This document shows positions 1 to 64,000 of a stretch of DNA of 64,000 nucleotides, in pieces. The stretch covers positions 1 to 64,000 of the forward strand of contig CACBKA010000001.1 in assembly GCA_902539745.1 (NCBI GenBank). Direction: 5' to 3'. The notes under the pieces are model-generated. The model made no database searches and was not told where the DNA came from. It worked only from the letters and a program-made list of their open reading frames with translations. Position 1 is the first letter of the stretch; the number at the start of each line of letters is the position of its first letter. The position numbers and the translations under genes are program-made. Origin of the DNA: an uncultured Pelagibacteraceae bacterium (lineage in GTDB: Bacteria; Pseudomonadota; Alphaproteobacteria; Pelagibacterales; Pelagibacteraceae).

Positions 1-146
1 GTTTGTCACGAACTCATAATAATGCTAATATACTTGCGCTTGGATCAAGATTAACTAATAAAAGAGAAGCGTTGAAACTTGTTAATATTTTTTTAAGCAC
101 TAAATTTGAAGGTGGAAGACATTTAAGAAGAATTAAAAAAATTTAA
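1..146 (+). CDS. rpiB: Ribose-5-phosphate isomerase B, 3' end (partial)
   Basis: Only the last 47 codons are present; the gene begins upstream of the window. The readable frame starts at base 3 and ends with TAA at 144-146. It contains the segment [11 protein letters not shown] and the C-terminal [10 protein letters not shown], which match the RpiB/LacAB family end (NNANVLALGAR, FEGGRHxRR). The enzyme interconverts ribose 5-phosphate and ribulose 5-phosphate in the pentose phosphate pathway. glyA follows 10 bp downstream, so the two are probably cotranscribed; rpiB-glyA adjacency is common in alphaproteobacteria. Confidence 0.88.
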
Positions 147-156
147 ATATATTAAA

Positions 157-1473
157 ATGCCAAAAATTTTAGAAAATACACGTGAGGATTACAAAGACTT
201 TTTCGATAACGATTTATCTAAGAGTGATCCAGAACTATATAACTCTATAAAACTTGAACTTAAAAGACAACAAGAGCATATTGAATTGATTGCTTCTGAG
301 AACATTGTTTCTAAAGCAGTTTTAGATGCACAAGGATCTATTTTGACAAACAAATATGCTGAAGGCTATCCAGGAAAAAGATATTATGGTGGATGTGAAT
401 TTGTTGATAAAGCTGAGGATCTAGCTTTAGAAAGAGTTAAAAAATTATTTAATTGTAAATTCGCTAATGTTCAACCACACTCAGGTGCTCAAGCTAATGG
501 GGCAGTATATCTAGCTCTTTTAAAACCTGGAGATACAATATTAGGTATGAGTTTAAATTCTGGTGGTCATTTAACCCATGGTGCTAAAGTTGCACAATCT
601 GGCAAATGGTTAAATGCTTTTCATTATGAAGTAGATAAAGTAACTGGTTTAATTGATTATGATCAGGTTAAGGAGTTAGCACTTAAAAATAAACCTAAAT
701 TATTAATTGCTGGTGGAAGTGCATATTCAAGAATAATAGATTTTAAAAAATTTAGGGAAATAGCTGACAGCATTGGTGCCTATCTAATGGTTGATATGGC
801 ACATTTTTCTGGATTGGTTGCTGGACACGGATATCCAAATCCAATTAATTATGCAGATGTTGTAACTTCAACAACTCATAAAGTTTTAAGAGGTGGTCGT
901 GGAGGAATTATTTTAACCAACAGAGAAGATCTCTATAAAAAATTTAACTCTGCTGTATTTCCTGGTTATCAAGGCGGACCATTGATGCATGTTATTGCAG
1001 CAAAAGCGGCAGCATTTCAAGAAGCACTTAAACCTGAATTTAAGGATTATATTAAAGAAGTGCTTGCTAACGCAAAAATTCTATCTGAAACTTTGAAAAA
1101 TAACGGCTTTAAAATTTTCTCTGGGGGAACAGATACTCATCTCATGTTAGTAGATTTGAGACCTTTTAAAGTTACTGGAAAAGCTGCAGAGGTAAGTTTG
1201 TGCAACGCAAATATAACTTGTAACAAAAACGGTATTCCTTTTGATACAGAAAAAATGACTATTACTTCAGGAATTAGGCTTGGATCTCAAGCAGCAACTA
1301 CCAGAGGTTTTGGTTTAAATGAATTTAAAAAAATAGGTGAATTAATTACTAAAGTTGTAAAAGGTCTTTCTCTAAATCCAAATGATAATAAAAAAATTGA
1401 ATCAGAAGTGAGAAAAGAAGTAATTGATCTCTGTTCTAATTTTCCTATATACAATCATTTATTCAAAAATTAA
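157..1473 (+). CDS. glyA: Serine hydroxymethyltransferase
   Basis: A 438-residue PLP enzyme that interconverts serine and glycine while loading one-carbon units on tetrahydrofolate; cytosolic. The N-terminal [12 protein letters not shown] and [17 protein letters not shown] segments and the PLP-binding [13 protein letters not shown], with Lys242 as the Schiff-base lysine, are all present. Length is slightly above the usual ~420 because of a 20-30 residue N-terminal extension before the conserved part. The ATG lies 10 bp after rpiB and nrdR follows after 2 bp, indicating one transcription unit. There is no room upstream for a glycine riboswitch. Confidence 0.97.
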
Positions 1474-1475
1474 TT

Positions 1476-1943
1476 ATGATTTGTCCATTTTGTAGAGAAA
1501 AAGACACATCAGTTGTAGACTCTAGGCCAACGGAAGATGGAACAGCAATAAGAAGAAGAAGATTATGTCCTTGTAGTAAAGCAATGAGGTTTACTACTTT
1601 TGAAAGAGTTCAACATAGAGAGCTTTCAGTAATAAAGAAAAATGGTAGAAGAGTTCCATTCGATAGAGAAAAATTAGCTAAATCTTTTTTTACTGCACTA
1701 AAAAAAAGACCAACAGATCAAGATACAATTGAAAGGGTAGTTTCAAAAATTTCTAGGGAACTCGAGGAAATAGGACAATCTGAAATACAATCAAGTGTGA
1801 TTGGAAAGAAAGTAATGGAAGCTTTAAAAGAATTAGATAAGATTGCATACATAAGATTCGCTTCTGTTTACACCAATTTTAAGGAAGTAGTAGAATTTGG
1901 TGAATATATTGACGAATTAGATGGCAAACCAAAAAAAGTATAG
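1476..1943 (+). CDS. nrdR: Transcriptional repressor NrdR
   Basis: A 155-residue NrdR protein, a zinc-ribbon plus ATP-cone repressor of ribonucleotide reductase genes. The ribbon opens with CPFC (residues 3-6) followed by [15 protein letters not shown], and the ATP-cone begins near residue 49 ([16 protein letters not shown]). The second half of the ribbon is odd: it reads [15 protein letters not shown], so the cysteines are at 31 and 33 (CxC) with an extra residue before RFTTFE, where the family normally has CxxC. The gene sits 2 bp after glyA and before the rib genes, the usual alphaproteobacterial context. Confidence 0.95.
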
Positions 1944-1974
1944 TTATTAAATTAAACTTTTTCAAAAATAAATC

Positions 1975-3066
1975 ATGAGAATTTCACAACGAATCTTGGA
2001 TAAAAAATTCATGCAAATGGCTTTTGATAAAGCTTACGAACATCTTGGTTCAACAAGTGAAAATCCATCCGTTGGATGTATAGTTGTTAAAAATAATAGC
2101 GTTATATCATCTGGCAAAACTTCATTAAAGGGAAGACCGCATGCAGAAACAAATGCTTTAAATAAAAAAAAAAATTTTAATGGATCAACAATTTATGTTA
2201 CCTTAGAACCCTGTGCTCATCATGGTTTAACCCCACCTTGTATTAATATTATTAAAAAGAAGAATGTTAAAAAAGTATATTACTCAATACCTGATCCAGA
2301 TAAGAGAACATTTAATAAAGCAAAACAACTTTTAAGCCAATCTAATATAAAAGTTAAAATTGGAATAATGAAAATAGATTCTTTAAACTTTTATAAAAGT
2401 TATATTTTATCGAAAGATAAACAAAAGTTGCCGTATACAGATGTTAAAATTGCAATTTCAAAAGATTATCTTTCAGTAAATAAAAAAGCAAAATGGATTA
2501 CAAATAGGTATTCTAGATTACAAGGACACTTACTCAGATCAAAATATGACTGTATTTTAAGTACTTATAAATCAGTTAATAAAGACAATTCTATACTTAA
2601 CTGTAGAATAAGTGGTATGCACCATTTAAGTCCGAAGAGGGTTATCATAGATAAAGATTTGAAACTAAATAAAAATTTGAAGCTTTTCAAAACTAGTAAA
2701 ACGATACCTACATTTATCATAACCGCGTCGCACAATAAAAAAAAAGAAAATTTTCTTAAATCAAAACAGGTAAAAATTATAAAATTAAAAACTGAAAATA
2801 ATTCTTTACCGTATAAAAAAGTATTGAGAGAGTTAAAGATGAAAGGATTTTCAAGAATTTTGTGTGAGTCTGGGGTAGATACATGCGGCAAACTTTTAAA
2901 ACTTAAGCTAGTAAATAATTTGTATGTTTTTATGTCGCAAAATAAACTTGGTAAAAATGGAAAAAATTCTTTTAAGAAACAAATAAAAGATTTAAAAATG
3001 AGCAAGAAACATAAAGTAAAAATTAATCTATTCGGAGATGAATTCTATAAGATTAGGATTAAATAA
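1975..3066 (+). CDS. ribD: Bifunctional riboflavin biosynthesis deaminase/reductase RibD
   Basis: A 363-residue RibD that deaminates and then reduces the pyrimidine intermediate of riboflavin synthesis. The N-terminal zinc deaminase domain (about 1-145) shows HAE in GRPHAETNAL and the zinc cysteines in EPCAHHGLTPPC. The C-terminal reductase domain (about 155-363) keeps the general plan (VKIAISKDYLS, WITNRYSRLQGHLLRSKYD, ILCESG) but is divergent and lysine-rich; the usual GxxTVxxDDPxLxxR strand is only loosely kept (STYKSVNKDNSILNCR). The stop codon overlaps the ribE start (TAATG). Confidence 0.93.
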   Translation: MRISQRILDKKFMQMAFDKAYEHLGSTSENPSVGCIVVKNNSVISSGKTSLKGRPHAETNALNKKKNFNGSTIYVTLEPCAHHGLTPPCINIIKKKNVKKVYYSIPDPDKRTFNKAKQLLSQSNIKVKIGIMKIDSLNFYKSYILSKDKQKLPYTDVKIAISKDYLSVNKKAKWITNRYSRLQGHLLRSKYDCILSTYKSVNKDNSILNCRISGMHHLSPKRVIIDKDLKLNKNLKLFKTSKTIPTFIITASHNKKKENFLKSKQVKIIKLKTENNSLPYKKVLRELKMKGFSRILCESGVDTCGKLLKLKLVNNLYVFMSQNKLGKNGKNSFKKQIKDLKMSKKHKVKINLFGDEFYKIRIK

Positions 3067-3665
3067 TGTTTAATGGAATTGTATATAACCAGGGTCTAAT
3101 TAAAAGTTTAAGGAAAAGCCCCAGATATGTGAAAGGAAGTCTTGTAATAGAGGTTTCTTCTAACATAAATTTTAAGAAACAAGATATAGGCGAATCTGTT
3201 TGCTGCGATGGTGTTTGTTTAACTTTGATAAGAATTAAAAAAAAATCATTTCTTTTTTATTTATCAAAAGAGACATTAAAAAGATCAAATTTTAATAATA
3301 TTAAAGTAGGAAAATTTATTAACATAGAAAAAGCTCTTTACTATGGAAAAAAAATTTCAGGCCATTATATACAAGGTCATGTAGACACAACCTCCGTTAT
3401 AAAAAATATTAAAATAATTGATAAATCATGGATTGTTAAATTTACGTTAGACAAAAAATATAAAAAATTTATTGTAGAAAAAGGGTCAATCTCAATTAAT
3501 GGCGTATCATTAACTGTATCCAAATTAAATTTAAGTAGTTTTGAAGTTACAATTATCCCTCATACTTTAAGATTAACTAATTTAGTGAAACTAAAACCAA
3601 AAGATATCGTGAATATCGAATTTGATATGGTTGGCAAATATTTGAATAGAATACATCAGAAATGA
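3066..3665 (+). CDS. ribE: Riboflavin synthase alpha chain
   Basis: A 199-residue riboflavin synthase that dismutates two 6,7-dimethyl-8-ribityllumazine molecules into riboflavin and the diaminopyrimidine. It starts with the hallmark MFNGIV and has two lumazine-binding barrels in tandem, with repeat motifs GESVCCDGVCLTL (about 42-54) and KGSISINGVSLTV (about 139-151) and the linking segment GHYIQGHVD. The length is normal. It overlaps ribD by 1 bp and ribBA by 4 bp, so translation is probably coupled along the rib operon. Confidence 0.95.
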   Translation: MFNGIVYNQGLIKSLRKSPRYVKGSLVIEVSSNINFKKQDIGESVCCDGVCLTLIRIKKKSFLFYLSKETLKRSNFNNIKVGKFINIEKALYYGKKISGHYIQGHVDTTSVIKNIKIIDKSWIVKFTLDKKYKKFIVEKGSISINGVSLTVSKLNLSSFEVTIIPHTLRLTNLVKLKPKDIVNIEFDMVGKYLNRIHQK

Positions 3666-4720
3666 AAAAAAGCTCAACTACAATACAAGAAATTATCAAA
3701 GAAGCAAAAAGAGGAAGAATGTTTATACTCGTTGATAATAAGGATAGAGAAAATGAGGGAGATTTAGTAATTCCGGCTTCAAAAATAAACGCAAAAAAAA
3801 TAAATTTTATGGCTAAACATGGCCGTGGTTTAATTTGTTTGGCATTAACACAAGAAAAAGTAAAAAAATTAAAATTACCTTTAATGTCATTAATAAATAA
3901 ATCTAGAACTCAAACAGCATTTACTGTTTCCATAGAGGCAAAAAAAGGAATTTCAACAGGAATATCAGCGTATGATCGTGCCAAAACAATTAAAGTTGCA
4001 ATCAAAAATTCTTCAGCAAGCAAAGATATAGTTTCACCAGGACATGTATTTCCTTTAGTCTCAAAAAATGGTGGAGTATTAGAGAGAGCAGGACATACAG
4101 AGGCATCTGTTGATATTTCAAAACTAGCTAAATTAAATCCGAGCGCAGTTATATGTGAGGTAATGAACGAAGACGGCACAATGGCACGATATAATGATTT
4201 GTTGCCTTTTAGTAAAAAGCATAATCTAAAAATTGCTAAAATAGAAGATTTAATATCGTATCGTCTCGAAAATGAAAAATTCATTAAAATGATATCTAAT
4301 AGAAAAATTAATATTAAAAGGTTTGGAAATTATGATTTAAAAGTTTTTAAAAATAAATTAGACGGTGCGGAGCATTATGCAGTAACAAGCAAAAATTTTG
4401 ATTATAGAAAGTTACCAAGGGTAAGAGTAATTTCTACAAATATTATAAATACAATTTTCAATTTTAAAAAAAATATTTTTAAATCAACGTTAAATTATTT
4501 ATCTAAATTTAATAATTTTGCTTTTATTATAGTAAAAAGTCCATCGCATACAAAAAATTCTAAGGAAAATAGTAAAATACTAAGATATTATGGAGTGGGT
4601 GCGCAAATTATTAAAGAATTAAAAATTAAAGATATGATATTAGTTTCTAGATCAAAAAAGCGTATAATTGCCTTAAAAGGTTACGGGATTAAAATAAAAA
4701 AACAAGAAATATTAAAATAA
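3662..4720 (+). CDS. ribB: 3,4-dihydroxy-2-butanone-4-phosphate synthase with a degenerate GTP cyclohydrolase II-like domain (RibBA-type)
   Basis: The N-terminal domain (about 1-205) is a complete RibB: DNKDRENEGDLVIPAS, GHVFPL, GHTEASVD and MNEDGTMARY supply the acidic and histidine residues of DHBP synthase. The C-terminal ~140 residues align in layout with GTP cyclohydrolase II (FGNYDLKVF near its start, YYGVGAQIIKELKIKDMILVSRS and KGYGIKI at its end). They lack the three zinc-binding cysteines (CLTGD...CDCG region) and most GTP-site residues, so this half is unlikely to open GTP. It overlaps ribE by 4 bp and ribH by 1 bp. Confidence 0.93.
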   Translation: MKKSSTTIQEIIKEAKRGRMFILVDNKDRENEGDLVIPASKINAKKINFMAKHGRGLICLALTQEKVKKLKLPLMSLINKSRTQTAFTVSIEAKKGISTGISAYDRAKTIKVAIKNSSASKDIVSPGHVFPLVSKNGGVLERAGHTEASVDISKLAKLNPSAVICEVMNEDGTMARYNDLLPFSKKHNLKIAKIEDLISYRLENEKFIKMISNRKINIKRFGNYDLKVFKNKLDGAEHYAVTSKNFDYRKLPRVRVISTNIINTIFNFKKNIFKSTLNYLSKFNNFAFIIVKSPSHTKNSKENSKILRYYGVGAQIIKELKIKDMILVSRSKKRIIALKGYGIKIKKQEILK

Positions 4721-5115
4721 TGAAAAAAAAAATTTGCATCGTATATTCACTTTATAATCAAAATATTACAAAAAAAATGTTTGAAAGAGCAGTTAAACTT
4801 TTAAAATCTAAAGGCGTTTCTTCAATTAAAGTTTTAAAAGTTCCTGGTTCCTTTGAAATACCACAAGTATTATCAAGAGTAATAAATAAATACGACGGAT
4901 TTATAGTCATTGGATGCATCATAAAGGGCAAAACTAAAAATTTTGATTTAATAAGCAGTGCTATAACGAATGGTATTATGGATTTATCCATAAAAAATAA
5001 AAAACCAATAGGCAATGGTTTGATAACATCATTTAATGAGAAACAAGCTTTACAAAGATTGAATAATGGTAAAGAGGCTGCTCAAGCTGTTTTAGATGTG
5101 TTAAAGATCTTGTAA
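4720..5115 (+). CDS. ribH: 6,7-dimethyl-8-ribityllumazine synthase (RibH)
   Basis: A 131-residue lumazine synthase, short for the family (usually ~140-160) because it begins almost directly at the first beta strand (ICIVYSLYNQNIT). VPGSFEIP, the phosphate-loop segment GCIIKGKT, NGLITS and the final RLNNGKEAAQAVL are recognisable. The active-site histidine that normally follows GET-x (GETxHFD) is asparagine here: GKTKNFDLI, Asn74. The usual substrates are the RibB product and the ribitylaminopyrimidine. The gene is sandwiched without gaps between ribBA and nusB. Confidence 0.92.
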   Translation: MKKKICIVYSLYNQNITKKMFERAVKLLKSKGVSSIKVLKVPGSFEIPQVLSRVINKYDGFIVIGCIIKGKTKNFDLISSAITNGIMDLSIKNKKPIGNGLITSFNEKQALQRLNNGKEAAQAVLDVLKIL

Positions 5116-5516
5116 TGGTTAGTTCAAATATAAATCATAATGCTAGAATTATAGTTGTTCAGAAACTTTATTCTTATTATATTAATAAGGATTCATTAAT
5201 AAGTTATCCAAAGCATAGATATAAAAAATTCATAAAAGATATTGTATCAGGAACAATAGAACGAGAAGAATTTATTTTAGTTAAATTAAGGGAAATATTA
5301 AAAAAAGAATTTAGTCCCTCAAGAACTGATTTAATACTCAAGTTAATGATTATGTCTGCTGCTTTTGAACTTTTATTTGTCCATAAAACTCCAGTAAAAG
5401 TTATAGTAAGTGAGTACGTGAAAATATCCGGTTTCTTTTTAGAAAATGCTCATAAAAGGTATTTAAATGCCATTTTAGATAAGATATCTAAAAATGTTAG
5501 AAATTATAAAAATTAA
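5115..5516 (+). CDS. nusB: Transcription antitermination factor NusB
   Basis: A 133-residue all-helical NusB, which with NusE/S10 binds boxA RNA and supports rRNA antitermination. Recognisable features are the N-terminal RIIVVQKLYSYYIN helix (family: RxxAvQaLYqwe), LILKLMIMSAAFELLF, and the C-terminal TPVKVIVSEYVKISGFF followed by NAILDKISK. ribH-nusB adjacency is typical of proteobacteria, and the start codon overlaps the ribH stop by 1 bp. The next gene follows after a 58-bp gap with its own ribosome binding site. Confidence 0.94.
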   Translation: MVSSNINHNARIIVVQKLYSYYINKDSLISYPKHRYKKFIKDIVSGTIEREEFILVKLREILKKEFSPSRTDLILKLMIMSAAFELLFVHKTPVKVIVSEYVKISGFFLENAHKRYLNAILDKISKNVRNYKN

Positions 5517-5560
5517 TTTCTTGCCTTTTGTTTAATTTTTTGGCAATTAGACATCAAATT

Positions 5561-5566
5561 AGGGAG
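5561..5566 (+). promoter_or_regulatory. Shine-Dalgarno site deciding the TTG start of hppA
   Basis: AGGGAG lies 8 nt before TTG at 5575. No in-frame ATG gives a better fit, and the protein read from this TTG begins directly with the first membrane helix. Such a clear purine-rich site is uncommon in this window, where most genes are translationally coupled. Confidence 0.6.
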
Positions 5567-5574
5567 AATTCATT

Positions 5575-7665
5575 TTGGAAAACTTAAGTTTAATTATATT
5601 AGCGGGTCTTCTTGCGGTTGTATACAGCTATATTCTGAGTAAACAGATTATTTCTTCTAACACTGGAAATAAAAAAATGCAGGAAATTGCTGAAGCTATT
5701 CAAATTGGCGCAACAGCTTATTTGAATCGTCAGTATAAAACAATCGCTATTGTAGGTTTTATTGTCTTATTAATTATCAGTTATTTTTTTAGTTTATTAG
5801 TTGGTCTTGGTTATTTTATTGGAGCTCTGTTATCAGGAGTTGCTGGATATCTTGGTATGTTGATTTCAGTTGAAGCAAACGTAAGGACTGCTGAAGCCTC
5901 AAGATCAAGTTTACAAAAAGGTTTGACCATGGCTTTTAAGTCTGGAGCCATAACAGGATTACTTGTTGCAGGTTTAGCATTATTAGCCATCTCAGTTTAC
6001 TATTGGTTTTTAATCTCGTTTAATGTTGATAGCAGAGAGTTGATAAACGCGTTGATTGCTTTAGGATTTGGAGCATCTTTAATATCTATTTTTGCTAGAT
6101 TAGGTGGTGGTATATTTACAAAAGGAGCAGATGTTGGTGCAGATTTAGTTGGTAAAGTAGAGGCAGGTATACCTGAAGATGACCCAAGAAATCCTGCTGT
6201 TATAGCTGATAACGTCGGAGACAATGTTGGAGATTGTGCAGGTATGGCTGCAGATTTATTTGAAACTTATGCTGTAACAATTGTTGCAACAATGGTATTG
6301 GCTTCAATTTTTTTTCAAAACAATGCAAGCATGATGATTTATCCATTAGCAATTGGAGGAGGGTGCATTATTGCATCCATAATTGGAACTTTTTTTGTGA
6401 GACTAGGTAAAAGCAAAAATATTATGGGAGCTCTATACAAAGGTTTTATAGTAACTGCTATAGTATCATTAATATTATTATATCCTATCACCTCACATAC
6501 AATTGGTTTAAATCAAGTTTTTGATGTTGGAAATAAATCTTTTAATGGCACAGACTTATATTATTGTGGAGTGATAGGTCTAATTGTAACTGGATTAATT
6601 ATTTGGGTTACAGAGTATTATACCGGAACTAACTTTAGACCTGTAAGAAGTGTAGCTAAGTCCTCTACTACAGGACATGGAACAAATGTTATTCAAGGCC
6701 TTGCTGTATCAATGGAAGCAACAGCATTACCTGCATTAATAATAGTTGCGGGTATTATAGCTACAAATGAATTAGCTGGTCTTTTTGGTATAGCTATAGC
6801 TGTTACCGCTATGTTAGCACTGACTGGAATGGTTGTTGCGTTGGATGCTTATGGTCCTGTCACAGATAATGCTGGTGGTATTGCTGAAATGTCTAAACTA
6901 CCAAAAAATGTAAGAAAAACTACAGATGCTTTAGATGCTGTAGGAAACACCACAAAAGCAGTAACAAAAGGTTATGCAATAGGATCAGCCGGTCTAGGGG
7001 CGTTGGTTTTATTTGCAGCATACACAGAAGACATAAAATTTTTTTCTACTGTTTCTGGTTCGAATTTAGAAGGAATAGATGTAAGTTTTGATTTATCAAA
7101 CCCATTTGTTGTAATTGGATTGTTGGTCGGTGGAATGTTGCCTTACTTATTTGGATCAATGGGTATGCAAGCTGTAGGTAGAGCTGGCGGAGCTGTGGTA
7201 ATAGAAGTAAGAAGACAATTTAAAAAAATTCCTGGTATTATGAAAGGTAAGAGAAAACCGGATTACGGTAGATTAGTAGATTTACTCACTAAAGCCGCTA
7301 TTAAGGAAATGATAGTTCCATCTCTTTTACCAGTTTTATCACCTATAGTTTTATACCTGGTCATTTATTCAATAGGCGGATTAGAAGCAGCACTATCTTC
7401 TGTCGGGGCAATGCTTCTAGGCGTGATAGTGACAGGGTTATTTGTTGCTATTTCAATGACAGCTGGTGGTGGAGCTTGGGATAATGCTAAAAAATATATA
7501 GAGGATGGAAATTATGGTGGTAAAGGTTCAGAGTCACACAAAGCGGCAGTAACCGGGGATACTGTTGGGGATCCTTACAAAGATACAGCAGGCCCTGCAG
7601 TAAATCCGATGATAAAAATTACCAATATTGTTGCGCTCTTGCTTTTAGCAGTTATATCACATTAA
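5575..7665 (+). CDS. hppA: Membrane-bound H+-translocating pyrophosphatase, K+-independent type
   Basis: A 696-residue polytopic inner-membrane pump that couples PPi hydrolysis to proton export. The catalytic segments [35 protein letters not shown] and the C-terminal [18 protein letters not shown] carry the acidic Mg-PPi ligands. The segment [17 protein letters not shown] has lysine where K+-dependent enzymes have alanine (GNTTAA), which marks the K+-independent, H+-pumping subfamily. Translation starts at TTG 5575 behind a strong Shine-Dalgarno. It runs convergent with bamE, 11 bp away. The pump is a common energy-saving device in marine alphaproteobacteria. Confidence 0.97.
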
Positions 7666-7676
7666 AAAATAAGAAA

Positions 7677-8153
7677 TTATTTGGGTGAATTAGCTCGCAT
7701 TTTTTGCCTTAAACTTTGTAAAAAAGATTTCACAAAACTCCCTTTTCTAATTTCATTTAAGGTTTCTGTTTTGGTAAATTTATAATCGTTCATATTTTTT
7801 TTGTCATAAAATATTTTCTCTTTCAAAACTCCATATTCGTCAAAGCTAACTACTAATACATTATTGTTAACCAAGACATTCTTGCCTAATGTATAAATTT
7901 TCCCTTTAGTTTTAGTTCTCTCAATATAAATCCATGTGTCCTCACCTTTAATAGACCTTGAGTGAGGTTGACCCAACCTTTTAATTACATCATTCTTGTT
8001 GCTTTTGTTGATTATTAGGAGTTCTTGTCTATTTTCTAAATACATAATGCCGTGACTATTTATAACTTTGTTTCTTTGGCAATTTGTTAGAAAAATAGAT
8101 AGAAATAGCAAAATAAATACAAAATAAATATGTTTAGCTTTTATAAAAAACAT
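7677..8153 (-). CDS. bamE: Outer-membrane assembly lipoprotein BamE (SmpA/OmlA)
   Basis: A 158-residue lipoprotein with a signal peptide (residues 1-24) and lipobox LTNC (Cys25). The SmpA/OmlA fold follows: NKSNKNDVIKRLGQPHSRSIKGEDTWIYIERTK contains the family's start helix, GxP turn and W-Y-Y strand. BamE is a small subunit of the BAM complex that inserts beta-barrel proteins into the outer membrane. In alphaproteobacteria it is often divergent from the cytochrome bc1 chaperone gene, as here. The first 24 bp of the two genes overlap, so each promoter must lie inside the other gene. Confidence 0.88.
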   Translation of the reverse strand: MFFIKAKHIYFVFILLFLSIFLTNCQRNKVINSHGIMYLENRQELLIINKSNKNDVIKRLGQPHSRSIKGEDTWIYIERTKTKGKIYTLGKNVLVNNNVLVVSFDEYGVLKEKIFYDKKNMNDYKFTKTETLNEIRKGSFVKSFLQSLRQKMRANSPK

Positions 8154-8624
8154 AATAATAAACTTTATAATAAATTAACTGAATTATCACGCAATAAATT
8201 CTTTTATAATGATACTAAGCTTTCGGATAACTTTGAAGTGCGTATACTATTAATTTTTTTTCACCTTTCAATAATATTGCAAATATCTAAAAAGAGTAAT
8301 TTTAAAAAAAAAACACAAGATATTTTCGATAACATTTTTCAAAATATCGAGTACCATTTGAGAGAACTTGGTTATGGCGATGTTTCTGTTAACAAAAATA
8401 TGAAAAATTTGAACAAAATATTTTATGATATTTTGTATAATGTTGATCAAGATTTATATAATACTGAAATGTTAAAAAAACTCTTAGTGAAATACTTCTT
8501 TTCAAAAAACAAATTAGATGATGAAAAAGTGATGAAATTAGCTAATTATTTTCAAAAATTTAGAGATTTTTGTTTTGATTTGGACGTCAATAATATGCTA
8601 AATGGATCTATAGATTTTAATTAA
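8130..8624 (+). CDS. Ubiquinol-cytochrome c chaperone family protein (CBP3-like)
   Basis: A 164-residue protein with the features of the Ubiq_cyt_C_chap family: FEVRILLIFFHLSIILQI near the start, QDIFDNIFQNIEYHLRELGYGDVSVNKNMKNLNKIFYD in the middle (family: FD...d.dlRelGvgD..V.k.mk.m...fyg) and a helical C-terminus. The family is linked to assembly of the bc1 complex. Position supports the call: divergent from bamE and followed by rpmF-plsX, a standard alphaproteobacterial order. No membrane helix or signal peptide is evident. The start codon overlaps the 5' end of bamE. Confidence 0.85.
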   Translation: MFSFYKKHNNKLYNKLTELSRNKFFYNDTKLSDNFEVRILLIFFHLSIILQISKKSNFKKKTQDIFDNIFQNIEYHLRELGYGDVSVNKNMKNLNKIFYDILYNVDQDLYNTEMLKKLLVKYFFSKNKLDDEKVMKLANYFQKFRDFCFDLDVNNMLNGSIDFN

Positions 8625-8633
8625 AGGTAAATA

Positions 8634-8807
8634 ATGGCTGTACCAAAAAGAAAAACATCAAAATCAAGAAGAAATAAAAGAAGATCACACCACAGAATAA
8701 CAAACGTAAATGTTATTGAAGATAAAAAATCGGGTGAATACAGACTTTCACATCATGTTGATTTAAAGACTGGATTATACAACGGGAAAAAAGTTTTAGA
8801 CAAGTAG
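8634..8807 (+). CDS. rpmF: 50S ribosomal protein L32
   Basis: A 57-codon ORF beginning [20 protein letters not shown], the canonical L32 N-terminus, and ending [13 protein letters not shown]. It has no zinc-binding cysteines, as in other alphaproteobacterial L32 proteins. It begins 9 bp after the bc1 chaperone gene and precedes plsX, the conserved rpmF-plsX arrangement. AAAGGTAA just upstream can serve as a ribosome binding site. Confidence 0.96.
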
Positions 8808-8829
8808 TCCCATTTAAAGTTTATTCTTA

Positions 8830-9873
8830 ATGGATAAAAAAGTTAAAATTGCAATAGATTTAATGGGTGGTGAAAACTCTCCTGACAAAAATCTTGATGG
8901 TATAGAATTATTCATAAAACGAAATAAAAATTTAGATGATTATTTTTTTTATTTATTTGGAAATGAAGATTTAATTAATGAAAAAATAAAAAAAAAATCC
9001 CTTAAAAACTTTAAAATTTTCGATACTAAAATCGTTGTTTCTGATGACCTACCAGCTTTGTCAGCTTTAAAAAAAGGAAAAGATTCTAGTATGTGGAAAT
9101 CGATTGAATCTCAAAATTCTTTAGATGTAGATGTTTCTTTATCCGCAGGAAATACTGGTGTCTTGTTGGTTATGTCAAAAATGATATTAAAAACTTTAGA
9201 GGATGTTGATAAACCAGCTTTAGCTGGACTTTGGCCTAATAAAAAAGGAATGAATGTCGTTCTTGATCTTGGAGCGAACATTAATTGTAGTGAGAAAAAT
9301 TTGATAGACTTTTCTGAAATGGGTGCTGCGCTATATCAATCTCTATTTCCAAATGAAAAAGCTAAAGTTGCATTATTAAATATAGGTTCGGAGGAGATTA
9401 AAGGAACTGAATTATTAAAAGGGACTTATACAAAACTCAAAAAATTGGATGAGATAGGAGACTTTAAATTTTATGGTTATATTGAGGGAAATCATATAAC
9501 AGATGGAAATTGCAATGTCATTGTAACTGATGGGTTTACTGGAAATGTAGCTCTTAAAACTGCAGAGGGAACGGCAAATTTTTTAACTGATAATTTAAAA
9601 AAGGCTTTATCTAGTAATATTTTTTCAAAATTCTCTTCAGTTTTGTCTTATTTTGCGCTTAAAAAATTTAAAAATAAATTAGATCCAAGAAAATATAACG
9701 GTGCAATTTTTCTTGGCTTAAAAGGTCCCGTGGTAAAAAGTCATGGATCAACAGATGCCTTAGGTTTTTCTTATTCTTTAGATGTTTGTTATAAAATTGC
9801 TAAAGGACAAATGATAGATAAAATCAAACTTAACCTTGGCCATATCAAAAACATTAATAATGAGCAGAAATAA
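8830..9873 (+). CDS. plsX: Phosphate acyltransferase PlsX
   Basis: A 347-residue PlsX that makes acyl-phosphate from acyl-ACP for phospholipid synthesis. The start IAIDLMGGENSP, the core SAGNTGVLLVMSKMILKTL, DLGANINC, NIGSEEIKG, GYIEGNHI, VTDGFTGNVALKTAEG and the end FLGLKGPVVKSHGSTDALGF are family signatures. Length is normal. It overlaps the IHF-like gene by 14 bp. The fabH gene that commonly follows plsX in proteobacteria is not here. Confidence 0.96.
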   Translation: MDKKVKIAIDLMGGENSPDKNLDGIELFIKRNKNLDDYFFYLFGNEDLINEKIKKKSLKNFKIFDTKIVVSDDLPALSALKKGKDSSMWKSIESQNSLDVDVSLSAGNTGVLLVMSKMILKTLEDVDKPALAGLWPNKKGMNVVLDLGANINCSEKNLIDFSEMGAALYQSLFPNEKAKVALLNIGSEEIKGTELLKGTYTKLKKLDEIGDFKFYGYIEGNHITDGNCNVIVTDGFTGNVALKTAEGTANFLTDNLKKALSSNIFSKFSSVLSYFALKKFKNKLDPRKYNGAIFLGLKGPVVKSHGSTDALGFSYSLDVCYKIAKGQMIDKIKLNLGHIKNINNEQK

Positions 9874-10153
9874 TATTAGCAAAGATGATATAGTATATAA
9901 TATCAAAAATCGTTATAGATTACCCTCAAGTTATATAGAAACTATTTATGATAATATATTTTTGATCATAAAAAATGGTTTAAAAAAAAAAGGTAAATTT
10001 AAAATATCGAAGTTTGGTACATTTAAAGTAATTTTTAAAAAAGCTAGGTTGGGCATGAACCCAAATTCTAAAGTTAAATACACTATTAGTGAGAGGAAAG
10101 TTGTTGTTTTTTCACCATCCAAAATAGTTAAAAATAAACTAAATGGAAAATAA
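9860..10153 (+). CDS. IHF/HU family DNA-bending protein (IHF alpha-like)
   Basis: A 97-residue protein starting MSRNNISKDDIV at ATG 9860. An in-frame upstream ATG (9836) lies deep inside plsX and adds residues that do not match the family, so the later start is preferred. Helix-helix-strand core GKFKISKFGTFKV, then the DNA-clasping arm KKARLGMNPNSK with the intercalating proline, and VVVFSPSKIVKNKLN at the end match IHF/HU. Position between plsX and a MerR gene is where alphaproteobacteria carry ihfA. The N-terminal helices are quite divergent. Confidence 0.85.
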   Translation: MSRNNISKDDIVYNIKNRYRLPSSYIETIYDNIFLIIKNGLKKKGKFKISKFGTFKVIFKKARLGMNPNSKVKYTISERKVVVFSPSKIVKNKLNGK

Positions 10154-10520
10154 TAGAGCTTATAAAACAATTAGTGAAGTTGCTCAGGAAATTGGTCTTG
10201 TAAATAAAAAGAACAAGAAACCAAACACCCATACATTACGCTTTTGGGAAAAACATTTTAAACAAATTAAACCTAAATTACTTTCTGGAAATAGAAGGTA
10301 TTATTCAGATAAAGATATTAAATATATAAAATTAATTTATGTTTTACTCAAAACTAAAGGATTCACAATTAATGGTGCAAAAAAAGCTTTGAATGATCCT
10401 TCGATAAAACTTGACGATACTTTAATTTCTAGTGTAAATAGAGAAAATTTTAAATTTTCACTTAAAACTAAGTTGGTGAAAATTAAAAAAATTATAGATA
10501 AAATTAAAAAAGAAAAATAA
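10143..10520 (+). CDS. MerR family transcriptional regulator
   Basis: A 125-residue protein with a MerR-type winged helix-turn-helix: KTISEVAQEIGL, then THTLRFWEKHFKQIKPKLLSGNRRYYSDKDIKYIKLIYVLLKTKGFTINGAKKAL (family: LRfWE..Fp.l.P....g.rR.Y....v..l..I..LL...G.ti.gA...L). No effector-binding cysteine cluster is present, and the C-terminus is a short lysine-rich helix. This is the IHF-linked MerR found downstream of ihfA in alphaproteobacteria; its targets are not evident. It overlaps the IHF gene by 11 bp and rpmG by 1 bp. Confidence 0.88.
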   Translation: MENNRAYKTISEVAQEIGLVNKKNKKPNTHTLRFWEKHFKQIKPKLLSGNRRYYSDKDIKYIKLIYVLLKTKGFTINGAKKALNDPSIKLDDTLISSVNRENFKFSLKTKLVKIKKIIDKIKKEK

Positions 10521-10711
10521 TGGCTAAAAAATCATCAGTTAAGGTTAGATTAGTTCCCGAGAAAAAAGTAGATAGTGCATTCTATTACTATGTAAAGAAG
10601 CCTACAAAAGGTGAAAAAGCTAAAGTTAAATTAAAGCTAAAAAAATATAATCCAGAAACCAGAAAACACGAATATTTTATAGAAAAAAAACTCCCACCGC
10701 ATAGTAAGTAA
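10520..10711 (+). CDS. rpmG: 50S ribosomal protein L33
   Basis: A 63-residue basic protein. MAKKSSVKVRLVP at the start, FYYYVKKPT (family: FYVTKKNP), LKLKKYNPETRKHEYFIEKKL (family: LELKKYDPVVRKHVxFKExK) identify L33. The central loop carries a few extra residues compared with the usual 55-residue form. The start codon overlaps the MerR stop by 1 bp. It ends 2 bp from the convergent chorismate mutase gene. Confidence 0.92.
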   Translation: MAKKSSVKVRLVPEKKVDSAFYYYVKKPTKGEKAKVKLKLKKYNPETRKHEYFIEKKLPPHSK

Positions 10712-10713
10712 AA

Positions 10714-11004
10714 TTATTTTTTTTTAAATTTTCTATATTCAAAATCTATATATGCTTTTATCATATTAGACCAAATACGTCGTGTCAGCTTAACATCAAG
10801 CCCTTTTTTAATTGATTTCTTTTTAATATTTTTTAGAATTACACTTATTCTTTTTTTATCTACAATTTGTTTTTTACTTGTCTTATTTTGTAATACTTGA
10901 TTTACAAGATTAGTTCGAATTTTTATAATATCTAGCATTTTACTATCTAAAATATCCAACTTTTTTCTTATTTTTAATATTTTTTTATTTTTATTCAGCG
11001 ACAT
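10714..11004 (-). CDS. Chorismate mutase, AroQ class (monofunctional)
   Basis: A 96-residue all-helical protein with the AroQ pattern: IRKKLDILDSKMLDIIKIRTNLVNQVLQNK, then IVDKKRISVILKNIKKKSIKKGLDVKLTRRIWSNMIKAYIDFE. The conserved Arg of helix 1, Lys in the LxxxvxxxK segment and the R-E/R-I segment are in place. It would convert chorismate to prephenate for Phe/Tyr synthesis. It is a standalone domain with no prephenate dehydratase attached. It is convergent with rpmG and divergent from ctaA. Confidence 0.82.
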   Translation of the reverse strand: MSLNKNKKILKIRKKLDILDSKMLDIIKIRTNLVNQVLQNKTSKKQIVDKKRISVILKNIKKKSIKKGLDVKLTRRIWSNMIKAYIDFEYRKFKKK

Positions 11005-11046
11005 AAATGCAATTAATAAAATATACGATTATTATATAACACAACT

Positions 11047-12078
11047 ATGGAAATAATATTAAGAAAAGAATATTCAAAATTCATAACATATTGGTTAATC
11101 AGTCTGTTATTTTTTATATCAATAATCGTAATTGTAGGCGGTTTAACAAGGTTAACCGACTCAGGCTTGTCAATAACAACATGGGATGTTGTCAAAGGAA
11201 TTCTGCCACCCCTAAACAATAACCAATGGAACGATGTGTTTAATCTTTATAAAGAGATACCTCAGTTTTATCTTATTAATCAAAGCATGACGTTGAATGA
11301 ATTTAAAATTATATACTATTGGGAATACATTCACAGAATCTTAGGTAGAATTTTAGGCTTACTTTTTCTTATACCTTTCACTTATATATATTTTAAAAAA
11401 ATATTAAATCAAAATTATAATATGAATTTCTTTGTATTATTTTTACTAATATTAGTTCAGGGAACCGTAGGATGGTATATGGTAAAAAGTGGCTTAATAG
11501 AAAATACTACTGTAAGTCATTATAGGTTAGCGTTACATTTAAATTTAGCTTTTATCCTTTTTTCAGCAGTTTTTTGGTATTTTTTAAATATAAGAAATAA
11601 AAAAAATAAAATTTTCTTTTGTCTAAAAAATGAAAATATTTTCTCAAAAATATTTATACTTTTGATATTTACACAAATTACTTTTGGAGCTTTTACTTCA
11701 GGATTAGATGCAGGAAAAATATATCAATCCTGGCCTTTAATGAATAATTATTTTTTTCCTGATGATTTAACTTATAAAGATATAATTTTTCCACAAGTTT
11801 TAAGTGAACCATCATTCGTACAATTTATTCATAGGAAATTGGCTTACTTAATTTTTATATATGTTGTAATTATGAGTTTTCTTATTTTTTACAGAAGACA
11901 GAAGGAAATGTATCGACCAACATTGTATTTGTTGACAATGATTTTTATACAAATAATTCTAGGAATTTTCACTCTTTTAAGCGGAGCATATATTTGGGTT
12001 GCTTCTTTACATCAGATTTCTACGATTCTTTTGCTTCTTTCATCAATTTATTTTTACTATAACACGCTAAAAATATAG
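11047..12078 (+). CDS. ctaA: Heme A synthase (CtaA/Cox15)
   Basis: A 343-residue polytopic inner-membrane enzyme that oxidises heme O to heme A for cytochrome c oxidase. It has eight hydrophobic segments and the heme-liganding histidines in EYIHRILGR, VSHYRLALHLNLA, FIHRKLAYL and ASLHQIS. The N-terminal GGLTRLTDSGLSITTWDVVKGILPPLN is the proteobacterial Cox15 signature. The gene is preceded by a short AT-rich gap shared with the divergent chorismate mutase and followed by rplM. Confidence 0.96.
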   Translation: MEIILRKEYSKFITYWLISLLFFISIIVIVGGLTRLTDSGLSITTWDVVKGILPPLNNNQWNDVFNLYKEIPQFYLINQSMTLNEFKIIYYWEYIHRILGRILGLLFLIPFTYIYFKKILNQNYNMNFFVLFLLILVQGTVGWYMVKSGLIENTTVSHYRLALHLNLAFILFSAVFWYFLNIRNKKNKIFFCLKNENIFSKIFILLIFTQITFGAFTSGLDAGKIYQSWPLMNNYFFPDDLTYKDIIFPQVLSEPSFVQFIHRKLAYLIFIYVVIMSFLIFYRRQKEMYRPTLYLLTMIFIQIILGIFTLLSGAYIWVASLHQISTILLLLSSIYFYYNTLKI

Positions 12079-12084
12079 TTTTTA

Positions 12085-12111
12085 TTGACATAGTAATTAA
12101 TAACTTGTAAT
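12085..12111 (+). promoter_or_regulatory. Candidate promoter of rplM-rpsI
   Basis: A perfect TTGACA (12085-12090) is followed after 15 bp by TGTAAT (12106-12111). The spacing is shorter than the optimal 17 bp, and the rplM start codon would be within about 10 nt of the transcription start. Exact -35 boxes are rare in this window, which is why it is listed. Confidence 0.35.
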
Positions 12112-12126
12112 TATCGCCAAGTTAAA

Positions 12127-12588
12127 ATGACACCGTTTATTAAAAAAAAAGATATTAAAAACAATTGGTATTTAGTAAATGCTAAAGATCTTGTTGTAGG
12201 GAGACTAGCAGCATATATCTCAATGGTTCTTAGAGGAAAAAATAAGCCTCAGTATAATCCGCATCAAGATAACGGAGATTTTGTTATAGTTACAAATATT
12301 GAAAAGTTGAAATTTACAGGTAAAAAATTTGAAAATAAAAAATATTATAAACACACGGGTTATCCAGGAGGTATAAAAAGTATTAATCCAAAAAATCTAA
12401 CGGAAAAAAACAAATCTCAAGATATTCTAAAATTTGCAGTTAAAAGAATGTTGCCAGGCGGTCCTTTGGCAAAAAAACAATTAAGCAAACTTAAAATATA
12501 TTATGGAGACAAGCATCCTCATGAAACTCAAAATCCTGTTGAAATCAATTTTTCTAAAATTAACAAAAAAAACCATATTAAAGTCTAA
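12127..12588 (+). CDS. rplM: 50S ribosomal protein L13
   Basis: A 153-residue L13 of the large subunit. [54 protein letters not shown] and [34 protein letters not shown] are diagnostic. It overlaps rpsI by 1 bp in the universal rplM-rpsI pair. An unusually clear -35 element lies just upstream. Confidence 0.98.
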
Positions 12589-13025
12589 TGGAAAACACTC
12601 AGGTAGAAAAGAATATTGGCAAAATGAAATTAGATTTTAAAGAAAGTAATTATGCTACAGGAAGAAGAAAAGAATCAGTAGCAAGAGTATGGGTTAAGAA
12701 GGGATCAGGCAAAATCTTTGTAAACGGAAAAACCATGAATGATTATTTTAAAAGACCAGTACATCAATTAATTGTAGTTATGCCTTTACAAGAAACAAAT
12801 GTATTAAATAAATTTGATGTAAAATGTAATGTTAAAGGTGGTGGATTATCAGGTCAAGCTGGTGCAATAATACACGGGATTTCAAGAGCATTAGTAAAAA
12901 CTGATCCTTCATTTAAAAAAACATTAAAGAAAAATAAATTTACAACCAGAGATTCGAGAAAAGTTGAAAGAAAAAAATACGGACACAAAAAAGCACGTAG
13001 AAGCTTCCAATTCTCTAAGAGATAA
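12588..13025 (+). CDS. rpsI: 30S ribosomal protein S9
   Basis: A 145-residue S9. After a short non-conserved N-terminus the conserved region begins [45 protein letters not shown] and the C-terminal [12 protein letters not shown] tail, which reaches the ribosomal P site, are present. The first ~18 residues ([19 protein letters not shown]) are an extension common in alphaproteobacterial S9. Confidence 0.98.
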
Positions 13026-13067
13026 ATCATTCATTACTATTAAAATTAAAAGTGATATAAACAATTT

Positions 13068-14096
13068 ATGTCAGCAAAAAAATTAAATATTGCTATCGCT
13101 GGAGCAACAGGTTTTGTTGGACTCGATTTGATCAAATTTTTATCAAATCATCCCAAGGTTCAAATAAAGTATCTATGTGCCCAAAAGAATATTGGAAAGA
13201 AAATTCAGTATTTTGATAAAAGGATAACAAAAAATTTACCAAAGATATCGAAACTTAAATCTGTAGATTGGGCCATAATTGATATTTTGTTTACAGCATT
13301 ACCCAATGGAGAAAGTCAGATAATTTCAAGAACTCTAATAAATAAAAAATTAAAAATAATTGACCTATCAGCTGACTTTAGATTATCCGATAGTTCCGTA
13401 TATAAAAAGTTTTATGGTAGAGAACATTTGGCAAAGGAATTAATTAAAAAATCTATTTATGCTATATCCGAATTTACAAAGGACAAATTAAAAAAATTCA
13501 AAATAATCGCTTGCCCAGGTTGTTATCCTACGTCAATTCAATTGCCTTTAATTCCATTATTAAAGAAAAATTTAATTAATAATAAGAATATTATAATTGA
13601 CTCTAAATCTGGATATTCTGGTGCTGGTAAAAATTTAAAAAAGAAATTTAAGCATAAAAATATTTTTTCGTCAATTCATGCATACGGAACCTATAAGCAT
13701 AGACATATAAGTGAGCTAGATCAGGAATTGAATAAAATATCAAATACAAAAATCAAATATGTTTTTATTCCCCATCTTATTCCAACTTTTAGAGGAATGT
13801 TATCATCTATTTATTTAGAATTAAAACCTGGTGTCACTCTAAAAAAAGTTTTTAAAGAATTAAAAAACTTTCATAAAAATAATTATTTTGTAAAAATCAA
13901 TCCATTAAATAAAAGTATTGGCACAGAAAATGTATTAAATACAAATTTTTGTGAAATTTCTATTTGTCAGTTAAAAGAAAAAAGAAAAATACTTATTTTG
14001 TCAGCTATTGATAATTTAGTCAAAGGAGCTGCAGGTCAAGCAATTCAAAATATGAACATAATGAATAATTTTAAAGAGAACATAGGCATTAAATGA
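13068..14096 (+). CDS. argC: N-acetyl-gamma-glutamyl-phosphate reductase
   Basis: A 342-residue arginine-biosynthesis reductase acting on N-acetylglutamyl phosphate. The Rossmann start NIAIAGATGFVGLDLIKFL, the catalytic cysteine in ACPGCYPTS (about residue 148) and the histidine in PHLIPTFRGM identify ArgC. Length matches the ~345-residue family. Following rpsI is a conserved position in alphaproteobacteria. It overlaps the next gene by 4 bp. Confidence 0.95.
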   Translation: MSAKKLNIAIAGATGFVGLDLIKFLSNHPKVQIKYLCAQKNIGKKIQYFDKRITKNLPKISKLKSVDWAIIDILFTALPNGESQIISRTLINKKLKIIDLSADFRLSDSSVYKKFYGREHLAKELIKKSIYAISEFTKDKLKKFKIIACPGCYPTSIQLPLIPLLKKNLINNKNIIIDSKSGYSGAGKNLKKKFKHKNIFSSIHAYGTYKHRHISELDQELNKISNTKIKYVFIPHLIPTFRGMLSSIYLELKPGVTLKKVFKELKNFHKNNYFVKINPLNKSIGTENVLNTNFCEISICQLKEKRKILILSAIDNLVKGAAGQAIQNMNIMNNFKENIGIK

Positions 14097-14569
14097 GAAT
14101 TTTATTTATTTTTTTTTTTATTTTAGTCAGTTGTACAACAATCAGTGACAGCAAGGTTAAAAAAATCTATATATGTGGAGACCATGAGTGCGCAAATAAA
14201 AAGGAAATGAACGATTATTTTGAAAATAATATTTCTATAGAGATTTACACCCTTTCAAAGTCATCAAAAAGAGATAAAGATTTTGATTTGGTAGAATTAA
14301 ATATGTCAAATGAAGATAAAAAAAACTTAGTTTCAGTTGATGTACAAAAAAAACAAATTAGGGATAAAATTAAAAAAAGAAACAAAATATCAAAATTAAA
14401 TATTAAAAAAGGCGAAAACAACATAGTAAATAGAAAGAAAAAAAATAGACCTAAAATTACACTGGTGAGGCTTTGTAAAGATTTGCAAGAATGTGATATA
14501 GATAATGTTGCAAAAATAATTATCAAAAGAGGTAGTGAAAAAAAATACCCAGATTTAACAATCGAATGA
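14093..14569 (+). CDS. Small lipoprotein of unknown function
   Basis: A 158-residue predicted lipoprotein with a short signal peptide and lipobox LVSC (Cys14). The rest is charged and lysine-rich. A short motif IYICGDHECANKKEMNDYFENNISIEIYTL opens the mature part and another cysteine pair occurs in VRLCKDLQECDID near the C-terminus, so four cysteines could form disulfides in the periplasm. I do not recognise a family. It overlaps argC and hom by 4 bp each, so it is embedded in an amino-acid biosynthesis operon. Confidence 0.65.
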   Translation: MRILFIFFFILVSCTTISDSKVKKIYICGDHECANKKEMNDYFENNISIEIYTLSKSSKRDKDFDLVELNMSNEDKKNLVSVDVQKKQIRDKIKKRNKISKLNIKKGENNIVNRKKKNRPKITLVRLCKDLQECDIDNVAKIIIKRGSEKKYPDLTIE

Positions 14570-15864
14570 CTAAAAAAAAAAATTTTAATCTAGCAATCGT
14601 AGGTTTAGGAAACATTGGTTTAAATCTTTATAAACATCTTATAAAAAATAAAAAATCAATAATTGAAAAAAATAATGTTTTCTTTGATATTAAATATGTT
14701 TCTGCAAAAAATATAAAAAAAAAACGAGGTATATCCATTCCTAAAAAAAAATGGTTACGTAACTATTTAGACGCGTCTAAACTAGATGATATTGATATAG
14801 TCATTGAACTTATAGGTGGAGCAGACGGTCCAGCCAAGAAGCTTGTTTTTGATTCAATAAAAAGAAAAAAACATGTTGTTACTGCTAACAAATCTTTAAT
14901 ATCAAAGTATGGTGATCAACTTGCCTTACTTGCAGAAAGAAATAAAGTTAATATTGAATTTGAGGCTGCTGTTGCTGGCGGTATACCAATAATAAGGACA
15001 CTCAAAGAAGGATTTGTTGCGAATAAAACTAAAAAAGTTTATGGAATTCTAAATGGCACTTCAAATTTTATCTTATCAAACATGGATAAAATGAATATTT
15101 CTTTTAATAAAGTTTTAAATAAAGCTAAAAAATTAGGTTATGCAGAAAGTAATCCAAAATCAGATTTAAATGGTGACGATGTACGATCTAAAGTCCAAAT
15201 ACTTTCATCATTAGCTTTTAATTGTTTTATAAATAAAAATAATATTAATCAGGAGGGTATAAATTTTATTGACGAGATAGATATTAAAAACGCAAACATA
15301 TTAGGCTATAAAATAAAACACATTGGTCTTAGTGAAATTTCAGAAGGAAAACTTATTCAAAGGGTAAATCCATGTTTAATAAAAAAGGGCTCCCGTCTCG
15401 GTAATGTCAATGGTGTCTTAAACGCTGTGATTATAGAGGGCGAACCTATTGGAAAATCTGTCTTACAAGGTGAGGGTGCTGGAGCTGGTCCAACTACATC
15501 AGCTTTAGTTTCAGATATATGTTCAATACTAAGGGGCAATTTAAAGTATCCTTTTTCTGTTTCACATAAAAAGAGGAAAAAAATCAATTCTATTGATATA
15601 TCAAATCAATGGTTTTCTAATTATATCAGACTTGATGCTCTTGATAAAAAAGGTGTTCTTTCCGCAATAACAAAAATTATGTCAAAAAATAAAATTTCAG
15701 TCAAAAGATTGATTCAAGATCCTTTAAAGGGAAAAAAGTATGCATCTATAATAATAATTTCCCATAAAGCTAAAAATAAAAATGTTAAAAAATGTATCGA
15801 CGAATTAAATAAAAAGAATTTTATAATAAACCGTCCAAAATTTATAAGAATAGAAGAGATTTAA
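14566..15864 (+). CDS. hom: Homoserine dehydrogenase
   Basis: A 432-residue enzyme reducing aspartate semialdehyde to homoserine (threonine/methionine branch). Domains in order are an NAD(P)-binding Rossmann fold (LAIVGLGNIGLNL), the catalytic domain with EAAVAGGIPIIRTLKEG, YGILNGTSNFIL, the substrate site SDLNGDDVRSK and GEGAGAGPTTSALVSDI, and a C-terminal ACT regulatory domain (about 350-432, RLDALDKKGVLSAIT). Length is standard. glpX starts 2 bp after its stop. Confidence 0.96.
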   Translation: MTKKKNFNLAIVGLGNIGLNLYKHLIKNKKSIIEKNNVFFDIKYVSAKNIKKKRGISIPKKKWLRNYLDASKLDDIDIVIELIGGADGPAKKLVFDSIKRKKHVVTANKSLISKYGDQLALLAERNKVNIEFEAAVAGGIPIIRTLKEGFVANKTKKVYGILNGTSNFILSNMDKMNISFNKVLNKAKKLGYAESNPKSDLNGDDVRSKVQILSSLAFNCFINKNNINQEGINFIDEIDIKNANILGYKIKHIGLSEISEGKLIQRVNPCLIKKGSRLGNVNGVLNAVIIEGEPIGKSVLQGEGAGAGPTTSALVSDICSILRGNLKYPFSVSHKKRKKINSIDISNQWFSNYIRLDALDKKGVLSAITKIMSKNKISVKRLIQDPLKGKKYASIIIISHKAKNKNVKKCIDELNKKNFIINRPKFIRIEEI

Positions 15865-15866
15865 AG

Positions 15867-16808
15867 TTGATTAATCCAAATTTATTAAATAATTTCATAA
15901 AAGTTTGTGAAAGAGCTGCTTTTGGTGCTTCTAAATTTAAGGGCAAAAACGACAAAATTGCTGCTGATCAGGCAGCTGTTGATGAGATGCGTTCTGAATT
16001 AAATAAAATTAGTTTTCAAGGCAAAGTAGTTATAGGCGAGGGTGAAATGGATGAAGCCCCAATGCTTTATATTGGCGAAACAGTTGGGACTGGAATTGGT
16101 GCAAATCTTGATATAGCTGTAGATCCATTAGAAGGAACAAATTTTGTTGCAAAGAATTTGCCAAATGCAATCTCAGTTATGGCAATAGCTGAAAAAAATT
16201 GCCTTTTGTCAGCACCAGATACATATATGGAAAAAATTGCAATAGGAAGTGGATATCCTAAGAGTCTTATTGATTTAGACTTTTCTGTCGAAAAAAATAT
16301 AAAATTATTAGCCAATGCTAAAAATGTTAATCCAGATAAATTAACCGCTTGTGTTTTAAAAAGAGATAGACATAACAATATTATATCTTCCCTTAACTCC
16401 CTTAATGTAAAAATTAAATTTATAGATGATGGTGATGTAATGGGTGTGATATCAGTAGTTGATCCTACGTCATCTATTGATATTTATTTAGGAACTGGAG
16501 GTGGACCCGAAGGTGTTTTGGCTGCAGCTGCATTACATTGTCTTGGAGGTCAAATGCAGGCAAGATTAGTTTTGAAAGATAAGGATCAGATTAAAAGAGC
16601 TGAGGCACTGAGTATATCTGATCTTAGAAAAAAATATAGCATTGTTGACATGGTAAAAGGTGATGTAATCTTTTGTGCTACAGGTATTACTGATGGTGAT
16701 ATGCTTAAAGGCATTATTAACAAAGGTGCCTACTTCGAAGCTAATTCATTTGTGCTTCATAAAAGTCAGAATATTTCTAAAAAAGTTAAAAATATAATTA
16801 AGAAATGA
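15867..16808 (+). CDS. glpX: Class II fructose-1,6-bisphosphatase
   Basis: A 313-residue GlpX-type phosphatase for gluconeogenesis. The metal and phosphate segments GEGEMDEAPMLYIGE, DPLEGTNFVA and the later GTGGGPEGVLAAAALHCLGGQMQARL are hallmarks. It starts at TTG 15867, 2 bp after hom, and ends overlapping recJ by 4 bp. hom-glpX-recJ order is conserved in alphaproteobacteria. No class I fbp was seen in the window. Confidence 0.95.
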   Translation: MINPNLLNNFIKVCERAAFGASKFKGKNDKIAADQAAVDEMRSELNKISFQGKVVIGEGEMDEAPMLYIGETVGTGIGANLDIAVDPLEGTNFVAKNLPNAISVMAIAEKNCLLSAPDTYMEKIAIGSGYPKSLIDLDFSVEKNIKLLANAKNVNPDKLTACVLKRDRHNNIISSLNSLNVKIKFIDDGDVMGVISVVDPTSSIDIYLGTGGGPEGVLAAAALHCLGGQMQARLVLKDKDQIKRAEALSISDLRKKYSIVDMVKGDVIFCATGITDGDMLKGIINKGAYFEANSFVLHKSQNISKKVKNIIKK

Positions 16809-18586
16809 AAACAAGTTCTGTTTCAGGAAAAAATTGGATAATAAAAAAATATAATCATGAAACAGCAAATTATTTAAAAGATAATTTTAATTTAAGTGAA
16901 ATTATTTCAAAATTACTATCTATTAGAAAAATCAAAATCGAGGAAGTAAATCTGTTTTTAAATCCAAGAATAAAAAATCTCTTACCTAACCCTTTCATCC
17001 TAAAAGATATGGAGAAAAGCGTAAACAGAACAATTAAAGCAATTGTGTCAAAAGAAAAAATTGGAATATTTGGTGATTATGATGTTGATGGCGCAACCTC
17101 TACTGCTCTATTGGGAAATTACTTTAATAAACTAGGACAGTTTTCATCAATTTATATCCCCGATAGAAAAAAAGAAGGGTATGGGCCAAATCCTCAGGGT
17201 TTTAATAAACTTATATCTGAAGGTTCTAGCGTAATTTTTACAGTAGATTGTGGTACAATGTCTTTTGATACAATCAATTCATTAAAAAATAAAATTGATG
17301 TTATTGTTCTAGATCATCACCAATCAGAAATTAAACTTCCGAAAGCTTTTTCTGTCGTTAATCCTAATAGATTCGATGATAACTCAAAATTAAATTATCT
17401 TTGTGCTGCCGGAGTTTGTTATATGTTTCTTATCGCCTTAAATAAAAAATTAAGAGATTTAAAGTGGTTTGAAAAAAATCATATTAAAGAACCCAACCTT
17501 ATACATTTTCTAGATTTGGTTTCACTCGGTACTGTTTGTGATGTAGTTCCTCTTGTCGGTTTAAACAGAGCTTTTGTTAGCCAAGGTTTAAAAATTATTA
17601 ATAAAATTTCTAATCCAGGACTAAAAATCTTAAAAAATATATGTGGTATTGATACAAATTTAAACACTTATCATTTAGGATATGTTTTAGGACCCAGAAT
17701 TAATGCAGGGGGAAGAGTGGGCAAGTGTTCTCATGGAGCAAATTTACTATTAAGTAAAGATCCCAAAGAGGTTTTTACAATCGCATCAGAACTCGAAAAT
17801 TTTAATAATGAGAGAAAGTTTCTAGAAAAAGATATGTTTAATAAAATTGAAAAAAAATTAGTTTTGGATCCAAATGAACCTGTTACAGTTTTATCTGGTC
17901 ATAATTTACATGGAGGAATAATTGGTATTATTGCTTCGAGATTAAAAGATAAATTTAATAAACCAACGATAATAATATCCATCTCAAATGGTGTCGGCAA
18001 AGCTTCTGCAAGGTCTGTTTATGGTTTTGATATTGGAACCTTTATAATTAATGCAGTTCAAAAAAACATTTTAATGAGTGGTGGGGGTCATAAGATGGCA
18101 GCCGGATTTAGTATTAAAGAAGAAAAAATTGAAGAATTCAAAGATTTTATAAATAAATGTTTTTTAAAAATTAAAAAAGATTTAAAAAAAAACGATGAAA
18201 TATTTTATGATTCGATAATATCTCCATCAGCATTAAACGAAAACTTTTATTACGAAATAAATTCATTATCACCATTTGGATCTGGTAATCCTGAACCTAG
18301 ATTTGTAATTGAAAACTTGGAAATATTAAGATCTTCAATTGTAGGAGAAAAGCACATTAAGTCTGTCTTAGCAGGTGATGACGGCTCTACAGTTAAAAGT
18401 GTCACATTTAACGCAGTTAGCACAAATTTACAAAGTTATTTACTAGCTAATAATCGAAAGAAAATTAATATTTTCGGTAAATTAAGTCTGAATGAATGGA
18501 AAGGTAAAAAAAATGTAGAGTTTATTATCGATGATATTTCTGTTAATAAAACAATTAAAAATTTGGTCCCATCGTCTAACGGTTAG
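16805..18586 (+). CDS. recJ: Single-stranded-DNA-specific exonuclease RecJ
   Basis: A 593-residue RecJ, the 5'-3' ssDNA exonuclease of recombination and repair. DHH phosphoesterase motifs are visible: GDYDVDGATSTALLG, VDCGTMS, LDHHQSE, DLVSLGTVCDVVPL, and the DHHA1 region GGIIGIIASRL and GGGHKMAAGFS; an OB domain ends the protein. The 3' end is unusual: the last 22 bp, including the TAG stop at 18584-18586, lie inside the tRNA-Glu gene, so the final residues (VPSSNG) are encoded by tRNA sequence. Confidence 0.95.
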   Translation: MKTSSVSGKNWIIKKYNHETANYLKDNFNLSEIISKLLSIRKIKIEEVNLFLNPRIKNLLPNPFILKDMEKSVNRTIKAIVSKEKIGIFGDYDVDGATSTALLGNYFNKLGQFSSIYIPDRKKEGYGPNPQGFNKLISEGSSVIFTVDCGTMSFDTINSLKNKIDVIVLDHHQSEIKLPKAFSVVNPNRFDDNSKLNYLCAAGVCYMFLIALNKKLRDLKWFEKNHIKEPNLIHFLDLVSLGTVCDVVPLVGLNRAFVSQGLKIINKISNPGLKILKNICGIDTNLNTYHLGYVLGPRINAGGRVGKCSHGANLLLSKDPKEVFTIASELENFNNERKFLEKDMFNKIEKKLVLDPNEPVTVLSGHNLHGGIIGIIASRLKDKFNKPTIIISISNGVGKASARSVYGFDIGTFIINAVQKNILMSGGGHKMAAGFSIKEEKIEEFKDFINKCFLKIKKDLKKNDEIFYDSIISPSALNENFYYEINSLSPFGSGNPEPRFVIENLEILRSSIVGEKHIKSVLAGDDGSTVKSVTFNAVSTNLQSYLLANNRKKINIFGKLSLNEWKGKKNVEFIIDDISVNKTIKNLVPSSNG

Positions 18587-18639
18587 GACAGATGGTTTTC
18601 AATCATCTAATCGGGGTTCGATTCCCCGTGGGACCGCCA
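18565..18639 (+). tRNA. tRNA-Glu (anticodon TTC)
   Basis: A 75-nt cloverleaf. Acceptor GGTCCCA pairs with TGGGACC, D-arm GTCTAACGGTTAGGAC, anticodon stem GATGG/TCATC around loop TTTTCAA (anticodon TTC), T-arm GGGGTTCGATTCCCC, discriminator G and an encoded CCA. The 5' part overlaps the end of recJ on the same strand, and the 3' half overlaps the end of the O-antigen-ligase ORF on the other strand. Confidence 0.96.
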
Positions 18640-19937
18640 ATAACTACTTCCTTTGAGCAAAAACTCGAAACAACTGCGAAACTTAAAAATATTATTACCG
18701 CGTTGTTTGTAGTAAAAAAACTACCAGAAGATTTTACAGGAAAAATTTCCATCAAAAAAACATAAAAAAAAGGTGAAAAAATATATTTATTCTTAAAGTT
18801 AAATAAATTTCTGTAGGATTTAAATATGACCAGAGTTGTCATGAGAATAAAAATTAAAAAACCAAATAAACCTAGGTCGCTTAAAATTTCTAAATAATAA
18901 TTGTGCGGATGCATATTACAAGTAGTTCTTTCCCTATTTGTAATTTTTCTTTTTGGACAATTAAACCTAAATGATTTAACACCACCTCCTAAATATTTGT
19001 TTAGTTTAAAAGTAGATATTCCAGCATCAAATTCGTAAATGTAATTTGGTGTTTTTTTAAAAGGAGTTTTCGAACCTATTCCAGTTACTTTGTATACATA
19101 ATGTGAAACTATATTTTCAGTTTGGTTGTAGAATGTACTATAATATCTATTTAGTTTGTCGTTTGAACTAATCGTCACAAAGGAAATAACAAAAATCAAA
19201 ATAAAAATTTGTAATAAAAATCTTTTAATTGTTTTATTGGTTAACATTATTAAAATAATATTTATTATGAATAAAATTAAAGGCATCCGATTTCCTGAAA
19301 AAATTATTGAAGTAATTACCAGTATAAATAACAAGCTTAATGTATATATCTGTAAATTTAATTTTTTTATTGAAGTGAAAGCAATTAAAGCAAAAAATAA
19401 ATATAGGCAAAATCTTTGAATAAATCCACCGGCAATCGCTTCATCCATAAATGGACCTGTATTTTTATATTCATAAGGGCTTTGGTATCCAAATAAATTT
19501 TTACCATAAAAAAATTGTATAATTACATCAATACATACATAAAGAACTGTTAATGAAAAAAAAGAAAAAATAACTTTAAAATTCAAAAAATTATTTTCAA
19601 CAAGAAGTCTTATGGATAAATAGAAAAAAAAATACCTTAAAAAAAGTAAACTTTTACCTAAAATATAATAATTTTCATTAAGAGATTGATTTAAAAAATT
19701 AGTTTCTACAGTGTTCCATAAACCTGATATAAGTATATAAAAAAAAAATAATACCACCAGTTTGTCTACATCAGTAATTTTAAATCTTTTTCCTTTTAAA
19801 TAAAGGATGCCTCCAATAATAATAATCAATAAAATATTAATATTAACGATAAATGTTCCAAATATATAACTTATCGGTAACAACCCTAAAATTACTGAAA
19901 AAAGATTTTGTCTTAACACATTATCTAAATAAATCAA
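18603..19937 (-). CDS. O-antigen ligase/polymerase-like membrane protein
   Basis: A 444-residue protein with about ten hydrophobic segments and the Wzy_C (O-antigen ligase) pattern: a periplasmic loop containing CNMHPHNYYLEILSDLGLFGFLIF, where HPHNYYLE is the conserved H-N-x-x-L-E motif. It would join or polymerise surface polysaccharide at the inner membrane. The last 12 residues (GGPTGNRTPIR region) are an antisense reading of tRNA-Glu, so the true protein tail is whatever precedes the first stop inside that tRNA. No glycosyltransferase gene is adjacent. Confidence 0.8.
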   Translation of the reverse strand: MIYLDNVLRQNLFSVILGLLPISYIFGTFIVNINILLIIIIGGILYLKGKRFKITDVDKLVVLFFFYILISGLWNTVETNFLNQSLNENYYILGKSLLFLRYFFFYLSIRLLVENNFLNFKVIFSFFSLTVLYVCIDVIIQFFYGKNLFGYQSPYEYKNTGPFMDEAIAGGFIQRFCLYLFFALIAFTSIKKLNLQIYTLSLLFILVITSIIFSGNRMPLILFIINIILIMLTNKTIKRFLLQIFILIFVISFVTISSNDKLNRYYSTFYNQTENIVSHYVYKVTGIGSKTPFKKTPNYIYEFDAGISTFKLNKYLGGGVKSFRFNCPKRKITNRERTTCNMHPHNYYLEILSDLGLFGFLIFILMTTLVIFKSYRNLFNFKNKYIFSPFFYVFLMEIFPVKSSGSFFTTNNAVIIFLSFAVVSSFCSKEVVIGGPTGNRTPIR

Positions 19938-19987
19938 AGTGTTGTATTTTTCAAATAAATTTTGATGTAAAAATAAAATTTATTTAA

Positions 19988-20016
19988 TTACTAAAATATA
20001 TTAGATAAGATATAAT
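19988..20016 (+). promoter_or_regulatory. Candidate promoter of the 2-hydroxyacid dehydrogenase gene
   Basis: A perfect TATAAT (20011-20016) lies 24 bp before the start codon, with a weak -35 (TTACTA, 19988-19993) at 17-bp spacing. It is in the 102-bp divergent gap between the O-antigen-ligase-like gene and the dehydrogenase. AT richness makes chance -10 boxes likely. Confidence 0.35.
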
Positions 20017-20039
20017 AATTATTATTTCTGGATACAAAA

Positions 20040-20999
20040 ATGTATAAAATTGGAATTGTTGAAAAAATTCATGAAAAAGGTATTGACCTTCTAAAAAATA
20101 ATAAAAATTTCGATTTTGAAATTATCGAAGATGTATCTGAAATTAATTTAATTAAGCAATTACCAAAATTTGACGGCATAACATTAAGAGTTGCAAAAAT
20201 AGGATCTAATATTTTAAGTCACTGTAATAATCTCAAAGTAATTTCTAGACATGGAGTAGGTTATGATAATGTCGATGTAAATTATTTAAAAAAAAATAAT
20301 ATTAAGCTTTTGATTACCGCTACAGCAAATGCAGTTTCTGTTGCCGAACATGTTATGTATATGCTTTTGTCATTATCAAAAGGAATTACTAATTATGACT
20401 CTATGGTCAGGTCAGGTAATTTTAGAAACGATGTTAAAAAACTTTTGACTTATGAGATTTTTAATAAAGAAATTTTAATCATGGGATTTGGTCGAATAGG
20501 TAAAATTTTAATCAAAAGATGTTTGGGTTTTGACATGAATGTAAATGTATATGATCCTTTTGTTGATAAACAAACCATAGAATCTTTCGGCGGAAAGAAA
20601 GTTGAAGACTTAAATTTAGCCTTTAAGACTGCTGACTTTTTGTCAATACACATGCCTTTAAATGATAAAACAAAAAACCTTATCAATTTGGATAAACTTA
20701 AATCAATGAAAAAAAATATGATTATTATAAACACAGCAAGAGGTGGAATAATAAACGAAAAAGACCTGAACCAGGCAATTAACATGAATATAATATTTGG
20801 TGCAGGTTTAGACGTTTTTGAAAAAGAACCTATTGATTTAAATAATCCTTTAATAAAAAATAAAAGAGTTTTGTTGAGTCCTCATTCAGCAACCTTTACA
20901 CAAGAATGTACTATAAGAATGGGAATTCAAACTGTCCAAAATCTAATTGATTTTTTTGAAAATAAAGTCCAAAAAAAAATGATAGTAAATTATGATTAA
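20040..20999 (+). CDS. D-isomer-specific 2-hydroxyacid dehydrogenase (SerA/GhrB-type)
   Basis: A 319-residue NAD(P)-dependent dehydrogenase. The nucleotide-binding motif GFGRIGK lies near residue 148, and the catalytic triad is readable as Arg in NTARGGIINE, Glu in the FEKEPID area and His in LLSPHSATFT. It resembles phosphoglycerate or hydroxypyruvate dehydrogenases without an ACT domain, so it could oxidise 3-phosphoglycerate or reduce hydroxypyruvate/glyoxylate; the substrate cannot be read from sequence. It overlaps the following small gene by 8 bp. Confidence 0.88.
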   Translation: MYKIGIVEKIHEKGIDLLKNNKNFDFEIIEDVSEINLIKQLPKFDGITLRVAKIGSNILSHCNNLKVISRHGVGYDNVDVNYLKKNNIKLLITATANAVSVAEHVMYMLLSLSKGITNYDSMVRSGNFRNDVKKLLTYEIFNKEILIMGFGRIGKILIKRCLGFDMNVNVYDPFVDKQTIESFGGKKVEDLNLAFKTADFLSIHMPLNDKTKNLINLDKLKSMKKNMIIINTARGGIINEKDLNQAINMNIIFGAGLDVFEKEPIDLNNPLIKNKRVLLSPHSATFTQECTIRMGIQTVQNLIDFFENKVQKKMIVNYD

Positions 21000-21492
21000 T
21001 TTTAGAAAGTTTGGTTTATTAGAAGTTTTAGTATTTTTTTCTGCCCTTTATGTAGTATCAACCCTTCTTTGGACTGCGTCTACGAGATCAGCTGTTGAGG
21101 AAAAAGCAAATTTAATAAAGTCAAATCACAAGATAATTGTTGATTTTATAAATGACCAAATAAACAAATGTGATAAGGGCAACGAGCAATCCAAAACTAT
21201 ATGGGGAGATCTATGCAATGATACCTGGTCTTCTCAAAAAATTATAAAATATATAAATATAAATTTAAATTTAAAAAATCCATACTCAAAAAGTAGTAGT
21301 ATAGTAATGAGTGCGCAAGACCCTAGACTACAAGCCGAAGGAAAAGCAGGGCAATCAACTGAAATGGGTATAATTTTTTTAAGTTCAAAAGATTTCGATT
21401 CAGACCCTGGTTCTGAATGGGTCATTGGTACATGCGTTAAATCACCATGTGTCGCAGCAGGAAATAATGAACTTACATCAATTTATAGATAA
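20992..21492 (+). CDS. Hypothetical single-pass protein with a pilin-like N-terminus
   Basis: A 166-residue protein. The first 30 residues (RKFGLLEVLVFFSALYVVSTLLW) form a basic start followed by a hydrophobic helix with a glutamate five positions in, reminiscent of type IV prepilin/pseudopilin N-termini (K/R-G/F-x-L-x-E). A helical segment and a soluble domain with four cysteines (KCDKGN, DLCND, GTCVKSPC) follow. I do not recognise the family. It overlaps the dehydrogenase gene by 8 bp and is followed by tRNA-Lys. No pilus assembly gene is nearby. Confidence 0.6.
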   Translation: MINFRKFGLLEVLVFFSALYVVSTLLWTASTRSAVEEKANLIKSNHKIIVDFINDQINKCDKGNEQSKTIWGDLCNDTWSSQKIIKYININLNLKNPYSKSSSIVMSAQDPRLQAEGKAGQSTEMGIIFLSSKDFDSDPGSEWVIGTCVKSPCVAAGNNELTSIYR

Positions 21493-21500
21493 TTTTACAA

Positions 21501-21527
21501 TTGAAATTCAATGAGATTAAATATAAA
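21501..21527 (+). promoter_or_regulatory. Candidate tRNA-Lys promoter
   Basis: TTGAAA (21501-21506) and TATAAA (21522-21527) are separated by 15 bp and end 14 bp before the tRNA. The arrangement would place transcription start within the last few bases before the tRNA. Confidence 0.35.
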
Positions 21528-21541
21528 AACAGTTTTCTTAC

Positions 21542-21617
21542 GGGCCGTTAGCTCAGCTGGTAGAGCACTTCCCTTTTAAGGAAGGTGTCGTTGGTTCGAA
21601 TCCAACACGGCTCACCA
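21542..21617 (+). tRNA. tRNA-Lys (anticodon TTT)
   Basis: A 76-nt cloverleaf: acceptor GGGCCGT with ACGGCTC, D-arm GCTCAGCTGGTAGAGC, anticodon stem CTTCC/GGAAG around CTTTTAA, T-arm with GGTTCGAATCC, and encoded CCA. It ends 6 bp from the convergent metallopeptidase gene. Confidence 0.97.
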
Positions 21618-21623
21618 ATTAAC

Positions 21624-22472
21624 TTAAGTTTTAATCGGTGGGTAATCCAAAATAATCTTAGGTATCCATGTTTTTAGATTTTTAATTCTATTATCGCTGG
21701 AAGGATGTGTGCTTAAAAACTGAGGAGGCTCCTTTCCTTTGTGAGCTTTTTTCATCCTATCCCATAAGCTTGTAGACTCTTTTATGTTGTAACCAGATAA
21801 GGATGAAAAAATTAGTCCCAAATAATCAGCTTCACTTTCTTGTTTTCTTCCAAAAGGATTCATTATCCCAAGCTGAAGCACATCCATCCCGGTTGCTCTT
21901 CCTACAGTGTTTCTAGTTTGTGATATCTTACCACCAGTAAATATATCAGCTATTTGTGTTGTTACATTAACAGCCATTGCAGCACTCATTCTTTCAACAG
22001 AATGTTTTGCAACTGCATGAGCAATTTCATGACCCATTATTGTTGCTAAACCATTAGTATTTTTTGCAACATCTAAAATCCCAGTATAAACAGCGATTTT
22101 ACCACCTGGCATGCACCAAGCATTCTTTACCTTTTTATCATCAATTAAAATATACTCCCAATCAAAGTTAATTGTTGGATCCTCTTTTTTTTCATTACTG
22201 AAAAAAGTTGATACAGATTTTGATATTTTATTTCCTATATCAATTATATTATTTAAATCTTTGCCACTCTTAACAAGTTTAATTTTTTTTGAATTTTTGA
22301 GTTTTGTATAAGCTTTAGCCGCTTGATTATTAATCATACTTTCTGGATATAATGTTAATTGTCTACGCTCTGTAATTGGCACTGTACCGCAACCATGTAG
22401 AAAATAAGATCCACAGGTGCATCCAATAAATCCAAGAAATTTTCTTCTATTTATGATATGACTATTACTCAT
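21624..22472 (-). CDS. M48 family zinc metallopeptidase, lipoprotein
   Basis: A 282-residue M48 peptidase (LoiP/BepA-like). The zinc site GHEIAHAVAKH and the third ligand in ESEADYLG are present, as is the substrate-side THPSSDNRI. The N-terminus has a twin-arginine-like start (RRKFLGFIG) followed by a hydrophobic stretch and lipobox FLHGC, so it is probably an outer-membrane-anchored periplasmic protease for quality control of outer-membrane proteins. It is convergent with tRNA-Lys and divergent from the DUF502 gene. Confidence 0.92.
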   Translation of the reverse strand: MSNSHIINRRKFLGFIGCTCGSYFLHGCGTVPITERRQLTLYPESMINNQAAKAYTKLKNSKKIKLVKSGKDLNNIIDIGNKISKSVSTFFSNEKKEDPTINFDWEYILIDDKKVKNAWCMPGGKIAVYTGILDVAKNTNGLATIMGHEIAHAVAKHSVERMSAAMAVNVTTQIADIFTGGKISQTRNTVGRATGMDVLQLGIMNPFGRKQESEADYLGLIFSSLSGYNIKESTSLWDRMKKAHKGKEPPQFLSTHPSSDNRIKNLKTWIPKIILDYPPIKT

Positions 22473-22524
22473 AAGATGATATTAACAAAGTTTAACAAAA
22501 AATTCTATTTTAGCATTTAACTTT

Positions 22525-23142
22525 ATGCCAAATAAAAAGTCAAAAAGGTCTCTGTTTTCAGCATTACGTAACAATTTTATAGCTGGAATTGTAGTTTTAA
22601 TACCTATTGGGATAACTCTGTATCTAACACTATTCATTATTAAAATTTCGTCTAAAATTTTACCTAAAGAAATAAATCCTAATTATTATCTACCTTATAA
22701 TATACCAGGATTAGAAATATTAATTTCAGTCTTTATAATTACTTTTGTTGGTTGGCTATCTCTCTCATTTTTGGGAAAAAAACTTTTTGATTTGTTTGAA
22801 CAAATTTTAAATAAAATCCCAATTTTAAGAACTATTTATTCTGCAGTAGGTCAACTAACAGAAACTTTTGCTAAAAGCAAAGGTGATAAAAAATCAGTAG
22901 TATTAGTTGAATACCCCAGAAAGGGAACCTGGGCTGTAGGTTTTGCTACAAAAGAGAATACTAGTGAAATTAAAGATAAAGTTGGACAAGAATTAATAAA
23001 TGTTTTTGTACCAACTACTCCAAATCCAACCAGCGGTTTCCTTTTAATGTTTTTGAAAAAAGAAGTTATTTTCTTAGACATGACTTTTGAACAAGCCTCA
23101 AAATTTATTGTATCAGCTGGCAGTACAGACCCAAATAACTAA
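22525..23142 (+). CDS. DUF502 family membrane protein
   Basis: A 205-residue protein with two membrane helices (about 15-37 and 57-80) and a soluble part. FIAGIVVLIPIGITLYL, IPILRTIYSAVGQLTETF, VVLVEYPRKGTWAVGFAT, VFVPTTPNPTSGFLLMF and the final FEQASKFIVSAG are signatures of the DUF502 family, whose biochemical role is unknown. It ends overlapping recG by 4 bp (convergent); DUF502 next to recG is a known alphaproteobacterial arrangement. Confidence 0.92.
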   Translation: MPNKKSKRSLFSALRNNFIAGIVVLIPIGITLYLTLFIIKISSKILPKEINPNYYLPYNIPGLEILISVFIITFVGWLSLSFLGKKLFDLFEQILNKIPILRTIYSAVGQLTETFAKSKGDKKSVVLVEYPRKGTWAVGFATKENTSEIKDKVGQELINVFVPTTPNPTSGFLLMFLKKEVIFLDMTFEQASKFIVSAGSTDPNN

Positions 23143-25196
23143 CTTCCTATTTCACTAATTATATCGGCTTTATCATGAAGTTTTAATAAATTTTCAAACT
23201 TCTTAAAATTAAACTTTTCCAGTTTTTTAACTTCTTTTTCTGCAAGTAAAAATAAATCTTTATGATGTAATGGATCTGCAAATTTAAAATTTTTAATACC
23301 ACTTTGTTGAAAACCCAAAATGTCACCAAAGCCACGTAATTGCAAATCTTTTTCAGCTATAACAAAACCATCATTAGTAGATCTTAAAATTTTTAATCTC
23401 TCTCTTGCATTCCTGGATAGATTGTTTTTGTAAAGCAAAATACAAATCGATTCTGTATTTCCTCTTCCCACTCTTCCTCTTAATTGATGAAGTTGAGATA
23501 ATCCAAATTTATTCGAGTCTTCAATTATAATAGTGTTTGCACTTGGAAAATCTATGCCCACTTCTATAACTGTGGTGCTTACTAATATTTTAATTTTTTT
23601 TGTAAGGAAATCTTGTAATACTTTGTCTTTTATATTTTTTTTAATTCCACCATGAATTAGACCAACTTGATTTGGAAAAAGCTTATTTACCTGTTCAAAT
23701 TTTTTTTTAGCAGATGTATAATTTAAATTACTTGAAATATCTATTAATGGACAAACCCAAAATATTTGTCTTTCTAAAGAAATTTCTTTTTTTAAAAGTG
23801 GTAAAATCTCATCAATTTTTTTTTCAGGTTTAATCAAAGTAATAATCTTTTTCCTATATTTAGGTTTTTCATTTAAACGCGATATATCCATGTCCCCAAA
23901 AAATGATAACATCATAGTTCTTGGTATTGGAGTTGCAGAAATAAGAAGTAAATCACAATTTTTTCCTCCCTTTTTAGCCAATTTAATTCTTTGATTGACA
24001 CCAAATTTGTGTTGTTCATCTATAATTACAAATCCCAAATTTAAAAATTTAATTTTATTTTGAAATAATGCATGTGTTCCAAATAAAAAATTTATTTTTC
24101 CATTTTGAAGATCAGACAGAATATGCTTTTTTTTATTCAAATCTGTTTTACCTGTAAATAGTTCAATATTTATGTTTGAATTTTTAAAAAGTTTCATTGC
24201 TAATTTATAATGCTGTTGTGCTAATATTTCAGTGGGAGCCATAAAGGCAACCTGATAATTTATTTCAATTATATTGGCAGCAGTAATTAGGGCCAGTATT
24301 GTTTTACCTGAACTAACATCGCCTTGTAATAATCTAAACATTCTTTGTTCAGAACTAATATCTTTGTTAATTTCCATTAATATTTCCGACTGTCCTTTAG
24401 TTAAATTATGACCAAAATTATCTAAAACAATTTTAGAAATTTTATTTTTATTTAAATACTTTATCTTTTTTTTTGTTCTTACTATTTTTCTTGATGTAGA
24501 AAGATAAATAAGATTTGAAAATATTTCATCATACACAAGTCTTCTATAATCGTTTGAATTTAAGTCTTTCTTGGTGGATGGATTATGTAAATTTAGTAAT
24601 ACCTTTTGTAATTTACTAAAATTATTTTCTTTCAAAAAATTATCAGAATACCATTCATCACTTGCATCAAAATCTTGAAGAACTCTATAAATAATATTTC
24701 TATAAATCTTTTCATTCAAACCTTCTGTTAGAGAATATTTTGGAAAAACTTTTGTAATTTCCTTTTTTGAATTTAATTCTTTTATATAGGTAGGATTTGT
24801 AATTTGATAATTTTTTTTATAGTAATTAATTTTTCCGCTGACAATAACTTCTTTTTTAATAGGCAAAACTTTTTTTATATATCCTTCTTTACTATTAAAA
24901 AAAATTAAGTTTATTTTACGATCACTCTCAGAACAAATTACTTTATTAGGCAGATTTCTTATTCTAGGGAAATTATATTTCTCTACAATAACTTTAATTG
25001 AACTTATTTTTCCTATTTCTAGATTCTGTAAGCTAGTAATTTTTGATCTATCAACAATCTCATATGGAAGGTCAAAAAGTATGTCTTTAACTTTTTCTAT
25101 TTTTTTATTTTTTAAATATTTTTCAAGTCTTTTTCCAACTCCTTTTAATGTTGTAATATCCTCAAATAAAAAACTGTTTTTATTTATATTTTTCAT
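23139..25196 (-). CDS. recG: ATP-dependent DNA helicase RecG
   Basis: A 685-residue RecG that remodels stalled forks and branched DNA. The N-terminal wedge/OB domain (about 60-160) precedes the helicase core: Walker A GDVSSGKTI (about 294-302), DEQHKFGVNQR as motif II, LLISATPIPRTM as motif III, HGGIKKNIKD, STTVIEVGIDFPSAN and QLRGRVGRG as motifs IV-VI. Length is typical. It is divergent from sdhE, 28 bp away. Confidence 0.97.
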   Translation of the reverse strand: MKNINKNSFLFEDITTLKGVGKRLEKYLKNKKIEKVKDILFDLPYEIVDRSKITSLQNLEIGKISSIKVIVEKYNFPRIRNLPNKVICSESDRKINLIFFNSKEGYIKKVLPIKKEVIVSGKINYYKKNYQITNPTYIKELNSKKEITKVFPKYSLTEGLNEKIYRNIIYRVLQDFDASDEWYSDNFLKENNFSKLQKVLLNLHNPSTKKDLNSNDYRRLVYDEIFSNLIYLSTSRKIVRTKKKIKYLNKNKISKIVLDNFGHNLTKGQSEILMEINKDISSEQRMFRLLQGDVSSGKTILALITAANIIEINYQVAFMAPTEILAQQHYKLAMKLFKNSNINIELFTGKTDLNKKKHILSDLQNGKINFLFGTHALFQNKIKFLNLGFVIIDEQHKFGVNQRIKLAKKGGKNCDLLLISATPIPRTMMLSFFGDMDISRLNEKPKYRKKIITLIKPEKKIDEILPLLKKEISLERQIFWVCPLIDISSNLNYTSAKKKFEQVNKLFPNQVGLIHGGIKKNIKDKVLQDFLTKKIKILVSTTVIEVGIDFPSANTIIIEDSNKFGLSQLHQLRGRVGRGNTESICILLYKNNLSRNARERLKILRSTNDGFVIAEKDLQLRGFGDILGFQQSGIKNFKFADPLHHKDLFLLAEKEVKKLEKFNFKKFENLLKLHDKADIISEIGS

Positions 25197-25224
25197 ATTT
25201 TCTTATATTATATAATTATATAAA

Positions 25225-25482
25225 ATGAATAAAATATATTCCTTAAAGAAAAAAATTAAGTATCGTTCTGAGTATAGAGGGATCAAAGAAATGGATATTC
25301 TTCTTAGTAAATTTGTTAACAAATATATTGATACTTTAAATTATGATGATTTGATAAAACTTTATGAAATTTTGAAAAATGATGATGATAAAATTTTTAA
25401 ATGGTATTCTGGTATTGGTCACAAAGATTTATTACCATCAAACAATGTCTCAAAACTTTTAAAAGATTTTAAAATTAAATGA
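25225..25482 (+). CDS. sdhE: Succinate dehydrogenase assembly factor SdhE (Sdh5/YgfY)
   Basis: An 85-residue helical protein with the RGxxE motif in YRGIKEMDILLSKFV and the later ILKNDDDKIFKWYSG (family: LLdxpDxdLxxWltG). SdhE promotes covalent flavinylation of SdhA. Divergent recG-sdhE is a conserved alphaproteobacterial pair. The mfd gene that often follows sdhE is not here; a tRNA-Ser on the opposite strand follows instead. Confidence 0.88.
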   Translation: MNKIYSLKKKIKYRSEYRGIKEMDILLSKFVNKYIDTLNYDDLIKLYEILKNDDDKIFKWYSGIGHKDLLPSNNVSKLLKDFKIK

Positions 25483-25485
25483 AAC

Positions 25486-25575
25486 TGGCGGAGAGGGTGG
25501 GATTCGAACCCACGAATGAGTAAACCCATTGCTAGTTTTCAAGACTAGTGCTTTCAACCGCTCAGCCACCTCTCC
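25486..25575 (-). tRNA. tRNA-Ser (anticodon TGA)
   Basis: A 90-nt class II tRNA read on the minus strand. Acceptor GGAGAGG with CCTCTCC, D-arm with CTGAGCGGTTGAAAG, anticodon stem CTAGT/ACTAG around CTTGAAA, a long variable arm (AATGGGTTTACTCATT region), T-arm GGGTTCGAATCCC, and encoded GCCA. Confidence 0.97.
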
Positions 25576-25677
25576 AAATCTAAACATTAAGATATTCTAT
25601 ATACATGAAAGAATAAAAGATTAAAGCAATACAATAATTTTATAGAATGTGAAAAAATATTGGAATATAAGCTAAAA

Positions 25678-26673
25678 ATGAAAATTTTAGCCATATTATT
25701 AAAATTTATACTAATTTTTAACTTCACAAATCTAGAGGCCAACCAAGATTTTGAGTTGTGGCTTTTGGAATTTAAAAAGACAGCTGTCAAAAATGGAATT
25801 TCACAAAAAACTGTAAACGATGTTATGAAAGATGCAAAGTTTTTATCTAAAGTAATTGAATACGATAGATACCAACCTGAGTTTTACGAAGATACCAAAA
25901 CATATGTAAGGAAAAGAGCTAGCAACGACAAAGTAAAAAAAGGTTTGTCATTGTACAAAAAAGAAAAAAAAATTATTAATAAAATCGAGGAAAAATTTTC
26001 AGTAGAAAAAGAATTACTTCTAGCTTTGATGGGTATTGAAACTAACTATGGAAAATATTTGGGAAAAATGGATATTATTTCATCGTTATCAACTTTAAGT
26101 TTTGATAAAAGAAGAAAAGCTTTTTTTACTAATGAACTCTTAATTTTATTAAAACTCATTGACGAAAATATTATAAGTAAAAATATTTTATACGGTTCAT
26201 GGGCTGGAGCTTTTGGAAATTTTCAGTTTATGCCATCAACAATTAAAAACTATGCATTAGATTATAATCAAAACGCCAATATTGAACTTAAAGAAATTGA
26301 AGACTCATTTGCATCGGCCGCAAATTATATTAATAAAATTGGTTGGAAAAAAAATCAACCCTGTTTTTATAAAGTTGAACTTAAGGGAAATATTCCATTA
26401 AAATATTTAAATACTTCTGCTAAGAAGATTAAAAATAAAAAGAAATTTAAATTTTTTAAAAAATATTTGAAAAATGATCAAAACATGTCATTTAATGAAA
26501 ATGTCATTACAGCAATTGTTACGCCTGATAAGGACATTATTCCTGGATCCAATAATCTTAGACCTGCATATCTCGTGTTTAGTAATTATGAAAAAGTTTT
26601 AAAATGGAATAGGTCTTTGAGATTTGCTATTGCTGTGTGTACTTTAAAAAATAAGTTTAAAAATGAAATTTAA
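25678..26673 (+). CDS. mltB: Lytic murein transglycosylase, MltB family
   Basis: A 331-residue periplasmic enzyme cutting the glycan strand of peptidoglycan. ATG 25678 is chosen over an in-frame TTG at 25660 because it opens a compact signal peptide ending near LEANQ. LLALMGIETNYGKYLG contains the catalytic Glu, and GSWAGAFGNFQFMPSTIKNYALD and SAANYINKIGW are MltB/SLT_2 motifs. It lacks the C-terminal peptidoglycan-binding domain of longer alphaproteobacterial relatives. It overlaps the RlpA-like gene by 11 bp and heads a long operon. Confidence 0.92.
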   Translation: MKILAILLKFILIFNFTNLEANQDFELWLLEFKKTAVKNGISQKTVNDVMKDAKFLSKVIEYDRYQPEFYEDTKTYVRKRASNDKVKKGLSLYKKEKKIINKIEEKFSVEKELLLALMGIETNYGKYLGKMDIISSLSTLSFDKRRKAFFTNELLILLKLIDENIISKNILYGSWAGAFGNFQFMPSTIKNYALDYNQNANIELKEIEDSFASAANYINKIGWKKNQPCFYKVELKGNIPLKYLNTSAKKIKNKKKFKFFKKYLKNDQNMSFNENVITAIVTPDKDIIPGSNNLRPAYLVFSNYEKVLKWNRSLRFAIAVCTLKNKFKNEI

Positions 26674-27400
26674 ATATTTTACTCTAATTTTTTTTTTATT
26701 ATCATGTACTAACAATTCTTTTGAAAAAAGTAGCGTATCTACTTCAAAAATCTCTAATGGTTTTGCATTAATATACAATGAAAGCGATTTTGAAAATAAT
26801 ATAATCTCATCAAAGCTCAACCCTGATAAAATAGAGGTAGCTCATAACAAATATAAAAAAAATACAATTATTATAATAACAAATCCTGAGAACAAAAAAT
26901 CTGTACAACTATTAGTATCTAAAAAAGTAAATTATCCAGATTTTTTTAAAGTCTTAATCACTAAAAAATTATCAGAAAAATTAAAGCTAAATCCAAATAT
27001 GCCTTTCGTTGAGGTTGAAAGGCGTATAAAAAATAGATCATTTATTGCAAAAAAAGCAGTTACCTATTCAGAAGAGCAAAGTGTACTAACCAAGGCTCCA
27101 GTAACAAAAGTAAAAATTAACAATATCTCTAAATCTTCTAATGATAAAAGCAAAAAAAAGTCAGATGGAAATTTTTCAATAATTATTGGAGAATTTTACT
27201 CAAAAAAATGGGCTTCCAGCTTGATCGAATTACTTATAAATGAGAATATTAAAAAAGAAGTTTTTTCTATAAAAACGTTGGGCAAAAATAACTATCAGTT
27301 AATTGCAGGGCCCTATACTTCAATTAATACTTTAAAAAATGATTACTTTAAGCTAAACAAGTATGGTTTTGATAATCTTGATATAAAAAAAAATAAATGA
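26663..27400 (+). CDS. RlpA-like lipoprotein with degenerate DPBB domain and SPOR domain
   Basis: A 245-residue lipoprotein (lipobox FLLSC, Cys15). Residues ~33-120 align in layout with the RlpA double-psi beta-barrel: GFALIYNESDF, IEVAHNKYKKNTIIIITNPENKKSVQLLV, LSEKLKLN. His61 of the catalytic pair seems kept, but the aspartate of the DRGPF motif is gone (VSKKVNYPDF). The C-terminal ~75 residues are a SPOR domain (FSIIIGEFYSKKWASSL, YQLIAGPYTS) that binds denuded glycan at septa. Position between mltB and dacA is where alphaproteobacteria carry rlpA. Confidence 0.75.
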   Translation: MKFKYFTLIFFLLSCTNNSFEKSSVSTSKISNGFALIYNESDFENNIISSKLNPDKIEVAHNKYKKNTIIIITNPENKKSVQLLVSKKVNYPDFFKVLITKKLSEKLKLNPNMPFVEVERRIKNRSFIAKKAVTYSEEQSVLTKAPVTKVKINNISKSSNDKSKKKSDGNFSIIIGEFYSKKWASSLIELLINENIKKEVFSIKTLGKNNYQLIAGPYTSINTLKNDYFKLNKYGFDNLDIKKNK

Positions 27401-28545
27401 AACAAAAAATTGCAATAATCTTCATATCGTTATTGTTTTTAACGAAGTTAACAGCTGAGCCAAAAATACAAGCTCCTACAGCCATTCTTATGGATTATAA
27501 TTCTGGAAAAATTTTATTTGAAAGAGACGCGGACCATCAAATCTATCCTGCTTCAATGACAAAAATTATGACCGCAATAATTGTTTTTGACCTTTTGAAA
27601 CAAGAAAAAATAAAACTTTCAGACGAAGTTATTATATCCGAAAATGCTTGGAGAATGTCTAAAAGTGGCTATTCATCGATGTTCATTATGTTAAACGATA
27701 AAGTTTCAATTGAGGATTTGTTGAGAGGTATAATAGTAGTGTCAGGTAATGACGCTTGTGTTGCGTTAGCGGAAGGTATTGCTGGGACAGAAACTGCATT
27801 TGCCGATATGATGAATGAAAAGGCAGAAGAAATTGGTCTTGTTAATACAAACTTTACAAATTCATCCGGTATTAATGATCCTGATAATTATTCAACCGTA
27901 AGAGATATAGCAATAATGTCGAGGTACCTTATTGAAAATTATCCAATTTATTATGAATACTTTAAAGAAACCGAATTTACATGGGATAGAACAGGTGGTG
28001 ACCCAATCAAACAAGGAAATAGAAATCCACTTTTATATAAACGAATAGGTGCCGATGGTATTAAAACAGGTTATTTAGCCGTAGAGAAATATTCTCTGGC
28101 AAGTTCAATTGTTGGTGAAAATCGGAGGTTAATCGCAGTTGGAAGTGGATTTGTTACCAAACAAGCGAGATCAGACGAGTCAGCAAGAATGTTTAGATGG
28201 GCGTTGAGAAATACAAATACATATGAAATAGCAAAAAAAGATGTACCAAAATTTGAGTTTAAAACTTGGTTAGGTAAAGAAAATATTGTGGAAGGTTTGT
28301 TAAAAGAAGATATTTATGTAACTATACAAAAAAAAGAAGTTAAAGATCTCAAAGTAAAATTAGAATATAACGGACCAATTAAAGCACCAATTAAAGAGGG
28401 TCAACAAATCGGAAATTTAATTCTAGAGTCACCAAATGAAGAAGAAAAAAAATTTCCTATTTATGCAAGCAAAAGTGTTAAAAAGGTAAATTTTTTTAAA
28501 AGTTTATTTTTATCTTTTAATTACATGATTTGGGGAGATGTATAA
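27397..28545 (+). CDS. dacA: D-alanyl-D-alanine carboxypeptidase (PBP5/6 family)
   Basis: A 382-residue low-molecular-weight PBP that trims pentapeptide side chains. It has a cleavable signal peptide (1-20) and the three serine-PBP motifs: SMTK (Ser53-Lys56), SGN in VVSGNDACVA, and KTG in DGIKTGYLA. A C-terminal beta-rich PBP5_C domain ends with a short amphipathic helix (FFKSLFLSFNYMIWG) that could tether it to the membrane. It overlaps its neighbours by 4 bp (upstream) and 8 bp (tmk). Confidence 0.95.
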   Translation: MKQKIAIIFISLLFLTKLTAEPKIQAPTAILMDYNSGKILFERDADHQIYPASMTKIMTAIIVFDLLKQEKIKLSDEVIISENAWRMSKSGYSSMFIMLNDKVSIEDLLRGIIVVSGNDACVALAEGIAGTETAFADMMNEKAEEIGLVNTNFTNSSGINDPDNYSTVRDIAIMSRYLIENYPIYYEYFKETEFTWDRTGGDPIKQGNRNPLLYKRIGADGIKTGYLAVEKYSLASSIVGENRRLIAVGSGFVTKQARSDESARMFRWALRNTNTYEIAKKDVPKFEFKTWLGKENIVEGLLKEDIYVTIQKKEVKDLKVKLEYNGPIKAPIKEGQQIGNLILESPNEEEKKFPIYASKSVKKVNFFKSLFLSFNYMIWGDV

Positions 28546-29182
28546 AAGAAAATTTTTTTTTATTGTCTTTGAAGGTATCGAAGGATCAGGAAAATCCTAT
28601 CAAAGTAAAAAATTATTTATAAATATCAAAAAAAAAAATTATCCCGTTGTGCTAACTAGAGAGCCAGGCGGCACCATTGGCGCAGAAAGAATAAGAAAAG
28701 TAATTTTAAAAGATTATTTTCATAAAAGCAAAAGCGAGAAGTTTCATAAATATACTGACACACTTTTATATTTAGCTGCTAGAAATGAACATATACAAAA
28801 CAAAATTTTAAAAGCTAAAAGATCTAATAAAATCATAATATGTGATAGATTTATTGACTCCACAATAGCTTATCAAGTTTATGGAAAAAAAGTCGAATTT
28901 AAGCTTATTGATACAATTCATAAATATATACTTCAAAAAATTAAGCCTGACATTACTTTTCTTCTCACAGTTAAAGCTAACAAGGCATCTAGCAGACTTA
29001 ATAAAAGAAAAATTAAAAATAGGTATGATAAATTCTCAAAAAATTTTTATCAAAATGCCCAAAAAGCTTTTATAAAATTAGCGAAAAAAAATAAAAAAAG
29101 ATATTTTATTTTTGATAATTCGACCGATGATAAAGAACTTGAAAAAAAAATCTTAAATATTGTTTTATCTAAATTAAAATAA
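28538..29182 (+). CDS. tmk: Thymidylate kinase
   Basis: A 214-residue dTMP kinase. The P-loop FEGIEGSGKSYQ, the DR/E segment TREPGGTIGAERIR, the CDRFIDSTIAYQ motif and FLLTVKANKASSRLNKRK near the lid are visible. It follows dacA with an 8-bp overlap and precedes holB by 1 bp, the standard dacA-tmk-holB arrangement. Confidence 0.95.
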   Translation: MYKRKFFFIVFEGIEGSGKSYQSKKLFINIKKKNYPVVLTREPGGTIGAERIRKVILKDYFHKSKSEKFHKYTDTLLYLAARNEHIQNKILKAKRSNKIIICDRFIDSTIAYQVYGKKVEFKLIDTIHKYILQKIKPDITFLLTVKANKASSRLNKRKIKNRYDKFSKNFYQNAQKAFIKLAKKNKKRYFIFDNSTDDKELEKKILNIVLSKLK

Positions 29183-29183
29183 A

Positions 29184-30137
29184 GTGAAAAATATAACAAA
29201 CAGTAATACTGAAATCGAAAAATCTAATAAATTAATTGGATATGATGATTTATTTATTAAATTTGAAAAACTTTATTTAAATAATAGACTCCCAAAAGTT
29301 ATATTGCTATCTGGAGACAAAGGAATAGGCAAATCAACTTTTATTTTTCATTTTATTAATTACATTTTATCAATGAATTCTAAAATTCCTTACGACAGAG
29401 ATAGCTATTCAATTAATTTAAATAACGAAACTTATAAAAAAATTATAATTAATGTTGAACAAAATTTTAATTTTTTAAAATGTGAAAAACCAAATACAAT
29501 TTCTATAGACGATATTCGTCATCTGAAGACAAAATTATCAAAAACCCCACTTGTTAATACCTCAAGATTCACTATTATAGACGATATTGAGTTAATTAAT
29601 TTAAACTCAGCCAACGCTCTTTTAAAATTAATAGAAGAACCCTCACATTATGATTACTTCTTTTTGATAAATAATAAATGTAATAAGGTAATTGAAACGT
29701 TAATCTCACGATCTCTGGAATTTAAGCTTTTTTTGTCCTCAGAGCAAAAAAAACTAATTTTTAACCATCTTAAACTACATTTTGAAATTGAAGAGAATTT
29801 TACACATAATTATATAAAATATACATCACCTGGTAATTTAATTAAATTTGATCCTATAATAAAAGAACTTGAAATCACTTCTTTAAATGAATTCGACAAA
29901 GTATCTTCTGAAATTCTAAAAATGTTTAACAAAACTAAAAAAGATATTTATATTAATTTTTTATTATTTCTTATAGATATAAAATTTTTAGAATTATCTA
30001 AAAAAAATAAAAACCATATTTATATCGCAGATATTAAAAATAAAATAAATAGTTTATTAATTCGATATTATAAGTTTAACTTAAATAATATTAATGTTTA
30101 CAACCGATTTAGAAATTATTTAAATTATGTCAGGTAA
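29184..30137 (+). CDS. holB: DNA polymerase III delta' subunit
   Basis: A 317-residue clamp-loader subunit starting at GTG 29184. The AAA+ fold is visible: LIGYDDLFIKFEKLY, P-loop-like SGDKGIGKSTFIF, SIDDIRHLKTKLSKTPL, NSANALLKLIEEPSHYDYFFLI. The sensor-1-like ETLISRS replaces the usual SRC. No zinc-binding cysteine cluster is seen, unlike E. coli HolB. It overlaps metG by 11 bp. Confidence 0.88.
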   Translation: MKNITNSNTEIEKSNKLIGYDDLFIKFEKLYLNNRLPKVILLSGDKGIGKSTFIFHFINYILSMNSKIPYDRDSYSINLNNETYKKIIINVEQNFNFLKCEKPNTISIDDIRHLKTKLSKTPLVNTSRFTIIDDIELINLNSANALLKLIEEPSHYDYFFLINNKCNKVIETLISRSLEFKLFLSSEQKKLIFNHLKLHFEIEENFTHNYIKYTSPGNLIKFDPIIKELEITSLNEFDKVSSEILKMFNKTKKDIYINFLLFLIDIKFLELSKKNKNHIYIADIKNKINSLLIRYYKFNLNNINVYNRFRNYLNYVR

Positions 30138-31671
30138 AAATTTTTATATTACAACTCCAATATATTATCCATCTGGTAAACCTCATATGGGTCACGCATA
30201 TTCAAGTATTATTGCTGATATATTTGCGAGGTTTAAAAGATTAGAAAATTATAATGTAAGATTTTTAACTGGTACTGACGAGCACGGTTTAAAAATTCAA
30301 AGGGAAGCAGAAAAAAATTCTAAAAAACCTAAAGCTTTTTGTGATGAGTTATCCCTCAAATTTAAAAGTCTAAGCAAAACACTCAATCTTTCTAATAATG
30401 ATTTTATTAGAACTACAGAAAAAAGACATCATAAAGCAGTAAACGAAATTTGGAATAGATTAGTAAAATCAAATGATATTTATTTATCAAAATATAGCGG
30501 CTGGTATTCAGTTTCAGATGAAGCATATTATGACAGTGATGAAATTGAGTCAAAAAATAACATTAAAGTTGCAAAAGTTTCTGGATCAAGAGTGGAGTGG
30601 GTTGAAGAAGAGTCTTTTTTTTTTAAATTATCTTCCTGGGAAAAAAAATTGCTTGATTTCTATCAATCAAATCCCAATTTTATTCTTCCAAAATCACGTA
30701 GAAATGAAGTCGTTGAATTTGTAAAAGGTGGTTTAAGAGATTTGTCTGTAAGCAGAACATCATTTTCATGGGGTATACCTGTACCGAAAAATAATAAACA
30801 TATTATTTATGTTTGGCTTGATGCTTTGACAAATTATTTGAGTTCTTTGGATTTTCCAGATCAAAATAATATAAAATATAAAAATTTTTGGCCGGCTGAT
30901 GTTCATATTATTGGAAAAGATATCTTACGTTTTCATGCAATTTATTGGCCTGCATTTCTGATGGCTGCTAAACTACCTTTACCTAAAAGAGTTTATGGCC
31001 ACGGATGGATATTATCGGATGAAAAAAAAATGTCTAAATCTCTTGGAAATATTCTAGATCCTTTAGAAATAATAAATGAATATGGAATAGATCCTTTAAG
31101 ATATTATTTAGTTAAGGAGGTTTCCTTAGGAAACGATGGAAGTATTTCATTAAAAAGTTTACATGAATGTATTAATAATGATTTAGCAAACAATTATGGT
31201 AATTTATGCCAAAGAGTATTTTCATTTGTTGAAAAAAATTGTGACTCAAAAATTCCAAATTATACAAATCTTTCAAAAGAAGATGAAATTATTACAAAAA
31301 ATCTCATAAAGAAAATTCCTGATTTACAAAATTTAATGAATAAACAAGATTTAAACCAATATATTAAAGAAGTTATAAATTTTTCTTTCAGTGCTAATAA
31401 GTATTTTAATGATCTAAAGCCATGGGACTTGAAAAAAGTTAATATAGACAGGATGAATGCAGTTATTTATACAGTTCTGAATCAAATAAAATCTATTAGC
31501 ATTCTATTATATCCAATAATATCTGACTCAACTCAAAAAGTATTAGACTGTCTCGGCGTACCAAAGAATGATTTTAATCTTGATTGTCTATTAAATTTAA
31601 AATATTTAAAAATAGATTTAAGTATTAAAAAACCCGGTATCTTGTTTAAGAAAATTAAAAATGATAATTGA
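30127..31671 (+). CDS. metG: Methionine--tRNA ligase
   Basis: A 514-residue class I synthetase. The HIGH box reads HMGH in YYPSGKPHMGHAYSSI, and the KMSKS loop is present exactly (DEKKMSKSLGN). FLTGTDEHGLKIQREA, GWYSVSDEAYY and DALTNYLSSL confirm MetRS. It is the short form without the C-terminal tRNA-binding domain and without zinc-knuckle cysteines. It overlaps holB and tatD by 11 bp each. Confidence 0.97.
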   Translation: MSGKNFYITTPIYYPSGKPHMGHAYSSIIADIFARFKRLENYNVRFLTGTDEHGLKIQREAEKNSKKPKAFCDELSLKFKSLSKTLNLSNNDFIRTTEKRHHKAVNEIWNRLVKSNDIYLSKYSGWYSVSDEAYYDSDEIESKNNIKVAKVSGSRVEWVEEESFFFKLSSWEKKLLDFYQSNPNFILPKSRRNEVVEFVKGGLRDLSVSRTSFSWGIPVPKNNKHIIYVWLDALTNYLSSLDFPDQNNIKYKNFWPADVHIIGKDILRFHAIYWPAFLMAAKLPLPKRVYGHGWILSDEKKMSKSLGNILDPLEIINEYGIDPLRYYLVKEVSLGNDGSISLKSLHECINNDLANNYGNLCQRVFSFVEKNCDSKIPNYTNLSKEDEIITKNLIKKIPDLQNLMNKQDLNQYIKEVINFSFSANKYFNDLKPWDLKKVNIDRMNAVIYTVLNQIKSISILLYPIISDSTQKVLDCLGVPKNDFNLDCLLNLKYLKIDLSIKKPGILFKKIKNDN

Positions 31672-32437
31672 TTCACATTGCCATTTAGACTATCAGCCAC
31701 TATTTAATAATTTAAAAAATGTTATTGAAAGAGCAAATAACAATGGAGTAAAATATTTCTTAACTATTTCTACTACTGATCAAAGCTTCAAAAATATTTT
31801 AAATATATTGAAAAACTATAATAATATTTTTGGTTCTTACGGTATACATCCTCATGAGGCTAAAAATTATGAAGATTTGAAGGTTGAAAAGATAATAGAA
31901 AATCTAAGCTTAAACAAAAATTTAATTGGTGTTGGAGAGACTGGTTTGGATTTTTATTATAATCATTCAGACAAGAATATTCAAAAAGAATGTTTCATCA
32001 AACATATTCACGCTAGCCAACAAACATCAAAAACATTAATTGTACATTCAAGATCTGCTGATAATGAAATGTTTGATATTTTATCTAGCGAGTTTAAAAA
32101 TAAAAGTTTTAACATTCTAATGCACTGTTTTACAGGTAATAAAGATTTTGCACATAAACTTTTGAGTCTAAATTGTTATTTTTCAGCAAGTGGAATTATA
32201 ACATTTAAAAAAAGTAATGACTTAGCAAATACATTTAAATCTATTCCTAATAATAGAATACTTATAGAAACAGACTCTCCTTATTTGTCACCAGAACCTT
32301 TGCGTGGAAAGACAAATGAACCTGGTAATTTAAAATATACATTAAAATTCTTAGCAAATTTAAAAAACGAGACAGAGGAAAACTTTTCCATGATTACATC
32401 CAATAATTTTATAAAACTATTTAATATAAATATTTGA
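31661..32437 (+). CDS. tatD: TatD family metal-dependent hydrolase (DNase)
   Basis: A 258-residue TIM-barrel hydrolase. Metal ligands are visible as HxH in DSHCHLDY, Glu in VGETGLDFYY, His in VHSRSADNE and LMHCFTG, and Asp in IETDSPYLSPEPLRG. The family has 3'-5' exonuclease and tRNA-editing activities in different bacteria. metG-tatD-MBL hydrolase is a conserved trio in alphaproteobacteria. Confidence 0.93.
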   Translation: MIIDSHCHLDYQPLFNNLKNVIERANNNGVKYFLTISTTDQSFKNILNILKNYNNIFGSYGIHPHEAKNYEDLKVEKIIENLSLNKNLIGVGETGLDFYYNHSDKNIQKECFIKHIHASQQTSKTLIVHSRSADNEMFDILSSEFKNKSFNILMHCFTGNKDFAHKLLSLNCYFSASGIITFKKSNDLANTFKSIPNNRILIETDSPYLSPEPLRGKTNEPGNLKYTLKFLANLKNETEENFSMITSNNFIKLFNINI

Positions 32438-32438
32438 A

Positions 32439-33203
32439 ATGGAATTAATTATTTTAGGTTGCGGAAGCTCATTGGGTTCACCTTGGATAAATAACCACTG
32501 GGGAAATTGTGATAAAAAAAATAAACTAAATATACGCACAAGATGTTCTGCTTTTATCAGAAAAGGTAATTTATCAGTTTTAATTGATACGTCTCCAGAT
32601 ATTAAAGAGCAATTTATTAAAAATAAAATAAACGATGTTGATTGTGTTCTATACACACACGAACATTCAGATCAGACAAGTGGTATATTTGAATTGAGAC
32701 CTTTTTTTTGGAAATATAAAAAAAGGATTGATATTTATGCAGACGCAAGGACGTTAAAGGCGTTAAAAAAAAAGTATGATTTCTGTTTTTATGGTGGTCA
32801 AGGATATACTCCAATAATGAAACCTAATTTAATCAAGAAGAAACAAATGATTAAGAAAGGTAAAAATAAAATATCTTTTGATACATTTAAAGTTGAACAT
32901 GGACAAATTACTTCGACAGCTTATGTTTTTAACAAAACAGCCTACCTTAGTGATTGTAGTAATATTAATCCTTCAGATTTAAATAATCTAAAAAAATTAA
33001 ATTATTTAATAATAGATTGCCTTAAATTTAAAAGACATCCTGGACATTTTAATCTAGAAACTAGCATAAGAATAAGCACTTTTTTAAAGCCCAAAAAAAC
33101 AATTTTAACTAACCTTCATACAGAACTAGATTATAATTTTTTAAAAAAAAATCTTCCAAAAAATATCTTGCCTGCTTATGACGGTATGAAATTAAAAATC
33201 TAG
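32439..33203 (+). CDS. MBL-fold metallohydrolase (PhnP-like)
   Basis: A 254-residue metallo-beta-lactamase-fold hydrolase. It starts LIILGCGSSLGSPWINNHWGNCD, carries the zinc motif THEHSDQTSGI, and later YLSDCSN and HTELDY, as in the PhnP/YcbX-type cyclic phosphodiesterase group. It is the last gene of the mltB-rlpA-dacA-tmk-holB-metG-tatD run and lies 1 bp after tatD. The natural substrate is unknown; no phosphonate genes are nearby. Confidence 0.88.
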   Translation: MELIILGCGSSLGSPWINNHWGNCDKKNKLNIRTRCSAFIRKGNLSVLIDTSPDIKEQFIKNKINDVDCVLYTHEHSDQTSGIFELRPFFWKYKKRIDIYADARTLKALKKKYDFCFYGGQGYTPIMKPNLIKKKQMIKKGKNKISFDTFKVEHGQITSTAYVFNKTAYLSDCSNINPSDLNNLKKLNYLIIDCLKFKRHPGHFNLETSIRISTFLKPKKTILTNLHTELDYNFLKKNLPKNILPAYDGMKLKI

Positions 33204-33204
33204 T

Positions 33205-33756
33205 TTATTTGTTAAGAGCTTCTTCTATAACTTTTACAAATTTACCTGATGTAGGTTTAGTCATAGATGAAAATGTATCAAAGATCTTTCCATCTTTGCC
33301 TATTATAATTTTATGAAAATTCCACTTTGGCACAGCACTTTTACCATGATTTTTATTTGCCCATTTATAAAATTCGTGTGCCTCACTACCTTTGACTTTA
33401 ACTTTTTCAGTCATTGGAAAACTAATTCCAAATTTTGCTTCACAAAAATTTTTAATTTCTTTATTCGTTTCCATTTCCTGATTAAAAGAATTTGAAGGCA
33501 CGCCTATTACCACAACTCCTTTACTTTGATACTTTTCCCAAATTTCTTGAAGATCTTCATATTGCGAGGTAAAACCGCAATAACTTGCTACATTAGTAAC
33601 AACCATCACTTTATTTTTAAAATCAGCAAGTTTCATTTCTGAGCCATCAAGATCTTTGAAGGAGAAATCAAACGCCAGTTTTTCGTATGATGCGTTGAGT
33701 TTTGATGAAAAAAGAGAAATCATAATAACTAAAAGTATTAATTTTGATTTAAACAT
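33205..33756 (-). CDS. Glutathione peroxidase family protein, exported
   Basis: A 183-residue thioredoxin-fold peroxidase. After a signal peptide (about 1-22) come NVASYCGFTSQYEDLQ with the catalytic Cys, GVPSNSFNQEMETNKEIKNFC, and WNFHKIIIGKDGKI with the conserved Trp/Asn. The signal peptide suggests periplasmic reduction of peroxides, using thioredoxin-like rather than glutathione donors in many bacteria. It ends 1 bp from the convergent MBL gene and lies 7 bp downstream of nhaA. Confidence 0.9.
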   Translation of the reverse strand: MFKSKLILLVIMISLFSSKLNASYEKLAFDFSFKDLDGSEMKLADFKNKVMVVTNVASYCGFTSQYEDLQEIWEKYQSKGVVVIGVPSNSFNQEMETNKEIKNFCEAKFGISFPMTEKVKVKGSEAHEFYKWANKNHGKSAVPKWNFHKIIIGKDGKIFDTFSSMTKPTSGKFVKVIEEALNK

Positions 33757-33763
33757 ATTATTT

Positions 33764-34945
33764 TTATTTTTTGCTTAATAAAATTAACATATACCCAAAA
33801 AGAGTTGAGGCAAGAGAACCTAATAGCACACCTATTTTAACACCACTTAAATATTGAGTTGTGTCAACAAACGCTAAATTTCCGACGAATAAACTCATTG
33901 TAAAGCCGATTCCCGTTAATACACCTACGCCGTATAATTTTAACCAATCCGAGTCATTTGGCATCTCAGCAAATTTTAATTTGATTGAAACATAAGAAAA
34001 AATGAAAACACCAAATTGTTTACCGAAAAATAACCCACATAAAATTCCTAATGGCACTGGATTCATTAAGGTTGCTATACTTAATCCTTCAAGAGAAACC
34101 CCGGCATTTGCAAAAGCAAAGATTGGCATAATACCGAAAGCAACATATGGTGAGATTGCATGTTCAAGTTTAATTAGCATTGAATTTTTATGAGAGCTTT
34201 CATTTTTTTTATCTTTATGTGGTATCGTTAAAGCCAATAAAACTCCTGCTATAGTTGCGTGAATACCAGATGAATGAGTAAAGTCCCATAAAAAAATCCC
34301 AACTATGAGATAAGGAATAAAGCTTCTTATATTTAATCTATTAAAAATTATTAAGATGATGATTGATACTAACATTAGTATTAAATACATAGCTTGTATT
34401 TTTCCAGAATAGAAAAAGGCAATTATCACAATTGCACCCAAATCATCAATAATAGCTAAAGCAGTTAAAAAAACTTTTAGAGAAATTGGAACTCTTTTTC
34501 CAAGTAAAGATAATACACCTAAAGAAAATGCTATATCGGTAGCTGATGGAATCGCCCATCCTTTTAGAGTTTCAGAATTTCCAAAATTGATAGCAACGTA
34601 AATTAAAGCTGGCACTAACATCCCACCAACAGCAGCAATTATTGGAAGCGATGCTTGTTTTGGGTTTGATAATTCTCCCTGAATAAATTCTCTTTTTATC
34701 TCTAAAGAAACCAAAAAGAAAAATATTGCCATCAAAACATCGTTGATCCAGTGTAATACAGATAGTTTTAATTTAAATTCTCCAAAACCAAGAGCAAAAT
34801 AAGAGTTTAAAATATCATAATAGATAGATGCTAATTCACTATTACTGACAAATAATGCAATTATTGCAGCAAAAAGTAAAACAAGACCCGATGCAGCCTC
34901 TAATTTAAAAAACCATTTAAAGGGTTTTGATATATGTTGAATCAT
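33764..34945 (-). CDS. nhaA: Na+/H+ antiporter NhaA
   Basis: A 393-residue, about 11-12 helix antiporter exchanging external protons for internal Na+. ALAIIDDLGAIVIIAFFYS has the paired aspartates of the ion site; MAIFFFLVSLEIKREFIQGELS, WAIPSATDIAFSLGVLSLLGKRVP and GIGFTMSLFVGNLAF are NhaA signatures. Length is close to the E. coli protein. It is divergent from tRNA-Pro. Confidence 0.97.
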   Translation of the reverse strand: MIQHISKPFKWFFKLEAASGLVLLFAAIIALFVSNSELASIYYDILNSYFALGFGEFKLKLSVLHWINDVLMAIFFFLVSLEIKREFIQGELSNPKQASLPIIAAVGGMLVPALIYVAINFGNSETLKGWAIPSATDIAFSLGVLSLLGKRVPISLKVFLTALAIIDDLGAIVIIAFFYSGKIQAMYLILMLVSIIILIIFNRLNIRSFIPYLIVGIFLWDFTHSSGIHATIAGVLLALTIPHKDKKNESSHKNSMLIKLEHAISPYVAFGIMPIFAFANAGVSLEGLSIATLMNPVPLGILCGLFFGKQFGVFIFSYVSIKLKFAEMPNDSDWLKLYGVGVLTGIGFTMSLFVGNLAFVDTTQYLSGVKIGVLLGSLASTLFGYMLILLSKK

Positions 34946-34990
34946 AATACTAATTATATCTCAATTATATTGATTGCACTTATGTTTCAA

Positions 34991-35019
34991 TTGATAAAAT
35001 TCATTTATTCATCTATATA
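34991..35019 (+). promoter_or_regulatory. Candidate promoter of tRNA-Pro (and possibly the downstream operon)
   Basis: TTGATA (34991-34996) and TATATA (35014-35019) are spaced by 17 bp, and the -10 ends 10 bp before the tRNA. No terminator is seen between the tRNA and the next gene, so this promoter may also feed the DMSP operon. Confidence 0.4.
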
Positions 35020-35029
35020 AATAACCTTT

Positions 35030-35106
<77 letters not shown>

Positions 35107-35110
35107 TTTT

Positions 35111-37333
35111 ATGAAAATTAACAAAGTCGTTATTATCGGATCAGGAACAATGGGAAGTGGTATAGCCGCCCATTTATGCAATGCAAATATTCCAGTTGTA
35201 CTACTCGATTTAAAGGATGAAATCGTAGAAAAAGCACGAGAGAGAATATTAAAATCAAAACCACCACTTTTATTTGAAAAATCTAAAATTGATGGATTAA
35301 AAATAGGTACAATAAGTAAAAATTTTGATCAAGTTTCTGATGCAGATTGGATTATAGAAGCAGTTGTAGAAAGAATTGATATAAAGCATGATATATATAA
35401 AAAAATATTTGATAAAAGAAAGAAAAATTCCGTAGTTTCTTCCAATACATCAACAATTCCCCTTAAAATATTATCTAAAAAATTAAATGAAAATGATAAA
35501 AAAGATTTTTGTATAACACATTTTTTTAATCCAGTAAGATATATGGGGCTTCTTGAAATTGTCAGTGAAGAAAACAACGATAAAAATAAAATAGAATTGC
35601 TGAAAGATTTTTGTGAAAAAAATCTAGGTAAAGGTGTAATCTTATGTGGTGATACACCAGGTTTTTTAGGAAATAGGATTGGAGTCTATTCAATGCAAAT
35701 TGCTATGACAGAAGCTATTTCAATGAAACTTTCAATAGAAGAAGCTGATGCTGTATTTGGAAGGCCTATGGGAGTCCCAAAAACAGGTGTTTTTGCATTG
35801 TATGATTTAATAGGCATCGATCTAATGTCAGATGTTCTTAAAAGTTTTAAAAAAGAATTGGATCCAAAAGATGATTTTCAAAATGTTGTAGACGGAATCC
35901 CAATTATCAAAACTTTAATTGATAGTGGATACACTGGTCGTAAAGGGAAGGGTGGTTTTTATAGAATAAATAAACAAAATAATAAGAAAATACTTGAAGC
36001 TCTTAATATAAATGAAAATACTTATTCTCCGTCGAAAAAGATTGAACTAAATATTGAAAAAGTAAATCTTTTAAAATTAATTAATAGGAATGATAAATAT
36101 GGAAAATATGCATGGTCAGTAATATCAAAAATAATTCTATATTCATCATCTTTAGTGCCGCAAATAACAAAACAGTATAACGATATTGATGAAGCACTAA
36201 GGCTTGGGTTTAATTGGTCTATGGGACCTTTTGAAATGCTAGAGTCGATTGGTTTGGATAATTTTTTTTCAAAACTAGGTAATACAAAACTAAACCCCTT
36301 TTTACAAAATCTTAAAAACAAAGGATCTAAAAATTTTTACGAAGAACGTCAAAAATATACAAATATTCAAACTCTCGGCAAAATTAAAAGATTAGTTACA
36401 AAGGTAGATAAAAATGATTCTGCAGAAATTTTTAGATTTAATGATTTTAATATTGTTGAATTTAATACAAAAGCCAATGCTTTAGATTATAATTCTATGG
36501 ACGCTCTAATGAATGCCACCGACAAACCGCTGATTATAATAAATGAGAGCATGCAATTTTCCGCAGGAGTTAATCTTAATTATGTTATGGAATTTGTTAA
36601 AAAGGGAGATATGAAATCTGTTGAAAAATTTATAAAGTATTTTCAAAAAACTTGTAAACATTTAAAGTATTGTGAAAATCCAGTTATATCCGCACCCTCT
36701 GGTTTAGCTCTTGGCGGTGGCGAAGAAGTATTGTTGCAGAGTAATTACGTAGTTTCTCATACAAATATAGTTATGGGTTTAGTTGAAACTATTGTTGGTT
36801 TGGTTCCTGCAGGTGGAGGCTGTAAAGAGCTTTTATGGCGTTGGACTCAAACTGACGAGTCAAAAAATGATCCAGAATTTGCATCACTTAAGGTGTTTGA
36901 TATTATCGGTTATGCCAAAACAGCCACTTCACCGCAAGAGGCAAAACCTCTTTTATTTTTAGATAGCAACCATGAGGTTATTATCAATCGAAACAATCTT
37001 TTTGAGGTAGCTAAAAAATTTATTGAAAAAAATAAAGAATTTAACCCTCCTATTGAATGCAAATTTAAATTATCAGGTAATCATGTGAGACAAAAAATGC
37101 AAAAGAAACTTGACGAATTATATAATAATAAAAAGATATTAGATCATGGTATGGTAGTTGGTAAAGAATTAGCATATGTATTGAGTGGGGGAGAGACTGA
37201 AAAAAATAAAGAAATTTCCGAAGATCAAATGTATAATCTTGAATTAAATAGTTTTATGAAATTATTAGAAACTCAAAATACTCAAAATAGAATAGTTCAT
37301 ACTTTAAAAACAGGAAAACCACTTATAAATTAA
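35111..37333 (+). CDS. 3-hydroxyacyl-CoA dehydrogenase / enoyl-CoA hydratase fusion (FadN-like)
   Basis: A 740-residue protein starting at ATG 35111; an in-frame ATG at 35063 is inside tRNA-Pro and is rejected. The N-terminal NAD domain has VVIIGSGTMGSGIAAHL, the catalytic histidine lies in ITHFFNPVRYMGLLE, and DTPGFLGNRIG follows. The C-terminal ~280 residues are a crotonase domain with an oxyanion loop (GLALGGGEEVLL) and MGLVETIVGLVPAGGG containing the acid residue. HADH-first order is as in FadN-type proteins. Leading an operon with dmdC/dmdB/dmdA homologues, its hydratase half could act on methylthioacryloyl-CoA (inference). It ends directly against the next gene. Confidence 0.9.
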   Translation: MKINKVVIIGSGTMGSGIAAHLCNANIPVVLLDLKDEIVEKARERILKSKPPLLFEKSKIDGLKIGTISKNFDQVSDADWIIEAVVERIDIKHDIYKKIFDKRKKNSVVSSNTSTIPLKILSKKLNENDKKDFCITHFFNPVRYMGLLEIVSEENNDKNKIELLKDFCEKNLGKGVILCGDTPGFLGNRIGVYSMQIAMTEAISMKLSIEEADAVFGRPMGVPKTGVFALYDLIGIDLMSDVLKSFKKELDPKDDFQNVVDGIPIIKTLIDSGYTGRKGKGGFYRINKQNNKKILEALNINENTYSPSKKIELNIEKVNLLKLINRNDKYGKYAWSVISKIILYSSSLVPQITKQYNDIDEALRLGFNWSMGPFEMLESIGLDNFFSKLGNTKLNPFLQNLKNKGSKNFYEERQKYTNIQTLGKIKRLVTKVDKNDSAEIFRFNDFNIVEFNTKANALDYNSMDALMNATDKPLIIINESMQFSAGVNLNYVMEFVKKGDMKSVEKFIKYFQKTCKHLKYCENPVISAPSGLALGGGEEVLLQSNYVVSHTNIVMGLVETIVGLVPAGGGCKELLWRWTQTDESKNDPEFASLKVFDIIGYAKTATSPQEAKPLLFLDSNHEVIINRNNLFEVAKKFIEKNKEFNPPIECKFKLSGNHVRQKMQKKLDELYNNKKILDHGMVVGKELAYVLSGGETEKNKEISEDQMYNLELNSFMKLLETQNTQNRIVHTLKTGKPLIN

Positions 37334-39094
37334 ATGCCTATATATAATGCACCAGTTGAGGAAATGATGTTTTTATTTGATCATTTAAAAGATAATAAAA
37401 ACTACAAAGAAATAGATAAATACAAAGAAATAAATTCTGATTTAGTTAAAGATATTCTGCAACAAGCTGCTAAAATTAATCAGGAATTAATCTTACCTCT
37501 AGCAAAAATTGGGGATGAAAAGCCTTGTGTTTATGAAAATGGAATAGTTCGATCTCCACCGGGATATAAAGAAGCTTATAAAAAATTTATAGAAGATGGA
37601 TGGACATCGCTATCTTGTGACCCAAAGTATGGTGGTCAAGGTATGCCAAAGACAGTCAGTACGTTTTTTGAAGAGATGCTTTCATCTTCTAGTCTTTCTT
37701 TCAAACTTTATAGTGAATTAAGTATTGGAGCATATAATTGTATACTTCATCATGCAGATGAAAAAATCAAAAATAAGTATTTACCAAAAATTGTTGAAGG
37801 TAAATGGAGCGGCACAATGTGTCTTACCGAGTCTCATTGTGGCACAGATTTGGGTCTATTAAAAACCAAAGCTGTCAAACAAAAAGATAATTCTTATAAG
37901 TTAAGCGGACAAAAAATTTTTATTACTTCAGGAGATCATGATTTAACTGAAAATATAATACATTTAGTTTTAGCAAGAGTGCCCGGATCTCCATCTGGAA
38001 CAAAAGGTATTAGTTTATTTCTTGTTCCCAAATTTGTTGTTAAAGATGATGGATCAATTGGTCCAAGAAATGGAGTGAATACTGGCTCAATAGAAACAAA
38101 AATGGGAATTAAGGGATCCCCAACTTGTGTTCTGAATTTTGAAAATGCAACTGGCTATATGATTGGACCAGAAAATAAAGGTTTGAGTTCTATGTTCACT
38201 ATGATGAACTTAGAAAGAATTGTCGTAGGTATTCAAGGTTTAGGTATATCGGAAACAGCATACCAAAACGCTCTTTCATACGCTAAAGAGAGAAAACAGG
38301 GTAAAGCAAATAATAGTAGCAATAAAGATGCAGATTTAATAATTAAGCATGCAGATATTAGAAGAAGTTTAATGAACATGAAATCATTAATAGAAGGGCA
38401 AAGGTCTTTAGCTTTTTGGGTATCTCAACAAATTGATGTAAGTTTAAACCATTCTGACACAACAATCAAAAAAAATGCTAATGACATGGTTTCTATGATG
38501 ACACCACTTATAAAATCTTTTTTTACGGATATAGGAGTGGAAATAACAAATGATGCGATACAAGTTTTTGGTGGATATGGTTACACTAAAGACCAAGGTA
38601 TTGAGCAATTATTTAGAGATAATAGAATTACTCCAATATATGAAGGAACAAATTCAGTTCAAGCTATTGATTTAGTTTTTAGAAAAATTCTCAATAATAA
38701 TATTTATGATAACTATATAGCCCAAATTACAAAAGAGATACAAGAGTATGAAAAAAATAAAGAACTAGTATTATTTGTTCAGAAATTTCAAAAATATGTT
38801 GAACTTATAAATAATTTTACATCCTGGCTTATTGAAAAAAATAAAAATTCAAAAGATGATGTTAGTGCTGCCTGTAATGATTATTTAAAGGTTTTAGGTT
38901 ATTTGGGTCTAGCTCATTCTTGGCTAAAAATTCTTAAAGTTAGCTATGATAAATATGATACTAATAAATCTTTTTTCGAAGATAAAATAAATACAGCAAC
39001 TTACTATTTTGATAAAATCTTACCAAGAGCCCAAAGTCATTATTTATCAGCAGTAACAGGAAGTAAATCAATGATGAAAGCGAATTTTAATTGA
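37334..39094 (+). CDS. dmdC: Acyl-CoA dehydrogenase, DmdC-like
   Basis: A 586-residue long-form acyl-CoA dehydrogenase. CLTESHCGTDLGLLKTKA and ITSGDHD belong to the FAD site, FGGYGYTKDQGIEQLFRD and ITPIYEGTNSVQAIDL contain the catalytic base region, and an extra C-terminal helical domain brings it to the ~590 residues typical of DmdC (3-methylmercaptopropionyl-CoA dehydrogenase) and FadE5-type enzymes. The start MPIYNAPVEEMMFL resembles this subgroup. The dmdC call rests mainly on co-location with dmdA and a dmdB-like ligase; general fatty acyl-CoA oxidation is the alternative. Confidence 0.8.
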   Translation: MPIYNAPVEEMMFLFDHLKDNKNYKEIDKYKEINSDLVKDILQQAAKINQELILPLAKIGDEKPCVYENGIVRSPPGYKEAYKKFIEDGWTSLSCDPKYGGQGMPKTVSTFFEEMLSSSSLSFKLYSELSIGAYNCILHHADEKIKNKYLPKIVEGKWSGTMCLTESHCGTDLGLLKTKAVKQKDNSYKLSGQKIFITSGDHDLTENIIHLVLARVPGSPSGTKGISLFLVPKFVVKDDGSIGPRNGVNTGSIETKMGIKGSPTCVLNFENATGYMIGPENKGLSSMFTMMNLERIVVGIQGLGISETAYQNALSYAKERKQGKANNSSNKDADLIIKHADIRRSLMNMKSLIEGQRSLAFWVSQQIDVSLNHSDTTIKKNANDMVSMMTPLIKSFFTDIGVEITNDAIQVFGGYGYTKDQGIEQLFRDNRITPIYEGTNSVQAIDLVFRKILNNNIYDNYIAQITKEIQEYEKNKELVLFVQKFQKYVELINNFTSWLIEKNKNSKDDVSAACNDYLKVLGYLGLAHSWLKILKVSYDKYDTNKSFFEDKINTATYYFDKILPRAQSHYLSAVTGSKSMMKANFN

Positions 39095-39095
39095 A

Positions 39096-40724
39096 ATGAA
39101 CAATTACGAACAGAATCTTGAAAAAAATAAAGCAAATTATGTTCCTTTAACCCCTATAACTTTTTTAGAGAGGACAAAAGATATTTACCCAGATTATGAG
39201 GCTATAATTTATAAAAAAAGAGTCTACACATGGAAACAAGTTTACGAGAGAGCAATTAAGTTTGCCAGTGCATTAGAAAAACATGGGGTAAAAAAGGGTC
39301 ATACTGTTTCTATTATGGCAGCAAATACACCTGAACTATTTGAGGCTCACTATTCAGTCCCAATGACTGGGGCAGTATTAAATACAATTAATACAAGATT
39401 AGACGCTAAGACGGTAGGTTATATTTTAAATCACGCAGATACTAAAGTTCTAATTGTTGATAGACAATTTAGTCCAGTTGTAAAAAAAGCGCTAGAAGCA
39501 ACAAATAAAAAAATTTCTGTTATAGATATTATTGATAAGCAAGAAAATTTAAAAGATGCAAAAAAAATTGGAGATCTTGAGTATGAAAGTTTTCTTAATA
39601 CGGGAAATGAAAACTTTATTTGGAAAAGACCAGATGATGAGTGGCAGGCAATTTCATTAAATTATACATCAGGAACGACTGGTAATCCTAAAGGTGTAGT
39701 TTATCATCACAGGGGTGGGTACCTAATGGCTACAGGTAGTGTAACTGCATGGAATATGCCAAATAGATTAAATTTTCTTTATACTGTACCGATGTTTCAT
39801 TGTAATGGCTGGTGCTATCCCTGGACTTTAGCAATGCTACATGCTCGTGTTATCTGTATTAGAAATATAAGAGCTAAAGAAATTTTTGAGCTAATCTCAG
39901 AACATAAAATCACTCATTTTGGAGGTGCTCCGATTATACTAAATATGTTGGCAAATGCACCAAAAGAAGAACAGATAAAACTAAATCACAAAGTTTATGT
40001 TTTAACTGCAGCTGCACCACCACCAAGTATAATCTTTAAAAAAATGAAAGAATTAGGCTTTGAGGTTATGCATGTATATGGATTAACCGAAACCTATGGT
40101 CATATTCTTCAGTGTGCTTGGAATAGTGCATGGGATGAACTTAATGAAGATGAGAAAGCTGATATAAGTTCACGTCAAGGTGTTCGTTATCCAAACACGG
40201 AAGATGTTAAAGTTATGAATCCAGAAAATATGAAAACAGTTCCTAATGACGGCAAGACCATAGGAGAAATTATGATTAGAGGAAACGTCGTGATGAAAGG
40301 TTATTTTAAAGACAAGGATGCAACGAAAAAGTCTATGAAAGATGGTTGGTTTCATTCAGGAGATTTAGCTGTAATGCATCCTAATGGCTACATACAAATT
40401 AAAGATAGATCAAAAGACATAATTATTTCTGGTGGTGAAAATATATCATCTATTGAAATAGAAAATACTATTTCTAAACACCCATCAGTGTCTTTATCAG
40501 CTGTTGTAGCAAAACCTGATGAAAAGTGGGGTGAGTCTCCATGTGCATTTGTTGAACTATCACCACAAAAGAAAGCTACAGAAGAAGAAATCATTAAGTT
40601 CTGTAGAGAGACACTTGCTGGGTTTAAAATTCCAAAAAAAATAGTTTTTGGAGATCTTCCAAAAACATCTACTGGGAAGATAAAAAAGTACGAGCTTAGA
40701 GCTAAAGCTAAGGAATTAAGTTGA
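39096..40724 (+). CDS. dmdB: Acyl-CoA ligase, DmdB-like (3-methylmercaptopropionate--CoA ligase candidate)
   Basis: A 542-residue AMP-forming ligase. The P-loop motif YTSGTTGNPKGV (about 191-202), HVYGLTET, GWFHSGDLAVMHPNGYIQIKDRSKDIIISGGENIS and the C-terminal adenylation lysine in PKTSTGKIKK are all present. The N-terminal YVPLTPITFLERTKDIYPD is typical of the medium-chain/DmdB ligase group. Substrate is inferred from position: 1 bp after the DmdC-like gene and three genes before dmdA. Acid ligases for other short-chain acids share these motifs. Confidence 0.8.
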   Translation: MNNYEQNLEKNKANYVPLTPITFLERTKDIYPDYEAIIYKKRVYTWKQVYERAIKFASALEKHGVKKGHTVSIMAANTPELFEAHYSVPMTGAVLNTINTRLDAKTVGYILNHADTKVLIVDRQFSPVVKKALEATNKKISVIDIIDKQENLKDAKKIGDLEYESFLNTGNENFIWKRPDDEWQAISLNYTSGTTGNPKGVVYHHRGGYLMATGSVTAWNMPNRLNFLYTVPMFHCNGWCYPWTLAMLHARVICIRNIRAKEIFELISEHKITHFGGAPIILNMLANAPKEEQIKLNHKVYVLTAAAPPPSIIFKKMKELGFEVMHVYGLTETYGHILQCAWNSAWDELNEDEKADISSRQGVRYPNTEDVKVMNPENMKTVPNDGKTIGEIMIRGNVVMKGYFKDKDATKKSMKDGWFHSGDLAVMHPNGYIQIKDRSKDIIISGGENISSIEIENTISKHPSVSLSAVVAKPDEKWGESPCAFVELSPQKKATEEEIIKFCRETLAGFKIPKKIVFGDLPKTSTGKIKKYELRAKAKELS

Positions 40725-41500
40725 TTATTGAAGTTGATAAAAAAAAAGTTTTTGCATCTGATGCGGGACTTACCTTCGATAGAAATAAAGAAACAGTTAT
40801 TTTATTGCATGGCAGCGGGCAGTCTCACGTTGTATGGTCATTAACTGAGCAGTATATTTCTTCACTTGGTTTTAATGTACTTACAATAGATCTCCCAGGC
40901 CATGGAAATTCTGAGGGAGAGAGTTTAAAAAGTATAGAAGAAATTGCAGTTTGGTTAGATAAGTTATTAAATAAAATTGGCACTAATCAAGTAACAATTG
41001 TTGGTCATTCTCAGGGTTGCCTGGTCGCATTAGAATTTTCATTAAGATTTCCACAAAAGATTAAAAAGTTAGTTTTTGTTGCCGGTGCATATGAAATTCC
41101 GGTTAATAAGAGCTTAATTGATTTATCTTTGTCAGGTGATATGGAGTCTTTGAATTTAATGATGAAATGGGGTTACGGTAATTCAAAACAGTTTATAGGA
41201 GGCAATCCATTGCAAAAAATTTTAAACTCAACAAGAGAAGTACGAGAGGTATTAGCCGTAGATTTAATAGCTTGTAACAACTATAAAAATGGTCTTAAAG
41301 CTGTAAAAAATATTAAATCTCCAACTTTGTTTATTTTTGGCGAAATGGACAAAATGATTAAATTGGAAAATGGAAAAAAATTTGCTGAATTAATTCCTGG
41401 TTCGAAAGTTCATATCATTAAAAACTGTGGTCACATGATAATACTTGAAAATGCTTTTGAAATGAGAGAAAAGGTGGCTGAATTTTTAAAAAATGAATAA
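40721..41500 (+). CDS. Alpha/beta-fold hydrolase
   Basis: A 259-residue hydrolase starting at TTG 40721 inside the ligase stop (TTGA). LLHGSGQSHVVW is the oxyanion region, VGHSQGCLVAL the nucleophile elbow (Ser), FGEMDKMIKLENG the acid region and NCGHMIILE the catalytic His. Such proteins act as esterases, C-C hydrolases or thioesterases. Its place between dmdB-like and dmdA genes suggests it works on an intermediate of the same route, possibly a CoA thioester or ester; nothing in the sequence fixes the substrate. It overlaps the Gfo/Idh gene by 8 bp. Confidence 0.85.
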   Translation: MIIEVDKKKVFASDAGLTFDRNKETVILLHGSGQSHVVWSLTEQYISSLGFNVLTIDLPGHGNSEGESLKSIEEIAVWLDKLLNKIGTNQVTIVGHSQGCLVALEFSLRFPQKIKKLVFVAGAYEIPVNKSLIDLSLSGDMESLNLMMKWGYGNSKQFIGGNPLQKILNSTREVREVLAVDLIACNNYKNGLKAVKNIKSPTLFIFGEMDKMIKLENGKKFAELIPGSKVHIIKNCGHMIILENAFEMREKVAEFLKNE

Positions 41501-42419
41501 ATTAAAAGTATGCCTTATAGGTTATGGTTATTGGGGACCAAAGCTAGCTAGAAATTTTCAAAATTCAAATTTTTTTAAGCTAGCAACTGTCTCAGATAAA
41601 TCCCAATCAAATTTACTAAGAGCAAAAAAAGACTTTCCATTTATAAAGACTTCAAAGGATTATAAAAAATCGATTACAAATAATATCGATATAGTTGTTA
41701 TAGCCACACCTACAAACACACATTTCCAAATATCTAAGTTTGCACTTATGATGAAAAAACATATTTTAGTTGAGAAACCAATTTCATTATCTGAAAAAGA
41801 GATACAAAATTTAGAAAAAATTTCAAAAAAGAATAAAAAGAAAATATTTGTTGATTACCCGTTTATTTTTTCAGGTTCTATTAATTACATAAAAAAGATC
41901 ATTGAGAGCAATAGGTTTGGCAAACTTAATGAAGTAGAGTCTTATAGAGAACAAGCACCTGTGAGAAAAGATGTTAATGTGGTTTGGGACTTAGCAGTTC
42001 ACGATCTATCAATTTTATTTTATTTACTAAAAAAAAACCCAATAAAATCAAAATCTTTAAAAATTAACAATGCACAGTCTCCTAGATCTGATACAGCATT
42101 TATCAACTTAACTTATCAAAATAAATTAAATGTTTTTATTAAAAATACTTGGATTTCCCCTATAAAAATTCGACTTATGAAATTTAAATTTAAGAATGCG
42201 ATTATTTATTGTGATGAAAATGAATCTATGTATAAAATTAAAATATATTTTAAGAAAGCTAAACAAGCGAAATATAGCCTTGAGATTCCCGAAATAGATC
42301 TTGCAGAACCATTATCAAAACTTGTTAATTATATTTATAAAAATATCAAAAGTAATGAACGAAATATTTTTGACAACATGAATATTAATATTACTAAAAC
42401 GCTCAAAAAAATATCTTAA
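41493..42419 (+). CDS. Gfo/Idh/MocA family oxidoreductase (WlbA-like pattern)
   Basis: A 308-residue NAD(P)-dependent oxidoreductase. CLIGYGYWGPKLARNF is the Rossmann glycine motif, VEKPISLSEKE the EKP motif, and VWDLAVHDLSILFYLL the active-site HD. This set resembles sugar-nucleotide dehydrogenases such as WlbA more than inositol dehydrogenases. Its presence in a DMSP-type operon is unexplained. It ends 4 bp before dmdA and is lysine-rich compared with the flanking genes. Confidence 0.85.
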   Translation: MNKLKVCLIGYGYWGPKLARNFQNSNFFKLATVSDKSQSNLLRAKKDFPFIKTSKDYKKSITNNIDIVVIATPTNTHFQISKFALMMKKHILVEKPISLSEKEIQNLEKISKKNKKKIFVDYPFIFSGSINYIKKIIESNRFGKLNEVESYREQAPVRKDVNVVWDLAVHDLSILFYLLKKNPIKSKSLKINNAQSPRSDTAFINLTYQNKLNVFIKNTWISPIKIRLMKFKFKNAIIYCDENESMYKIKIYFKKAKQAKYSLEIPEIDLAEPLSKLVNYIYKNIKSNERNIFDNMNINITKTLKKIS

Positions 42420-42423
42420 ATAG

Positions 42424-43533
42424 ATGAAAAAATTTGAAATTTCAAAAAATAGAAGAGTTAAAATAACCCCATACACCTCCAGATTAGAAAGTTATGGAGT
42501 AGGCGGTTATACTGTTTATAATCACATGTTATTACCAACTTATTTTAAGTCTCTCGAAGATGAATATTTTCATTTAAAAAAAGATGTTCAATTATGGGAC
42601 GTCTCTGTTCAAAAGCAAATTGAAGTTAGCGGTAGTGATTCTAATAAATTAGTTCAACTTATGACCTGCAGGGACCTAAGTGGTGCTAAAGTACTCAAAT
42701 GTTATTACGTTCCTTTGATAGATGGAAATGGTAATATGATCAATGATCCTCTGGTTTTAAAAGTAGAAGATATGAAATGGAGAATTTGTATAGCGGACTC
42801 AGATGTTTTACTTTATGCGAAAGGAATTGCTGACTCAATGAATTTAAATGTAAAAATTCATGAGACAGAAATTTCTACTCTCGCAGTACAAGGACCTAAA
42901 TCGTTAGATGTAATGAAAAAAGTCTTCGGAGATGAGATCGGTAAGCTTAAGTTTTTTAATTTTAATTATTTTAAATTCGAAGACATAGATTTTATGATAT
43001 CAAAATCCGGTTTTTCAAAACAAGGTGGATACGAGATCTACGTTGAAAATTTGAAGTCAGGTCTTAAACTTTATGATTATATTATTAAAGTTGGTAAAAA
43101 ATTCAATTTAAAACCAGGTTGTCCAAATGTTATTGAAAGAATAGAGGGTGCTTTGTTGTCCTATGGTAACGATATGGATAATAATGATAATCCTTTTGAA
43201 TGTGGATTAGATAAATATGTTAATCTAAGTAGCAATATTGAATTTTTAGGAAAAAAAGCATTACAAAAAGCAAAGTCGGAAGGCATTAAAAGAAAACTAA
43301 TGGGTGTAAAAATAAAAGGAAAAAAGATTAATTTAACAAAAGAAATAGAACTGGTTAATGAAAATAAAAAAACTATCGGACATTTAAGATCTGCCGTTTA
43401 TTCACCCAGGTTCAAAATGATAGTCGGTATAGCTATGATCAATCTTGAGCATTGTAATGTCTCTCAAAATTTTAAAATAAATATAAATAACAAAGAAGCA
43501 TCAGGATCAGTCTGTAGTTTACCAATGAACTAA
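42424..43533 (+). CDS. dmdA: Dimethylsulfoniopropionate demethylase DmdA
   Basis: A 369-residue GcvT-fold enzyme, the same length as the characterised Pelagibacter DmdA. It moves a methyl group from DMSP to tetrahydrofolate, giving 3-methylmercaptopropionate. Distinctive DmdA segments are GGYTVYNHMLLPTYF, LWDVSVQKQIEV, MTCRDLSGAKVLKCYYVP, CIADSDVLLYAKGIA, SGFSKQGGYEIYVE, GCPNVIERIEGALLSYGNDMD and NPFECGLDKYV, separating it from glycine-cleavage T protein. It lies in a co-directional set with acyl-CoA ligase and dehydrogenase genes fitting the downstream steps. Confidence 0.92.
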   Translation: MKKFEISKNRRVKITPYTSRLESYGVGGYTVYNHMLLPTYFKSLEDEYFHLKKDVQLWDVSVQKQIEVSGSDSNKLVQLMTCRDLSGAKVLKCYYVPLIDGNGNMINDPLVLKVEDMKWRICIADSDVLLYAKGIADSMNLNVKIHETEISTLAVQGPKSLDVMKKVFGDEIGKLKFFNFNYFKFEDIDFMISKSGFSKQGGYEIYVENLKSGLKLYDYIIKVGKKFNLKPGCPNVIERIEGALLSYGNDMDNNDNPFECGLDKYVNLSSNIEFLGKKALQKAKSEGIKRKLMGVKIKGKKINLTKEIELVNENKKTIGHLRSAVYSPRFKMIVGIAMINLEHCNVSQNFKININNKEASGSVCSLPMN

Positions 43534-43534
43534 T

Positions 43535-43819
43535 ATGAAAAGAGCAAAAATTTTTATACCTAGTAAAACAGCAATGCAATCGGGTAGGGGCAAAACCAAA
43601 AAATGGGTTCTTGCATTTGATTCAAAAAATACAAAAACAAATCCACTAATGGGTTGGGAGTCTGGAGAAGATACACTAGGTGAAGTATCGTTGAAGTTTT
43701 CAACAAAAGAAAAAGCTATAGAATATGCAAAAAAAAATAATATTAGTTTCGAAGTTATAGAACCCAAAAAATCAAATTTTATAATCAAATCATACGCTGA
43801 TAATTTTTTGAAAGATTAG
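43535..43819 (+). CDS. NDUFS4-like protein (ETC complex I subunit conserved region)
   Basis: A 94-residue protein. AKIFIPSKTAMQSGRGKTKKWVLAFD, NPLMGWESGEDTLGEVSLKFSTKEKAIEYAKKNNISFEV and the C-terminal KSYADNF match the NDUFS4/18-kDa accessory subunit family of complex I. Alphaproteobacterial homologues bind the peripheral arm of NADH dehydrogenase. It is 1 bp after dmdA and 1 bp before the SbmA-like gene. Why it belongs to this operon is not evident. Confidence 0.88.
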   Translation: MKRAKIFIPSKTAMQSGRGKTKKWVLAFDSKNTKTNPLMGWESGEDTLGEVSLKFSTKEKAIEYAKKNNISFEVIEPKKSNFIIKSYADNFLKD

Positions 43820-43820
43820 T

Positions 43821-44825
43821 ATGTGGAGAAGTTTTTTTACCGAAAAGAAATGGATGTTATGGTCATGGGGAGGTGCATTTTTTATTTTTCTATCTTTGCT
43901 TGCTCAAACCTGGATAGATGTTCAAATTAATGAGTGGTACAAAGGTTTCTACGATCTACTTCAAAAAGCAACCGAAAGAGATATATCTGAATTTTATGAT
44001 GGTATTTTCCTATTTATGAAGTTGGCTATCCCATATGTAATGATCTACACGGTCACTAATTATTTTACTAGATTATGGGCTTTTAGATGGCGTGAAGCTA
44101 TGACTTTTTCTTATATGCCGTATTGGAAAAAAGTTGACGCTAAAGTAGAGGGTGCATCACAAAGAATACAAGAAGATTGTATGAATTTTGCCAAAATTGT
44201 TGAAAGTTTAGGTCTGCAGGTTGTTAGAGCAATAATGCTTTTAATAGCATTTATTCCTATTCTGTGGGGGTTATCATCAAACGTTGTAATACCATTTTTT
44301 AAAGATGTTTCCGGTTCTTTAGTTTGGGTTTCACTTACTGCTAGTTTGGGCGGACTAGTAATTAGTTGGTTAGTTGGTATAAAACTGCCAGGTCTTGAAT
44401 ATAATAATCAAAAAGTAGAAGCTGCCTTCAGAAAAGAATTAGTTTATGGTGAAGATGATAGACAAAACTATGTTAAACCACCAACAGTATTAGAGTTATT
44501 TACCGGTATAAAATTCAATTACCACAGACTTTTTTTACATTACGGTTATTTTGATCTTTGGTTGATTATGTACAACCAAACAATGATTATAGTGCCATAC
44601 CTTTTGATGGGACCAGGTTTATTTACAGGTGCTATGACTCTCGGTGTATTAATTCAAACATCTAGTGCTTTTAGAGAAGTTCAAAGTAGTTTTTCTTTGT
44701 TTTTGCAAAATTGGACGAGAATTACTGAACTAAGATCTATATACAAACGTTTAAATGAATTTGAAAAGGCCATAGGTTTTAATAAACCCTTGAGAAAACC
44801 GACTAAATCTGATGTAAGAGCTTAA
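43821..44825 (+). CDS. SbmA/BacA-like membrane transporter
   Basis: A 334-residue membrane protein with about seven helices. WIDVQINEWYKGFYDLLQKATE near the start, FTRLWAFRWREAMTFSYMPYWKK, RIQEDCMNFAKIVESLGLQVVRAIMLL, and VEAAFRKELVYGEDD match the SbmA/BacA family, which imports peptides and thiazole-type compounds without its own ATPase domain. It is somewhat shorter than E. coli SbmA (406). It overlaps the AEC transporter gene by 1 bp. Confidence 0.85.
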   Translation: MWRSFFTEKKWMLWSWGGAFFIFLSLLAQTWIDVQINEWYKGFYDLLQKATERDISEFYDGIFLFMKLAIPYVMIYTVTNYFTRLWAFRWREAMTFSYMPYWKKVDAKVEGASQRIQEDCMNFAKIVESLGLQVVRAIMLLIAFIPILWGLSSNVVIPFFKDVSGSLVWVSLTASLGGLVISWLVGIKLPGLEYNNQKVEAAFRKELVYGEDDRQNYVKPPTVLELFTGIKFNYHRLFLHYGYFDLWLIMYNQTMIIVPYLLMGPGLFTGAMTLGVLIQTSSAFREVQSSFSLFLQNWTRITELRSIYKRLNEFEKAIGFNKPLRKPTKSDVRA

Positions 44826-45724
44826 TGGAGATTTACCTTAAGCTTGTCGATGTATTTTTTCCTGTTTTCCTAGTTATTGGTATTGGGTTTTATTTTGGAA
44901 AAAAAAACCCTAAATTTGACACTGATTTTATTACTAAGTTAACTGGAACATTCGGAACGCCAGCTCTAATATTTTATTCACTTACATCAACCGGCGTTAA
45001 TCTTGAAACCTTTATTGAATTTTTCACTTATAAAATAATTATGGTATCTGGTTTTGCTTTTGTAGGGATCATTACGCTAATTTTAACGAAAAGAGATATT
45101 ATCTATGAATTACCTCCTTTAATTCTTCCAAACAATGGGAATATTGGTTTATCTGTTTGTTTATTTGCTTATGGTAATACAGGTTTTGGTATCGCTGGAG
45201 CTATTGCATCAGTAATAATGCTTTTGCACTTTACTTTGGGTATTTTTCTAGCAAAAAAGAAATTAGATTTTAAAATACTATTTAGAAATGGCCCAATTTA
45301 CGGAATTTTATTTGCTTTTATTTTTTTATATTTTGATTTAAAGGTTCCTACCTTTTTAGAAAACGCTACCCACTTGATATCTTATGCAACTATATTTATG
45401 GTTTTAATGGCTTTAGGAATTGCTCTTACTAAATTAAAAGTATTTTCATTTAAGCTTTCATTAATAAACTCATTTACCAGAATGTTTTTTGGTCCAATTA
45501 TTGGTCTGTTAATCATTTATGCCTTTAATTTGTCTGGGGTAGAGGCTGGTGTAATATTTATTCAAAGTTCTATGCCTAGTGCGATTTTAACCTATTTAGT
45601 GGGCTCTATGTACTCACCTAAAAAGGTCGTTGATAGCATCGCTAGCACTATTTTTGTGTCTACCACCATTTCGTTTTTCACTTTACCTATTGTCGTATTT
45701 TTATCTCTCAAGTATTTCGTTTAA
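44825..45724 (+). CDS. AEC family (auxin efflux carrier-like) transporter
   Basis: A 299-residue protein with about ten membrane helices in a five-plus-five arrangement. FPVFLVIGIGFYFGKK at the start, GTFGTPALIFYSL, LILPNNGNIGLSVCLFAYG and SSMPSAILTYLVG are AEC (Mem_trans) signatures. These carriers move organic acids such as malate or malonate; the substrate is unknown. It is the last gene of the run that starts at tRNA-Pro; a hairpin follows. Confidence 0.88.
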   Translation: MEIYLKLVDVFFPVFLVIGIGFYFGKKNPKFDTDFITKLTGTFGTPALIFYSLTSTGVNLETFIEFFTYKIIMVSGFAFVGIITLILTKRDIIYELPPLILPNNGNIGLSVCLFAYGNTGFGIAGAIASVIMLLHFTLGIFLAKKKLDFKILFRNGPIYGILFAFIFLYFDLKVPTFLENATHLISYATIFMVLMALGIALTKLKVFSFKLSLINSFTRMFFGPIIGLLIIYAFNLSGVEAGVIFIQSSMPSAILTYLVGSMYSPKKVVDSIASTIFVSTTISFFTLPIVVFLSLKYFV

Positions 45725-45738
45725 TTAGTCTATTTTAT

Positions 45739-45757
45739 CTTAAAGTATCACTTTAAG
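45739..45757 (+). terminator. Hairpin after the AEC transporter gene
   Basis: CTTAAAG (45739-45745) and CTTTAAG (45751-45757) form a perfect 7-bp stem with a TATCA loop, 12 bp after the stop codon, followed by TTATTTAATTAT. The stem is AT-rich, so termination would be weak. Confidence 0.4.
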
Positions 45758-46137
45758 TTATTTAATTATATATCTGTTTTTATTGAATAAATTGATATTT
45801 TAGATTTATAATTTATCGCGAAACCAATGGTAATTCATAAAAAATATCATATCTCATGTTGTTTATCTGATAATAAGGTCTTGTACTTAAAAATGGCTTA
45901 AAATAACGCTTTTTAGAGTTTATTATTTAGTAGCTTGCCAGGAAACTATCATTATTGTTAGTGAAATAGGGGAGCAATGCAGTATCAGAATATAGCGTTT
46001 AATGGGCCATATATAGGCCTATTTTTGTGATGTATACATATAGGCTCTAATAGACCGCATAAAACCTATATTTTTATAAAATTACACCCTCAGATTGCAA
46101 AAAACGTTGAAAAATAAGAGTTTTTTGGCCATAAAAC
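45758..46137. other. Long non-coding gap between the DMSP operon and the accessory island
   Basis: About 380 bp without a convincing gene, the longest such stretch in the window. It holds a GGCC-loop-GGCC element at 46004-46018 followed by TATTTTT, repeats of ATATAGGC (46011-46018 and 46039-46046) and a very short ORF at 45977-46030 behind a good Shine-Dalgarno. I cannot recognise a known RNA family, and no tRNA or attachment-site duplication is visible. Confidence 0.5.
45977..46030 (+). CDS. Possible 17-codon micro-ORF
   Basis: ATG at 45977 is preceded by AGGGGAG (45968-45974) at only a few bases' distance, and the frame runs 17 codons (MQYQNIAFNGPYIGLFL) to TGA. The match to the anti-Shine-Dalgarno is better than for most genes here, but length and context give no other support. 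It could be a leader peptide or chance. Confidence 0.15.
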   Translation: MQYQNIAFNGPYIGLFL

Positions 46138-46160
46138 ACCCCTTTTTTAGGGGTTTTTTT
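46138..46160 (+). terminator. Bidirectional rho-independent terminator
   Basis: ACCCCT (46138-46143) pairs with AGGGGT (46149-46154) around a T5 loop, followed by a T7 tract on the plus strand. On the minus strand the same stem is followed by GTTTTAT. It contains the stop codon of the cupin-like gene (TAA at 46147-46149 on the minus strand). Confidence 0.75.
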
Positions 46161-46557
46161 GATAACTTGAGTACTTTTTTGAACCTTTATTGGGACCCAC
46201 AAATATGATTGTCCAGGCTGATTTACCCTTTGGGATCTTTAAACTATGTCTATCTGTGCCCTTTCTATAACCGATATAGCCAGGCCCTCTCCAAAAAGTC
46301 CCGTTTTCCCTTGTTTCCCAATATCCACCCTTAACTACAATAGTCAAATAAGACCAATAATGGTCGTGTAAATCGCCTCTATCACTCTTTAAGATCTGGT
46401 GAATGAAGATATTGAAAGGGAACCATTTAGGTCTTTTACGAAATAAGGGATAGTATCTAACCATAAATGGCTCAGCTTTATCATAATCTGGCCAGCTTGG
46501 ACCTCTGTCCATGACAATTCTTTTTCTAGACTCGAACATCACCTTATATTTAATCAC
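46147..46557 (-). CDS. Cupin-like protein of unknown function
   Basis: A 136-residue protein. RGDLHDHYWSYLTIVVKGGYWE, WRGPGYIGYRKGTDRHSLKI and SAWTIIFVGP fit a jelly-roll/cupin with the HDH...GGY...H pattern seen in uncharacterised phage and bacterial proteins (usual form LHDHPW..S.ILKGGY.E ... HR..L ... WTL...GP). Histidines in HDH and DRHS could bind a metal. Its 3' end lies in a terminator, and it is divergent from the recombinase gene. Its codon use looks less AT-rich than its surroundings, suggesting acquisition. Function unknown. Confidence 0.7.
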   Translation of the reverse strand: MIKYKVMFESRKRIVMDRGPSWPDYDKAEPFMVRYYPLFRKRPKWFPFNIFIHQILKSDRGDLHDHYWSYLTIVVKGGYWETRENGTFWRGPGYIGYRKGTDRHSLKIPKGKSAWTIIFVGPNKGSKKYSSYQKNP

Positions 46558-46584
46558 TTGACTTTAAAAATCATCTATTATATT
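46558..46584 (+). promoter_or_regulatory. Candidate promoter of the recombinase gene
   Basis: TTGACT (46558-46563) and TATATT (46579-46584) are spaced by 15 bp, immediately beside the start of the divergent cupin-like gene and 36 bp before the recombinase ATG. Confidence 0.3.
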
Positions 46585-46620
46585 TGTAGTGATAATTAAT
46601 TGTTATCAATAGTAATAGAT

Positions 46621-47577
46621 ATGAATGAACTAGTTACAGATATAAGAGCTTTACATGAGGAAACTTTAAATAACCTTAAAAGCTCAAAAGCAAGCAATAC
46701 TATAAGAGCTTATAAATCAGATTTTAAGGACTTCGGAGCCTTCTGTGCTAAGCATGGTTTTAAATCATTACCGACAGAACCTAAAATAGTGGCTTTATAT
46801 CTGACTTATCTGTCTGGAAAAGACTCTAAAATGAGTACTTTAAGGCGTAGATTGGTCTCTATAAGCATGATTCATAAACATAAAGGGCATTATCTTGATA
46901 CAAAGCATCCGATAATTATAGAGAACCTAATGGGTATTAAACGTACAAAAGGAAGTATTCAAAGGGGCAAAAAACCCATATTAATCAATCATTTAAAAGC
47001 AATAATTAAAGTAATAGATGAAGATAAAACTAAAGAAATTAAGAAAATTAGAGACAAAACAATCATCTTAACTGGTTTCGGAGGCGGGTTTAGAAGAACA
47101 GAATTAATATCAATAGATTATGAAGATCTGGAGTTTGTACCTGAAGGTTTAAAAATCACTCTTAGAAGATCAAAAACAGACCAATTTGGAGAAGGGATGA
47201 TCAAAGGACTGCCCTACTTCTCAAATAAAGATTATTGCCCTGTATCTTACTTAAAGAAATGGATAGATTTATCACGAATTAAAGAAGGTCCAATTTTTAG
47301 AAGATTTGCAAAAGGATCATCATTAACAAATCACAGGTTAACTGATCAATCAGTAGTTCTAATAATAAAAAGATATTTAGAAATGGCAGGAATAGATAAT
47401 AAAAATTTTTCTGGACATAGTTTAAGATCAGGTTTTGCAACAGTTTCAGCAGAGTCTGGTGCTGATGAGAGAAGTATTATGGCAATGACAGGCCATAAAA
47501 CAACTCAAATGGTTAGAAGATATATTAAAGAAGCGAATTTATTTAAAAATAACGCCTTAAATAAAGTTAAATTATAG
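46621..47577 (+). CDS. Tyrosine-type site-specific recombinase (integrase)
   Basis: A 318-residue recombinase; ATG 46621 is preferred to an in-frame TTG at 46600. The N-terminal SAM-like core-binding domain (about 10-100; SNTIRAYKSDFKDFGAFC) precedes the catalytic domain with Arg in GGGFRRTELISI, Lys in LRRSKTDQ, HSLRSG (HxxR), TGHKT and the nucleophile Tyr in MVRRYIKEA. All catalytic residues are present, so it may be active. It stands alone, without excisionase or phage structural genes. Its 3' end overlaps the convergent fucosyltransferase by 11 bp. Confidence 0.93.
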   Translation: MNELVTDIRALHEETLNNLKSSKASNTIRAYKSDFKDFGAFCAKHGFKSLPTEPKIVALYLTYLSGKDSKMSTLRRRLVSISMIHKHKGHYLDTKHPIIIENLMGIKRTKGSIQRGKKPILINHLKAIIKVIDEDKTKEIKKIRDKTIILTGFGGGFRRTELISIDYEDLEFVPEGLKITLRRSKTDQFGEGMIKGLPYFSNKDYCPVSYLKKWIDLSRIKEGPIFRRFAKGSSLTNHRLTDQSVVLIIKRYLEMAGIDNKNFSGHSLRSGFATVSAESGADERSIMAMTGHKTTQMVRRYIKEANLFKNNALNKVKL

Positions 47578-48475
47578 ACCAGGACTCTGGCCAGAAATCT
47601 TTATTATTTGAAGGATTTAAATTGTCAGAAGGTCTTACACATATTTTATTAGGATTTTGGTTCAACCACGCACCCCACCAATGAAATGATGATGGGCTTA
47701 CAATAAAATGTTTTGCGAAACTGAATAAATAGAAATCATTTATATAGTCATTATTCTGAACAAAAATAAACTTATTTTTATCGAATATTTTATCTAGATC
47801 AGAAAAATTATTAGACCAAATAAAGAATTTTGGATTATCAATTTTATTTTCAAAATATGAGACAGCTCTATTAATATAATTAATAATATCTTCTAGTCTC
47901 ATATCCTTTTTTGGCTCTCTTCCTCTATCATTGAAGTAACTTGGTTCAACAAATCTATCTCTGCGTACATGGATTGAAACTGAATTGCTTTCGCTTAATA
48001 AATTAATAAATTTATTTTTATTGTTAATATAAGAGTTTTTTATTTTGAATTCTTCAATTAATTCAGTCTTAAGATCAAAAAAGTACTTTTCGGATTCAAA
48101 ATATCCTTCAAGATAAACCGTATCAGATAAAGGATAGTCGATTTTTTCGTAATAAGTTTTCTTGTTTGAACCTTTCGGATCGGTCAAAAAAGCTTTGTTT
48201 TTTTGAAATCTATTTAGAGTTTTAATTATTTTTTTATAATTATGAGATATATAATTATCGTATTTATCAGATTTGTCTGCTAAATCCCCTGTTAAATTAA
48301 AAGAATTTAATCCAAAAGCTCTCCCAAAAGTTCTATTTTTAGTTTGGAAAAAACCTGATGTATTATCAATAAATAACTTATAACCAAACCTTTTAGCTAA
48401 AGAAAATGCGTTAGCATACATAAACATTTGATTACCTAACCCAGCAGCTACTTTTACAATAATCTTTTTATCCAT
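47567..48475 (-). CDS. Glycosyltransferase family 11 (alpha-1,2-fucosyltransferase-like)
   Basis: A 302-residue protein. AAGLGNQMFMYANAFSLAKRFGYKLFID is the GT11 N-terminal signature, SIHVRRDRFVE the donor-binding HxRR region and SPSSFHWWGAWLNQNPNKI the C-terminal motif. The usual HxRRGD appears as HVRRDR with the glycine missing, which may affect donor binding. It would add fucose or a related deoxysugar to a surface glycan. It overlaps the GIY-YIG gene by 8 bp. Confidence 0.88.
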   Translation of the reverse strand: MDKKIIVKVAAGLGNQMFMYANAFSLAKRFGYKLFIDNTSGFFQTKNRTFGRAFGLNSFNLTGDLADKSDKYDNYISHNYKKIIKTLNRFQKNKAFLTDPKGSNKKTYYEKIDYPLSDTVYLEGYFESEKYFFDLKTELIEEFKIKNSYINNKNKFINLLSESNSVSIHVRRDRFVEPSYFNDRGREPKKDMRLEDIINYINRAVSYFENKIDNPKFFIWSNNFSDLDKIFDKNKFIFVQNNDYINDFYLFSFAKHFIVSPSSFHWWGAWLNQNPNKICVRPSDNLNPSNNKDFWPESWSII

Positions 48476-48740
48476 AATTTCTTATAAATTTTAATTTAAT
48501 ATCATTTCTTAATTTTCTATTTTTTTTTAAAAAGTATTCGTATTTTAAAGCCCTGCTTTTATCTTTAAAATTTTTTTTATAAATTAATTTCCAATGTCTC
48601 CCTTTTGTACTTTTTGCACCTTTATTTGAATTATGCTGATTTAGTCTATTTTTAATGTTTTTTGCATATCCAACATAAGTTTTATAAAAACCTTTTTTTT
48701 TTGAAATAATCAAATAAACACTATGTGAGCCCGGGCTCAT
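48468..48740 (-). CDS. GIY-YIG nuclease superfamily protein
   Basis: A 90-residue single-domain GIY-YIG protein of the UPF0213/YhbQ type. VYLI at the start and TYVGYA form the GIY/YIG pair, NRLNQHN carries the Arg, and KGAKSTKGRHW plus ALKYEYFLKK carry the conserved Glu. It sits tightly between glycan genes (8-bp overlap and a 0-bp gap), an unusual neighbourhood for a nuclease. A DNA-repair, homing or mobility role cannot be told apart from sequence. Confidence 0.88.
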   Translation of the reverse strand: MSPGSHSVYLIISKKKGFYKTYVGYAKNIKNRLNQHNSNKGAKSTKGRHWKLIYKKNFKDKSRALKYEYFLKKNRKLRNDIKLKFIRNYG

Positions 48741-49868
48741 TTAATAATTGAAATATTTTTTTATTGTCTTAACTACTTTTTCAGCATCACTTAACTTCAT
48801 ATATGGATAAACGGGGAGACTTAAGCATTCTTTAGACCATTTCTCAGATATTGGAAGTCTCTCTTTTTTTACACTACCCCTTAATGCCCCTGCTCTATTA
48901 AGGCTATAAGGATAATGTAATTGGGAACTTATACCATTTTTTTTCAAATACTTTAAAAGCCTGTCTCTATTTTTGACTCTTATAACGTATAAATGCCTAG
49001 ATGATCCCGGTTTAGTTTCTGTAGTTTTAACCTCACTAATAAATTGCAGTTCATCATCATAATACTTTGAAATTTTTCTTCTGTAATCATTATGTTTTTT
49101 TGTATGATTTACTTTTTCAAAAAGAATAGATGCTTGTATGGTGTCCAATCTACTATTTAATCCTTCATATTCATGAACATTTTTTTTGATAGTTCCCAAA
49201 TTTCTTAATATTTTTAATTTTCGGTAAAAATTCATATTATTAGTAGTTATCAATCCACCATCCCCATAAGCACCAAGGTTTTTTGATGGATAAAAACTGT
49301 AGCAAGATAAATCAGCGTAAGAATGATTGAGTTCTTTTTTACAACAGGTTTCTTCTTCTGCTTTACTACAATTATAACAACTGAAGGCAAAATGGGATTG
49401 GGCACTATCCTCTATAATAAAAATTTTTTTACCTACAATTGATCGTAATTTTTTTATATCAACCTTTTGACCATATAAATTCACTGGAATAATAGCTTTA
49501 GTATTTTTGTTAATTTTTTTTTTTATAGACTCCAAAGATATCAATCCTGTGTCAGGATCAATATCAGCAAAACAAATTTTAGTTTTATTTAATGCCAAAC
49601 TTAGACCCGTTGATATATATGACATACCTGGGATTATCACCTCGTGTTTTTTTTTAAGTCCTAAAGCTTTTATAGACAAGATTAAAGCATCTGTACCTGT
49701 TGCACAACCAACTGAATATTTTACTTTAGCTAATTTAGAAAATTTTTTTTCAAATTTTTCTACATTTTTTCCAAGTATAAAGTCTCCTTTTTTAACAGTT
49801 GATAAAAGAGATTTATTAATCTTTGATTGTTCATTTTTAGAAAATGGATTAACGTCAGTAAATTTCAT
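48741..49868 (-). CDS. DegT/DnrJ/EryC1/StrS sugar aminotransferase
   Basis: A 375-residue PLP-dependent aminotransferase making amino sugars for surface glycans. SVGCATGTDALILSIKALGL, EVIIPGMSYISTG, IIEDSAQSHFAF and SFYPSKNLGAYGDGG (PLP lysine) are diagnostic, as is LNSRLDTIQASIL. Between EDSAQSHFAF and ADLSCYSFYPSKN there is an extra cysteine-rich stretch (SCYNCSKAEEETCCKKELNH) absent in WbpE/ArnB-type enzymes. It lies 2 bp downstream of the acetyltransferase gene, suggesting a WbpDE-like pair that makes an acetamido-amino sugar. Confidence 0.92.
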   Translation of the reverse strand: MKFTDVNPFSKNEQSKINKSLLSTVKKGDFILGKNVEKFEKKFSKLAKVKYSVGCATGTDALILSIKALGLKKKHEVIIPGMSYISTGLSLALNKTKICFADIDPDTGLISLESIKKKINKNTKAIIPVNLYGQKVDIKKLRSIVGKKIFIIEDSAQSHFAFSCYNCSKAEEETCCKKELNHSYADLSCYSFYPSKNLGAYGDGGLITTNNMNFYRKLKILRNLGTIKKNVHEYEGLNSRLDTIQASILFEKVNHTKKHNDYRRKISKYYDDELQFISEVKTTETKPGSSRHLYVIRVKNRDRLLKYLKKNGISSQLHYPYSLNRAGALRGSVKKERLPISEKWSKECLSLPVYPYMKLSDAEKVVKTIKKYFNY

Positions 49869-49870
49869 AA

Positions 49871-50329
49871 TTAAATTTTCCTCAAATACTTAGCTGGATT
49901 ACCTGCGTAGATACCTTTTTTTTTAATATTTTTAGTAACTACTGATCCGGCTCCAATAACAGATCCCCTGCAGATATGAACTGGTAAAATTGTTGAATTG
50001 GATCCAATCAGTACATCATCAGCAATTACTGTTTTTTTAAAATATTTTGAGTCTCTATGTATTTTACCTTTTTTAAAATCATCATTTGTAAACATAGTTC
50101 CATGGCCTATAAAACAATTCTTTCCAATTTTTACTTTCTCGCATATAAATGAATGACTTTGTACTCGCGTATTATCACCTATATAAGAATTTTTTTGTAT
50201 TTCGACGAAAGGTCCAATAAAAACGTTTTTACCAAATTTAGAACCATAAATATTTGATGGCTCTATAACAATACAGTTTTTCCCGAATTTTAAATTTTTA
50301 ATCTTAGATTTAATTTTTTTAATTTTCAA
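49871..50329 (-). CDS. Left-handed beta-helix acyltransferase (WbpD-like)
   Basis: A 152-residue hexapeptide-repeat protein: repeated [IV]-G-x-x units through IGPFVEIQKNSYIGDNTRVQSHSFICEKVKIGKNCFIGHGTMFTNDDF, then VLIGSNSTILPVHICRGSVIGAGSVVTKNI and GNPAKYLRKI. The GHGTMFTND segment matches WbpD-type N-acetyltransferases acting on UDP-3-amino sugars. It is upstream of the aminotransferase in the same minus-strand unit and abuts the tandem glycosyltransferase gene. Confidence 0.9.
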   Translation of the reverse strand: MKIKKIKSKIKNLKFGKNCIVIEPSNIYGSKFGKNVFIGPFVEIQKNSYIGDNTRVQSHSFICEKVKIGKNCFIGHGTMFTNDDFKKGKIHRDSKYFKKTVIADDVLIGSNSTILPVHICRGSVIGAGSVVTKNIKKKGIYAGNPAKYLRKI

Positions 50330-52465
50330 TTAATCCATCCATTTTAATTTTTTTGAAATTTCTCTATTGAATGATTTCGAAATAATGTAATTAGCTACTT
50401 TTTGACATTCAAAAAGATCAAAATATTTTCTTCTACCTTTTTTTGCAACATTAATTCTTTTTTCATCATTCGATTTATAAAAGTTTATTTTATTTGCTAA
50501 ATCTTCTAAACCTGAATAAAAAACAACTTCATTTCCATTAAAAAAATTACTTAATTGTGTTCTTTTATCAATAAATGTTAATAAACCGTTTCCTATTAAA
50601 GAAGCAATTCTATTACTCGTTAAATATTTAAGAGGTTTACCTCTTGTTAAATTTAAAGCCATTTTGGAGTTTACTATAACCTTATAAAAATCCTCAGCCC
50701 ATACAGGCTCTCTATTATTATATCCGTATATGTCAAAAATTATATTAGGACATTCCGTAATTAGGTCAGTAATAAAATTATGCCTTTCATCCTGTTTATC
50801 TCTTTTCAATTTACCTCTATTGACCCCGTGACTCATTGAGAAAAAAACATCGTTTATTTGATTGTTATTTTCATAAATTTTTAATTTTTCAATATTTTTG
50901 TCAACTGGAATTGGAAGATAATGAAAGTTTTTTTTCTTTCTCAAAAAATCTAATGTAGACGGATGCGTTGTAATGAAATTTGATGTAACAAAATTATCAT
51001 ATTTTAGTAATTTTTTTCTGTTAGAAGCAAAATCAGGACCTGTATCAGCAAGATGATCCTCAAACCATTGTGAAATAACTGTTTTTTTACTTAAATCTTT
51101 AATTTTTTCGAGTGTATCATTCTCAATGTCATAAGAGTGGCCTAGTAAAATTAAATCAGGTTTATAATTTTTGGCTGTTTCATATATCATCGTATTTAAA
51201 TAACTTGTTCCCTTAAAGTCTCTTAAAGATTTATTGAATTTTCCGACATCCCTATCGCTTAAATTAATTACATCGTGACCATTTCTTATAAAACCATTTG
51301 CTAATTTCTTAGCGATTGAAATGTAATATAGTCTATTAAACTGACGATTACCAAAATTTGAAATATTTAATATTTTTAAATTTGATATATTTCGATTAAT
51401 AAATATATTTTTTTCATTTATTATCTCTCCACGTAAATTGTCAAATATTTTTGTATTTTTTTTTATATCATGAAAAACGTAGCTAATTGATTTTTTTTGT
51501 AGATCCTCTCTTAACTTTTTATTTACAATTAATTGTTTTATTTTTTTATAAATTTCATTTTGATTAATTTTGTTAAGATACAAACCGTATGGAATAGTCT
51601 CTGGAAGACCTCCTTTTTTTGAAATAATTGTAGCACAGCCTCTAGATGCCGCTTCTAATGATGTACGCCCAAATGGTTCTTCCCAGTGTGAGGGAACGAC
51701 AGAAATACTAGATTTTTTGTAAATCTGTAAAGTTTCATCATGAGTAATCCATCCCAAATGAATTAGTCTATCATGTTTAAAATTGTACTTTTCTCTAGGC
51801 TCATCTCCTATGACAATACTTTTCCAATCTTTGTATTTTTTTAATATTCTAATTATTGCACGACCAAAGGTGTCATATCCCTTTGAGTGATTTAATTTAC
51901 CAACAAAAGTAATAATTTTTTCTTTTTTGGGCATTTTAGAAATTTTATTAATAGCTGGATATAAAACTTGTGTTTTTTCGTGATTTTTAATGTCTAAACC
52001 TTCAAAAAATTTTTCTTTAACCCAATTGCTTACAAATGTAATTTTGCTACACAATTTTATAAGATGTTTTCTCTCTTTTGGTGTAACAGCACCTCGAAGT
52101 GTTTGCGGATTATTGTGAATTACTAATATATACTTTTGATTTGGTAAATTCTTTTCGATATGAAGAATGTAAGAAGGTCTATTATGAATTTCTATAAGAG
52201 AAAATTTTTTTTTATTTAATACGTCGATGAATTTATTAACGTATTTTAAGTTTTTACTTTGAACTCCAAAATTTGAAAATTTTAGGTTTACATAATTAAA
52301 ATTATCAAAAGTTTTACTTACGTTTGATGTATAACCAAAAATGGTCGTGTTTTTTTTTAACTTACTATCTTTTGAAAAATCTTTAACCCAAATAGATGCT
52401 GACCCAGCATTATCTTTGATGAATTGGTCTTTATAAGGTAGTAAAACAGCAATATTATTCTGCAT
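50330..52465 (-). CDS. Tandem glycosyltransferase (GT4 domain plus CgeB-like C-terminal domain)
   Basis: A 711-residue fusion. Residues ~1-345 form a GT-B glycosyltransferase of family 4: VGKLNHSKGYDTFGRAI, VIGDEPREKY, RLIHLGWITHDETLQIY and VPSHWEEPFGRTSLEAASRGCATIISKKGGLPETI (the EX7E motif). Residues ~370-711 form a second glycosyltransferase-like domain resembling CgeB/DUF3880: ILLGHSYDIEN, FEDHLADTGPDF, NLTRGKPLKYLTSNRIASLIGNGLLTFIDKRTQL. The two active sites may add consecutive sugars. No signal peptide or membrane helix is seen. It is the first gene of the glycan unit and lies 5 bp from the aldolase gene. Confidence 0.88.
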   Translation of the reverse strand: MQNNIAVLLPYKDQFIKDNAGSASIWVKDFSKDSKLKKNTTIFGYTSNVSKTFDNFNYVNLKFSNFGVQSKNLKYVNKFIDVLNKKKFSLIEIHNRPSYILHIEKNLPNQKYILVIHNNPQTLRGAVTPKERKHLIKLCSKITFVSNWVKEKFFEGLDIKNHEKTQVLYPAINKISKMPKKEKIITFVGKLNHSKGYDTFGRAIIRILKKYKDWKSIVIGDEPREKYNFKHDRLIHLGWITHDETLQIYKKSSISVVPSHWEEPFGRTSLEAASRGCATIISKKGGLPETIPYGLYLNKINQNEIYKKIKQLIVNKKLREDLQKKSISYVFHDIKKNTKIFDNLRGEIINEKNIFINRNISNLKILNISNFGNRQFNRLYYISIAKKLANGFIRNGHDVINLSDRDVGKFNKSLRDFKGTSYLNTMIYETAKNYKPDLILLGHSYDIENDTLEKIKDLSKKTVISQWFEDHLADTGPDFASNRKKLLKYDNFVTSNFITTHPSTLDFLRKKKNFHYLPIPVDKNIEKLKIYENNNQINDVFFSMSHGVNRGKLKRDKQDERHNFITDLITECPNIIFDIYGYNNREPVWAEDFYKVIVNSKMALNLTRGKPLKYLTSNRIASLIGNGLLTFIDKRTQLSNFFNGNEVVFYSGLEDLANKINFYKSNDEKRINVAKKGRRKYFDLFECQKVANYIISKSFNREISKKLKWMD

Positions 52466-52470
52466 TTAAA

Positions 52471-53259
52471 TTAATAACCCTTGCCTTCTTTTTTATCTAT
52501 ATTTTTAAACTTACTTACAGCTTCTTTTGCACCACCAGACATAAACCTCTGGTCAGAACCAACTGTTACTAATTGAAAACCTTTATTTATCATTTTCTGG
52601 GCGTATTCAGCCTTCATATTATGTATACCAGCAATTATTTTGTTTTTTTTTGCATGTTCCAGTATTTTCATAATTGTATCATAAACCTTGTCGCCCTCTG
52701 GTTTGTCAAAACTTGGTTCTTCACCAATAGCTAAACTTAAATCAGCTGGACCTATATAAATTCCATTAAGACCAGGCGTAGTCATTATAGAATCCAAATT
52801 TTCCAATGCTTCTTTAGTCTCAATCATAGCAAATTTTAATAACTCATCATTTGCGTGCTTACCGTAATCCGCACCACCATACAAAAGACCTCTTATTGGT
52901 CCAAAGCTTCTATATCCTTTCGGTGGATATAGACAAGCTTTAACAAAATGCTCAGCCTCTTTTCTATTACTCACCATTGGACATATAACTCCATAAGATC
53001 CTGCATCTAATATTTTCATAATTTGTCCAGGTTCATTCCAATTTACTCTTGCCATTGGAACGACATCAGTTGTTGAAATTGCCTGAAGCATTTGCAATGC
53101 ATTTGGGTAATCCACAACACCGTGTTGCATATCAATGGTTAAAGAGTCCCATCCTTGGTTTGCCATCACTTCAGCGGAAAATGAATTTGGTATTTGAAGC
53201 CAACCGTTTATTACAGCTTTACCCTCAGAAAAAATTTTTTTAAGCTTATTTTTTCTCAT
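52471..53259 (-). CDS. HpcH/HpaI-family class II aldolase (2-keto-3-deoxy sugar acid type)
   Basis: A 262-residue pyruvate-type aldolase. GWLQIPNSFSAEVMANQGWDSLTIDMQHGVVDY contains the conserved DxxHG, VPMARVNW the substrate Arg, GSYGVICPMVSNRKEAE, and AMIETKEALENLDSI with the metal-binding Glu, then GIYIGPADLSLAIG with the metal Asp. Family members cleave 2-keto-3-deoxy acids to pyruvate and an aldehyde. It is 3 bp downstream of the aldehyde dehydrogenase gene, suggesting the aldehyde released is oxidised by that enzyme. Confidence 0.9.
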   Translation of the reverse strand: MRKNKLKKIFSEGKAVINGWLQIPNSFSAEVMANQGWDSLTIDMQHGVVDYPNALQMLQAISTTDVVPMARVNWNEPGQIMKILDAGSYGVICPMVSNRKEAEHFVKACLYPPKGYRSFGPIRGLLYGGADYGKHANDELLKFAMIETKEALENLDSIMTTPGLNGIYIGPADLSLAIGEEPSFDKPEGDKVYDTIMKILEHAKKNKIIAGIHNMKAEYAQKMINKGFQLVTVGSDQRFMSGGAKEAVSKFKNIDKKEGKGY

Positions 53260-53262
53260 TTA

Positions 53263-54705
53263 CTAACCAGATAAGCCTAGGTGAGTATATTTGATGTTTA
53301 AATAATCTTTTATCCCAACTGAGCCACCTTCTCGACCATATCCCGTTTGTTTGATACCACCGAACGGTGTTTCCGCAGTTGCTACTACAGGAGTATTAAC
53401 TGCAACGACTCCTGTCTCTAATTGTTCTGAAGCTTTGAATGCTTTCTCCATTGAATTTGTACAAATATATCCAGCTAGACCACAATCATGATTGTTTGCT
53501 CTTTTAATAACTTCATCAAAATCTTTAAAAGTAGTAATAGCTGTTATCGGCCCAAAAGGCTCTTCTGTCATTACTGTAAAATTATCTTTGATGCCATCAA
53601 TTATAGTTGGTTCATAAAAATATCCTTTATTAAAACCAGACGGCCTTTTACCACCATAAAGTACTTTGCCACCTTCTTTTTTGGTCTTTTCGACTAATTT
53701 TTCAATTTCCTCTAATCTTTTTTTAGTTGTAATAGGTCCAAGATGAACGCCCTCTTTCATTCCATCACCTAATTTAAGTTTTTTCGTTTTTTCAATAAAA
53801 GTTTTTGCAAATTCATTTTTTTTACTTTCATGTATATAGAATCTGCTTGGTGAAATACAAACCTGTCCATTATTTCTATATTTTGAAGTAATTGCCATAT
53901 CAGTAACTTTTTCAATATTTGAGTCTTCGAACACTATAAAAGGAGCATGGCCACTAAGTTCCATTGTAACTCTTTGAACTTTATCAGCTGCTTTTTTTAA
54001 TATTAGTTTTCCTACTCTTGTAGATCCAGTGATAGAAACCTTTTTAATAATATTTGATGAAATTAATTCATTAGACACTTCTTCTGGATCTCCAGATAAA
54101 AGATTAACAACCCCTGGAGGAATACCAGCATCATTAATTATATTCATTAACTCCATAACAGCTCCAGGTGTTATAACGTCAGGTTTTACAATAACAGAGC
54201 AGCCCGCAGCTAATGCTGTTGAAATTTTTCGAGATGCTAAAATTATTGGAAAGTTCCATGGGATTAAAGCGGCAACAACTCCTACTGGTTGGTAATTGAC
54301 CTGTACTCTGGTATTTTCAAATCTACTTTCAACAGTTTGTCCAAATATTCTTTTAGTTTCTTCAGAATTCCATTCAAAAATATCTGCTCCGCCTCCTACT
54401 TCACCTTCGCCCTCAACTAATGGTTTTCCAACCTCAAGCGCTAACCACTTTGCAAGTTCTTTCTTTCTTTCTCGCATGAGGTCTGCAATTTTTCTAATTT
54501 TATATGATCTCTGCCATGGCGGAGTTTTCTTCCAAACCTTAAAGCCTTCTTCGGCTGATTTTAATGCTTTTGTAACATCTGCTTTTGTAGCTTTTGATGC
54601 TTTTCCAATTACGTCCTCTGTAGCTGGATTTATGACATCGTATGTTTCATTTTTTTCAGATGGCTGCCATTTACCGTGTATGAATTGACCAAATTTTGAA
54701 TACAT
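53263..54705 (-). CDS. NAD(P)-dependent aldehyde dehydrogenase (semialdehyde type)
   Basis: A 480-residue aldehyde dehydrogenase. VVAALIPWNFPIILASRKISTALAAGC is the nucleotide region, VTMELSGHAPFIVFE contains the general-base Glu, and NNGQVCISPSRFYIH the catalytic Cys; TEEPFGPI and PFGGIKQTGYGREGG follow. Overall pattern is closest to succinate-semialdehyde/glycolaldehyde-type enzymes, not CoA-acylating IolA/MmsA, which would differ around the cysteine. It is divergent from iolD with a 58-bp gap and cotranscribed with the aldolase. Confidence 0.9.
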   Translation of the reverse strand: MYSKFGQFIHGKWQPSEKNETYDVINPATEDVIGKASKATKADVTKALKSAEEGFKVWKKTPPWQRSYKIRKIADLMRERKKELAKWLALEVGKPLVEGEGEVGGGADIFEWNSEETKRIFGQTVESRFENTRVQVNYQPVGVVAALIPWNFPIILASRKISTALAAGCSVIVKPDVITPGAVMELMNIINDAGIPPGVVNLLSGDPEEVSNELISSNIIKKVSITGSTRVGKLILKKAADKVQRVTMELSGHAPFIVFEDSNIEKVTDMAITSKYRNNGQVCISPSRFYIHESKKNEFAKTFIEKTKKLKLGDGMKEGVHLGPITTKKRLEEIEKLVEKTKKEGGKVLYGGKRPSGFNKGYFYEPTIIDGIKDNFTVMTEEPFGPITAITTFKDFDEVIKRANNHDCGLAGYICTNSMEKAFKASEQLETGVVAVNTPVVATAETPFGGIKQTGYGREGGSVGIKDYLNIKYTHLGLSG

Positions 54706-54763
54706 TTTTAAATTTTTATTGCTTAAAACTACAATATTTCTTAGGGTTCACTTTAATTAATTT

Positions 54764-56608
54764 ATGAAAAAAATTCAACTAACTTGTGCGCATGCGATTG
54801 TTAAGTATCTAATATCACAGAAAATATTAGTTGATGGTAAAAAATTACCCTTGTTTGCAGGTGCATTTGGAATTTTTGGTCATGGAAATGTGGCTTGTTT
54901 AGGACAGGCCCTAGAAGAAAATAAAAAAGAACTTCCCACTTGGAGAGGCCATCATGAACAGAATATGGCTTTAACAGGTATTGCTTTTTCGAGAGCTAAA
55001 AGAAGAAAACAAATTTTTGTTGCAACAAGTTCTGTTGGCCCAGGTTCAACAAACATGCTTACAGCAGCAGCGGTTGCTATGAGTAATCGATTGCCTATGC
55101 TTTTTTTACCAGGAGATACTTACGCCAATAGAATGCCTGATCCTGTATTACAACAAGTTGAACATTTTAATAATCCAAACATAACACAAAATGATGCTTT
55201 CAAATATGTAACTCGATACTTTGATAGAATCACTAGACCAGAACAAATACTTCAAACATTTCCACAAGCCATTCAAACAATGATCGATCCCGCGGATTGT
55301 GGACCTGCGTGTATTTCTTTATCTCAAGATGTTCAGGGTGAAACTTTTGATTATCCGGAAGAATTTTTTAATGAAAAGATTCATACAATTAGAAGACCAA
55401 GACCTGATGATTATCAAATTAAACAAGCAGCAGATTTAATTAAAAAATCAAAAAATCCAATAATTATTTCAGGAGGAGGAATTTTTTATTCTGATGCAAT
55501 GAAAGAATTAAGTCAATTTGCAAAAAAACATAATATTCCTACAGCACAAACTGTAATGGGTTATTCAACTATGAAAAAAGATGATCCATACTTTTTAGGT
55601 GCTATTGGCGGATTTGGCGGAAAAGCTCCAAACGACTTTATGAAAAAAACAGATTTAGCTATTGCTATTGGAACAAAATTGGCTGATTTCACGACTGGAT
55701 CGTGGACAAATTTTGAAAATCCAAATTTTAAATTAGTTTCAATAAATGTATCAAGATTTGATGCTAATAAGCATATGGCTCAATCTATTGTTGGTGATGC
55801 GAAAGTTTGTATTCAAGATTTAACTGTTGCTTTAGGAAGTTGGAAAGCATCGGACGAATGGTATAAAAAATCTAGAAGTGCTGTTAAATCTTGGAATAAT
55901 TACCTTGATAAAGAAAGTGGCCCTACAAATCAAAAATTACCATCTTATGCGCATGTTGCGGGCGCAGTTTATAGAAAATCAGATCCATCTGATATTGCTG
56001 TCACTGCAGCAGGAGGATTAGTTGGAGAGGTCTTGCAGGTTTGGAGGCCTCGAGAATTAAATACTCATGAAACTGAATGGGGTTTTAGCTGTATGAGTTA
56101 TGAAATTTCAGGAGCCTTAGGCATAAAAATGGCAAATCCAGAAAAAGAAGTTATAGCTTTTGTTGGTGATGGATCATACCTACTCTACAATTCAGATATT
56201 TATAGTTCAGTTTTGACAAACCATAAATTAATTATAATTGTTTGTGATAATGGAGGCCATGCTGTTATTAACAGATTGCAACTTTACAAAGGCGGTAAAG
56301 AATTTAATTGCCTTTTTGAAAGTTCTAAAGTTCAAAACATTAAAAAAATAGATTTTGCTAAACACGCTGAAAGTTTAGGTGCAACTGGTGAAAATGTAAA
56401 TTCTATAAATGAGCTTGAACAAGCTTTTACAAGAGCTAAAAAGGCAAAATCAACTTATATAATATCTATTAAAACAGATGGATATCAATGGTTAGAGGGC
56501 TCAGCATTTTGGGAGAGCCCTACTTTAACAAAACCATCTACTAAAAAAAATGAGAGAGCTCTAAAAGAACATCTGCAAGGTAAATCAAAACAAAGACAAG
56601 GTGTTTAA
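54764..56608 (+). CDS. iolD: 3D-(3,5/4)-trihydroxycyclohexane-1,2-dione hydrolase
   Basis: A 614-residue TPP-dependent enzyme that opens the ring in myo-inositol catabolism, yielding 5-deoxyglucuronate. Its N-terminal TPP domain has FAGAFGIFGHGNVACLGQAL, LPTWRGHHEQNMALTGIAFSRAKRR and SSVGPGSTNMLTAAAVAMSNRLPMLFLPGD; the C-terminal TPP site is FVGDGSYLLYNSDIYSSV, then DNGGHAVINRLQ. These are IolD signatures that separate it from acetolactate synthases. Length is typical. It is followed 5 bp later by a Gfo/Idh gene. Confidence 0.95.
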   Translation: MKKIQLTCAHAIVKYLISQKILVDGKKLPLFAGAFGIFGHGNVACLGQALEENKKELPTWRGHHEQNMALTGIAFSRAKRRKQIFVATSSVGPGSTNMLTAAAVAMSNRLPMLFLPGDTYANRMPDPVLQQVEHFNNPNITQNDAFKYVTRYFDRITRPEQILQTFPQAIQTMIDPADCGPACISLSQDVQGETFDYPEEFFNEKIHTIRRPRPDDYQIKQAADLIKKSKNPIIISGGGIFYSDAMKELSQFAKKHNIPTAQTVMGYSTMKKDDPYFLGAIGGFGGKAPNDFMKKTDLAIAIGTKLADFTTGSWTNFENPNFKLVSINVSRFDANKHMAQSIVGDAKVCIQDLTVALGSWKASDEWYKKSRSAVKSWNNYLDKESGPTNQKLPSYAHVAGAVYRKSDPSDIAVTAAGGLVGEVLQVWRPRELNTHETEWGFSCMSYEISGALGIKMANPEKEVIAFVGDGSYLLYNSDIYSSVLTNHKLIIIVCDNGGHAVINRLQLYKGGKEFNCLFESSKVQNIKKIDFAKHAESLGATGENVNSINELEQAFTRAKKAKSTYIISIKTDGYQWLEGSAFWESPTLTKPSTKKNERALKEHLQGKSKQRQGV

Positions 56609-56613
56609 TCCAA

Positions 56614-57771
56614 ATGGTTAAGGTTTTTAAAGTTGGTCTTATAGGTTGTGGACACATAGCTGAAACCTATTTTAGAGCCCATAAATACTTTAATAATTTC
56701 AGAATTATAAAATGTGCAGATATAAATCATTTAGCAGCAAAGAAATGCGCTTCAACTTATAAAATAAAAGCTTTAAGCGTGAAAAATTTGCTTAAAGATA
56801 AAGAAATTGAAATAATATTAAATCTTACTGTTCCCAAAGCGCACTTTGAGGTTTCGAAAAAAGCTCTTTTAAATAATAAGCATGTGTATACTGAAAAACC
56901 AATGGCTATAAATTTAAAAGATGGAAAGGAATTATTAAAAATCTCAAAAAGAAAAAGACTTTATATTGGCAACGCCCCAGATACATTTCTAGGTGGTGGT
57001 AATCAAAAATCAAAAGAAATATTAGAGAAAAATTTCATTGGTAAAATTAACTTAGGAAATATTATTTTTGCTTACCCTGGAGTTCAATCTTATCATCCAA
57101 ATCCTGAACCGTGGTTTGCAAAAAAAGAAGGTGGTCCTGTTATTGATATGGGTCCTTATTATTTGACTGCATTAGTAAACTTATTAGGACCAGTAAAACA
57201 AGTTTGGGGAAGCTATATGTGGAATAAAAAAAAGAGGATAATTGGTATTGGACCAAGAAAAGGTAAATCGATAAAAGTTTTGTGTCCAACAACATACTTA
57301 GGAACAATTTTTTTTAATAGTGGAGCAATAATAAGATTTACTCTATCTTTTGATGTAATAGCACATCACAGAAATCATATTGAACTATATGGTAGCAAAG
57401 GTTCAATACTCGTACCAGACCCAAACATGTTTGGAGGTTCAGTTTATACATGTAAAAAGCTTGGAGGAGCTTGGAAAGAACATAAAACAAATAAAATGTT
57501 TTTAGGTAAAATTAATATTAGACAGAAAAGTCTGAGAGCAAACGAAGCACCTATAAATGCAAATTATAGAGGAGTTGGATTAGCTGAAATGGCCTACTGT
57601 ATTCAAAACAAAAAAAAACATAGATGTAATGGAGAATTATCATTTCATGTTTTGGATATAATACAATCAATTATGAAAGCTGCAAGAAAAAGAAAAAGAA
57701 TTAGTATTAATTCTACCTGCAAAATTCCAAAAAAATTTTCTAATAGTGAAATAATAAAAATACTTAAATAA
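56614..57771 (+). CDS. Gfo/Idh/MocA family dehydrogenase
   Basis: A 385-residue NAD(P)-dependent oxidoreductase. VGLIGCGHIAETYFRAHKYF is the nucleotide motif, VYTEKPMAINLKDG the EKP motif, and the active-site region reads GGPVIDMGPYYLTALVNLLGPV. The DMGPYY pattern resembles dehydrogenases of 1,5-anhydro sugars and scyllo-inositol-type substrates rather than IolG. It is translationally close to iolD (5 bp), so it probably interconverts inositol isomers or a related polyol; the exact substrate is unknown. It overlaps the convergent ROK gene by 8 bp. Confidence 0.87.
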   Translation: MVKVFKVGLIGCGHIAETYFRAHKYFNNFRIIKCADINHLAAKKCASTYKIKALSVKNLLKDKEIEIILNLTVPKAHFEVSKKALLNNKHVYTEKPMAINLKDGKELLKISKRKRLYIGNAPDTFLGGGNQKSKEILEKNFIGKINLGNIIFAYPGVQSYHPNPEPWFAKKEGGPVIDMGPYYLTALVNLLGPVKQVWGSYMWNKKKRIIGIGPRKGKSIKVLCPTTYLGTIFFNSGAIIRFTLSFDVIAHHRNHIELYGSKGSILVPDPNMFGGSVYTCKKLGGAWKEHKTNKMFLGKINIRQKSLRANEAPINANYRGVGLAEMAYCIQNKKKHRCNGELSFHVLDIIQSIMKAARKRKRISINSTCKIPKKFSNSEIIKILK

Positions 57772-58651
57772 GATTCTGTCTATTTAAAATTGCGGCTCCC
57801 CTAACTCCACTCGCATCTCCATACTTTGGTTTTAAAAAAACAGTTTTAAGATCTACTTTTTTAATATTATTAAACTCAGATAAATATTTTTCTGTTATTA
57901 TTTTAATCTCTTCAAGTGATTGTATTTCGTTAGATACACCGCCACCAAAAACAATTGCGTCAGGATCAATTATATTTATTATAAGTGATAAACTTAAACC
58001 TAAGTTATTTATAAATTCATTTACGATCATTTTTTCATTTGAAGAATTTTCTCTTGATTTTTTGAATATATCTTTAGCAACAAGTTTATTTTTAAATTTG
58101 GTAAAATATTGTCTCTCCAAACCTTTGCCAGATATAAATTCTTCAATATTATGTTCTTTTTTAGACTTTCCAATTGGAACATGTCCCCACTCGCCAGCAA
58201 AGGAATTTGGTCCAACTAAAATTTTTTTATTTATAACTAAACCACCACCACATCCAGATCCTAATATTATTCCAAAAACTATTTTATAATGTTGTGCTGA
58301 ACCATCAAAAGCTTCTGATAAAGCAAAACAATTAGCATCATTTTCGCATAAAACTTTTCTATCTAAACTTTTGGAAATATCATCTGAAAATTTCATGTTG
58401 TTTAACCAAGGAGAATTAAAGGCATTTTGAATTAGACCAGTATCTAAATTTGTTGAACCTGGATGACACACACCAACATTCAAATTCTTTTTAAACTTAT
58501 TCTCAATTAGCCTTACAGATTCTGTAATTGAAACCAAAGTTTCATTATAATCTTTGGGTGAATCTTTTCTACTTCTATGTAATTCAGAACCATTATCATC
58601 TAAAAGAACTGATTCAATTTTAGTCGCACCTAAATCAATACCTATTTGCAT
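57764..58651 (-). CDS. ROK family sugar kinase
   Basis: A 295-residue ROK protein. IGIDLGATKIESVLLDDNG is the phosphate-binding loop, LCENDANCFALSEA carries the catalytic Asp, and ILGSGCGGGLVINKKI and GEWGHVPIG follow. The zinc motif CxCGxxGCxE that normally follows GExGH is missing: the segment reads GKSKKEHNIEEFISGKGLER. No helix-turn-helix is present, so it is a kinase rather than a repressor. Position after a single-ATPase sugar ABC transporter matches the frcBCAK layout of rhizobia. Substrate unknown; it may phosphorylate the imported sugar or an inositol breakdown product. Confidence 0.88.
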   Translation of the reverse strand: MQIGIDLGATKIESVLLDDNGSELHRSRKDSPKDYNETLVSITESVRLIENKFKKNLNVGVCHPGSTNLDTGLIQNAFNSPWLNNMKFSDDISKSLDRKVLCENDANCFALSEAFDGSAQHYKIVFGIILGSGCGGGLVINKKILVGPNSFAGEWGHVPIGKSKKEHNIEEFISGKGLERQYFTKFKNKLVAKDIFKKSRENSSNEKMIVNEFINNLGLSLSLIINIIDPDAIVFGGGVSNEIQSLEEIKIITEKYLSEFNNIKKVDLKTVFLKPKYGDASGVRGAAILNRQNLI

Positions 58652-59445
58652 TAGTCTTTAACAATTCTGTCAATCTCTTTTAATTCTACTTCTAATTTGT
58701 CTAGTTCTTCACCACCAGCCATCATTCCTAACAATTTTTCCCTAGATAAGTCTTTTTTATTAAATGTTCCCATACTTTTTCCTCTGTTTAAAATGGTAAA
58801 ACTATTACCTACAGGATAAGCATGATGAACGTTGTGGGTGATTAAAATTACGCCTAAGCCTGAACTTGCTGCTTTAACAATATATTTTAAAACTACTGAA
58901 GCTTGATGGACACCTAAAGCAGATGTTGGTTCATCCAAAATTAATACTTTAGCACCAAAATATATCGCTCTAGAAATGGCTAAACACTGTCTTTCACCAC
59001 CCGACATAGTTCCTACGGCTTGTGAAGGATCTCTCACATCAATACCAATCTGCCCCATTCTTTCAGAAGCTATGCTGTTTGCTTTTTTGACATCAAAAGT
59101 TTTAAATGGACCAAAACCTTTCATCGGTTCCCTTCCCATAAAAAAATTTCTTGTTACGCTCATCAAAGATACCAATGCTAAATCTTGATAAACAGTTGCT
59201 ATACCCATGTCTAACGCGTCTCTTGGTGAGTCAAAAACAGTCTTTTTGCCCTCAACTATTATTTCTCCTTCATCTGGTTTGTGAACTCCAGATAAAGTTT
59301 TAATTAATGTGGATTTACCGGCACCATTATCACCTAACAAACACATTATTTGACCTCTTTTAATATGCATAGTTACATCCTTTAATGCAATTACAGAACC
59401 AAAAAATTTACTAATATTATTAAATTCGATTAAATTGTCTGACAT
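58651..59445 (-). CDS. Sugar ABC transporter ATP-binding protein (single-NBD, FrcA-like)
   Basis: A 264-residue ABC ATPase. Walker [19 protein letters not shown]-loop [13 protein letters not shown], signature [19 protein letters not shown], Walker [12 protein letters not shown] and ITHNVHHAY are in order. Only one nucleotide-binding domain is present, unlike double-domain RbsA/XylG, which places it with FrcA-type importers of the CUT2 group. It overlaps the ROK start by 1 bp and follows the permease gene directly. Confidence 0.93.
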
Positions 59446-60564
59446 TTACTTATTCTCTGTTACTCTTCTTCTTATATAGTTATTAAATATAACAGCTATT
59501 AACATCATTACTCCTAAAAAAACTTTAAACCAATCTGTATCGACATCTGTATAATAAATTCCCATTGAGACAGTCCCAAAAATTAAAGCACCAAATGCTG
59601 CACCAATTGCCGAACCATACCCACCTGTCAACAAACAACCGCCTACCACAGCCGCAACAATAGCTTCTAATTCTTTTAAAAAACCTCTCATTGTATCTGC
59701 TGAACCAGCATCTAGCACTTGCACACAAGCATAAATAGTAGCAGCAACTGCTGTTCCAATAAACAAACTAATTTTTACTCTCCCTACAGGAACACCAACG
59801 TTCCTAGCTCCAAGCTTGTCTCCACCAGAGGCGAAAATCCAATTTCCATATCTAGTTTTCATCAAAAGCCACGTCGCAAAAAGAGTCATGGCTATCCACC
59901 AAATAACTGATGCGGGAATTCCAGTTGCTAATGGAGTGCCATCTTGTCTTAATTCAATTAGTCCTAAAGATCCCAACCATGTAAAAATAAATTTAAAAGC
60001 ATCTGCAGAAAAAATCCATGCTATTGGATCATCCTCTACTAAAACTCTTAATCCTGGAACTTGTGTTCTTCCAGTAATCAATCTTGTAATAGCTAAAGTT
60101 GCACCTCTTAAAATAAATAGCATTGCTAATGTAACAATAAATGATGGAAGACCAGTTCTTACGACAAGAATTCCGTTGGCATAACCAACTAAAACAGCCA
60201 TAGAAAAAGCAAATAAAATACTCATCCAAAGAGGCCAGCCCCAATATATTGCTGGTATAGCTATACAAATTCCTGCGAAGCCGATCATTGATCCAACAGA
60301 TAGATCAAACTCTCCACCGATCATTAGTAAAGCCGCAGCTACAGCAATAATCCCTAAATTAGCTGATACCTCTAAAAAGTTTATTGTTCCATATGCACTG
60401 AACATTCCAGTATCACCAGCTATAACTCCAAAAAATATAAATACTAAAATTGAACCACCAAGGGCACCTAATTCAGGTCGATTTAATAATACTTTAAGCT
60501 TAGAAACTTTTCTTAATCTCTCGTCACTAGATTTATTTTGAATACTTTTTGACTTAGTTGACAT
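59446..60564 (-). CDS. Sugar ABC transporter permease (FrcC/RbsC family)
   Basis: A 372-residue inner-membrane permease with about ten helices. An N-terminal cytoplasmic segment (~35 residues) is followed by VAAALLMIGGEFDLSVGSMIGFAGI, YANGILVVRTGLPSFIVTLAMLFILRGATLAIT, FASGGDKLGARNVGVPVGRVKI and VVGGCLLTGGYGSAIGAAFGALIFGTV, all BPD_transp_2 signatures. It is ahead of the ATPase gene with no gap. A strong terminator-like hairpin lies between it and the binding-protein gene upstream. Confidence 0.93.
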   Translation of the reverse strand: MSTKSKSIQNKSSDERLRKVSKLKVLLNRPELGALGGSILVFIFFGVIAGDTGMFSAYGTINFLEVSANLGIIAVAAALLMIGGEFDLSVGSMIGFAGICIAIPAIYWGWPLWMSILFAFSMAVLVGYANGILVVRTGLPSFIVTLAMLFILRGATLAITRLITGRTQVPGLRVLVEDDPIAWIFSADAFKFIFTWLGSLGLIELRQDGTPLATGIPASVIWWIAMTLFATWLLMKTRYGNWIFASGGDKLGARNVGVPVGRVKISLFIGTAVAATIYACVQVLDAGSADTMRGFLKELEAIVAAVVGGCLLTGGYGSAIGAAFGALIFGTVSMGIYYTDVDTDWFKVFLGVMMLIAVIFNNYIRRRVTENK

Positions 60565-60582
60565 AATTTTAAACTTTTTTTT

Positions 60583-60614
60583 AAAAAAAAGGGCCTGATT
60601 TTATAACCAGGCCC
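60583..60614 (-). terminator. Intercistronic terminator between binding-protein and permease genes
   Basis: On the minus strand GGGCCTG (60614-60608) pairs perfectly with CAGGCCC (60597-60591), a 7-bp GC-rich stem, then T8 (60590-60583). It sits 14 bp after the binding-protein stop and 18 bp before the permease start, so it likely terminates most transcripts after the binding-protein gene. Confidence 0.8.
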
Positions 60615-60628
60615 TCTTTAAAGATTTT

Positions 60629-61549
60629 TTATCTATAACCTTGTGCAGCCCACTTAATTACTTTACTAGCATTATCTGGAGTAACGAAACCTGGTCCCGT
60701 CATAACAACACCAGCCGGCATTGTTCCCCATCTCATATACTGAGCAAAAATTGCGATAGGCAAATATCCCTGAAGATATTGTTGTTGGTCAATTAAAAAC
60801 TCAACTTCTCCTGCAGCTGCAGCTTTCAACATATCTGGGGACATATCAAATGTTCCAAGTTTTATCGAACCCACTTTTCCAGCAGATTTTAATGCTTTTA
60901 AAGCAGCTTCACCAGAAAGTCCTGCGCCTAAAGTAAGGATAGTGTCAACACCACCTAATTTAGCAGCAACAGCTTTTTGAATTTCTGTTGGGTCATTAGA
61001 AGTACCAAGTATTTCTACTGAACCTCCAAAACCTTTTTTGAAACCTGCACATCTTCTATCAAGAGCTACGTTACCTACTTCGTGGTTAACGCAAAGAGCT
61101 TTCTTACCGCCCGCAGCTTTCATTTTTTGACCTCCACCTACACCTGCTTCAAACTCAGTTTGTCCAACGTGAGCGCTAATACCTAATTTAGCAAAGTCAT
61201 CAGAACCAGAGTTCATTGATACTACTGGAATTCCAGCAGCAATTGCAGCTTTTACAGATTTTCCTAGAGCTGCAGCATCAGGTAAAGTGATTACAATTCC
61301 TTTTGGTTTTTGTGAAACAGCATTGTCAATTAATTTTGCCATTTCAACCATATCGAAAGTGCCTGGAGCTGTATACTTACATTTGATTTTCATATCTTTG
61401 CAAGCAGAGTCGACTCCATTTTTAGCAACCGACCAGAAAGGATCGTTAGCTTGACCATGTGAAACAACGATTACATCAATAGCAAACGATGCTACTGACA
61501 TTGCTGCCCACGAAAGAAAAGCTAATATAGTTAAGTATATTTTTCTCAT
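60629..61549 (-). CDS. Periplasmic sugar-binding protein of the ABC transporter
   Basis: A 306-residue Peripla_BP_4-type (RbsB/FrcB-like) protein with a signal peptide (about 1-24, ending SFAID). VIVVSHGQANDPFWSVAKNGVDSACKDM, KPKGIVITLPDAAALGKSVKAAIAAGIPVVSMNSGSD and IKLGTFDMSPDMLKAAAAGEVEFLIDQQQYLQGYL are typical. It has its own strong ribosome binding site (GAGGG at 61554-61558), is richer in alanine and glycine codons than nearby genes, and is followed by a terminator, all fitting high expression. Inositol, fructose or ribose are possible ligands; inositol is favoured by context. Confidence 0.92.
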   Translation of the reverse strand: MRKIYLTILAFLSWAAMSVASFAIDVIVVSHGQANDPFWSVAKNGVDSACKDMKIKCKYTAPGTFDMVEMAKLIDNAVSQKPKGIVITLPDAAALGKSVKAAIAAGIPVVSMNSGSDDFAKLGISAHVGQTEFEAGVGGGQKMKAAGGKKALCVNHEVGNVALDRRCAGFKKGFGGSVEILGTSNDPTEIQKAVAAKLGGVDTILTLGAGLSGEAALKALKSAGKVGSIKLGTFDMSPDMLKAAAAGEVEFLIDQQQYLQGYLPIAIFAQYMRWGTMPAGVVMTGPGFVTPDNASKVIKWAAQGYR

Positions 61550-61568
61550 TTTTCCCTCTTTTGTTGTT

Positions 61569-61588
61569 AATATTAATTAATTAATATT
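61569..61588. promoter_or_regulatory. 20-bp perfect palindrome upstream of the sugar-binding-protein gene
   Basis: AATATTAATT followed at once by its reverse complement AATTAATATT, 20 bp before the start codon of the binding-protein gene and within its 111-bp leader. The position suits an operator, but the sequence is only A and T, so chance cannot be excluded. No regulator gene is in the cluster. Confidence 0.3.
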
Positions 61589-61660
61589 TTTTATTTAAAC
61601 AAAAATAATATCAAAAGAAAAGGTGGTGTTATTTTTTATTCAACCCTAGGTTTTAAAAAA

Positions 61661-62611
61661 CTATCTAATTTTAATAACTTTTTTACTTGATAAAGATTTA
61701 TATGCAGCGTTAGCAAGAAGAAGAGCTTTTTCCCCGTCAATAAATGAAGCTCTAGGTTTTTTATTTTTATTAGCAAGATTTACAAGACCTTGAAGTTGTA
61801 ATTTATAAGCTGTTTTATATCTATCAATAAAAAAATTATATTTCTTTTTATTTTCAGATATTAAACATCCCTTACTACCAAAAACTTCAATTCTTTGATC
61901 ATAACCATATTTGTAATGTCGTGAGTTATTAATTGTACAAATTACTCCAGTTTTTGATTTAAGAACACAAGTTGCTAATTCGTAATCTTTAATATCATTA
62001 AATTTTTTACTCGAAATATTTGACGCTGTTGCAAAGATTTCTTTTATTTCATCATTACCTAGATAAAAACGAACCATATCAAAATCATGTATTGTCATGT
62101 CTCTAAAAATTCCACCTGAACTTTTTAAATACTTAAAAGATGGAGGAGCTGGATCTCTACTTGTAATAATAATTTTCTCTAATTTTCCAATTTTTCCCGA
62201 TAATAATGATCTTTTTAAAGCATAATGACCTGGATCATATCGTCTATTAAAACCTAGCTGAATTTTTGGTTTATATTTTTTTATATATTTTTTGCATTTT
62301 ATAACTTTATTAATATTTAAATCTAAAGGTTTTTCGCAAAAAACTATCTTCTTACTTTTCACTGACTTGGTTATTAACGGTATATGTGTAGAGGTTGTTG
62401 AAGATATAAAAATTATATCTATTGATTTATCTGAAAAAGCTTTTGATGAATTTTTTAAATTAATACATTTAAGTTTTTTTGAATAAATTTTAGAGATTTT
62501 TTGATTTATATCGTACACATACTTAAGCTTTAGTTTAGAATTTAATACAATATTTTTTGCATGCATCACCCCTATTCTACCTAAGCCAAATAATGCAACA
62601 TTTTTTTTCAT
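61661..62611 (-). CDS. iolG: myo-Inositol 2-dehydrogenase
   Basis: A 316-residue Gfo/Idh enzyme oxidising myo-inositol to 2-keto-myo-inositol (scyllo-inosose). IolG-specific segments are present: GFNRRYDPGHYALK, IITSRDPAPPSFKYLKSSGGIFRDMTIHDFDMVRFYLG, and NSRHYKYGYDQRIEVFGSKG; FCEKPLDL is the EKP motif and GLGRIGVMHAKN the nucleotide loop. It is the first gene of the minus-strand transport unit and is divergent from iolE with a 63-bp gap. Confidence 0.94.
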   Translation of the reverse strand: MKKNVALFGLGRIGVMHAKNIVLNSKLKLKYVYDINQKISKIYSKKLKCINLKNSSKAFSDKSIDIIFISSTTSTHIPLITKSVKSKKIVFCEKPLDLNINKVIKCKKYIKKYKPKIQLGFNRRYDPGHYALKRSLLSGKIGKLEKIIITSRDPAPPSFKYLKSSGGIFRDMTIHDFDMVRFYLGNDEIKEIFATASNISSKKFNDIKDYELATCVLKSKTGVICTINNSRHYKYGYDQRIEVFGSKGCLISENKKKYNFFIDRYKTAYKLQLQGLVNLANKNKKPRASFIDGEKALLLANAAYKSLSSKKVIKIR

Positions 62612-62674
62612 GAAGTAATCACTTTTTTGTTTAAACTGACGATCTAAACCTTTATTCTAACAAATTAAAAAAAT

Positions 62675-63574
62675 ATGTCAGTAAAATTAGGAATAGCACC
62701 AATAGCGTGGAGTAATGATGATATGCCAGAATTAGGCGGCGATACATCTTTAGAAACTTGTTTGTCTGAAGCTAGAGAAGCTGGATTTACTGGAATTGAG
62801 TCTGGAGGGAAATTTCCTAAAACCTCAAAAGAATTATTACCCATATTAAATAAATACAATATTAATTTATGTTCTGGTTGGTATGGCGCAAATCTATTAA
62901 AAAGGACTGTTAAAGATGAAATGGAAAATATTAGAACTCAATTAGATTTATTTAAAGATTGCAATGCACCTTGCATAGTTTTTGCCGAGGTCACTAATTC
63001 AATACAAGCCGATGAGTCAAAACCTTTATCAAAAAGACCAAAATTAGATAAAGATGATTGGAAAAAATTCTGTGAAAAAATTAATGAAGTTGGAAAAAGA
63101 TTAGAAGGTGAAAATATGCCATTAGCCTATCATCATCACATGGGAACTGTAATACAGTCACATGAAGATACTGAAAGGCTGATGAATGAAACAAACGATA
63201 CAGTAAAATTAACTATAGATACTGGTCATATGTTATTTGCTGGTGGTAATTCTTTGAAGATTATAAGAGATTTTAAGGAGAAAATCGCACACGTTCATTG
63301 CAAAGATATGAGAGAGAAAGTTTTAAAAAAATCATTATCTGAGGATTTAAGTTTTAGACATGCTTTTTTAGAGGGTGCTTTTACTGTTCCTGGAGATGGA
63401 TGTATAAATTATAGACCTATTTTTAATGAACTTGTGAAGAACAACTATCAAGGTTGGCTTGTCGTTGAAGCAGAGCAGGATCCAAAAAAAGCAAATCCAT
63501 TTGAATATGCTAAAATTGGTTTTAATTACCTTAAAAAAACCTTAAGTGAATGTGGTTTGAAAATAATAACTTAA
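62675..63574 (+). CDS. iolE: myo-Inosose-2 dehydratase
   Basis: A 299-residue TIM-barrel dehydratase converting 2-keto-myo-inositol to 3D-(3,5/4)-trihydroxycyclohexane-1,2-dione, the substrate of IolD. LGIAPIAWSNDDMPELGGDTSLETCLSEAREAGFTGIESGGKFP, LAYHHHMGTVIQSHEDTERLM, TIDTGHMLFAGG and the C-terminal EGAFTVPGDGCINYRPIF and VVEAEQDP are IolE signatures and include the metal ligands. Length is typical. It is divergent from iolG and convergent with tgt. Confidence 0.95.
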   Translation: MSVKLGIAPIAWSNDDMPELGGDTSLETCLSEAREAGFTGIESGGKFPKTSKELLPILNKYNINLCSGWYGANLLKRTVKDEMENIRTQLDLFKDCNAPCIVFAEVTNSIQADESKPLSKRPKLDKDDWKKFCEKINEVGKRLEGENMPLAYHHHMGTVIQSHEDTERLMNETNDTVKLTIDTGHMLFAGGNSLKIIRDFKEKIAHVHCKDMREKVLKKSLSEDLSFRHAFLEGAFTVPGDGCINYRPIFNELVKNNYQGWLVVEAEQDPKKANPFEYAKIGFNYLKKTLSECGLKIIT

Positions 63575-63576
63575 AT

Positions 63577-64000
63577 CTAATTAAATTTAAAAATATATTC
63601 TTTATAAAAATCATCGAAAGTACCATCTTTTATTGAGGTTCTAATTTTATTCATAAATTCTTGGTAAAAGTTTATATTATGTAAAGAGATTAACATGGAC
63701 GCTAATATTTCATTGGTATTAATTAAATGATTTAGATAGCTTTTTGAATATTTATTTAAACTTCTCAAATTTGTATTCTCATCTAGTGGCTTCAAGTCTT
63801 TTTTATATTTTGAATTTCTTATGTTTACTTTTCCATCCCAAGTAAAAGCAAGACCAGTTCTCCCTGATCTGGTTGGTAAAACACAATCAAACATATCTAT
63901 ACCAGATTTAACAGCACCTAATAAATCTGATGGCGTTCCAACACCCATGAGGTATCTCGGTTTGTTTTTTGGCATTTTATTTGTAATATTATCTAGAACC
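63577..64000 (-). CDS. tgt: Queuine tRNA-ribosyltransferase, C-terminal part (partial)
   Basis: The minus-strand frame runs from the window edge to a stop at 63577. It contains KPRYLMGVGTPSDLLGAVKSGIDMFDCVLPTRSGRTGLAF (family: DMFDCVxPTRxaRnG) and the C-terminal helices YLNHLINTNEILASMLISLHNINFYQEFM. The frame continues upstream of an internal ATG (63975) with VLDNITNK, so the gene extends beyond 64000. The zinc-site cysteines, usually CxCxxC in the family after TRSGRTG, are not found in this stretch. Tgt inserts the queuosine precursor at the wobble base. Confidence 0.9.
   Translation of the reverse strand, partial: VLDNITNKMPKNKPRYLMGVGTPSDLLGAVKSGIDMFDCVLPTRSGRTGLAFTWDGKVNIRNSKYKKDLKPLDENTNLRSLNKYSKSYLNHLINTNEILASMLISLHNINFYQEFMNKIRTSIKDGTFDDFYKEYIFKFN

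Follow-up and report, generated by a model that had tools for sequence, protein, structure and literature searches.

A tyrosine recombinase gene of Pelagibacteraceae (SAR11) and the palindrome immediately upstream of it very probably make up a single-recombinase, Cre/lox-like module for chromosome dimer resolution, that is, a dif/Xer system, at the replication terminus. We read the sequences in this way because the tyrosine recombinase is single, the inverted-repeat site at the terminus is unique, XerC and XerD were not found, and FtsK_gamma is present.

The window, i.e. the whole 64,000-nucleotide stretch of DNA analysed, contains all the open frames that a sequence-only reading had named, with correct coordinates as judged from the ORF listing and Pfam (Table 1), and the gap picked out by that reading is the longest non-coding stretch between called ORFs in the window. 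Pfam matches comprise Mem_trans, Phage_integrase with a SAM-like N domain, Glyco_transf_11, GIY-YIG, DegT, hexapeptide transferase, tandem glycosyltransferase and HpcH_HpaI. The DMSP operon placed at the border of the block has as its sole basis a GCV_T (dmdA-like) protein at 42424-43533 (Pfam). An Rfam search of the whole window returned tRNAs only, and the gap (45725-46146) gave no match. This gap contains a conserved non-coding block at about 45975-46025, around GAATATAGCG (45988), which a search with 1 mismatch allowed found as a single copy in each of 49 of 118 family genomes and which sits about 0.45-1.1 kb upstream of the palindromic site in the genomes compared.

Table 1. Features of the window around the recombinase gene.
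Feature	Coordinates	Strand	Remarks
AEC transporter	44825-45724	+	Pfam Mem_trans
Longest non-coding gap	45725-46146	.	422 bp; next longest between called ORFs, 205 bp
Cupin-like gene	46147-46557	-	divergent from recombinase
Palindromic recombination site (dif/lox-like, class A; putative)	46582-46616	+	14-bp arms, 7-bp spacer TTAATTG
Tyrosine recombinase	ORF listed 46600-47577, likely 46621-47577	+	PF00589 + PF02899, 318 aa
Variable surface-glycan island, five genes	47567-52465	-	GT11, GIY-YIG, DegT aminotransferase, hexapeptide transferase, tandem glycosyltransferase
HpcH/HpaI aldolase	next after glycan island		Pfam HpcH_HpaI

The listed start of the recombinase, a TTG at 46600, falls within the palindromic site and is for this reason likely wrong; the ATG at 46621 is the likely start. 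By sequence, an archaeal Xer and Cre rank first; the structures nearest to its predicted model (mean pLDDT 83, pTM 0.62) are Cre, at a TM-score of about 0.7, and then XerH. R158, K185, H266, R269, H292 and Y301, which we take to be the catalytic set, are invariant across 40 recombinase sequences. Scores fell far short of the cut-offs for the XerD equivalog TIGR02225 (77.1 bits; cut-off 329.6), the XerC equivalog TIGR02224 (63.2; 335.15) and the XerS model (only 41.6; 267), and neither XerC nor XerD was found in the recombinase's family (Pelagibacteraceae/SAR11).

The recombinase was found in 63 of 90 family genomes, at 54-100% identity, and in all ten of the single-contig genomes listed; among named genomes, the best 80 matches all belong to Pelagibacteraceae. 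One match per genome is the rule (61 genomes), G060 having two pieces on different contigs and G059 an extra short fragment. No match was obtained in the other 27 of the 90; high-completeness ones among them such as G041 (99%) and G047 (96%), both multi-contig, yielded neither recombinase, core site nor PF00589 protein, possibly as a result of assembly gaps. The number of PF00589 proteins per genome is exactly one in 34 of 55 family genomes, none in 16 and more than one in five, where the extra copies are open frames of 344-491 aa. The 36 sister-family genomes carry two (27 genomes), one (8) or three (1). Locus comparisons below are based on 61 loci, those of the 63 recombinase-bearing genomes minus G040 (contig edge) and G060 (split). 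At one of them, L053 (G075), the orientation of the recombinase relative to the AEC and glycan genes is opposite to that at other loci, as if a segment had been inverted.

A palindrome lies directly before the recombinase start codon in 61/61 loci. It is of two classes: class A (37 loci, the window among them, where the arms match each other at 11/14 positions) has arms near ATTACTAAYGATAA and TTATCAATAGTAAT, and class B (24 loci) has arms TTCCGATAA and TTATCGGAA. The spacer of both classes is 7 bp long and asymmetric, usually TTAATTG or TTAATGG. Of 197 family genomes, 146 carry a single copy of the site's core (69 of the 77 of high quality) and none carries two; a reversed-core control gave 2 matches. 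Each of the 80 named Pelagibacteraceae loci has one class-A site, with the core 27-30 bp before the recombinase start codon, a distance set by hand from the match positions for the 2 truncated loci. In 28 of the 61 loci a homologue of the divergent cupin-like gene recurs as neighbour of the recombinase, immediately upstream of the site; the cupin-like protein itself has no Pfam match, resembles phrog_4786 'cysteine dioxygenase' (E 1.7e-23), and has distant relatives in phages of other hosts.

On a maximum-likelihood tree of the recombinases (61 SAR11 and 6 viral sequences, by a quick tree method, with the viral rows as long branches) site class switches only once, as against shuffled means of about 20-22, indicating that site and enzyme co-evolve; genus labels on the same tree need 17 changes. 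Both site classes are found within one genus, and certain recombinases group with the alleles of other genera—those of G057 (g7) and G072 (g9) with genus g3, that of G076 (g4) with genus g7. Enzyme and site therefore appear to move together.

The position of the module was examined by GC skew. In the window, cumulative skew peaks at about 46-48 kb, and both GC skew and coding strand switch at the recombinase, over the full 174 kb of the window's contig and in samples taken along two complete genomes. Where at least 7 kb was available on both sides (16 of the 61 loci being left out), skew changes from positive to negative at 40 of 45 loci, compared with 7 of 39 control stretches. Such a flip of skew and strand is the signature of a replication terminus. 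Flanking genes vary between genera and the recombinase remains at the skew switch. FtsK_gamma is encoded in 28 of 37 family genomes, that of the window included, and KOPS-like polarity runs in the right direction, on motif counts too small to carry weight. Thus one Xer-type recombinase, a unique terminus site, linkage of site to gene and FtsK gamma, the features by which single-recombinase dif/Xer systems are recognised, are all present.

In operation, each site would have its two inverted arms occupied by recombinase protomers. When a chromosome dimer forms, its two sites would pair and strand exchange over the 7-bp spacer would resolve it, perhaps with the assistance of FtsK through the gamma domain encoded in these genomes. 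Autorepression by the enzyme is also possible, since the site lies between a promoter-like sequence, recognised by eye, and the start codon.

Copies of the site are found in viruses. Complete sites were matched in 29 viral contigs, of which 26 have class B with spacer TTWATNG and 3 have class A; none of these 29 encodes a relative of the recombinase. With the spacer left free, class-B arms were found in at least 120 viral contigs and class-A arms in 36, compared with 3 for a scrambled palindrome of the same composition (one palindrome only); contigs with the 17-base core alone were considered too loose and excluded from the evidence. An HTVC010P-like terminase is encoded in 84 of the 161 viral contigs analysed; in 76 of the 84 it follows 213-553 bp downstream of the site. 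Protein families place terminase and portal on two viral contigs, with capsid on one of these, and the nearest isolates to the site-bearing contigs are pelagiphages of HTVC106P and HTVC010P type. In a test specific to the arms, four of 12 isolate records (HTVC106P, HTVC100P, HTVC035P and Greip) have the site with no more than 2 arm mismatches, and a fifth, HTVC024P, has one better than its own shuffles; in the other seven, HTVC010P included, it was not clearly better than shuffles. Seven of the 12 phage records are partial stretches, so that sites beyond the stretches examined would escape notice. In a generic palindrome test of the phage gaps, most did not surpass their shuffles, HTVC010P and Greip being the exceptions.

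The two classes may also stand in tandem: of 63 class-B contigs, 13 have a class-A second site no more than 75 bp away (up to 4 of 28 mismatches; shuffled minimum 8), a class-B second site within 75 bp in 10 of 18 class-A contigs (up to 3 of 18 mismatches; shuffled minimum 5), and 6 viral contigs have exact arms of both. Most viral spacers are TTAAACG, TTAATCG or TTAAATG, as against TTAATGG or TTAATTG in the host.

The phage copies have two candidate roles. P1 phage uses Cre/loxP to circularise its genome or resolve multimers, and pelagiphages could employ the host enzyme on their own genomes to the same ends; this we consider plausible, if somewhat less than even in probability. Variation of spacers between phages would matter little if each phage recombines only with itself, and the fixed place of the site upstream of the terminase and the tandem arrangement of both classes also favour such use; the lack of a recognisable site in seven of the 12 isolate records counts against it, since the function would then be dispensable or the site diverged. 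The copies could instead be attP sites, by which pelagiphages lacking an integrase would integrate at the host site through the host enzyme, as IMEX in the manner of LME-1. The absence of recombinase relatives from all 29 full-site contigs fits this idea, as does the case of Legionellales, in which IMEX at dif led to XerL (PMC9765430), but it appears less likely given that most viral spacers differ from those of the host and that, in the 5 of 297 family genomes with an HTVC010P-like terminase, none is at the host site and no site-like sequence was found in the stretches that hold them; nor was a prophage seen at that site. It is because phage spacers mostly differ and terminases sit away from the host site that we lean towards own-genome use. 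HTVC010P-like, prophage-like stretches joined to SAR11 genes do occur, as L398-L401 (G190 C1), L403-L404 (G346 C12) and L405-L407 (G089 C7), away from the recombinase and with no site-like sequence.

A further 15 viral contigs carry the same arms, in most cases around a different spacer, together with genes for related integrases, the site being within 411 bp of the integrase 5' end in 13 of them. That contigs with the same arms encode related integrases suggests that the SAR11 enzyme was recruited from an integrase family of this kind. Ten contigs (L281, L288, L290, L297, L307, L308, L309, L334, L341 and L342), with integrases 29-42% identical to the SAR11 enzyme, carry TTCCGATAA..TTATCGGAA arms with other spacers within 40 bp of the 5' end of the open frame, and possibly represent an integrase family in which the site abuts the gene. 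These arrangements bear on a different view of the module: the SAR11 protein could be a domesticated or selfish integrase and the palindrome only its operator, the terminus being a tolerated insertion spot and dimers being resolved otherwise. The place of the palindrome between promoter-like sequence and start codon is as expected of an operator, and in viral contigs, too, genes for related integrases are immediately preceded by these arms. Nevertheless we consider this view improbable, in that the protein persists as the only tyrosine recombinase, the spacer is conserved and asymmetric, and viral copies of the site lie upstream of terminase on contigs with no recombinase gene.

The sequence-only reading saw in the neighbouring glycan genes a variable surface-glycan region whose exchange the recombinase may mediate. 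Variability of the minus-strand glycan genes was borne out: closed islands (48 of 60 loci; 12 not closed) contain 0-8 ORFs, the downstream neighbour differs between loci, and within the window's genus the island is common to some genomes and not to others; homologues of the tandem glycosyltransferase are present in 38 closed islands, of GIY-YIG in 34 and of GT11 in 11. A part of the recombinase in moving the cassette was not: that it exchanges surface-glycan genes by site-specific recombination is very improbable, for although it adjoins an island that varies in content even inside one genus, the family widely carries it as a single copy, its sole site lies upstream of the gene with no second copy at the island's far end, the search for short direct repeats bounding the block gave imperfect, mostly AT-rich pairs only, and it stays at the terminus skew switch whatever its neighbours. 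The recombinase is thus probably not a cassette exchanger, and we regard the island as a variable neighbour of the module at the terminus, not, as far as seen, its cargo. Identity of the recombinase with the HVR2 integrase SAR11_0551 of HTCC1062 (PMC2217521) is argued against by the lack of rRNA around the site, in a scan of stretches around the site in a 1,308,759-bp genome presumed to be HTCC1062, with about 930-968 and 1028-1070 kb left out.

Several known systems resemble the SAR11 module. P1 Cre/loxP has the closest fold, as judged from the predicted model, and shares the single enzyme, near-symmetric long arms and asymmetric spacer; the SAR11 site differs in lying at a chromosomal terminus instead of on a plasmid-prophage and in its arms and spacer length (loxP has a 13-8-13 layout), and the proteins are 17-19% identical; we describe the predicted fold as Cre-like and make no claim of Cre-family membership by sequence. 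The dif site, too, has inverted arms; the SAR11 module is like XerCD/dif in having such a site at the terminus and FtsK_gamma, and unlike it in using one enzyme, not two, with scores below the XerC and XerD cut-offs. Modules of one enzyme whose site neighbours the gene have been described, with difSL immediately adjacent and difH near (PMC5357621): XerS/difSL and XerH/difH likewise combine one recombinase with a site adjoining or near its gene, but the SAR11 spacer is 7 bp as against 11 bp in difSL and 6-8 bp in usual dif sites, we noted no site sequence shared with difSL or difH, and the XerS model score is far below cut-off. XerL/dif of Legionellales (PMC9765430) has one recombinase, from a lineage that had been considered devoid of dif/Xer, and its dif is the target of IMEX, LME-1 in Legionella; the SAR11 module resembles it in the lone recombinase, the terminus site and possible use by a mobile element, and differs in belonging to another lineage, in having the site abut the gene, in its two co-evolving classes and in being a computational prediction.

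For SAR11 itself, Carnoy and Roten 2009 stated that Pelagibacter ubique is without a dif/Xer system and read the absence as an indication that streamlining of a genome can eliminate the system; they also saw no evidence of Cre/lox-like replacements in such proteobacteria (PMC2731167). Apart from this statement of absence we found no dif/Xer report for SAR11 in the open-access literature, and no report there of Xer sites in pelagiphages.

It is conceivable, though we hold the idea to be doubtful, that SAR11 keeps two incompatible specificity classes of Cre-like dimer-resolution module, with enzyme and site swapped jointly between genera, because abundant integrase-less pelagiphages use copies of the site to parasitise the host enzyme. 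If so, a phage bearing tandem sites of class A and class B could exploit hosts of both kinds, and viruses would be engaged in an arms race with a system essential for chromosome maintenance. The module also supplies a candidate reason for the conserved element beside the terminase of HTVC010P-like phages. With it, a bacterial group that ranks among the most abundant in the ocean has a concrete candidate for enzyme and site, and whether it possesses dif/Xer becomes a testable question.
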